DNA from: Holophagaceae bacterium
GTDB lineage: Bacteria > Acidobacteriota > Holophagae > Holophagales > Holophagaceae
NCBI GenBank assembly: GCA_017859995.1
Contig: JAFJUR010000004.1
Span: forward strand, 1 to 40,365
Direction: 5' to 3'
DNA length: 40,365 nucleotides
Shown here: piece after piece, positions 1 to 40,365 of the stretch
Layout: every line of letters begins with the position of its first letter
Numbering within the stretch: position 1 is the first letter of the stretch
Notes under the pieces: generated by a model
Told to the model about the DNA's origin: nothing
The model's database searches: none
Seen by the model: only the letters and a program-made list of their open reading frames with translations
Position numbers and translations under genes: made by a program

Positions 1-31
1 CGCCAGGCCGAAGGACAAGGGGAAGGCACGG

Positions 32-424
32 ATGAAGCCGGACGAAAGCAAGCGCAAGGATGGGAAGGGCGCGGCCTTCCGCAGCGTCATGGTGGACGGC
101 TTCGAGGTGCTCATCGGCAAGGGCGACGCCGAGAACGACCAGCTCACCTTCAAGGTGGCCGACAACACCGATTTCTGGCTGCACGTCGCCAGCGTGCCCG
201 GCAGCCACGTGGTCATCCGCAACCCCGACAAGCTCAGTGAGCTGCCGCGCCACGTGCTGGAGCGCGCCGCGGAACTGGCCGCCTTCCACAGCAAGGCCAA
301 GGATGGCGGCAAGGTGGAGGTGCACCTCGCCCGCATCGCCGACATCAGCAAGCCCCGCGGCTTCGCGCCGGGCAAGGTCATTCTTAAAAAGTGGACGGGC
401 ATCCGGGTCTATCCCAAGGCGTGA
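32..424 (+). CDS. NFACT-R (DUF814) RNA-binding domain protein, possibly C-terminal part of an RqcH-like protein
   Basis: The NFACT-R domain is the C-terminal RNA-binding module of the RqcH/Rqc2/FbpA family, which acts on stalled 50S-tRNA complexes. Nearly the whole 130 aa is this domain: DGFEVLIGKGDAENDQLTF opens it and DFWLHVASVPGSHVVIR is the family hallmark. The ATG at 32 has a possible Shine-Dalgarno AAGGGGAAGG just before it, so a standalone domain protein is possible. However, the frame stays open to the window edge and reads as a Lys-rich linker (KDKGKAR), exactly what precedes this domain in full-length NFACT proteins. The real start may therefore lie outside the window. Domain call firm, gene extent uncertain. 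Confidence 0.75.
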   Translation: MKPDESKRKDGKGAAFRSVMVDGFEVLIGKGDAENDQLTFKVADNTDFWLHVASVPGSHVVIRNPDKLSELPRHVLERAAELAAFHSKAKDGGKVEVHLARIADISKPRGFAPGKVILKKWTGIRVYPKA

Positions 425-445
425 GCCCAAGGTGAGAGCCGAAGC

Positions 446-976
446 CTATTCCGCCTTCAGCGCGAAGGGCTTGAACCCGGCCTTCTTCAGCTTCTCCGCC
501 GTCTTGTCCATGGTGGCGCGGTCGGCGGCCTTGGCCAGGCGCACCTTGAGCTGGCCCTTCTCCTTCAGGGTGCTGGTGGCGAACCCCGCGGCCTTGGCCT
601 TGTCGGCCACCCGCTTGGCTTCGGCCGCGTCGGCCGTGGCCACGAGCTGGAGGGTCCAGCGTTCCGGTTCGGCGGCCTTCTCCTCGGCCTTCGCCTCCGG
701 CCTGGGGGCCTCCTTCGGCGCGGAGGCGTCCACCTTCTGGGCGTGGACCAGCTTGTCCGGCCCGTCGCCCTCGAAGACCTTCAGCTGATCCAGCAGGGGC
801 TCGGGCAGGTCCTTCAGTTCATCTTCCACGCCCTTCTGGACAGGCTTGCGGAGGGCGGCGCTCTGCTTGCCCACCTGCACGCCCAGGACGAAGGCCAGGG
901 TGAGCAGGCCCACACCCACACCGGCCACCCAGAGGATGGACTGGCTGCCGATGCTGATCTGGTCACGCTGGTTCAT
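446..976 (-). CDS. SPOR-domain membrane protein
   Basis: A 176 aa protein with a short cytoplasmic N-terminus, one membrane segment at about residues 13-35, a charged Lys/Glu/Ala/Pro-rich linker and a C-terminal SPOR domain at about 105-176 (RWTLQLVATADAAEAKRVAD onward, two repeats of the fold). SPOR domains bind denuded septal peptidoglycan, and this layout resembles DedD/FtsN-like proteins, so it probably sits in the inner membrane facing the periplasm. Its ATG overlaps the stop of the upstream ketosynthase-like gene in an ATGA arrangement, so it is translationally coupled as the last gene of the ACP-dehydratase-KS operon. That is an unusual partner for a SPOR protein. No division genes are adjacent. 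Confidence 0.85.
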   Translation of the reverse strand: MNQRDQISIGSQSILWVAGVGVGLLTLAFVLGVQVGKQSAALRKPVQKGVEDELKDLPEPLLDQLKVFEGDGPDKLVHAQKVDASAPKEAPRPEAKAEEKAAEPERWTLQLVATADAAEAKRVADKAKAAGFATSTLKEKGQLKVRLAKAADRATMDKTAEKLKKAGFKPFALKAE

Positions 977-2067
977 GGCCGCTCCAGGCTAACGCCTTCG
1001 AGCAGCGCCGCGAACTGGGACCCGCTGCTGGCCGGGGCGGTGATGACCGCTTGGCCGGCGGGCGCCAGCAGGCCCGCGGCGAGCAGCTGTCCGCCCGAGC
1101 CGGCGAACTCGCCCCAGCAGAGTTTGGGATGGATGGGCGCGGGCCAGTGGGGATGCTGGACGGGCAAGGGCGCCTCCAGGCGATCCAGCCGCGACAAGCC
1201 GCTGGCTCCGCCGATCCAGCGAGACGCCTTGACCTCGCCCAGGGCGGACACGGCGGCCGCCAGGGCGCGGACACGATCGGCCTCGGTGTCGCCGGCGGCG
1301 GCGCGGGAGGCCAGGGCGCGGAGCAGGGCCCGGGGCCGGACGCCCCGGCTTTCGGCCCGCTGGCGTGATTCCACGAGAAAGGCCTGGGCGCCTTCGCCAG
1401 GCAGGAAGCCGCGACCGGAGCCGACCTCCGGGTTTCCCTGGCGGTCGAGCATCCTCGCGCCCCGGCAGGCGTCCAGCTGCAGGGGGAAGAGCCCGTCGGT
1501 GCCCACCACGAGGGCCATGTCGGCGAGGCCGGCCCGGAGCCAGCGCAAGGCCTGGTCGAGGGCGGCGAAGGTGGCGTTCTCCCGGTCCACGAAGGTGACA
1601 CTGGGTCCCTTCAGGCCGAAGGCGAGGGCCAGGTGGCCGCTGGCGGCGTTGGCCACGCAGTTGGGGAAGACCATGGGCGAGGCGCCCTCGGGTCCGCGCA
1701 GGAGGTAGGGGCGCAGGAAGGCCTCGCTGGCCTCGCTGCCACCGGTCATGGTGCCCACGGCCACGGCGATGCGCTCGCCACCGGAGACGCGCAGGGACGC
1801 GGGATCGAGGCCCGCGTCGAGAAAGGCCTGGTGGGCGGCGCCCCAGGCGAACCGCGAGGGCCGGTCCAGGCGGCGGAGCTGCATGGGCGGGATGATGCCG
1901 GCTGGGCTGAAGGCCGTGCAGGCCGCGCCCCGGCCCCGGCCCAGGGATTCCGGCAGGTCGGCGAAGCAGGGGGCCATCGCGCCGAGGCTGGCGCGGGCGG
2001 CGTCGATGCCGTCGCCGCAGGGGAGCACGAGGCCGAGGCCCGTGATGGCCAGGTCGGGAGCGCTCAC
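973..2067 (-). CDS. Ketosynthase-like chain-length-factor (KS-beta) homologue lacking catalytic residues
   Basis: A 364 aa thiolase-fold protein of the beta-ketoacyl synthase family. Aligned without gaps to the neighbouring KS, the stretch GPSVTFVDRENATFAALDQA places Glu (about residue 163) at the active-site Cys. The HGT motif is replaced (WIGGASG) and the GH of KSxxGH becomes GE (KLCWGEFAGSGG). All three catalytic positions are therefore gone, as in chain-length factors that form heterodimers with an active KS; whether this one does is inference. I chose the GTG start at 2067 because it overlaps the upstream KS stop (GTGA) and has GGAG before it. The longer ORF extending to 2655 is read-through of the overlapping frame. 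Confidence 0.8.
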   Translation of the reverse strand: MSAPDLAITGLGLVLPCGDGIDAARASLGAMAPCFADLPESLGRGRGAACTAFSPAGIIPPMQLRRLDRPSRFAWGAAHQAFLDAGLDPASLRVSGGERIAVAVGTMTGGSEASEAFLRPYLLRGPEGASPMVFPNCVANAASGHLALAFGLKGPSVTFVDRENATFAALDQALRWLRAGLADMALVVGTDGLFPLQLDACRGARMLDRQGNPEVGSGRGFLPGEGAQAFLVESRQRAESRGVRPRALLRALASRAAAGDTEADRVRALAAAVSALGEVKASRWIGGASGLSRLDRLEAPLPVQHPHWPAPIHPKLCWGEFAGSGGQLLAAGLLAPAGQAVITAPASSGSQFAALLEGVSLERP

Positions 2068-3257
2068 GCGCCGCTCCAGCGGGAGAGGAGCAGGCTGACG
2101 TTGTTGCCGCCGAAGGCGAAGGCGTTGACCAGGGCTGCGCCGACGCGCCGCTGCCGGGCCTCCAGCGGCGTGCAGTCGAGGTCGCAGACCGGGTCGGGCG
2201 CCTCGAGGCGCAGGGTGGGGCTCACGACCTGGTCGCGCAGGGCGAGGATGGCCGCGGCGGCGCCGAAGGCCCCGGCGGCGCCCAGGGTGTGGCCGAACTG
2301 GCTCTTGGTGCTGGTGACCGACACCGCGTCGGCGGCGGGGCCCAGGGCGCGCCGGATGGCCAGGCACTCGGCGCCGTCGTTGGCGGGGGTGGCCGTGCCG
2401 TGGGCGGAGACGAGATCCACCGCGGCGGGTTCGAGACCCCCCACCTGCAGGGCCATGGCCATGGCCCGGGCGGCGCCCTCGCCCTCGGGGTGGGGCGCGG
2501 TGGGATGGTGGGCGTCCATGCTGGCGCCGTAAGCCAGCAGCTCGGCGTAGATGGTCGCGCCCCGGGCCCGGGCCCGGTCGAGGGGCTCGAGCAGCACCTG
2601 CACCGCGCCTTCGCCCAGGTTGAGGCCGGCGCGGTCGCGGCTGAAGGGGCGGCACTTCGCGGCGTCCACCGCCTTGAGGCTGGAGAAGCCGGCATACGTG
2701 GTGCGGCAGAGGCTCTCGGCGCCCCCGGCCACGGCCAGGTCCAACTCTCCGGCGGCGATCCGCTCCCAGGCCTGGCCCAAGGCCAGGAGGCTCGAGGAGC
2801 AGGCGTTCATGATCGTGCTGCGGGGCCCCTCGGCGCCCAGGTGGCGGGCCAGGGCGTCGGTGACGGTGCAGGGGCTCTGGTAGGCGGCCTCCGCGGCCTT
2901 GCCGCGCTGGCCCGCGAGGCGCGCCTCGAGGTAGGCCTCGGCGACGGGCAGGCCACTGGTGCCGGCCCCCTGGAAGACGCCGACGCGGGCCGGGTCGCCC
3001 TGGGGCCGCAGGCCGTCCAGGGCCGAGGCGAGGGCCAGCAGGGCCATGCGTTCGCAGAGGGTCTGGTGCCGGGCCGGCTCGAGGGGTACCTGGCCGGCGA
3101 TCTGCGCGGGCTCCTGGGGCAGGTGCAGGCGGGTCAGGGGGCCCAGGCCATCCCGGCCTTCGAGCATGGCCGACCAGGTGGACTCCCGGTCGGGGCCCAG
3201 GGAGGACACGACGCCGAGGCCGGTCACGACCACGCGGTGGGGGCGGGGGGCCGTCAC
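2064..3257 (-). CDS. Beta-ketoacyl-[acyl-carrier-protein] synthase (FabF-like / KS-alpha)
   Basis: A 397 aa condensing enzyme that joins malonyl-ACP to an acyl chain. The Cys-His-His triad is intact: NACSSSLLAL (Cys about 153), VSAHGTATPAND (His about 286) and KSQFGHTLGAAG (His about 323). The C-terminal NAFAFGGNN is also typical. The GTG start at 3257 overlaps the stop of the dehydratase gene (GTGA); the track ORF starting at 3356 only extends into that gene. With the inactive KS-like gene downstream it resembles the KS-alpha/KS-beta pairs of type II polyketide and aryl polyene pathways. It is less likely the housekeeping FabF, since no fabD or fabG is adjacent. Product unknown. Confidence 0.85.
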   Translation of the reverse strand: MTAPRPHRVVVTGLGVVSSLGPDRESTWSAMLEGRDGLGPLTRLHLPQEPAQIAGQVPLEPARHQTLCERMALLALASALDGLRPQGDPARVGVFQGAGTSGLPVAEAYLEARLAGQRGKAAEAAYQSPCTVTDALARHLGAEGPRSTIMNACSSSLLALGQAWERIAAGELDLAVAGGAESLCRTTYAGFSSLKAVDAAKCRPFSRDRAGLNLGEGAVQVLLEPLDRARARGATIYAELLAYGASMDAHHPTAPHPEGEGAARAMAMALQVGGLEPAAVDLVSAHGTATPANDGAECLAIRRALGPAADAVSVTSTKSQFGHTLGAAGAFGAAAAILALRDQVVSPTLRLEAPDPVCDLDCTPLEARQRRVGAALVNAFAFGGNNVSLLLSRWSGA

Positions 3258-3661
3258 AGCCGCTTCACCAGCAGGGCGGCGGTGCAGAGCTCGCGCCCCT
3301 CGCAGCTCACGGTGCCGCGCAGCTTCATGAGGCCGGCGAAGGCGCCCTCGGCGCATACCTCCAGGCGCAGCCGGTCACCGGGGAAAGCGGGAGCCTTGAA
3401 GCGGGCGTCCTGGACTCCGGCGAGGAAGATGGCGGCGCCGTGCAGGGAATCGGCTTCGAGGAAGCCGCCGGCCTGGGCGAGCATCTCCAGCATCAGCACG
3501 CCGGGCACCAGGGGCCGCCCTTCGAAGTGGCCCTGCAGGTAGGGCTCGCCGTTGGTCACGAGTTTCTCGGCCAGTACGCGGACCCCCGGCTCCCGCTCGA
3601 GGACCCGGTCCACCAGCAGGAACGGGAAGCGGTGCGGCAGGTGGGCCGGGATCTCGATCAT
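3254..3661 (-). CDS. FabZ-like 3-hydroxyacyl-ACP dehydratase
   Basis: A 135 aa hotdog-fold dehydratase that removes water from 3-hydroxyacyl-ACP. It opens with LPHRFPFLLVDRV, the FabZ signature, and carries QGHFEGRPLVPGVLMLEMLAQ with catalytic His about 45 and Glu about 59. Length is near that of FabZ (about 140-150). It lies 8 bp after the ACP gene and overlaps the KS gene by 4 bp, so it most likely works on the acyl chain carried by that ACP. The canonical lipid A-type neighbours (lpxA, lpxD) are absent, which argues for a dedicated pathway dehydratase rather than the housekeeping FabZ. Confidence 0.85.
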   Translation of the reverse strand: MIEIPAHLPHRFPFLLVDRVLEREPGVRVLAEKLVTNGEPYLQGHFEGRPLVPGVLMLEMLAQAGGFLEADSLHGAAIFLAGVQDARFKAPAFPGDRLRLEVCAEGAFAGLMKLRGTVSCEGRELCTAALLVKRL

Positions 3662-3669
3662 CGGCCGGC

Positions 3670-3927
3670 TCAGGCCTTGCTGTGCTCAGCGATGAAGTCG
3701 GTGAGGGCCTGGATGGACTTGAAGGCCTTCATGCCCGCGGCCTCGTCCTCGATCTTCACGCCGAAGACCTGCTCGATGCCCAGCACCAGCTCCAGCGCGT
3801 CGATGGAATCCAGGCCCAGCCCCTCGCCGAACAGGGGCGCCCCATCATCCATCTGGTCGGGCGTCATGCCCTCGAGCTTCAAGCGCTCGATGATCATCTC
3901 CTTGACGCGCAGCTTCAGATCGCTCAT
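3670..3927 (-). CDS. Acyl carrier protein
   Basis: An 85 aa four-helix carrier protein. The phosphopantetheine attachment site is Ser about 41 in GLGLDSIDALELV, followed by the acidic recognition helix. The sequence is of the GLDSIDALEL kind that I associate with dedicated secondary pathways such as aryl polyenes, rather than with housekeeping AcpP (usually DSLD). It is first in the minus-strand operon and is followed after 8 bp by the dehydratase. It should be modified by a phosphopantetheinyl transferase encoded elsewhere. Confidence 0.88.
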   Translation of the reverse strand: MSDLKLRVKEMIIERLKLEGMTPDQMDDGAPLFGEGLGLDSIDALELVLGIEQVFGVKIEDEAAGMKAFKSIQALTDFIAEHSKA

Positions 3928-4067
3928 GGGTTTCCTGGCAGAAGGGTGGGAGGGGCCATTCTATACCCGGGGCGCGGGGGCCCCGGTGCTTGTGATCTTG
4001 ACACAGCCCCCGGGCCCTCAAAGGGCGCTAAGCTGTTTGTTCGCGGAACCCTCCGCCCGAGAGCGCC
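3928..4067. promoter_or_regulatory. Divergent intergenic region, ACP operon / nuoA
   Basis: This 140 bp spacer must hold promoters for both directions. On the minus strand TATAGAAT (3965..3958) is a good -10 candidate for the ACP operon, but no clear -35 lies 16-18 bp upstream of it. On the plus strand there is a perfect TTGACA at 3998-4003, yet the nearest -10-like TAAGCT (4029-4034) is about 25 bp away, too far for a normal pair. Promoter location is therefore only approximate. Confidence 0.35.
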
Positions 4068-4448
4068 ATGGCCAATCCCGCATCGCCCTTCCTGCCGGTC
4101 CTGATCCTGCTTCTGGTCGCCGCCGTGACGGCCGCCGCCATCCTTGTCCTGTCGGGCAAGGTGCTGCCGCTTCTGAAGCCGAACAACCCGCAGGCGGCGA
4201 AGCTGCGTCCCTACGAGTGCGGCGTGGCCCCCCAGCAGGAGGGCGCCCGGCACAAGTACTCGGTGAAGTTCTACCTGACCGCCATGCTCTTCATCCTGTT
4301 CGACGTGGAAGCGGCCTTCCTGCTGCCCTGGGCGGTGAACTTCAAGCACGCCCTCTGGACCTTCGCGGCCATGCTGAGCTTCATGGCCACCCTGCTCGTG
4401 GGCTTCATCTACGCCTGGGGCAAGGGCGCCTTCGAGTGGGAGCGATGA
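4068..4448 (+). CDS. nuoA: NADH-quinone oxidoreductase subunit A
   Basis: A 126 aa membrane subunit of respiratory complex I with three membrane helices (about residues 8-29, 66-87 and 95-117). The loop LRPYECGVAPQ contains the conserved Glu-Cys and HKYSVKFYLTAMLFILFDVEAAF is the NuoA hallmark, with acidic residues in the second helix. It sits at the interface of membrane and peripheral arms near the quinone site. First gene of nuoABCD; 126 bp separate it from nuoB, longer than the other spacers in the block. Confidence 0.95.
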   Translation: MANPASPFLPVLILLLVAAVTAAAILVLSGKVLPLLKPNNPQAAKLRPYECGVAPQQEGARHKYSVKFYLTAMLFILFDVEAAFLLPWAVNFKHALWTFAAMLSFMATLLVGFIYAWGKGAFEWER

Positions 4449-4466
4449 TGGTGCGCGTTTGGGCCA

Positions 4467-4487
4467 GCCCTGAGCCGCGCGAAGGGC
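4467..4487. repeat. REP-like short palindromic element in the nuoA-nuoB spacer
   Basis: The core CCCTGAGCCGCGCGAAGGG, flanked by G and C, resembles the widespread CCTGAGC-N4-CGAAGG repeat known from many unrelated bacterial genomes. A translated minus-strand shadow (STPFARLRAG) looks like the peptide often spuriously predicted from such repeats. It lies in the unusually long gap between nuoA and nuoB, itself flanked by an inverted pair GTTTGGGC (4457-4464) / GCCCAAAC (4542-4549). Only one copy is visible here, so the repeat call rests on resemblance. Confidence 0.4.
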
Positions 4488-4574
4488 GTGGAGCGACCCC
4501 GGGCCAGGCCGGCCAGGGGCCGAGACTGGAACGGGGCGCGAGCCCAAACCGCCTGATGGCGACCGAGGCGATCC

Positions 4575-5183
4575 ATGTCTGAAATGAACATCAACGATGC
4601 CGTGATGACCACCCGACTGGACGCCGTGGTCAACTGGGGCCGCAAGAACAGCCTGTGGCCGCTGCCCTTCGGCACCGCCTGCTGCGCCATCGAGTTCATG
4701 AGCATGATGGCCTCCCGCTACGACATGAGCCGCTTCGGCGCCGAGGCCATGCGCTTCAGCCCCCGCCAGAGCGACATGATGCTGATCCTCGGCACCATCA
4801 CCAACAAGATGGCCCCGGTGCTGCGCACGATCTACGCCCAGATGGCCGAGCCCAAGTGGGTGGTTTCCGTGGGCGTCTGCGCCTCCTCCGGCGGGATGTA
4901 CCGCACCTACGCCACCCTGCAGGGCGTGGACCGGGTGATCCCCGTGGACGTCTACGTGCCCGGCTGCCCGCCGCGGCCCGAGAGCATGATCTACGGCGTG
5001 ATGAAGCTCCAGGAGAAGATCGAGAAGGAATCCCTCTCCATGCGCAAGGACCACATCGCGCGGTTCTACGAGAGCCTGGCGCGGCAGGAGGCCATCCAGG
5101 CGGAGAAGGGCCTCACGGGCCAGCAGACCATCCGCGACATGCTGATGGACGCCGCCGAGCGCGGCGCCGGCACGATCTTCTAG
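4575..5183 (+). CDS. nuoB: NADH-quinone oxidoreductase subunit B
   Basis: A 202 aa subunit that carries the N2 [4Fe-4S] cluster, the last cluster before quinone. Ligand cysteines are visible in TACCAIEFM (adjacent Cys pair), [11 protein letters not shown] and PGCPPRPE. Its C-terminal extension after about residue 155 is Gln/Glu/Arg-rich and longer than in the shortest homologues. The gene is followed 12 bp later by nuoC, and a GGCGGGGCGG stretch before nuoC may act as its ribosome site. Expected to be peripheral, on the cytoplasmic side of the inner membrane. Confidence 0.96.
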
Positions 5184-5195
5184 GCGGGGCGGACC

Positions 5196-5699
5196 ATGAT
5201 CATCGAGCACATCGACGCACAGCTCCCCGGCGCCATCACCGACCGGCACGCCTTCCGCGGCGACCAGACCATCGTGGTGCCGAAGGCCAGCTTCCTCGAC
5301 CTGGTGGACCTGCTTCACCGGGAGGGCTTCCAGCTGCTGGTGGACATCACCGCCGTGGACTGGCCGGAACGCCCGGAATCCCAGGACGTGGGCCGATTCG
5401 ACGTGGTCTACCACTGGCTCAACCTCGCGAGCCAGGAGCGCCTGCGCGTGAAGGTGGCCGTCGCCGACGGCGAGGCCATGCCCACCCTGACCGGCCGCTT
5501 CAAGACCGCCGACTGGTTCGAGCGCGAGGTCTTCGACCTCTTCGGCATCCGCTTCGAGGGCCACCCGAACATGAAGCGCCTGCTCACCTGGGACGACTTC
5601 CCCGGCCACGCCCTGCGCAAGGACTTCCCTCTGGATGGCGGGGATCCCTTCTGCATGGAAGGCTGCACGGCTCCCTACAACAACGGCGAACGGGCCTGA
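5196..5699 (+). CDS. nuoC: NADH-quinone oxidoreductase subunit C
   Basis: A 167 aa 30-kDa-type subunit of the complex I peripheral arm, which packs against NuoD. Family signatures are VVYHWLNLASQERLRVKV and the C-terminal WFEREVFDLFGIRFEGHPNMKRLLTWDDFPGHALRKDFP (quoted here in parts: EREVFDLFGIRFEGHPN, FPGHALRKDFP). It is not fused to NuoD, unlike the fused nuoCD of enterobacteria. The ATG at 5196 opens the frame directly after the nuoB stop, and nuoD begins 10 bp after its own stop. Confidence 0.95.
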   Translation: MIIEHIDAQLPGAITDRHAFRGDQTIVVPKASFLDLVDLLHREGFQLLVDITAVDWPERPESQDVGRFDVVYHWLNLASQERLRVKVAVADGEAMPTLTGRFKTADWFEREVFDLFGIRFEGHPNMKRLLTWDDFPGHALRKDFPLDGGDPFCMEGCTAPYNNGERA

Positions 5700-5709
5700 G
5701 GATACGACC

Positions 5710-6909
5710 ATGGAATCCATCGCCATGACCCGGCAGCAACTCGACGGCGATCACATGATCGTCAACCTGGGGCCGTCGCATCCCACGACCCACGGCACCC
5801 TGCGCATCATCCTCGAGCTCGAGGGCGAGACGATCCTCAAGGCCACTCCCGAGATCGGGTACCTCCACCGCGGCGTGGAGAAGCTGGGGGAGAACCTCAG
5901 CTTCCAGCAGTTCATCCCCCTCACGGACCGTCTCAACTACTGCAGCTCCATCATGAACAACGTGGGCTATGCCTGCGCGGTGGAGAAGCTGCTGGGCATC
6001 GAGATCCCCAAGCGGGCGCAGCAGATCCGGGTGCTGGTCTCCGAGCTGGCGCGCGTGGCCGACCACATCGTGTGCGTGGGCGTGAACGCCGTCGACATCG
6101 GCGCCTTCACCGCCTTCCTCTACCTCTTCAAGCAGCGCGAGACGGTCTACGACCTCTTCGAGATGGCCGCCGGCCAGCGCCTGCACACCAGCTTCACGCG
6201 CATCGGCGGGCTGTTCCGCGACATTCCCGAAGGCTTCGTGCCGCTGACCGAGCGCTTCCTCGTGGAGTGCGAGGCGGCCATCGACGAGTGCGAGCGCCTG
6301 CTCACCCGCAACCCCATCTGGCACGACCGTACCAAGGGCATCGGCGCCATCGGGCCCGAAGACGCCGTGAACTGGGGCTACACGGGCCCCTGCCTCCGCG
6401 CCGCCGGCGTGCCCCAGGATCTTCGTAAGGCCCAGCCCTACCTCGGCTACGAGACCTACGACTTCGACATCCCCGTGGGCACCACGGGTGACGTGTTCGA
6501 CCGCTACCTGGTGCGCGTCGAGGAGATGCGCCAGAGCCTGCGCATCATCCGGCAGGTGCTGGACCGCCTCGAGCCCGGCCCGGTCTGCGTGGAGGATCCC
6601 AAGATCTCGCTGCCGCCCAAGGAGAAGGTCTACACCCGGATGGAGAGCCTCATCCACCACTTCAAGCTCATCATGCACGGCATGGAGATGCCGGTGGGCG
6701 AGGTCTACAGCGCCACCGAAGCCGCCAATGGCGAGCTGGGCTTCTACATCGTGAGCGACGGCGGCAAGAACCCGTACCGCATCCGGGTCCGTCCCCCCTG
6801 CCTCCCCATCTTCAGCAGCTTCCACGACCAGGTGAAGGGCACGCTGATCGCGGATGCCGTCGCCGTCCTGGGAGCCATGAATATCATTGCCGGCGAACTC
6901 GACCGTTAA
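5710..6909 (+). CDS. nuoD: NADH-quinone oxidoreductase subunit D
   Basis: A 399 aa 49-kDa-type subunit that builds the quinone-binding cavity with NuoB. It begins near NLGPSHPTTHGTLR, which contains the quinone-site His, and has GYLHRGVEKL and the C-terminal SFHDQVKGTLIADAVAVLGAMNIIAGELDR. It descends from the large subunit of NiFe hydrogenases but lacks the metal-site cysteines. I start it at ATG 5710 (MESIAMTRQQ); the track ORF from 5635 overlaps nuoC. It closes the nuoABCD block; the next nuo genes come only after a three-gene interruption. Confidence 0.95.
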   Translation: MESIAMTRQQLDGDHMIVNLGPSHPTTHGTLRIILELEGETILKATPEIGYLHRGVEKLGENLSFQQFIPLTDRLNYCSSIMNNVGYACAVEKLLGIEIPKRAQQIRVLVSELARVADHIVCVGVNAVDIGAFTAFLYLFKQRETVYDLFEMAAGQRLHTSFTRIGGLFRDIPEGFVPLTERFLVECEAAIDECERLLTRNPIWHDRTKGIGAIGPEDAVNWGYTGPCLRAAGVPQDLRKAQPYLGYETYDFDIPVGTTGDVFDRYLVRVEEMRQSLRIIRQVLDRLEPGPVCVEDPKISLPPKEKVYTRMESLIHHFKLIMHGMEMPVGEVYSATEAANGELGFYIVSDGGKNPYRIRVRPPCLPIFSSFHDQVKGTLIADAVAVLGAMNIIAGELDR

Positions 6910-6996
6910 TTTTCGAGGACCCGCAACGGCCCAAGCGCGATAAGGCCGAGGCAGGGCCCGCGGCCTCTCCCGAACGGCCTGCCGCCTCGCGGTGGT

Positions 6997-7488
6997 TCAG
7001 GGCTTTCCCAGCGCCTCGAGCTGGGACCGGTGATCGTTCCGCAACCGCTCCAGCAGGGCCAGGAGGGTGACCCGCTCCTCGGCCTGCAGGCAGCGGTCCA
7101 CCTGCTGGCAGAGGGCCTGGTGCCGGCCGTGCATCTTGGCCTCCAGGGCCAGGCCCTTGGCGGTGATCTGGACGCGGCTGCCCCGGCGGTCCGCGGGGTT
7201 CTCGCAGCGCTTGACCAGCCCCCGGGCCTCCAGGCGGTTCACGAGGCGGGGCACATCCGCGAAGCGGTAGATCATCCGGCAACGGATGTCCTTCACGAGG
7301 TAGCCGTCCTTCGGCCCCCCCTTGAGGATGCGCAGCACGTTGAACTGTTGATCAGAGAGTCCTTCGGGTTCGTAGAGGCCCTCTTCGAAGAGCCTGGCCA
7401 CGTATTCCCGGGTGAGGAGCAGGGCCAGGGCCACCTCGTGGCCCGGCTCGAGGGGCTTGGTGATCTGGAGTTCCTCTTGAATGTGCAT
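6997..7488 (-). CDS. MarR-family transcriptional regulator
   Basis: A 163 aa winged-helix repressor of the MarR type. LSDQQFNVLRILKGGPKDGYLVKDIRCRM and VPRLVNRLEARGLVKRCENPADRRGSRVQITAKG (seen in parts) give the recognition helix and the wing with its DRR motif; helices at both ends form the dimer interface. ATG 7488 is preferred because GGGAG lies 6 nt upstream; a GTG at 7500 would add four residues. It is divergent from yceI, 111 bp away, and probably controls that gene and itself. It is the only minus-strand gene inside the nuo region. Ligand unknown. Confidence 0.88.
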   Translation of the reverse strand: MHIQEELQITKPLEPGHEVALALLLTREYVARLFEEGLYEPEGLSDQQFNVLRILKGGPKDGYLVKDIRCRMIYRFADVPRLVNRLEARGLVKRCENPADRRGSRVQITAKGLALEAKMHGRHQALCQQVDRCLQAEERVTLLALLERLRNDHRSQLEALGKP

Positions 7489-7599
7489 GACAACTCCCAC
7501 TCAGGCAGTTTGACAGATTTTTCAAAAAAAGGTGTTGCAACTCTCGAAATCCGGCCTAGACTTGATTGCATGGTGAAACACCTATTCTCTGGAGGCAAC
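7489..7599. promoter_or_regulatory. marR-yceI divergent promoter and likely MarR operator region
   Basis: A plus-strand promoter TTGCAA (7535-7540), 16 bp, TAGACT (7557-7562) precedes yceI. The -35 is embedded in the perfect palindrome GTTGCAAC (7534-7541), and GGTGAAACACC (7572-7582) is a second inverted repeat just after the predicted transcription start. Both are plausible binding sites for the divergent MarR protein. The region is also the most AT-rich stretch of the neighbourhood (TTTTTCAAAAAAA). Promoter well supported by spacing; operator role is inferred. Confidence 0.55.
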
Positions 7600-8187
7600 A
7601 TGCGTCACCCCTTCCGCGCCGCCCTGGCCACCCTCGCCCTCGCGGCCATCCCCCTGATGGCCCAGGACGCCTACAAGATCGACCCCGTCCACAGCGAGAT
7701 CAGCTTCAAGATCCGCCACCTGCTGGCCAAGACCAGCGGCCGATTCACGAAGTTCAACGGAACCATCAAGGTGGATACGGCCGACATCAGCAAGTCCAGC
7801 GTCGAGGTGAGCATTGATGCCGCCAGCATCAACACCGACAACGAGAAGCGGGACGCGCACCTGAGGACGCCCGATTTCTTCGACGTCGAGAAGTTCCCGA
7901 CCATCACCTTCAAGAGCACCTCGGTGAAGGAAGTGGCCAAGGGCAAGCTGGAAGTGACCGGCGACTTCACCCTGCACGGCGTGACCAAGCGCATCACCTT
8001 CCCCATCACCAACGCGGGCACCCAGCCCGGCATGCAGCCCGGCAGCACCGTGGCCGGCTTCGTGGACGGCGCCCTCACCATCAACCGCAACGAATACGGC
8101 ATCAAGACCTACCCCGGCGTCCTGGGGGACGACGTGGCCATCAGCCTGAACATCGAGGCCGGCAAGGCCGGCGCCGCCAAGAAGTGA
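7600..8187 (+). CDS. yceI: YceI-family periplasmic lipid-binding protein
   Basis: A 195 aa secreted lipocalin-like beta-barrel protein. A signal peptide (RAALATLALAAIPLMAQ) precedes the mature part starting about DAYKIDPVHSEISFKIRHLL, which is the classic YceI opening; RDAHLRTPDFFDVEKFPTITF and DFTLHGVTKRITFP complete the family pattern. Such proteins bind isoprenoid or quinone-like molecules in the periplasm and are often stress-induced. ATG 7600 has GGAGG at ideal distance. An in-frame ATG at 7570 lies exactly 7 nt after the -10 box and could serve a leaderless transcript, adding ten residues before the signal peptide. Likely regulated by the divergent MarR gene. Confidence 0.92.
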   Translation: MRHPFRAALATLALAAIPLMAQDAYKIDPVHSEISFKIRHLLAKTSGRFTKFNGTIKVDTADISKSSVEVSIDAASINTDNEKRDAHLRTPDFFDVEKFPTITFKSTSVKEVAKGKLEVTGDFTLHGVTKRITFPITNAGTQPGMQPGSTVAGFVDGALTINRNEYGIKTYPGVLGDDVAISLNIEAGKAGAAKK

Positions 8188-8198
8188 GGAGGCGGACC

Positions 8199-8441
8199 AT
8201 GAGCGAAGGATTCCCGAAAGTCGCCGCCAAGGCCCCCGCGGTCCTGGACCTGGAACCCGGGACCTACTTCTGGTGCACCTGCGGCCTGAGCGCCAAGCAG
8301 CCCTTCTGCGACGGGGCCCACAAGGCCTGCGATCTCCGGCCCATGAAGGTCGAGATCACCGAGGCCGGCAAGAAGGCCCTCTGCCAGTGCAAGCACACCA
8401 AGACGGCCCCCTATTGCGATGGGAGCCATTGCGCGCTCTGA
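8199..8441 (+). CDS. CDGSH iron-sulfur domain protein (two motifs)
   Basis: An 80 aa protein with two CDGSH-type [2Fe-2S] motifs: CTCGLSAKQPFCDGAH and CQCKHTKTAPYCDGSH. Each supplies the three-Cys one-His ligand set characteristic of mitoNEET-like proteins. Tandem-motif forms are common small bacterial proteins with redox or iron-sulfur transfer roles that remain poorly defined. It follows yceI by 11 bp with GGAGG overlapping that gene's end, so the two are co-transcribed, and a strong terminator follows. Start set at ATG 8199; the ORF from 8184 has no ribosome site. Confidence 0.9.
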   Translation: MSEGFPKVAAKAPAVLDLEPGTYFWCTCGLSAKQPFCDGAHKACDLRPMKVEITEAGKKALCQCKHTKTAPYCDGSHCAL

Positions 8442-8466
8442 GTTCCAGCGGGTCTGACGTGATGGA

Positions 8467-8491
8467 GGGCACCGGGTTAATCCCGGTGCCC
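8467..8491 (+). terminator. Rho-independent-like terminator after yceI-CDGSH
   Basis: A perfect 10-bp stem GGGCACCGGG / CCCGGTGCCC with loop TTAAT. The following sequence TTGGTCGTCTTT is only moderately T-rich. It separates the yceI-CDGSH unit from nuoE. Confidence 0.75.
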
Positions 8492-8507
8492 TTGGTCGTC
8501 TTTGGGC

Positions 8508-8539
8508 TAAACTGAGCCTTCATGCGAGTGCGCCCATGA
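8508..8539 (+). promoter_or_regulatory. -10-like box and five-codon mini-ORF overlapping the nuoE start
   Basis: TAAACT (8508-8513) lies 8 nt before ATG 8522, which opens the mini-ORF MRVRP ending at TGA 8537-8539. That stop overlaps the nuoE start codon (ATGA). nuoE has no recognisable Shine-Dalgarno sequence, so initiation by coupling to this mini-ORF is possible. No -35 box is visible at the right spacing. This is a reading of short motifs only. Confidence 0.3.
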
Positions 8540-9111
8540 ATCACCCCCAGCCCCCCGAGACGTCGAACGAACCCCTGGCCCCCGGCCAGCGGCTGCCGGA
8601 ATCCGAGCGCAAGGAGTTGAGCCCGGAAGCCATCGCGGAGATCCACGCCATCATGGCGAAATTTCCCGACAAGCTGGCGGCCACGCTGCCCGCCCTGCAC
8701 ATCGCCCAGCGGGAGTTCGGCTTCGTGAGTCTCTCGGCCATGCGCGCCGTGGCGAAGGCCATCGGCATCCCCGAGGGGCATGTGTTCGGCGTGGCCACCT
8801 TCTACACGATGTACCAGAAGGCTCCGGTGGGTAAGTACCACTTCTCGGTGTGCACCAACATCAGCTGTGCCCTGCGCGGCGCCACCCAGCTGCTGGAGAA
8901 GGTCTGCGAGAAGACCGGCGTGAAGCCCGGCCAGGGCCCCAGCCCCGACGGCATGTGGAGCGTGGAGGAAGTGGAGTGCCTGGCCGGCTGCGGCGTGGCG
9001 CCCTGCATCCAGGTGAACCACGATGTCTACGACGAGCTGGTGGATGAACAGAAGCTCGTGGAAGTGATGGAAGCCTGCAAGCGCGGTGAGTACCGCCCTT
9101 GGGCTCAGTGA
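8536..9111 (+). CDS. nuoE: NADH-quinone oxidoreductase subunit E (24 kDa type)
   Basis: A 191 aa thioredoxin-fold subunit holding the N1a [2Fe-2S] cluster. The four ligands are in SVCTNISC and ECLAGCGVAPC, with GVATFYTMYQ before them. The first 25 residues are Pro/Glu-rich and look disordered. With NuoF it forms the NADH-oxidising tip of complex I. Its stop at 9109-9111 is followed immediately by the GAGGGGGA that serves nuoF, so the pair is tightly linked. It sits 1.6 kb after nuoD because of the marR/yceI/CDGSH insertion. Confidence 0.95.
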   Translation: MNHPQPPETSNEPLAPGQRLPESERKELSPEAIAEIHAIMAKFPDKLAATLPALHIAQREFGFVSLSAMRAVAKAIGIPEGHVFGVATFYTMYQKAPVGKYHFSVCTNISCALRGATQLLEKVCEKTGVKPGQGPSPDGMWSVEEVECLAGCGVAPCIQVNHDVYDELVDEQKLVEVMEACKRGEYRPWAQ

Positions 9112-9122
9112 GGGGGAAGACG

Positions 9123-10493
9123 ATGGCCGCCATCCGCACCAAGCGCGATCCCCACACCTACACCTTCCCCGGCTTCGGTTCGGAGAAGTTCCCGAACCTC
9201 ATGCTCCGCGGCGCCGGCGATCTGAACAACTGGCACCTCAAGGTCTACGAGCAGCAGCACGAAGGCTACGTGGCCATGAAGCAGGCCCTGAAGATGGAGC
9301 CCGTGGCGGTGACCGAAGAGGTGAAGACCTCGGGCATCCGCGGCCGTGGTGGCGCGGGCTTCCCGGCGGGCCTCAAGTGGTCCTTCATGCCCAAGGACAC
9401 GCCGGAGCGCAAGCTCACCCGCTACCTGGTCTGCAACGGCGACGAAGGCGAGCCCGGCACCTTCAAGGATCGCGTCATCCTGGAGTACAACCCCCACCAG
9501 CTCATCGAGGGCATGATCATCGGCGGCTGGGCCATGCAGTGCGCCATGGGCTATGTCTACATCCGCGGCGAGTTCCTTTGGCTCATCGAGAAGCTGGAAG
9601 CGGCGCTCCAGGAAGCCCGCGACGCCGGCTACCTCGGCAAGAACATCCTGGGCACCGGGTGGGACTACGACATCCTGGTCTACCGGGGCGCCGGCGCCTA
9701 CATCTGCGGCGAGGAAACGGCCCTGCTGAACTCGCTGGAAGGCCGCCGCGGCGAGCCCCGCGTGAAGCCGCCCTTCCCGGCGGCCAAGGGCGCCTTTGGC
9801 CAGCCCACCACCGTGAACAACGTGGAGACGCTCGCCGCCGTGCCCCCCATCATCCGCATGGGCGGCGCCGAGTACGCCAAGATCGGCACGCCGAAAAACA
9901 CAGGCACCCGCATCTTCGGCGTCAGCGGACACGTGAAGCGGCCCGGCATCTACGAGCTGCCCCTCGGCACCCCCATGAACTTCCTGGTGGAAGAACTGGC
10001 CGGCGGTTCCAGCACCGGCAAGAAGATCAAGGCCATCATCCCCGGCGGCGCCAGCGCGCCCATGTTTGATGACAAGGATTTCGACTGCCCCCTGGACTTC
10101 GACACCGTGAAGGCCCGGGGTTCCATGGCGGGTTCGGGCGGTCTCATCGTCATGGACGAAGACACCTGCATCGTCCAGGCCACCCTGCGGCTCATCAAGT
10201 TCTACGCTCACGAGAGCTGCGGCCAGTGCACGCCCTGCCGCGAAGGCTGCAACTGGATGGAGATGATCCTCCACCGCATCGAGCACGGCGAAGGCCGCAT
10301 GGAGGACCTCGACCTGCTGGCGAACCTCACGCCGCGCATCAGCATGCGGACCCTCTGCCCCCTGGGCGATGCCGCCTGCGGACCCATGGATTCCGCGCTC
10401 CAGAAGTTCCGCCACGAGTTCGAGCATCACATCACCCACAAGACCTGCTACACCAGCGGGTCGCGCCTGCTCTCCAAGGTCGGGGCGCACTAG
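9123..10493 (+). CDS. nuoF: NADH-quinone oxidoreductase subunit F (51 kDa type)
   Basis: A 456 aa subunit that binds NADH and FMN and carries cluster N3. GRGGAGFPAGLKW is the FMN-binding glycine-rich loop, CNGDEGEPGTFKDR the NADH/FMN site, and ESCGQCTPCREGC plus LCPLGDAACGP supply the [4Fe-4S] cysteines. ATG 9123 is chosen for its GAGGGGGA ribosome site; the track start at 9099 is a TTG inside nuoE. The usual next gene, nuoG, does not follow: a strong terminator and a metallophosphatase do. Confidence 0.96.
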   Translation: MAAIRTKRDPHTYTFPGFGSEKFPNLMLRGAGDLNNWHLKVYEQQHEGYVAMKQALKMEPVAVTEEVKTSGIRGRGGAGFPAGLKWSFMPKDTPERKLTRYLVCNGDEGEPGTFKDRVILEYNPHQLIEGMIIGGWAMQCAMGYVYIRGEFLWLIEKLEAALQEARDAGYLGKNILGTGWDYDILVYRGAGAYICGEETALLNSLEGRRGEPRVKPPFPAAKGAFGQPTTVNNVETLAAVPPIIRMGGAEYAKIGTPKNTGTRIFGVSGHVKRPGIYELPLGTPMNFLVEELAGGSSTGKKIKAIIPGGASAPMFDDKDFDCPLDFDTVKARGSMAGSGGLIVMDEDTCIVQATLRLIKFYAHESCGQCTPCREGCNWMEMILHRIEHGEGRMEDLDLLANLTPRISMRTLCPLGDAACGPMDSALQKFRHEFEHHITHKTCYTSGSRLLSKVGAH

Positions 10494-10514
10494 CCCGCGG
10501 TTCGGACCTCCTCG

Positions 10515-10541
10515 AAAAGGGCGCCCCCGTGGCGCCCTTTT
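10515..10541 (+). terminator. Rho-independent terminator after nuoF
   Basis: A perfect 11-bp stem AAAAGGGCGCC / GGCGCCCTTTT with loop CCCGT. The 3' arm ends in TTTT and the 5' arm begins with AAAA, so it could work in both directions. It closes the nuoEF unit. Confidence 0.88.
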
Positions 10542-10563
10542 CCCATCCTGGGATACTGGCGCC

Positions 10564-11907
10564 ATGCGCACCCTGCTGCTTGCCCTCCTGACGGCTTTCC
10601 TACCCGCCCAGGAAGCCTTCCTGGTGAAGCCCTACCTTCAGCTGGGGGACGCGCCGAAGGGGCTGGCCAAGGAGCGGCTGGACGTTCTGTGGCACACGAC
10701 GGACCAGGAGGGGGCCTGGAGCGTGGAGATGCGCGCGGGCAAGGGCTGGGTGGCCCAGGCGGCCCCGGCCTTCCAGCGCCTCGACGCGCCGCCCCTGCCA
10801 CCGCACCGCATCTACCGAGCCACCCTCCGCAACCTTGGGCCTGGCGCCCGCATGCCGTACCGGCTGAAGCGCGACGGGGCGGTGGTCTTCGAGGCGGTGG
10901 CCCAAGTCCGCAAACCGGGACCGCACCGGATGGTGGTGTTCGGGGATGCGGCCGACGGCTCAGCCGGCCAGGTGGCCATCGCCCAGGCGGTGCTGGCGGC
11001 GGCGCCCGACGCGGTGTTCATCGTCGGCGACCTGGTCTACGGCATGGGGCAGGCCTCCGATTACCGGGCCCGCTTCTTCCCGGTCTACAACGCCGAGGCC
11101 CTGCCTCTGATGCGCACGGTTCCGTTCCTGGGCGTTCCCGGCAACCACGATGTGCCCTTCCGGAAGGTGCCTGACGCCGCGGCCTATTTCGCGTACTGGT
11201 CGCTGCCCATGAACGGCCCGGCGCTGAAGCGGGGCGACCTCAACGCCGCGCCAGTGGTGCCCGGCGTGCACGACGCGGTGGTGGCGGCCTCCGGCGCGGC
11301 CTATCCGCGCATGGCCAGCTTCAGCTTCGACTACGGCCCGGCGCACTGGACGGTGCTTGATTCCAACGCCTACGTGGATTGGGAAAGCCCGGAGATGAAG
11401 GCCTGGCTCGAGGCCGACCTGAAGACCGCCAAGGGTGCCGCCTGGCGCATCGTGGCCCTCCACCACCCCCTGTTCCAGAGCTCCCGGAGCCACATGGACG
11501 ACCAGTGGATGCGGCCCATCAGCCCGATCCTGGAGAAGTACGGGGTGGATCTGGTGCTCGCGGGTCACGTGCACAACTACCAACGTTCGGCGCCCCTGCG
11601 GTTCAAGACCACGCAGATCGGCCGCCGGGGCAAGCCCGTGGCCGGTGAGTTCACCGTGGATGAGGCCTTCGACGGCAAGACCCGCACCCGGGCCCAGGGT
11701 GTCATCCACGTGGTGACGGGCGCCGGCGGCGCCGAGCTCTACGATCCCTGGCAGACCGACATCCGTGCCAGCTGGCAGCCCTGGACCCGGACCTTCATCT
11801 CCGACCGCCACTCCTTCACAGTGCTGGATGTGGAAGCGAAGAAGTTGCGGATGCGTCAGCTCGACGCCGAGGGGCGGGAGCTGGACGCCATCACGCTGAC
11901 GAAGTAG
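10564..11907 (+). CDS. Exported metallophosphatase (purple acid phosphatase-like)
   Basis: A 447 aa calcineurin-like phosphoesterase. A short signal peptide (MRTLLLALLTAFLPAQ) leads to a beta-sandwich region at about 20-120, as in purple acid phosphatases. The catalytic core follows with metal-ligand blocks in order: VFGDAADG, VGDLVYGMGQASDY, GVPGNHD, ALHHPLFQSS and AGHVHNYQRS. Substrate unknown; phosphomonoesters or phosphodiesters in the periplasm are likely. GATACT ends 6 nt before the ATG and could be the -10 of a leaderless transcript, as no Shine-Dalgarno is seen. The track ORF from 10369 runs back into nuoF. Confidence 0.88.
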   Translation: MRTLLLALLTAFLPAQEAFLVKPYLQLGDAPKGLAKERLDVLWHTTDQEGAWSVEMRAGKGWVAQAAPAFQRLDAPPLPPHRIYRATLRNLGPGARMPYRLKRDGAVVFEAVAQVRKPGPHRMVVFGDAADGSAGQVAIAQAVLAAAPDAVFIVGDLVYGMGQASDYRARFFPVYNAEALPLMRTVPFLGVPGNHDVPFRKVPDAAAYFAYWSLPMNGPALKRGDLNAAPVVPGVHDAVVAASGAAYPRMASFSFDYGPAHWTVLDSNAYVDWESPEMKAWLEADLKTAKGAAWRIVALHHPLFQSSRSHMDDQWMRPISPILEKYGVDLVLAGHVHNYQRSAPLRFKTTQIGRRGKPVAGEFTVDEAFDGKTRTRAQGVIHVVTGAGGAELYDPWQTDIRASWQPWTRTFISDRHSFTVLDVEAKKLRMRQLDAEGRELDAITLTK

Positions 11908-11951
11908 GGCGCCTCACGATTCCGCGTGTTGATCATCGTCAGGGCGGGCGC

Positions 11952-12386
11952 CTAGCGGATGCCAGAGGCGAGCCAGTAGGCGCGGATCCGGTGATTCCGC
12001 AGTTCGAAGATCCAGGTGTCGGTCCAGATGGCGTTGGTCTGGACTTTGACGCTGGCGTGGAGGGTTCCCTGCACGTCCTTCAGGGGACCGACTTCAACCT
12101 GGAGGTTCGGATGCTTCTGGAAGGAGGCCTGGAAGAACTCCCGGATCTGGGCCTTGGACAGCGTCGTCTCGGTGCCACGGAAGACGGCATCCTCCTCCAG
12201 GTACCGCATCATGCCGTCCAGGTCCCGGCGGCCATAGGCGGCGAGGAAACCCAGGACGGCCTTGGCGTCCGCGACAGGGATGGTCGGGGTGGACTGGGGT
12301 CCTGGCTGGCACGACACCAGGATGGCGAGCACGGGAAGGGCGGCGCTCCGGGCTGCGACACCGCATCCATGACTTGCCCGGCCCAT
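11952..12386 (-). CDS. Putative lipoprotein with an NTF2/SnoaL-like domain
   Basis: A 144 aa protein. The N-terminus has a basic start, a hydrophobic run and a lipobox (AILVSC), so it is probably acylated after cleavage. The rest (AKAVLGFLAAYGRRDLDGMMRYLEEDAVF onward) reads as a SnoaL/DUF4440-type cone-shaped fold, with the characteristic sequence of a short helix pair, then beta strands ending in IRAYWLAS. Members include enzymes and pure ligand binders, so function is open. It starts 10 bp after the end of the secreted-protein gene upstream, suggesting one transcript. No good ribosome site is visible. Confidence 0.7.
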   Translation of the reverse strand: MGRASHGCGVAARSAALPVLAILVSCQPGPQSTPTIPVADAKAVLGFLAAYGRRDLDGMMRYLEEDAVFRGTETTLSKAQIREFFQASFQKHPNLQVEVGPLKDVQGTLHASVKVQTNAIWTDTWIFELRNHRIRAYWLASGIR

Positions 12387-12396
12387 GGAGCCGGTC

Positions 12397-12894
12397 CTAC
12401 CGCCCGAAGCTGATGGAATACGTCAGCGGCTTGGGCAGCTGGGGGCTCTTCACGGTGGCCGTGAGCTTCAGGGACTTGCCGTCCGGGCTCATCTGGAACA
12501 CGTTGGTGCGCTCGCCGTCCTCGTTCTTGAAGGTCTGGACCAGCTGGCCCTTGGTCACCTGCGCAGCCACCTGGAACTTGTCGCCGTCCTCGCGGGTCCA
12601 AGGGGCGGACTTGCCGTCGGCGGGCATGTGGATGGGCTCGCGCTCGTCGAGCTTCACGAGCACTTCCTTGTCGGTGAGGGTGATGGCCACCTTCTTGTAG
12701 GCGGGGTTCAGCTTGGTGAGGCGGCCGCGGGCGATGGGGCGCTTGATGAAGTTCATGTCGGCCACCGTGGCGTTGATGGCGGCGGCGATGTCATCGGCCT
12801 TGGTCTGGTTCCAGGTGCCCGCCAGCGTGGGCTCCTGGGCGGCCAGGGTGAGGCATGCGAATACAGGAACGAGGAACAGCCGGGACAGGCGCAT
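12397..12894 (-). CDS. Secreted protein of unknown function
   Basis: A 165 aa protein I do not recognise by family. A signal peptide (MRLSRLFLVPVFACLTLAAQ) precedes a mature domain opening with PTLAGTWNQTKADDIAAAIN; the GTW start and the alternating beta-strand pattern with a closing LTYSISFGR suggest a lipocalin-like barrel, but this is a guess. ATG 12894 has GGAG 8 nt upstream; the ORF start at 12939 would put extra residues before the signal peptide. TATGGT (minus strand, near 12926) is a possible -10. It heads a two-gene unit with the lipoprotein downstream. Confidence 0.75.
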   Translation of the reverse strand: MRLSRLFLVPVFACLTLAAQEPTLAGTWNQTKADDIAAAINATVADMNFIKRPIARGRLTKLNPAYKKVAITLTDKEVLVKLDEREPIHMPADGKSAPWTREDGDKFQVAAQVTKGQLVQTFKNEDGERTNVFQMSPDGKSLKLTATVKSPQLPKPLTYSISFGR

Positions 12895-12940
12895 GGGGTC
12901 TCCGTGGGATTGGGTGGTCCCACCATAGCACCCCCGCACG

Positions 12941-12970
12941 CAGAAATGGCCCCGAGCGGGGCCATTTCTG
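12941..12970 (-). terminator. Strong hairpin terminator after ornithine carbamoyltransferase
   Basis: A perfect 13-bp stem CAGAAATGGCCCC / GGGGCCATTTCTG with a 4-nt loop, 15 bp after the argF stop on the minus strand. There is no clear T-tract, so it may act as an mRNA 3'-end stabiliser as well as a terminator. Confidence 0.7.
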
Positions 12971-12985
12971 CGCAGGCGGCGTCAC

Positions 12986-13978
12986 CTACCCGATGGTGGC
13001 CACCATCACGGCCTTGATGGTGTGCATGCGGTTTTCCGCCTCGTCGAAGACCACGCTGTGGCGTGAGCGGAACACCTCGTCGGTGACCTCGCGGATGTCG
13101 TGGCCGAGGGCCTTCTGCTCCTTGGCCAGCTTGGTCTCGAAGTCGTGGAAGGCGGGCAGGCAGTGCAGGAACTTCACGTCGGGGTTGCCGGTCTTCTGGA
13201 TCATCTCCATGGTGACCTTGAAGGGCGTGAGCAGCTTCACGCGCTCGGGGATCTGGTCCTCCTCGCCCATGCTGGCCCACACGTCGGTGTAGAGCACGTC
13301 GGCGCCCTTCACGGCCTCATCCACGTTGTCGGTCACCTCGATGGTGGCGCCGGTCTGCTTCGCGACCTCCCGGGCGGCTTCGAGCACCTTCGGATCGGGC
13401 GCCAGGGCCTTGGGCCCCAGGGCCACCATGTGCATGCCGGTCTTGGCGGCGCCGTACATCAGGGCGTAGCTCATGTTGTTGCGGATGTCGCCGCAGAAGA
13501 CCAGCTTCACCTTGTGCAGGGGCTTGGCGATGTGCTCCTCGATGGTGAGGAAGTCCGCCAGGATCTGGGTGGGGTGGTCGGTGTCCGTGAGGCCGTTCCA
13601 CACGGGCACGCCGCTGTGCCTGGCCAGGGCTTCGACGACCTCCTGCTTGTAGCCGCGGTACTCGATGCCGTCGTAGAAGCGGCCCAGCACCTTGGCGCTG
13701 TCCTCGATGGATTCCTTCTTGCCCACCTGGGAGCTGGCGGAATCCAGGAAGGTCACGTGGGCGCCCTCTTCCAGCGCGCCGACCTCGAAGGCGCAGCGGG
13801 TGCGCGTGCTGGTCTTCTCGAAGAGCAGCACGATGTTCTTGCCCTTGAGCAGGTCGTTGAACACGCCCATGCGCTTCTTGGCCTTCAGGTCCCGCGAGAG
13901 GTCGAGCAGGTAGCGCACCTCCTCCGGGGAGAAGTCCATCAGCGTGAGAAAACTGCGACCCTTCAGATTGACGGCCAT
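12986..13978 (-). CDS. argF: Ornithine carbamoyltransferase
   Basis: A 330 aa enzyme that joins carbamoyl phosphate and ornithine to make citrulline in the cytoplasm. STRTR (about 57-61) is the carbamoyl-phosphate loop, HPTQILADF the second phosphate contact, and [10 protein letters not shown] holds the catalytic Cys; [19 protein letters not shown] closes it. The HCLPAFHD form is shared by E. coli ArgF/ArgI and by catabolic ArcB, so it does not tell biosynthesis from arginine breakdown; no arcA, arcC or other arg gene is next to it. ATG 13978 has GGAGG directly upstream and is preferred over 13990. Confidence 0.93.
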
Positions 13979-14063
13979 GAGGTCCTCCATGTCGTAGACA
14001 GCGCCCAGAGTAGCGCCGACCGCCTGGATCGGCGATTTCTAAGAAGGCGCGCCGGGGATGCCT

Positions 14064-14076
14064 TGACAGAGTGTCA
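14064..14076. promoter_or_regulatory. Inverted repeat upstream of argF
   Basis: TGACA-GAG-TGTCA is a perfect 5-bp inverted repeat in the 103-bp spacer between the biotin carrier gene and argF. It could be a regulator site for argF. The known ArgR box (two near-palindromic 18-bp AT-rich halves) is not visible. Confidence 0.3.
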
Positions 14077-14081
14077 GCGTC

Positions 14082-14405
14082 CTACTGGAACGCCACCAGC
14101 AGTTGCCCCTTGGTCACCGTCTCGCCAGGGGCCACGTGGACGGCTTTCACGACGGCGCCATCGTGGGCGGCGATGCGGTTCTGCATCTTCATCGCCTCGA
14201 GCACGAGCAGGCCCTGGCCGCAGGTCACCCGGTCGCCCGGCTTCACGAGCACCTCAAGGATCAGGCCCGGGATGATGGCCGTCAGCCGCTTCGGATCCTT
14301 GGGGACGTAGGGCTTCCGCTGGGCGTACTTCCGCGTGAGGGCGGTCTCGTACAGCACGCCGTTCAGGGCGATCGTTTGGCGGGGCTGGGTCTTCGTGGCA
14401 GGCAT
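14082..14405 (-). CDS. Small biotin carboxyl carrier protein
   Basis: A 107 aa protein whose C-terminal 70 residues form a biotinyl domain, with the biotin attachment Lys in VLEAMKMQN. The N-terminal 35 residues are basic and contain no recognised domain. It lies 41 bp after the carboxyltransferase gene on the same strand and probably carries carboxybiotin to it. Length and arrangement fit the separate gamma/C subunit of methylmalonyl-CoA decarboxylase or of a dissociated acyl-CoA carboxylase; a lipoyl role is less likely since the motif is AMKM. Confidence 0.87.
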   Translation of the reverse strand: MPATKTQPRQTIALNGVLYETALTRKYAQRKPYVPKDPKRLTAIIPGLILEVLVKPGDRVTCGQGLLVLEAMKMQNRIAAHDGAVVKAVHVAPGETVTKGQLLVAFQ

Positions 14406-14446
14406 GGGACCTCGCGTCGGTTGGAAGGGCGGACGGGCAGGGCCCC

Positions 14447-15988
14447 TCAGAACGGCGGCACGCCGTGCTTCCGGGCCGGCCGCTGCTCAGCCTTGTGCGT
14501 GGAGATCTCCAGGGCGTGCAGCAGGAAGTCGCGGGTCTGTTGGGGGGCGATGACCGCATCCACGTGGCCATTGGCGGCGGCCACGTAGGGGCTGGCGAAC
14601 TTCTCGGTGTATTCCTTCACCTTCTCCTTGCGGAAGGCTTCGGGATCCGCGGCGGCGGCGATCTCGCCCTTGAAGATGATGTTGGCCGCGCCCTCGGGGC
14701 CCATGACGGCGATCTCGGCGCAGGGCCAGGCGAAGACGAAGTCGGCGCCCAGGTGCCGCGAGCACATGGCGATGTAGCCGCCGCCGTAGGCCTTGCGGAG
14801 GATCACGGTGATCTTGGGCACCGAGGCTTCGCTGTAGGCATAGAGCAGCTTGGCGCCGTGGCGGATGACGCCGGCGTGCTCCTGGTCCACGCCCGGCAGG
14901 TAGCCCGGAAGATCCACGAAGGTCACCAGGGGGATGTTGAAGGCGTCGCAGAAGCGGATGAACCGGGCGGCCTTGTCCGAGCTGTCCACGTCCAGCACGC
15001 CCGCCAGCACCATGGGCTGGTTGGCCACCATGCCCACGGTGCGGCCGTCCATGCGGGCGAAGCCCACCACGATGTTCGAGGCCCAGAGCTCCTGGACCTC
15101 CATGAAGTCGGAACCGTCGCACACGGCCCGCAGGACATCCCGTACGTCATAGGGTTTGTTCGACTCGGCCGGGATGATCCGCTCGAGGGGCGTTCCGACC
15201 CGGGGTGGCCTTGCCGTGAATGGATCGGCGGTCTTCCGGTTGTTCCAGGGGATGTAGGTCACCAGGCGCTTCACCTGCTCGAAGCACTCCGCCTCGCTCT
15301 GGGCGTAGAAGTGGGAGTTGCCCGAGAGCTCCGACTGCACCCGGGCCCCGCCGAGGTCCTCCATGGAGATCTCCTCGCCGAGCACGGTCTTGATGACCTC
15401 GGGGCCCGTGATGAACATCTTCGAGATCTTGTCCACGACGAAGACGAAATCCGTGAGGGCCGGCGAGTACACCGCGCCGCCGGCGCAGGGGCCGAGGACG
15501 ATGGAGATCTGCGGGATGACGCCCGAGGCCAGGGTGTTCCGGTAGAAGATCTCGCCGTAGCCCGCCAGGGAATTCACGCCCTCCTGGATGCGGGCGCCGC
15601 CGGAATCGTTGATGCCGATGAGCGGGATGCCCATCTTGATGGCGTGATCCATGATCTTGGTGATCTTGCGGGCGTGGGCGAGCCCCAGGGATCCGCCCGC
15701 CACCGTGAAGTCCTGGGCGAAGATGGCCACGGGATGGCCAAGGATGGTGCCCGTGCCGGTGATGACGCCGTCCCCGGGCAGCTGCTTTTTCTCCATGCCG
15801 AAATCCGAGCACTTGTGCTCGACGAAGAGGTCGTACTCGTGGAAGGAATCCTGGTCGAGGATGGCGGTGATGCGCTCGCGGGCCAGCAGCTTGCCCTGGG
15901 CCGCCTGCTTGCGGGCCGCCTCGGGGTGGGGCTCGGTGGCCTCGGCGTGCTTGACCGCGTGATCCTTCATCTTCTTGGGCAGGGACAT
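14447..15988 (-). CDS. Acyl-CoA carboxylase carboxyltransferase subunit (propionyl/methylmalonyl-CoA type)
   Basis: A 513 aa crotonase-fold carboxyltransferase of the PccB/MmdA family. N-half: FTVAGGSLGLAHARKI and INDSGGARIQEGVNSLAGYG (acyl-CoA oxyanion loop); C-half: TFVDLPGYLPGVDQEHAGVI and KAYGGGYIAMCSRHLGADF (carboxybiotin side). It transfers CO2 between biotin and propionyl- or methylmalonyl-CoA. The ATG at 15988 has CGAGG upstream; the ORF from 16084 lacks support. With the adjacent biotin carrier protein it is either half of a carboxylase, whose biotin carboxylase gene must lie elsewhere, or a sodium-pumping decarboxylase whose membrane subunit lies elsewhere. The sequence alone does not decide. 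Confidence 0.92.
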   Translation of the reverse strand: MSLPKKMKDHAVKHAEATEPHPEAARKQAAQGKLLARERITAILDQDSFHEYDLFVEHKCSDFGMEKKQLPGDGVITGTGTILGHPVAIFAQDFTVAGGSLGLAHARKITKIMDHAIKMGIPLIGINDSGGARIQEGVNSLAGYGEIFYRNTLASGVIPQISIVLGPCAGGAVYSPALTDFVFVVDKISKMFITGPEVIKTVLGEEISMEDLGGARVQSELSGNSHFYAQSEAECFEQVKRLVTYIPWNNRKTADPFTARPPRVGTPLERIIPAESNKPYDVRDVLRAVCDGSDFMEVQELWASNIVVGFARMDGRTVGMVANQPMVLAGVLDVDSSDKAARFIRFCDAFNIPLVTFVDLPGYLPGVDQEHAGVIRHGAKLLYAYSEASVPKITVILRKAYGGGYIAMCSRHLGADFVFAWPCAEIAVMGPEGAANIIFKGEIAAAADPEAFRKEKVKEYTEKFASPYVAAANGHVDAVIAPQQTRDFLLHALEISTHKAEQRPARKHGVPPF

Positions 15989-16116
15989 CAGGGGCCTCGT
16001 TGGCGTACCGGTGCAGGGATCGGTAGGAAGATGACTAATACATCGTGAATGACTATGCCAGGGAGTGATTGAGGCATTGATCACGGTTCAGGTGGTCGGA
16101 CCAGTGGATTCACGGG

Positions 16117-16144
16117 TTTACAGAAGGCGGGTTCGACGTATAGT
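16117..16144 (+). promoter_or_regulatory. Sigma-70-like promoter of the CBS-pair gene
   Basis: TTTACA (16117-16122), a 16-bp spacer and TATAGT (16139-16144) give one of the best -35/-10 pairs in the window. A leader of about 45 nt with GGCAGAGGAGGC leads to the CBS gene. The same 210-bp intergenic region also contains a direct repeat ATGACTA (16031-16037 and 16049-16055) nearer the divergent carboxylase gene, of unknown meaning. Confidence 0.6.
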
Positions 16145-16197
16145 CAGGTCCACGAACCCCACATCCAAACGCTGAAACTGAAGGCAGAGGAGGCACC

Positions 16198-16626
16198 ATG
16201 CGGCCACTGAAGCAGCTGATCGAAGGGAAGCGTCCCGCCGTGACCGTGGGGCCGGAGGATACGGTGTTCACGGCCCTGACCCTGCTCGCGCAGTACGACA
16301 TCGGCGCCCTGCTGGTGCTGGAGCGGGGCCGTCTCGTGGGCATCTTCTCCGAGCGCGACTACGCCCGGAAGATCATCCTCAAGGGCAAGACCTCCAAGGA
16401 CACCCCCGTGCGGGAGATCATGAGCGACAAGGTCAGCTGCGTGACCCTCAGCCAGTCGGTGGAGGAGTGCATGGCCCTCATGACCGACAAGCGCATCCGC
16501 CACCTGCCCGTGCTCGGGCCCGGCGAGCAGGTCATCGGCATCCTCTCCATCGGCGACCTGGTCAAGGAGACCATCTCCGACCAGAAGTTAACAATCGACC
16601 AGCTGGTTCAATACATCCAGACCTAG
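16198..16626 (+). CDS. CBS-domain pair protein
   Basis: A 142 aa protein made of two tandem CBS domains, about residues 8-65 and 73-132, with a short helical tail. Signatures are IGALLVLERGRLVGIFSERDYARK in the first and HLPVLGPGEQVIGILSIGDLVKE in the second. Such standalone Bateman modules bind adenosine nucleotides (AMP, ATP, SAM) and act as energy sensors for partner proteins not evident here. It has its own promoter and is closed by a strong terminator, so it is a monocistronic gene. Confidence 0.92.
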   Translation: MRPLKQLIEGKRPAVTVGPEDTVFTALTLLAQYDIGALLVLERGRLVGIFSERDYARKIILKGKTSKDTPVREIMSDKVSCVTLSQSVEECMALMTDKRIRHLPVLGPGEQVIGILSIGDLVKETISDQKLTIDQLVQYIQT

Positions 16627-16630
16627 TACG

Positions 16631-16664
16631 GAAGAAGCGCCGGGGCGGGCCCCGGCGCTTCTTC
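16631..16664. terminator. Bidirectional terminator between the CBS gene and the epimerase
   Basis: A perfect 15-bp stem GAAGAAGCGCCGGGG / CCCCGGCGCTTCTTC with loop CGGG, placed between convergent genes and 5 bp after the CBS stop. Ends are purine/pyrimidine asymmetric (CTTC...), giving a weak T-rich tail in each direction. Confidence 0.85.
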
Positions 16665-16677
16665 CTGCCAACGGCCC

Positions 16678-17817
16678 TCAGCCCTTGGGCTTGGACGCTT
16701 CCCGCCAGGCGGCGATGAGCTTGGCTTCGGCTTCGGCGTTGGGGCCGGCGAGGCGGGTGCGGCCCTTCTCGACCTTCTCCTGGGTCTTGTACCAGGCCAG
16801 GGTGTCCTTCACGGTCTCCAGCGCGGGACGGAAGGTGAGGCCGGCCTTCACGGCGCGGTCGTTGCGCCAGGTGTGGAAGCCCTTGGTCTCGCCCACGAAG
16901 GGGGCCCAGATGGGGAACTCGATGCCTTCCTGCTTGGCGAGGAAGTCTGCGGGAATCCACACGGGCTTGGCGTTCGGGTTGCCGGCCTTTCCGAAGGCGG
17001 CGACCAGCTCGCCCCAGGGCAGGCGCTTGGCGGGGCCGCAGGCGTTGAAGGCGCCCACGGTGCCCTGCTCCACCAGGTGCACCAGCCAGGCCGCCAGGTC
17101 GCGCACGTCGATGATCGACACCGGGTCGCTGGGCGCGCCGGGCACGGCGAGCTCGCCGCCCTTGTCGAAGCGCACGGGCCAGTAGGTGAAGCGGCCGGTG
17201 GGATCATCGGGGCCCACGATGTAGCCGGGGCGGATGACCGTGGTGCGGCCGGGCATGGCCTTTTCCGCGGCCTGCTCGCAGAGGGCTTTCAGCGCGCCGT
17301 AGTTCTCATAGGTCTTGCCCATGGTCTCCTGGGAGGGATCAGCCATGGTGGCCAGGGGCGCGTCCTCGGTGCCGTTCTCGGGGTTGGGCTCCTTGTAGGC
17401 GCTGATGCTGGAGATGTAGAGGTACTGCTTGGCCCGGGGCGCCACCAGCGCCGCCGAAGCCCCCACCATGCGCGGGTAGTAGCCGCTGTTGTCGATGACC
17501 GCGTCCCAGGTGCCGGTCTCCAGGGCCTTCAGGCCTTCGCCCTTCTTGGGATCGCGGTCGCCGTGAAGCTTCTCCACGCCGGGGAAGAGATCGGGGCGCG
17601 TCTTCCCGCGGTTGAACATGGTCACCTGGTGACCGCGGGCCTGGGCGATCTCGATGGTGGCGGGGCCCAGGAAGCCCGTGCCGCCGAGGATGAGGATCTT
17701 CTTGGGCGAAGGCTTGGCGCTCGGTTTGGCAGGCGCCGCGGACAGGTCGAGGCCGGTGGCGGCCAGGGCCGTGGCGGCGGCGGACCACTGGATGAATTCA
17801 CGTCGGGACACGGTCAT
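16678..17817 (-). CDS. Tat-exported NAD-dependent epimerase/dehydratase (extended SDR)
   Basis: A 379 aa protein. The N-terminus MTVSRREFIQWSAAATALAAT is a twin-arginine signal (SRREF followed by a hydrophobic run and AxA-like end). The mature part begins with KKILILGGTGFLGPATIEIA, the Rossmann GxxGxxG of extended SDRs; YISSISAY and YGALK supply the Ser and the YxxxK catalytic pair. The fold and length match sugar-nucleotide epimerases and isoflavone-reductase-like proteins, but the substrate is unknown. Tat export fits a protein that folds with its NAD(P) before secretion. GGAGG 5 nt before the ATG fixes the start; the 849-aa ORF of the track is an artefact of open antisense frame. Confidence 0.88.
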   Translation of the reverse strand: MTVSRREFIQWSAAATALAATGLDLSAAPAKPSAKPSPKKILILGGTGFLGPATIEIAQARGHQVTMFNRGKTRPDLFPGVEKLHGDRDPKKGEGLKALETGTWDAVIDNSGYYPRMVGASAALVAPRAKQYLYISSISAYKEPNPENGTEDAPLATMADPSQETMGKTYENYGALKALCEQAAEKAMPGRTTVIRPGYIVGPDDPTGRFTYWPVRFDKGGELAVPGAPSDPVSIIDVRDLAAWLVHLVEQGTVGAFNACGPAKRLPWGELVAAFGKAGNPNAKPVWIPADFLAKQEGIEFPIWAPFVGETKGFHTWRNDRAVKAGLTFRPALETVKDTLAWYKTQEKVEKGRTRLAGPNAEAEAKLIAAWREASKPKG

Positions 17818-17907
17818 GGTGACCTCCGGCAGGGGATGGGGGTTGATGCATCGTAAACCGATATATACTCGTTTCCGTTTCCCTTGCAACCCTTTTCCGG
17901 ATGGCCC
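17818..17907. promoter_or_regulatory. Divergent promoter region, epimerase / nucleotide carrier
   Basis: TTGATG (17843-17848), 15 bp, TATACT (17864-17869) is a fair plus-strand promoter for the carrier gene. The ATATATA core could also supply a minus-strand -10 for the epimerase. Pairing is suboptimal, so exact sites are uncertain. Confidence 0.4.
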
Positions 17908-19194
17908 ATGACGCCCGATCACCCCTTCCGCCGCCTGCTCCGCCGCCTCGTGCTGATGGAGGAGGGCGAGGCGCCGGCCCTGCTGTGGTCCACCCTGTAT
18001 TTCTTCCTCCTGTTCTTCGGCTTCTACCTGCTGCGGCCCGTGCGCGAGGCCATCGGCATCGCCCGGGGCGCCGACAAGCTGCCCTGGCTCATGACGGGCA
18101 CGCTCCTGGCCATGGTGCTGGCGAACCCGGCCTTCGCCGCCCTCGTGTCGCGCCTGCCCCGGCGGCGGTTCATCCCGCTGGCCTACCGGTTCTTCGCGCT
18201 CAACATGCTGGCCTTCTTCCTGGCCTTCCGCCTCCTGCCGAGCCACGGCGGCGCCGCGCTGGGCTATGCCTTCTACATCTGGCTCAGCGTCTTCAACCTC
18301 TTCGTCGTGTCGGTGTTCTGGGGGCTGATGTCGGACGTGTGGTCCGAAGGCCAGGGCAAGCGCCTCTTCGGTTTCATCGCCACCGGCGGCACCCTGGGCG
18401 CCATCGCGGGGGCCGCGGTGACGGGCCTGCTCACCAAGGGTTTCGCGCTCGGGGCCTGGCATGTGAAGGTGGATCCTCTCTCCCTGCTCCTGCTGTCGAT
18501 CCTCGCCATGGAGGGCGCGGTCTTCTGCGTGAAGCGCCTGGCGGGGATCTTCCAGTTGGGGGACACGGCCCACGGTGAGCGGGAGCCCGGTCCCGGCCCC
18601 CTGGAGGGCCTGCGCCTCATCGCCACCTCGCGGCTGCTGCAGCTCATCTGTGTCTACATGCTGCTCTACACCATCACCAGCACCCTGCTCTACCTGCAGC
18701 AGGGCGCCATCGTCGAGCGCACCTTCAGCGGCACCGCCGCCCGCACCGTGGCGTTCGCCCGCATGGACCTCTGGGTGAACGTGCTGACCCTGGTCACCCA
18801 GGTCTTCCTCACGGGCCGCATCATCACCGGCCTGGGCATCCCGGTGGTGCTGTCCATCATCCCCGTGCTCACCATCGCGGGCTTCGGCGCGCTCTGGGCC
18901 TGGCCCACCTTCGGGGTGCTGGCCCTCTTCCAGGTGCTGCGCCGCGGCTTGCACTACGCCGTGGACCGGCCCGCCCGCGAGATCCTCTACATTCCCCTGG
19001 GAGCGGAGGAGCGCTACAAATCGAAGCCCTTCATCGACACCTTCATCTACCGGGGCGGGGACCTGCTCGGGGTCTGGGCGCCCACGGCGCTCCTGGCGAT
19101 CGGCGTGTCGGTGGGCCTGGCCTCCGTGGGCTGCTCGGGCCTCTGGCTCGGCAGCAGCGTGGCACTGGGCCGCAAGGCCGGCAAAGCGGGTTGA
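17908..19194 (+). CDS. ATP/ADP translocase-like (NTP/NDP exchange-type) major facilitator transporter
   Basis: A 428 aa inner-membrane protein with roughly 12 hydrophobic segments. STLYFFLLFFGFYLLRPVREA near the N-terminus and YKSKPFIDTFIYRGGDLLG near the C-terminus match the conserved blocks of the Tlc/Npt nucleotide carrier family (KxKxxID...R.GD). The best-studied members exchange ATP for ADP in plastids and obligate intracellular bacteria; free-living relatives have unknown substrates and may be plain permeases. ATG 17908 follows a strong promoter; the TTG at 17884 extends it without support. It is divergent from the Tat epimerase. Confidence 0.75.
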   Translation: MTPDHPFRRLLRRLVLMEEGEAPALLWSTLYFFLLFFGFYLLRPVREAIGIARGADKLPWLMTGTLLAMVLANPAFAALVSRLPRRRFIPLAYRFFALNMLAFFLAFRLLPSHGGAALGYAFYIWLSVFNLFVVSVFWGLMSDVWSEGQGKRLFGFIATGGTLGAIAGAAVTGLLTKGFALGAWHVKVDPLSLLLLSILAMEGAVFCVKRLAGIFQLGDTAHGEREPGPGPLEGLRLIATSRLLQLICVYMLLYTITSTLLYLQQGAIVERTFSGTAARTVAFARMDLWVNVLTLVTQVFLTGRIITGLGIPVVLSIIPVLTIAGFGALWAWPTFGVLALFQVLRRGLHYAVDRPAREILYIPLGAEERYKSKPFIDTFIYRGGDLLGVWAPTALLAIGVSVGLASVGCSGLWLGSSVALGRKAGKAG

Positions 19195-19218
19195 CTTTTC
19201 GCGCCGTTCCCTGAAGAT
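19191..19218 (+). promoter_or_regulatory. Possible promoter of the thr operon leader
   Basis: TTGACT (19191-19196), 16 bp, GAAGAT (19213-19218). The -35 is good and the -10 is weak. The ATG of the putative leader peptide follows 7 nt after the -10, so the transcript could start at or next to that codon. The -35 overlaps the end of the carrier gene. Confidence 0.4.
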
Positions 19219-19225
19219 GGCGGAC

Positions 19226-19339
19226 ATGCATCAGCCTGTGGAAGCCATCGCCTGCGCGCCGGGGAACCCCCTCGACGGCGGGCTGCCGTACATGGCGACC
19301 ATGAACCACACCACGCCTGCCGCACCGCGGGGCGCCTGA
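19226..19339 (+). CDS. thrL: Putative threonine-operon leader peptide
   Basis: A 37-codon ORF, absent from the track, that ends 76 nt before thrA. Its last fifteen residues are [15 protein letters not shown]: three Thr codons (ACC at 19298, ACC-ACG at 19310-19315) lie just before a stop at 19337-19339. The segment CCGCGGGGC (19325-19333), inside the last codons, can pair with the 5' arm of the downstream terminator. Thr enrichment is far lower than in E. coli thrL, and no Shine-Dalgarno is seen, so the coding claim rests on position and on the fit with the RNA structure. Internal ATGs at 19292 and 19301 are other possible starts. Confidence 0.5.
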
Positions 19340-19391
19340 CCTGAATCTTCTTTTCAGACTCGGCCCCGCGGTCACCCCCGCGGGGCCTTTT
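19325..19391 (+). promoter_or_regulatory. Threonine-operon transcription attenuator (antiterminator/terminator pair)
   Basis: The terminator is a perfect 10-bp stem GGCCCCGCGG (19362-19371) / CCGCGGGGCC (19378-19387), loop TCACCC, then TTTT. Upstream, CCGCGGGGC (19325-19333) is complementary to nine bases of the 5' arm and can form a competing antiterminator. A ribosome stalled at the Thr codons near 19310 would leave 19325 onward free; one at the leader stop would cover it and let the terminator form. This is the geometry of classical amino-acid attenuation. thrA starts 25 nt after the T-run. Confidence 0.65.
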
Positions 19392-19415
19392 CCGTTCCAG
19401 CCCACCGGAGCCCCC

Positions 19416-21941
19416 ATGTCCCCCTCGGCGCCCGTTCCAGGACGATCCTCAGACCAGCCCCCGACTCAGCCCCCGGCCATCCGCGTCATGAAGTTCGGCG
19501 GCACCAGCCTGGCGGATGCCGACCGCTTCCGCGATGTGGCCGCCCTGGTGGCCGAGGCCCGGAAGACCCACCGCGTCTGCGTGGTGGCCTCGGCGATGGC
19601 GGGGATCACCAACCTGCTGCTGCACGGCGGCCGGGTGCCCGACCGCGCGGGGGCCGACCGGCTGCTCGATGCGTTCCGCGAGCGGCACGCTCAAGTGGTG
19701 GCGGACCTGGCGGCGGAGCTCGGCGACGGCGCCGCGGAGGTGCAGGAGACGCTGGCCTCGCTGGAGGCTCTGGGGCGCCGGCTGCTGCACGGCATGGCGC
19801 TGCTGGAGGAGGGGCCGCCCTCGGTGCTGGCCCAGGTGTCGAGCCTGGGCGAGCGGGCCGCCTGCGCCATCCTGGTGGGCCTGCTGAAGGCTCGGGGCCT
19901 GGAGCCCGCCTACCTCGACCCCGTGGAATGCCTCCGGGTGGAAGGCGATCCTCTTCAGGCCCGGCCCCGGATGGCCGACATCGAGGCGCGGTTCGCCGCG
20001 GTGAAGGCCGCGCCTGGGAACCTCTGGGTGCTGCCGGGGTTTTTCGGCGGCGACGGCGAGGGGCACATCCTTTCGCTGGGCCGAGGCGGCTCGGACCACA
20101 GCGCGGCACTTGCCGCCGCGGCTCTGGGGGCGGAGCTGCTCGAGATCTGGACGGACGTGGTGGGCCTCTACAGCGCCGACCCCACCTTGGTGCCCGAGGC
20201 TTTCCCCCTGCCGGAGGCGAGCTTCGAGGAGGCGATGGAGCTGTCCTTCTTCGGCGCGAAGGTGCTCCATCCGAAGACCATCCCGCCGGTGCGGGAACGG
20301 GGCATCCCCGTGCGGGTCTGCAGCACCTTCGAGCCGCAGCGGCCCGGCACGCTCATCCGCCGGGATGTGCCACCGCCGCCCAGTGGCGTCCGGGGCCTCT
20401 CCTTCCTCCGCGATCTCTCGGTGGTGAACCTCATGGGTCCGGGGATGCCCGGCGTGCCTGGCATTGCGGGCCGCGTGTTCGGCGCGCTCGCCCGCAAGGG
20501 CATCTCCGTGGTGCTCATCACCCAGAGCTCGTCGGAGCTCTCCATCTGCTTCGCCGTGCGGCGGGCGGATGGGATCGCGGCGGTGGCGGCCATCGAGGAG
20601 GCCTTCCCTGCGGAACTCGCCGCGGGCTTCCTCGATCCCGTGGTGCTGCGCGTCGGACTGTCGGTGCTCAGCATCGTGGGCGACGGCATGCGCACCCGGC
20701 CCGGCGTGGCCGGCACCTTCTTCGACGCCCTGGCCGAAGTGGGCTGCAACGTGGTGGCCATCGCCCAGGGGGCCAGCGAGCGCATCATCTCCGCGGTGGT
20801 GGAGGAGGCCGACGGCGCTCGCGCCATGGCCCACATCCACCGGCGCTTCTTCCGGGCCCAGGTGGTGGTGGACGTCCACCTGTTGGGCGCGGGGAACGTG
20901 GGCGGCAGCCTGCTGGGGCAGATCGCGCGCCAGCATGACCGGCTGCTGGCCCAGGGCCTGGACCTGCGGGTGACCACCCTCGCCACCAGCCGCCGGATGC
21001 GCCACGACGCCCGGGGCCTCGACCTGGGCCGCTGGCGTGAAGAACTGGCCCAGGGCGGGCCCATGGACCTGGACCTGCTCATGGAGGCGGTTCGCACGGG
21101 TCCACCTTCTCTGCCGGTGCTGGTGGACTGCACCACCAGCGGCGATCTCGCGGCGCGGTACCCCGATCTTTTCGACGCGGGCTTCCACGTGGTGGCGGCC
21201 AACAAGAAGGCCAACAGCAGCTCCCAGGCCTTCCACCGCGAGCTGCGGGAGCGCTCGGCCCGGCGGGGCCTGCGCTTTCTCTACGAGGCCAATGTGGGGG
21301 CCGGCCTGCCCATCATCGACACGGTGAAGAACCTGGTGCTCACGGGCGACCGGGTGCTGAAGGCGGAGGGCATCCTGTCGGGCTCCATGTCCTACATCCT
21401 CGGCCTGCTGGGCGACGGGGTCCCGCTGTCCGAAGCCGTGCGCCTCGCCAAGGAGAGCGGCTTCACCGAGCCCGACCCCCGGGACGACCTCAGCGGCATG
21501 GACGTGGCGCGCAAGCTGCTCATCCTGGCCCGGGAGCTGGGCCACGAGCTGGAGCTGGCGGACGTGGTGGTGGAAGGCCTGCTCCCGGCGGACTTCGACG
21601 CCAGCGGGGACATCCCCGGCTTCATGGCCCGCCTCCCGGTGTTGGACGCGGCGTTCAACCTCCGCCTGGCCGCGCTGAAGGCCGAAGGGAAGACCCTGCG
21701 CTATGTGGGATCGCTTTCGGACAGTGGTTGTCGCGTAGGCCTGCTGGCCGTGGACGCGGATCATCCCTTCACCGCCATCAAGGGCGGCGAGAACGCCCTG
21801 GCCCTGCTCACGGAGCGGTACCAGCCGCACCCCATGGTGATCCGGGGCTACGGGGCCGGGGCCGAGGTGACGGCGGCGGGGGTGTTGGCGGACATTCTGC
21901 GGCTGGTGCCCCCCGGCGCCCGCCCGGCGCGGAGGCTGTGA
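19416..21941 (+). CDS. thrA: Bifunctional aspartate kinase / homoserine dehydrogenase
   Basis: An 841 aa cytoplasmic fusion enzyme that phosphorylates aspartate and later reduces aspartate semialdehyde to homoserine. Kinase domain about 22-310 with [15 protein letters not shown] and [14 protein letters not shown]; two ACT regulatory modules about 320-460 ([40 protein letters not shown]), where threonine is expected to bind; dehydrogenase about 485-830 with [17 protein letters not shown] and [19 protein letters not shown]. The first 20 residues are Pro-rich and poorly conserved. GGAG precedes the ATG. Its stop overlaps the thrB start (TGATG). Controlled by the attenuator upstream. Confidence 0.95.
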
Positions 21942-22954
21942 TGGCGGAACCCACGATGTCCCAGGGAGGCCTCACGGCCTATGCGCCCGCCAGCATCGGG
22001 AACCTCGCCGCGGGCTTCGACCTGCTGGGCGCGGCGCTCGCGCCGCTGGACGGCAGCCTCCTGGGCGACCTCGTCCACGTGGCGCCGGCGGCCGTCTCGT
22101 CCTTCACGGTGACCGGGCCCTTCGCCCAGGCGCTGGCGGGGGACCCGCGGCCCAATCTGGCCCAGCGGGCCCATGACCTCTTCGTGGCGGCGGTCCGCGC
22201 CGAGGGCCGGGACGTCGGCCCCTTCGCCCTCACCCTCGAGAAGCGCCTGCCCGTGGCCAGCGGCCTGGGCTCCAGCGCCAGTTCCATCGTGGCCACCCTG
22301 GTGGCCCTGCAGGCGCTCTGCGGCGACCCCCTCGATGGCTCCGCCCTGCTGGGCCTGGCGGGGAAGGCCGAAGGGCACACCAGCGGCGCGGTGCACCTCG
22401 ACAACGTGGCCCCATCCCTGCTCGGCGGCCTGCAGCTCGTGGTCCCGGGCCGGGATGGGCAGCCTGCCTCGCGGCGTCTGCCCTGGCCCGCCGACCTCCT
22501 GCTGGTGGTGGTGCACCCGGAGTACCGCCTTTCCACCGCCGAGAGCCGCGGCGCGCTGCCGCCGAGACCCGAATGGGCCGAGGCGCTGGATTTCGCGGGC
22601 AACCTCGCCGCCCTGGTGCAGGCGCTGCACAGCGGCGACCGGACCCTGCTCGGGCGCTGCCTGCGGGATCCGCTGGTGGAGCATCACCGCGCGCCGCTGG
22701 TGCCGGCCTTCCGGGCCGTGCAGGCCGCCGCCTTGGAGCGCGGGGCCCTGGGCTGCAGCCTGTCGGGTTCAGGTCCCTCCGTGTTCGCCGTGGTGGAGGA
22801 CGAAACCCGGGCCACTTCCGTGGCTGGGGCCATGGCCGCCGCCTTCCGGCAGGCTGGCCTCGCGAGCCAGGCGTGGCTCTGCGCGCTGGACCCCGACGGC
22901 GCGCGGGTGGTCACCGCAGGCTTCACCCACCCCGGGCGGGAGGCGCATCCATGA
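21941..22954 (+). CDS. thrB: Homoserine kinase
   Basis: A 337 aa GHMP-family kinase that makes O-phosphohomoserine from homoserine and ATP. ASIGNLAAGFDLLGAAL at the start and LPVASGLGSSASSIVATLVAL (the ATP-binding glycine/serine loop) are diagnostic, with GCSLSGSGPSVFAV as the third GHMP motif. ATG 21941 shares a base with the thrA stop, and the gene's own stop overlaps thrC (ATGA), so the three genes are translationally coupled. The track ORF from 21728 continues back inside thrA. Confidence 0.95.
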   Translation: MAEPTMSQGGLTAYAPASIGNLAAGFDLLGAALAPLDGSLLGDLVHVAPAAVSSFTVTGPFAQALAGDPRPNLAQRAHDLFVAAVRAEGRDVGPFALTLEKRLPVASGLGSSASSIVATLVALQALCGDPLDGSALLGLAGKAEGHTSGAVHLDNVAPSLLGGLQLVVPGRDGQPASRRLPWPADLLLVVVHPEYRLSTAESRGALPPRPEWAEALDFAGNLAALVQALHSGDRTLLGRCLRDPLVEHHRAPLVPAFRAVQAAALERGALGCSLSGSGPSVFAVVEDETRATSVAGAMAAAFRQAGLASQAWLCALDPDGARVVTAGFTHPGREAHP

Positions 22955-24237
22955 GGCTGACCAGCACCCGCACCCCGGGCCTCGCCGCGACCTTCCTCGA
23001 GGCTGTGCAGGCGGGCCTCGCGCCCGACGGCGGCCTCTTCCTGCCGGTGGACCTCCCGCGCTTCGCCGATGGCCCCGAGCTGCTGGCGCTGGATTTCCAG
23101 ACGCGCTCGACGGAGATCCTCCACCGCCTCCTGGCGGGGGAATTCACCCGCCCGGACCTGGCGGCGCTGACCCGATCTGCCTTCACCTTCCCCGCGCCGC
23201 TGGTGCCAGTGCAGGTACCGGGGCAGGCGCTCGTCTCGGCGCTGGAGCTCTTCCACGGGCCCACCCTGGCCTTCAAGGATTTCGGAGCGCGGTTCCTGGC
23301 GCGCGTGCTGGCCCACGCCGCGGACGGCCGGCTCCGCACGGTGCTCACGGCGACCTCGGGCGACACCGGTGCCGCCGTGGCGAGCGCCTTCCACGGCCTG
23401 CCGGGGGTGCGCGTGGTGGTGCTGTACCCGGCCGGCCGGGTCTCGCCCCTGCAGGAGCGGCAGTTCGCCACCTGCGGCGGCAACGTGCTGGCGCTGGCCG
23501 TGGAGGGCGCCTTCGACGACTGCCAGCGGCTGGTGAAGGGAGCCTTCGAAGACCCCGACCTGACCGCGCGGCTGGACCTGACCTCGGCCAACAGCATCAA
23601 CATCGCGCGGCTGCTGGCCCAGACCCTCTACTACTTCGAGGCCGCGGCCCAGGCGGAGCGCGGCGCGCCGCTGGTGGTGTCCGTGCCCAGCGGCAACTTC
23701 GGCAACCTCTGCGCGGGCCTCATGGCGCAAGCCATGGGCGCGCCCATCCACGCCTTCGTGGCGGCGACCAACGCCAACCGCGTGGTGCCGGACTACCTCG
23801 ACACCGGCGAGTACCGGCCCAGGGCCTCCGTGGCCACGCTGTCGAATGCCATGGACGTGGGCGCGCCCAGCAACTGGGAGCGCATTTCCGCGCGGTTCCG
23901 GGGCGACCACGACGCCATGGCCGCCGCCCTCCGCTGGGGCAGCTGCACCGACGTCGAGACGGAACGCACCGTGATCGAGCTGGATCGCGCGGGCTACCTG
24001 GCGGATCCCCACGGTGCCGTGGCCTGCCACGTGCTTCGGGCCCAACTCCGCAAGGGCGAGCAGGGCGTTTTCCTCGCCACCGCCCACCCGGCGAAATTCC
24101 GCGAGGCCCTGGCCCCGGCGCTGGGCCGCGACATCCCGCTGCCCGCGGCGCTGAGCGCGCTGCTGCACCTGCCGCTGCTGAGCGAGCGCCTGGCCGCGGA
24201 GCCGTCGGCCCTGCGCCGACGGCTCCTGGCCGATTAG
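22951..24237 (+). CDS. thrC: Threonine synthase
   Basis: A 428 aa PLP enzyme that converts O-phosphohomoserine to threonine. The cofactor Lys is at about 109 in FHGPTLAFKDFGARF; TATSGDTGAAVASAF is the phosphate-binding block and VVSVPSGNFGNLCAGLMA a conserved glycine-rich loop. It is the long ThrC form (about 430 aa, with the N-terminal TRTPGLAATFLEAVQAGLAPDGGLF block) like the enterobacterial and yeast enzymes. Last gene of thrABC; its stop codon overlaps by two bases the stop of the convergent Ada-like gene, and no terminator is seen between them. Confidence 0.95.
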   Translation: MRLTSTRTPGLAATFLEAVQAGLAPDGGLFLPVDLPRFADGPELLALDFQTRSTEILHRLLAGEFTRPDLAALTRSAFTFPAPLVPVQVPGQALVSALELFHGPTLAFKDFGARFLARVLAHAADGRLRTVLTATSGDTGAAVASAFHGLPGVRVVVLYPAGRVSPLQERQFATCGGNVLALAVEGAFDDCQRLVKGAFEDPDLTARLDLTSANSINIARLLAQTLYYFEAAAQAERGAPLVVSVPSGNFGNLCAGLMAQAMGAPIHAFVAATNANRVVPDYLDTGEYRPRASVATLSNAMDVGAPSNWERISARFRGDHDAMAAALRWGSCTDVETERTVIELDRAGYLADPHGAVACHVLRAQLRKGEQGVFLATAHPAKFREALAPALGRDIPLPAALSALLHLPLLSERLAAEPSALRRRLLAD

Positions 24238-25079
24238 GCCGAGCGGGCCTCCAGCCGCGCCCGCTCGAAGGCCAGCAGGGCCTGCTTGCGGGCCCCGCCC
24301 CAGCGGTAGTCGCCGCAGGCGCCGGTGGCCTGGATGACCCGGTGGCAGGGGATTAGCACGGCGATGGGGTTCTGGCCCAGGGCCGTGCCCACGGCGCGGC
24401 TGGCGCCGGGCGTGCCGCCCAGGGTCGCCAGGTCGCCGTACGACAGGGCGTGGCCCTCGGGGATGCGCAACAGGGCCTCCCAGGTCTGCAGTTGGAAGGG
24501 CGTGCCCTTGAGCACCAGGCCGAGGGGGGCGGGATGACCTTCCAGGCGGGCCGCGAGGGCCTCCGCGTGGTGGCGGGCCAGGGCGGGGATGGCCTCGAGC
24601 CGGGCGCCGGGCCAGCGGTCGCGCAGCCGGGCGAGGGCCCCATCCGCGCCGTCGCCCAGCAGGAAATCCACCCCGCAGAGTCCCCGCTCCAGGCCCGCGA
24701 AGAGGGCCGGGCCGAAGGGGGTGTCGGCCACGCCCCAGCCGAGCCGCAGGCCCGCGGCCTTGGTCTTGTACTCGCCCGGCGTCATGCGTTCGAGGCTGAG
24801 GAAGAGGTCGTGCAGGCGGCCGGTGCCCGATAGGCCCACCTCGAGGCTGGCCTCCAGCACGCTGCGGGACTCCCGCAGCAGCCGCTTCGCCTCCTGCAGG
24901 GTCAGGTACTGCAGGAAGCGCTTGGGGCTCACCCCCGCCCAGCGCTGGAAGAGCCGCTGGAAGTGGAACTCGCTGAGGCCCACCTCCGCCGCCACCTCCG
25001 CGAGCGAAGGCTGCTGGGCCGCATGCTGCTGCAGGAAGCGCAGGGCCTTTTCCACCTTGGCATAGTCGCTGAGGGCCAT
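24234..25079 (-). CDS. Ada-like AraC regulator / O6-alkylguanine-DNA alkyltransferase
   Basis: A 281 aa protein with an AraC-type double helix-turn-helix at about 1-105 (LAEVAAEVGLSEFHFQRLFQRWAGVSP) followed by an alkyltransferase domain at about 120-275 with the acceptor Cys about 245 in IPCHRVI and the Arg-finger region GASRAVGTALGQNP. It repairs alkylated guanine by irreversible methyl transfer. The N-terminal zinc/phosphotriester domain of E. coli Ada, which switches it into an activator, is missing, so how it is triggered is unclear. The ATG shares a base with the stop of the VOC gene. Confidence 0.9.
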   Translation of the reverse strand: MALSDYAKVEKALRFLQQHAAQQPSLAEVAAEVGLSEFHFQRLFQRWAGVSPKRFLQYLTLQEAKRLLRESRSVLEASLEVGLSGTGRLHDLFLSLERMTPGEYKTKAAGLRLGWGVADTPFGPALFAGLERGLCGVDFLLGDGADGALARLRDRWPGARLEAIPALARHHAEALAARLEGHPAPLGLVLKGTPFQLQTWEALLRIPEGHALSYGDLATLGGTPGASRAVGTALGQNPIAVLIPCHRVIQATGACGDYRWGGARKQALLAFERARLEARSA

Positions 25080-25447
25080 CACTCGGTTCCTGTCAGGGGG
25101 GCGGCGGTTGCGGGCGCGGGGCGCCAGACCCATTCCAGCGCCAGGCCGGTGCCGCCGCGGGTGTAGAAGCTGCGGGAGCCGTCATCATGATCCACGGGAA
25201 CGCCGCCTTCCAGTCGGGCGATCTCATCGAAGGCCTCGCGCTCGGCCACGCGCAGCGCCAGATGGCTCGGGTGCCTCGCCCCGTCGCCCAGCAGGGCCAG
25301 TCGGGCGCCGCCCGCGAGGGTCAGGATGGCCAGGCCGGGTTCCGGGAAGGTGGCGGCGTGCCCCAGGCGGCGCCACCGCGCGACCTCGGCGTCCAGGTCG
25401 GCCACCTTCATGGCCGCGTGGTCCAGCATCGGGTGGAACTGGGGCAT
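25079..25447 (-). CDS. VOC (glyoxalase/dioxygenase-fold) family protein
   Basis: A 122 aa small protein with the vicinal-oxygen-chelate beta-alpha-beta-beta-beta pattern: LDHAAMKVADLDAEVARWRRLG, then ILTLAGGARLALLG, PSHLALRVAEREAFDEIARLEGG and RSFYTRGGTGLALEWVW. It could bind a metal through the His after LD, the His in PSHLAL and the Glu in ALEWVW. Substrate unknown. ATG 25447 has GGAGG 5 nt upstream and is preferred over the GTG at 25453. It is coupled to the downstream alkyltransferase gene. Confidence 0.8.
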   Translation of the reverse strand: MPQFHPMLDHAAMKVADLDAEVARWRRLGHAATFPEPGLAILTLAGGARLALLGDGARHPSHLALRVAEREAFDEIARLEGGVPVDHDDGSRSFYTRGGTGLALEWVWRPAPATAAPLTGTE

Positions 25448-25461
25448 GGGCACCTCCCCGG

Positions 25462-25932
25462 CTAGGCGCGCTCGACGCGGGCGATGAAGCAGGCCGCGTC
25501 CGGATTCTGGATGGCGATGAACCCGATGCGCGGATCGGCGAACAGGGCCTCGATGGCCGGCTCGGGGGCCTCGCCCGCCAGGACCCGGTTCACGAGGCCG
25601 GAGCCGTCCCGGAAATGGCCCCGCAGGACCATGGGCAGGCCCCGCAGCTCCTCGGGGAAGCCCGCGCCCTCGAACGGGGCGCAGGCCTCCTCGTGGATGT
25701 AGATGGGGCCCACCACGGAGACCTGATCCGGCTCGGGGTAGGGATCGTAGCTGAGCAGCAGCCGGCGCTCGCCCTCGCGGGTGCGGCGCAGGCAGGCGCG
25801 GCAGGGGCCGTAGCCCGTCGCGCCGGCCACGTGGACCTGCACGGGGTGGCCAAAGCCCGGGGACAGCCGCGTGTCGCGGGTTTCGTCAGCCAGGTGGCGG
25901 GGGATGGGGATCACTCGGAAGCTCAAGGTCAC
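25462..25932 (-). CDS. DUF1203-family protein
   Basis: A 156 aa protein resembling DUF1203. GATGYGPCRACLRRTREGERRLLLSY and VVGPIYIHEEACAPF are the blocks that led to this call; the CxxC pair suggests metal binding or a structural zinc. No known function. The track start is a GTG at 25932, but a TTG at 25926 sits better behind GAGG, so the exact start is uncertain. It is 14 bp upstream of the VOC gene in the same orientation. Confidence 0.7.
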   Translation of the reverse strand: MTLSFRVIPIPRHLADETRDTRLSPGFGHPVQVHVAGATGYGPCRACLRRTREGERRLLLSYDPYPEPDQVSVVGPIYIHEEACAPFEGAGFPEELRGLPMVLRGHFRDGSGLVNRVLAGEAPEPAIEALFADPRIGFIAIQNPDAACFIARVERA

Positions 25933-26016
25933 CTCGGAAAGGTCACGTCCGTGACGTCTCCCAACCTGCGCCTCCGGCCCTTCCCGGGCGACCCGGTTCT
26001 TGCGGCGATCGGTCCC

Positions 26017-26676
26017 CTAGCGTCCGTCGGCGATCAGCACCGCCGGGGCGAAGGGCAGCCCCTTGGCTTCCGCGGGGGACTTCATGCCCCAGATGGCCAG
26101 GCGTCCGGCGTGGGGGGCCCAGAGCTCCGGCCGGGCGGCCACCGCCTTGAGGGGCGGGTGGAACCAGAGGGCATCGGGCAGGTCCGCCAGTTCCTCAGCA
26201 CTGAGGTCCAGGGCCTCGTCGGTCTCCCACAGGAACCCGCAGCGGGCGCCTTCGCAGGCGGCCCAGAGCTGAAGGATCTCGCTGTGCTCGAAGCTGCTGA
26301 AGAGCACCCGGTCCAGGGCCTCGGCGGCTTCCACGGCGGCCAGGGCCTGCTGCCAGCCCGGCTCGCCCTTCAGCTCCACGTTGATGAGCTTCGCGGGCAG
26401 CTCCAGCACGTCGGCCAGGCGGGGCAGGGGCTCGCCGTTCTTCAGGGGCGGCAGCTCGGTGGCCTTCATCTGCCGCAACAGGCCCGCGCCGTTCGCCGTG
26501 CGGGCCAGATCCTCGTCGTGCAGCACCAGGCAGACGCCGTCGCGGGTGGGCTGCACGTCCAGCTCGAAGCCGTCCATGCCCGCGGCCAGGGCAGCCCGGA
26601 AGGCCTCCATGGAGTTTTCCAGGTGCGAGGCGGACAGGCCGCGATGGCCGAGGATGAGGGGGGCATGGGGGGACAT
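26017..26676 (-). CDS. Glycerophosphodiester phosphodiesterase
   Basis: A 219 aa TIM-barrel hydrolase of the GDPD family, which splits glycerophosphodiesters into glycerol-3-phosphate and an alcohol. ILGHRGLSASHLENSMEAF holds the catalytic His and the metal-binding Glu, FELDVQPTRDGVCLVLHDEDL the second metal acid pair and the second His, and NVELKGEPGW the third block. No signal peptide, so cytoplasmic (UgpQ-like). Start ATG 26676 has GGAG 5 nt upstream; the ORF from 27168 is open antisense frame. Slightly shorter than typical (about 240 aa). Confidence 0.9.
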   Translation of the reverse strand: MSPHAPLILGHRGLSASHLENSMEAFRAALAAGMDGFELDVQPTRDGVCLVLHDEDLARTANGAGLLRQMKATELPPLKNGEPLPRLADVLELPAKLINVELKGEPGWQQALAAVEAAEALDRVLFSSFEHSEILQLWAACEGARCGFLWETDEALDLSAEELADLPDALWFHPPLKAVAARPELWAPHAGRLAIWGMKSPAEAKGLPFAPAVLIADGR

Positions 26677-26815
26677 GGCGGCTCCGGAGGGCGGAGGCTT
26701 GATTCTGCCTGGAATCGGCTGGATCGAGGAATCTTCTGGACGGCCCTCGCCCAGCCGACCCAGTGGACCGATGATGGGGAACCGCCCCGGGGGCGATCGA
26801 GTGGGGAATGGAACC

Positions 26816-28018
26816 ATGCGGATTCTCCTGGCGGATGGTGACGGCGACCTGCTCCAGCAGGTCCGGCGGGCCTTCTGGCAGGCCCACCGGACCTGGGAAG
26901 TCCTCGTGGCCGCCACCGGCGCCGATGCGCTGACGCTGCTGGGCCGGGACGCGGTGGACGTCGTCATCGCCGACCGGGCGTTGCCCGACATGGATGGGAT
27001 CGCTCTGTTGCACCAGGTCCGCGAGCTGCAGCCCGGGACGGTGCGGATCGCCCTCGCCGACCACGCCATGGCCGAGCTGGAGGAGCAGGCCGACGGGGAC
27101 CTGCACCGTCTCTTTCTCAAGCCTGTGACCCCGGCCTTTCTCCTCGACGCGATGGAGAGCCTGGACATCGAAGACGACGAGACGAACGTGCGTGCCGTGC
27201 GTGCCTTCGTGGGCGGCCTGAACCGGATTCCGAGCCTGCCGAGCCTCTACACGGACCTGGTGGCCCTGCTGCAGCGCGAGGACGCGGGCATGGGCGAGGT
27301 GGCCAGGCTGGTCCGCAAGGATCTGGGCATCGCCAGCCAGGTGCTCAAGCTGGCCAATTCGGTGCACTCCGCCTCGGATCGTCCGGTTTCCGAGCTGGGC
27401 CGGGCCGTGGCCATGCTGGGCGTGGATTCGCTCCGGGCCCTGGTGATGTTCCGGGGCCTCATCTCGGGCTTCGACTCCCCGCGTCCGCAGGGCCTCGACC
27501 TGGAGAAGCTGTGGTTCCACTCCTCCCAGGTGGCGGCGGGGGTCCGCAAGCTGGCGCTGCTGGAGGGCGAGTCGGGCCTGGCCGATCTGGCCTTCTCGGT
27601 GGGGCTGCTCCACGATGTGGGCCTGGTGGTGCTCGCCACCGATCCCTCCGGCCGGTACAAGGCCATCCTCGAACAGGCCCAGACCAGCCGCGTGCCCCTG
27701 GCGGTGCTCGAGCACCAGACTTACGGCGTGGATCACACCCAGGTGGGCGCCCACCTCCTGAACCTCTGGGGCCTGCCCCCCGCCTTCTGCCGGCCGGTGC
27801 GGGAGCACCACGCGCCGCCGGCCACGGCGCCCGGCGTGGGCTTCCCCCTCTCGATGGCCCTGCACCTGGCGGATGCGCGGCACGGCGGCGGCGGCATGGC
27901 GGGCATCTTCGCGGATGGCCGCTGGGGCCTGCATCCGCGCGTGATGATCGATGCCGAGCGTTTCGCGCGCTGGAAGGCCTGCCTGGCCACGGACGGGGGC
28001 CAAGGCGGCGAGGCCTGA
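26816..28018 (+). CDS. Response regulator with HDOD output domain
   Basis: A 400 aa protein: receiver domain about 1-120 with acidic pocket (LADGDGD), phospho-acceptor Asp 53 in IADRALPDMDG and Lys 102 in FLKP; then an HDOD domain about 130-330 opening with IPSLPSLYTDLVALLQRED and containing SQVLKLANS and AVAMLGVDSLRALVM. HDOD domains relate to HD hydrolases but usually lack catalysis and act in signalling, often with c-di-GMP or motility control. ATG 26816 follows GGGGAATGG; the ORF from 26381 overlaps the convergent GDPD. It opens the plus-strand signalling cluster. Confidence 0.88.
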   Translation: MRILLADGDGDLLQQVRRAFWQAHRTWEVLVAATGADALTLLGRDAVDVVIADRALPDMDGIALLHQVRELQPGTVRIALADHAMAELEEQADGDLHRLFLKPVTPAFLLDAMESLDIEDDETNVRAVRAFVGGLNRIPSLPSLYTDLVALLQREDAGMGEVARLVRKDLGIASQVLKLANSVHSASDRPVSELGRAVAMLGVDSLRALVMFRGLISGFDSPRPQGLDLEKLWFHSSQVAAGVRKLALLEGESGLADLAFSVGLLHDVGLVVLATDPSGRYKAILEQAQTSRVPLAVLEHQTYGVDHTQVGAHLLNLWGLPPAFCRPVREHHAPPATAPGVGFPLSMALHLADARHGGGGMAGIFADGRWGLHPRVMIDAERFARWKACLATDGGQGGEA

Positions 28019-28140
28019 CGGTCCTGCGGACCGGTAGACCCTTCGGCCTAGCCGGGCGGCCGCCGAGAAGGAATCTTGCAAATATTAGAAATTGAGACAC
28101 AGTATTGTGCGATTGTGTGACCGCAAGCGAAGGCGGAACC
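28019..28140 (+). promoter_or_regulatory. AT-rich upstream region of the hybrid kinase
   Basis: The last 60 bp are AT-rich against the background (AAATATTAGAAATTGAGACA) and contain the inverted repeat CACAGTATTGTG (28099-28110) and a -35-like TTGCAA (28076-28081). A correctly spaced -10 is not found: TATTGT at 28103 is 21 bp away. A promoter or operator here is likely, but I cannot place it. Confidence 0.3.
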
Positions 28141-29920
<1,780 letters not shown>

Positions 29921-29928
<8 letters not shown>

Positions 29929-32530
29929 TTCGCCCCTGGCTGACGTCCACCTCAAGGGAGAACCGTCCATCGTGGAATTGCTGGACCTCTTTCCGCATCC
30001 CATCTGGCGGGCGGACCGGGGAGGGCATTGGGACCGCTTCAACCAGGGATGGGTGGCTTTCACGGGGAGATCGGCCGACCAGGAACTGAGGGATGGCTGG
30101 ATTCAGGGGATTCATCCCGAGGACCGGGACCGGGTCCTCCAGGGTTTCCGGAACGGGTTCCTGGGCGCGGAGGCCTTCCAGCAGGAGTTCCGCCTCCGCC
30201 ACCTGGATGGCAGCTACCACTGGGTCCAGAACCAGGTGAGCCCGATCCGCAACGCGGAAGGCGGGTGCGTGGGTTTCCTGGGCTCCTGCTACGACCTGTC
30301 GGTGGCCCGGATGGTCGAGGCGAGGGCCCTGCGGCTGGGCCAGCTGTACGAGGCCCTCTGCCGGATCAACCGGATCGCGAAATTCAGTCCCGCCACCGAC
30401 CTGCTCTTCGAGGCGAGCAGCCGGGTGGTGGTGGAGGTCGGGCGGTTCTGCCTGGCCTGGATCGGCATCTTGGATCCCGTCACGCGCCTCGTCATTCCGG
30501 TGGCCCTGCACGGCAGCCTGCAGGGCGTGGGCACGGAGGAGGCACTGAGGCTTGTGACGGAGGCTCGTCCCTCCGCGGATCCGGATGTTCCCGGGGGGCG
30601 GGGCCTGGTGGGGCAGGCCTGCCGGGAGGCCCACTTCGCGCTCAGCAATGACCTCCAGTCGGATGAACGGACGAGCTCCCTGCTGGCCCTGGCGGTGGCG
30701 CGGGGTGTCCGCGCCTCCGCGACCTTCCCCCTGATCGTGCGGGGTCAGGTCCGCGGCGCGCTGGCCATCTACGCGGTGGAGGTGGGAGCCTTCGATTCCG
30801 AGGTGGTGGACCTGCTCGAGCGGGTGGCGGAAGACATCTCCCTGGCCATCGAACGCCTGGAGCAGAGCCGGCGATGGTCGGAGGTGGAGGGCCGCCTTCG
30901 GGCCTCGGAGCGCTTGTTCTCCGCGACCCTGGATACCCTGTCGGCCGCCATCGCGATCCTGGACGAATCAGGCCGCATCCTGGCCGTCAATGCCGCTTGG
31001 ATGGATTTCCGCAACGGCCTGAATCCCCTCGTGCATGACCTCAGGCCGGGCGAGGACTACGGTGCGGTGTGCTCGGGGGTCGTGGCGGAGGGGGGCATTC
31101 ACGCGGAAGTCTCCATGGGCACCCTCGAGGTCATGGAGGGCGGCCGAGAGACGTTCGTTTTCGAATATCCCGAGGGGGGGCCGGATCCCACGCACTGGTA
31201 CGCGGTCACGGTGAACCGCTTTGAGGATGAAGGGCTGAAGCGCATCGTCCTCGCCCATCGGGAAATCACGGACCGCCGGCTGTTCGAGAAGCGGCTGCGC
31301 GAGAGCGAAAACCTCTTCCGGCTGATCACGGAGCACGCGGCGGACCTCATCGGTTTGGCAGACAAGGCCGGCCGGCGCGCGTACTGCAGCCCTTCCTATA
31401 CGTCGCTCCTGGGCTATTCCTCCGAGGAGCTGATCCATCACAGCCCTCTTGAGATCATTCACGAAGAGGATCGGGATCGGGTCCGCCGGACCATCCAGGC
31501 GATCATGGATGGACACTGCGATTCCATCACGATGGAAGTTCGGCTGATCCGCAAGGATGGAAGCTCGGGCCGGTTCGAATCGCACATGGTGGCGATCCGC
31601 GATGGCGAGAAGAAGGGCTCCTCCGCAGGGCTGCTCGTGATCTCCCGGGACATCAGTGAACGGGAGGCCGCCGAGCAGGCCCGGCAGCGGATGGAGGTGG
31701 AACTTCGCCATGCCCAGAAGCTCGAGTCCATCGGCCAGCTCGCGGCGGGCATCGCGCACGAGATCAATACGCCCATCCAGTACATCGGGGACAACCTGCG
31801 CTTCATCCAGGAGGCGGCCGGGGAGCTTCTGGGCGCGCTCGAGGCGGTTCCTCCTCTGGGGTCGGGTCGGGCGGACCTGGAGGCGGAGTTCGAGGCCTTC
31901 CACCATCGCCTGGCCGCGGCGGACCTGGACTACCTGCGGAAGGAACTGCCCAAGGCCGCCCGGCAATCGCTGGAGGGCGTGGCCAGGGTCGGCAAGATCG
32001 TGGGGGCCATGAAAGAGTTCTCCCACCCAGGGAGCGAGAGCAAGACCCTGGCCGACCTGAACCGGGCCATCGAGAGCACGGTCACCGTCTCGCGGAACGA
32101 ATGGAAGTACATCGCGGACCTGGTGCTGGAGCTCGACCCGACCCTCCCCGCCGTGCCCTGCCACTCGGGAGAGATCAACCAGGTGGTCCTGAACCTCATC
32201 GTCAACGCGGCCCATGCCATCGGCGACCGGGTCGGGAGTTCGGGGCAGAAGGGCCGCATCACGGTCCGCACCCGGGCCGAGACAGACCGGGTCGCCATCC
32301 AGGTGGAGGACACCGGCGGCGGCATCCCGGAAGCCATTCGTGGCCGCGTCTTCGATCCCTTCTTCACGACCAAGGGCGTGGGCCGGGGGTCGGGTCAGGG
32401 CCTGGCGATCGCCCATTCCGTGGTGGTGGACAAGCACGGCGGCACCATCGGATTCGAAACGGAACCGGGGCAGGGGACCCTCTTCACCATCCACCTGCCC
32501 TTGACGACGGACACAGCGGGGACCCCGTGA
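29921..32530 (+). CDS. Multi-sensor histidine kinase (PAS-GAF-PAS-PAS)
   Basis: An 869 aa soluble kinase. PAS about 15-130 (WVAFTGRSADQELRDGWIQ and the PAC-like FRLRHLDGSYHWVQNQVSPI), GAF about 140-312 (GRGLVGQACREAHFALSNDL), PAS about 322-450, a canonical PAS about 460-585 (YCSPSYTSLLGYSSEELIH), DHp with phospho-His 613 in AAGIAHEINTPIQYIGDNL, and an ATPase with NLIVNAAHAI, VEDTGGGIPE and GSGQGLAIAHSVV. The HEINTPIQYI form marks a different kinase subtype from its neighbour. There is no receiver, so it presumably phosphorylates a separate regulator such as the REC protein 73 bp downstream. Signals unknown. Confidence 0.93.
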
Positions 32531-32603
32531 ACGCGCGGACCTGGACCATCGCTGCCTGGAACCCATGCCTGGTCCGCCCGGACCGGATCGAGGAGGCACT
32601 CCC

Positions 32604-33779
32604 GTGGACTTGAAGATCCTGCTCGTGGACGATGACGAGAACGTGCTGGCCGGCTTGCATCGGACCCTGCGGCGCCGCTTCGATCTAGACATCGCGCTCG
32701 GCGGTGCCCAGGCCCTCCAGGCCATGGAACAGCACGGTCCCTACGCTGTGCTGGTGGCCGACATGCAGATGCCTGGCATGAACGGGGTGGAGCTGCTGAA
32801 GAAGGCCCGCGAAGCCTGGCCGCAGACGATCCGCCTGATGCTCACGGGCAACCTCGACCAGCACACGGCCATGGAAGCCATCAACCAGGGGCGGGTTTTC
32901 CGCTTCCTCACCAAACCCTGTTCGCCCGAGGACCTGGGCGGCATGCTCGACGCGGCGCTCCGGCAGCACCAGCTCGAGTCCGCCGAGCGGGAACTCCTGG
33001 ACCAGACGCTCACCGGAAGCCTGAAGGTCCTGACGGAGATCCTGGCCGTGGCGGACCCCTACGCGTTCGGACGGGCCGAGCTGATCCGCGAGCGGGCCAC
33101 GGAGATCGCCCGGCGGCTCCACGTGGACCAGGCCTGGGAGATCGGCGTGGCCACGATGATGGCCCCCCTGGGTCTGGTCACCCTTCCCGCGGACCTGGTG
33201 GCCAAGGAACGCCGGGGGGATCCCCTCACTCCCAAGGAGGAGGCGGCTTTCCACCGGATGCCCGGGTTCGTGGCGGGCCTGCTGGAGGGCATCCCCAGGC
33301 TGGAGACGGTGGCGCGGATCGTGCGGTACCAGAACAAGGGCTACGGCGGCGGCGGGCACCCGCCGGATGACGTGAAGGGCGAGGACATCCCCCTTGGCGC
33401 CCGCATCCTCCGGGTGCTGTCGGATTTCCAGGACATCGAGGACCGGCGGGGATCTCGCCTGGTGGCCCTGGAACAGCTCAAGCTCAAGCGGGGCGTCTAT
33501 GACCCGCAGGTCGTACAGGAGCTGGAGGCCATCCTCCAGCAGCCGCGGCCCGCCGTGGCGTCGGAGCCGCCCCTCGCGGTGCCGCAGGATGCCCCGCGGG
33601 TGGTGGCCCTCAAGGACCTCCAGTCCGGGATGGTCCTGACCGCCGACGTGACCACCCGGATGGGCATGCTGGTGGCCTCGTCGGGCACCCGGCTGCTGGA
33701 TTCCCACATCGAGAAGCTCCAGAACTTCGAACGGCTGATCGGGCTGTCCGGGCCCGTTCACGTGAAGGGAGGTTCCTGA
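32604..33779 (+). CDS. Response regulator with degenerate HD-GYP-like domain
   Basis: A 391 aa protein. Receiver about 1-120 with ILLVDDDENV, Asp 53 in VLVADMQMPGMNG and Lys 104 in FLTKPC. The central part (about 140-275) follows the HD-GYP layout, including LPADLVAKERRGDPLTPKEEAAF and the tail DDVKGEDIPLGARILRVLSDF. The catalytic residues are replaced: the HD pair reads AP (MAPLGL, about 187-188) and the HHE before the GYP-like loop reads RYQ (about 241-243). It probably cannot hydrolyse c-di-GMP and may be a binding or scaffold protein. The GTG start at 32604 is chosen for AGGAGG 8 nt upstream. Confidence 0.82.
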   Translation: MDLKILLVDDDENVLAGLHRTLRRRFDLDIALGGAQALQAMEQHGPYAVLVADMQMPGMNGVELLKKAREAWPQTIRLMLTGNLDQHTAMEAINQGRVFRFLTKPCSPEDLGGMLDAALRQHQLESAERELLDQTLTGSLKVLTEILAVADPYAFGRAELIRERATEIARRLHVDQAWEIGVATMMAPLGLVTLPADLVAKERRGDPLTPKEEAAFHRMPGFVAGLLEGIPRLETVARIVRYQNKGYGGGGHPPDDVKGEDIPLGARILRVLSDFQDIEDRRGSRLVALEQLKLKRGVYDPQVVQELEAILQQPRPAVASEPPLAVPQDAPRVVALKDLQSGMVLTADVTTRMGMLVASSGTRLLDSHIEKLQNFERLIGLSGPVHVKGGS

Positions 33780-33783
33780 AGCC

Positions 33784-40365: not shown

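Follow-up and report, generated by a model that had tools for sequence, protein, structure and literature searches.

The thrABC operon in the 40,365-nucleotide stretch of Holophagaceae DNA analyzed here (the window) is preceded by a short open reading frame (ORF) and a GC-rich terminator, and this arrangement raises the question of whether a translating ribosome decides if transcription proceeds into the operon. A first-pass annotation of this DNA had read the arrangement as a ribosome-dependent attenuator. Comparison with related genomes supports that reading, and we regard it as highly probable that the thrABC leader is a ribosome-dependent transcription attenuator with a leaderless leader peptide. 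The operon itself is composed of thrA (19416..21941), which codes for a bifunctional aspartokinase/homoserine dehydrogenase I (NF006959, 947 bits), thrB (21938..22954), coding for homoserine kinase (TIGR00191 / NF002288 above cut-off), and thrC (22951..24237), coding for threonine synthase (TIGR00260 above cut-off). Each of these genes scored above its NCBIfam cut-off, all are on the + strand, and 4-base overlaps occur at both the thrA/thrB and the thrB/thrC junctions. A GGAG Shine-Dalgarno sequence is located at 19407-19410 in front of thrA, and a Shine-Dalgarno sequence precedes thrA in all 35 congeneric loci that were checked. The nearest thrA relatives of the window genome are from Geothrix species and Holophagaceae MAGs, with Geothrix fermentans among those carrying thrA of the same group; these relatives place the source organism among the acidobacteria, in the Geothrix group, and bear out the "probable acidobacterium" of the first-pass annotation.

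The leader peptide ORF has 37 codons and extends from an ATG at 19226 to a TGA at 19339 (19226..19339), with an alternative start at 19217 that would give a 40-codon version; a Pfam search of the leader peptide returned no match. Its control codons (19298..19315) are Thr25 (ACC, 19298-19300), Thr29 (ACC, 19310-19312) and Thr30 (ACG, 19313-19315), located at the same place as the Thr-rich stretch of relatives, and tandem codons 29-30 are 12-15 nt ahead of a sequence that we call segment A (CCGCGGGGC, 19325..19333). This segment occupies codons 34-36, is complementary to the 5' arm of the terminator, segment B (GGCCCCGCGG, 19362..19371), and would form the 5' side of an antiterminator. The alternative partner of B is segment C (CCGCGGGGCC, 19378-19387), the terminator 3' arm, which together with the T run TTTT (19388-19391) spans 19378..19391. 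Pairing of B with C gives a perfect 10-bp GC stem of -23.7 kcal/mol with the loop TCACCC and four T residues, and no other terminator-like site occurs in 1.3 kb, for which shuffles predict 0.3. RNAfold additionally predicts an inner antiterminator helix (19341..19357) of CTGAA (19341-19345) with TTCAG (19353-19357), of which CTGA...TCAG is kept genus-wide. All of these leader features are on the + strand, and the earlier coordinates of the ORF, segment A, the terminator and the thrA start proved right to the base. The locus has the sequence features by which such an attenuator is recognized, namely a Thr-enriched leader ORF (weakly so in the window species), an intrinsic terminator and a competing antiterminator that overlaps the ORF.

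Orthologues of thrA were found in 36 of the 47 genomes of the genus as well as in 20 genomes from other genera of the family. All 36 congeneric loci, which form the Geothrix group, contain the promoter, an in-frame ORF and segments A, B and C. Their layout begins with TTGAC, continues with an ATG 35 or 36 nt from its first base, an open frame and a Thr/Ile-containing stretch, and finishes with an ORF end of, in most cases, RG(A/T/V) followed by TGA; the terminator is situated ~18-23 nt further on and is followed by thrA. These ORFs have 37-48 codons and differ in length by whole codons in 36/36 loci. The device is likewise present in 18 of 19 loci from other genera of the family (seven genera), the exception being L054, which has no device within the 330 nt read. 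Leader peptides from these genera are very different (for example MRAASCQPLPACGDAIAARGTSLAAPAIATTTTTTTAHMARPV in L052 and MVITLSTPAAIRSSRMAVGMTTMATPSITTTTTGTHSPAGPS in L055, or the endings ATTTTTTTAHMARPV and SITTTTTGTHSPAGPS, each directly followed by the stop), and apart from Thr/Ile runs and the final codons for segment A they have nothing in common between genera. As a check on its reading, the first-pass annotation had asked whether close relatives keep the Thr codons and the competing pairings, and the 36 congeneric and 18 other-genus loci do so. The 11 remaining genomes of the genus (G007, G011, G013, G019-G023, G028, G029 and G032) are without a fused thrA orthologue; some of them are incomplete, and G032 is a single contig.

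The threonine codons of these leaders are confined to one frame and one region. In a set of 58 distinct leader ORFs, Thr is encoded by 284 of 812 codons (35%) at positions 5-18 before the stop as compared with 61/812 (7.5%) and 5/812 (0.6%) when the same positions are read in the +1 and +2 frames, respectively, and 59/928 (6.4%) at positions 19-34 before the stop, counts that represent non-independent events given that the leader sequences are related. Against shuffles of each ORF, the Thr cluster has a median p of 0.005 over the 58 leaders. The leader of the window species has three Thr and no Ile codons in its control stretch, which on its own is within chance (p=0.24), and so it is the relatives that give the Thr density its significance. 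Most relatives have 4-8 Thr codons with Ile codons interspersed, and one g3 leader (L039) has a single Thr. The weak Thr density noted earlier thus describes the window species but not the leaders in general; to judge from these codon counts the low number is a peculiarity of this species, whose leader may respond only weakly to threonine. Ile is also raised in the Thr-rich stretch (72/812 versus 33/928 codons in the same 58 leaders). As a separate observation, Ile, Gly and Asn codons in the Thr-rich stretches of the genus (L001-L036) end in T far more commonly than they do in thrA; for Ile, the leader stretches have 34 ATT and 10 ATC codons while thrA bodies have 54 ATT and 887 ATC. Such T-ending codons perhaps keep the control stretch unstructured or slow the ribosome.

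The pairing of segment A with segment B was evaluated by duplex energy. In the window, the A:B duplex has an energy of -24.6 kcal/mol versus -17.7 kcal/mol for dinucleotide shuffles (p=0.02) and is the strongest such pairing in the genus. Over 48 distinct pairs, comparison with dinucleotide-shuffled A gives a mean z of -2.2 and a median p of 0.03. When A was instead paired with B segments from other groups, the duplexes were on average weaker than the native ones in 10 of 10 groups; the difference was clearest in family f24 (-18.2 native versus -11.0 kcal/mol swapped), where the pairing is kept with sequence unrelated to that of Geothrix (GCGGATGA with TCATCCGC). Leaders of genus g7 pair poorly (p 0.5-0.7). 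With regard to the compensatory changes that the first-pass annotation had suggested looking for, the GC core of the pairing is nearly invariant inside the genus and covariation is correspondingly thin, with one change from C-G to G-C between B position 9 and A that is found in three leaders, too few to carry weight. A 1:2 protector hairpin, as in the four-segment trp-type design, was also sought; A paired with upstream leader sequence no more strongly than in shuffled controls (median p 0.33), no conserved hairpin was found, and that design is not supported. As no protector segment was found, the device looks like a three-segment attenuator.

The promoter is of interest as it bears on how the leader would be translated. 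A -35 element, TTGACT, is located at 19191..19196 (+ strand), where it overlaps the stop codon (19192-19194) of an upstream TLC-like transporter gene. Based on the conserved promoter region, a putative weak -10-like hexamer, GAAGAT, can be placed at 19213..19218 (+ strand), with GATGAT in many relatives; it is a poor match to TATAAT and was not detected by a sigma-70 scan. Of 53 distinct family leaders, 50 have TTGAC at a distance of 35 or 36 nt upstream of the ATG. This result was obtained with a search that allowed roughly 33-43 nt and with TTGAC itself used in choosing the ATG, and the narrow 35-36 nt spacing is informative despite that choice. The three exceptions are L051, which is cut by a contig end, L055, which has a spacing of 42 nt, and L053, which lacks TTGAC there. 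A distance of 35-36 nt is that from the -35 element to +1 of a sigma-70 promoter. From this spacing transcription is expected to start at the leader ATG, which in the window would be at +1 or within ~1 nt of it, and the leader is probably a leaderless mRNA. The first-pass annotation correctly recorded that the leader has no Shine-Dalgarno sequence but regarded this as atypical; its absence is expected because the start is probably leaderless. Leaderless genes have been predicted to constitute on average 13% of genes in three Acidobacteria genomes (PMC3160421).

Together these features suggest the following mechanism. RNA polymerase would initiate at the leader AUG or immediately beside it, and a ribosome would load at the extreme 5' end of the transcript. 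When threonyl-tRNA is scarce, this ribosome would stall on Thr codons ~4-9 codons upstream of segment A, leaving A free to pair with B (along with the CTGAA/TTCAG helix), so that the terminator would not form and thrABC would be transcribed. When threonyl-tRNA is plentiful, the ribosome would reach the stop codon and cover A, whereupon B would pair with C and transcription would terminate ahead of thrA. In the relatives, scarcity of isoleucyl-tRNA would probably be sensed as well. Since there is no conserved protector of A, a leader that is not translated should read through.

Stem-loops are common between genes and the end of the transporter gene is just ~170 nt from the terminator, so one could suppose that the terminator merely ends the transporter transcript, that the ORF is spurious and that thrA has a promoter downstream of 19391. 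We consider this very improbable, given that in 10 of the 36 congeneric loci the TLC-like gene is missing upstream and the leader is nevertheless retained, so that the leader belongs to thrA. The restriction of Thr richness to one frame, the conserved A:B complementarity and the presence of a -35 element upstream of the ORF in almost every family leader also contradict such an explanation. There is similarly little chance that the ORF specifies a small, independently functioning protein and that its Thr-rich tail and the terminator are there by coincidence. For a leader peptide its N-terminal part is long (~20 codons precede the Thr stretch), and this part can be aligned within subgroups of the genus, but across genera only the Thr/Ile runs and the segment-A end are common, Pfam recognizes no domain in it, and a second leader of the same plan, rich in Trp, occurs before trpE.

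Terminator/antiterminator pairs are also a property of metabolite-binding riboswitches, T-boxes and protein-controlled attenuators. That one of these, rather than a ribosome, controls the operon is extremely improbable, as no Rfam family matched at cut-off and none credibly at a loose threshold, and the leader is almost wholly occupied by an ORF whose Thr codons are specific to one frame. A refinement that is compatible with ribosome-dependent attenuation is that the family device is genuine and has decayed or been retuned in the window species, giving a weak or shifted Thr response. The three Thr codons and missing Ile codons of this leader, set against the larger numbers in most relatives, would fit such a change. 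We nevertheless think it rather unlikely, as the tandem Thr codons are well placed to free A, and segments A, B, C and the promoter are all intact, with an A:B pairing unsurpassed in the genus.

Beyond the family, the distribution of the thr leader is patchy. Four genomes that were read from sister family f2 of the class have thrA without a leader. Elsewhere in the phylum, a Thr-rich leader and terminator occur in 5 of 28 thrA upstream regions, four of them in f24/g91 and one in f82. The f24 loci L113, L124, L126 and L127 have a Thr/Ile-rich leader and terminator before thrA whose sequence is unrelated to that of Geothrix, and in two genomes of genus g126 of the same family (L125 and L128) no leader was seen before thrA.

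Other biosynthetic operons were examined as well. A trpE leader of the form MTLSSLSLRQGLLHGAWWWRMGSDGSLCEA followed by a stop is present in 8 of 10 family genomes examined, with a terminator after it; the window genome's own version (L088, G000:C26) reads MQLSFPTLRQGLLHGAYWWWRTGSDGSLREA up to its stop. These trpE leaders (L084-L091) contain WWW or YWWW (WFW in L087). Like the thr leader, they have TTGAC 35-37 nt before the ATG, no Shine-Dalgarno sequence and an intrinsic terminator before trpE, and they probably represent a second leaderless attenuator. They differ in having a run of Trp codons that would sense tryptophan and in that the ORF, unlike that of the thr leader, runs past the segment matching the terminator 5' arm. 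In G004, ilvB (L070, G004:C31) is preceded by a V/I/L-rich ORF (MPPVSPHADAIPTTVVGRIVVITGLPGLVLRLTG) with a GC terminator behind it, and this region is a candidate attenuator for branched-chain amino acids; in most other genomes ilvB is within an operon with another coding gene directly upstream. No leader was seen before leuA, where a LysR-like gene is apparently divergent, and no His-rich ORF was found before hisG, which is operon-internal in most genomes.

The closest known counterpart is thrL (RF00506) of E. coli and other gammaproteobacteria, which has the same operon and logic with a Thr-rich peptide and a terminator that competes with an antiterminator. Ile codons among the Thr codons of the relatives are a further likeness, the specificity of E. 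coli thrL for Thr and Ile codons having been described by Lynn et al. 1987 (cited in PMC7041290). In E. coli, thrL is equipped with a ribosome-binding site and its peptide has 21 residues (PMC7041290), whereas the Geothrix-group leader has a putative leaderless start and a peptide of 37-48 residues; its segment A falls within the final codons, and we found no protector hairpin. The Rfam Thr_leader covariance model (RF00506) gave no match to it at the gathering score nor up to E=10. A leaderless precedent is the trpL attenuator of Sinorhizobium meliloti, whose RNA has the leader ORF's AUG at its very 5' end (PMC7298713); it differs in serving a Trp operon of an alphaproteobacterium with a 14-residue peptide. 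The literature searched, with subscription works (notably Lopatovskaya et al. 2010) outside its scope, contained no paper joining Acidobacteria with leader-peptide attenuation of thr genes. The mechanism is a known one for which the phylum Acidobacteriota is apparently new with regard to a thr attenuator, and we do not claim priority.

The probable leaderless start is the most interesting trait of this attenuator. We tentatively propose, at somewhat less than even confidence, that Acidobacteriota have evolved their own style of attenuator, in which transcription starts at the AUG of a leaderless peptide, giving ribosomes immediate access and making a protector unnecessary. This style would serve thr and trp operons, perhaps also ilv operons, and would have arisen with unrelated sequences in several families. 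The unrelated f24 sequences point to either independent gain or fast sequence turnover of the device within the phylum. The Geothrix thr leader is well conserved, its signal is obvious and the genus can be cultured; it would thus be a clean system for testing whether attenuation can be driven by leaderless initiation when no protector hairpin is present.
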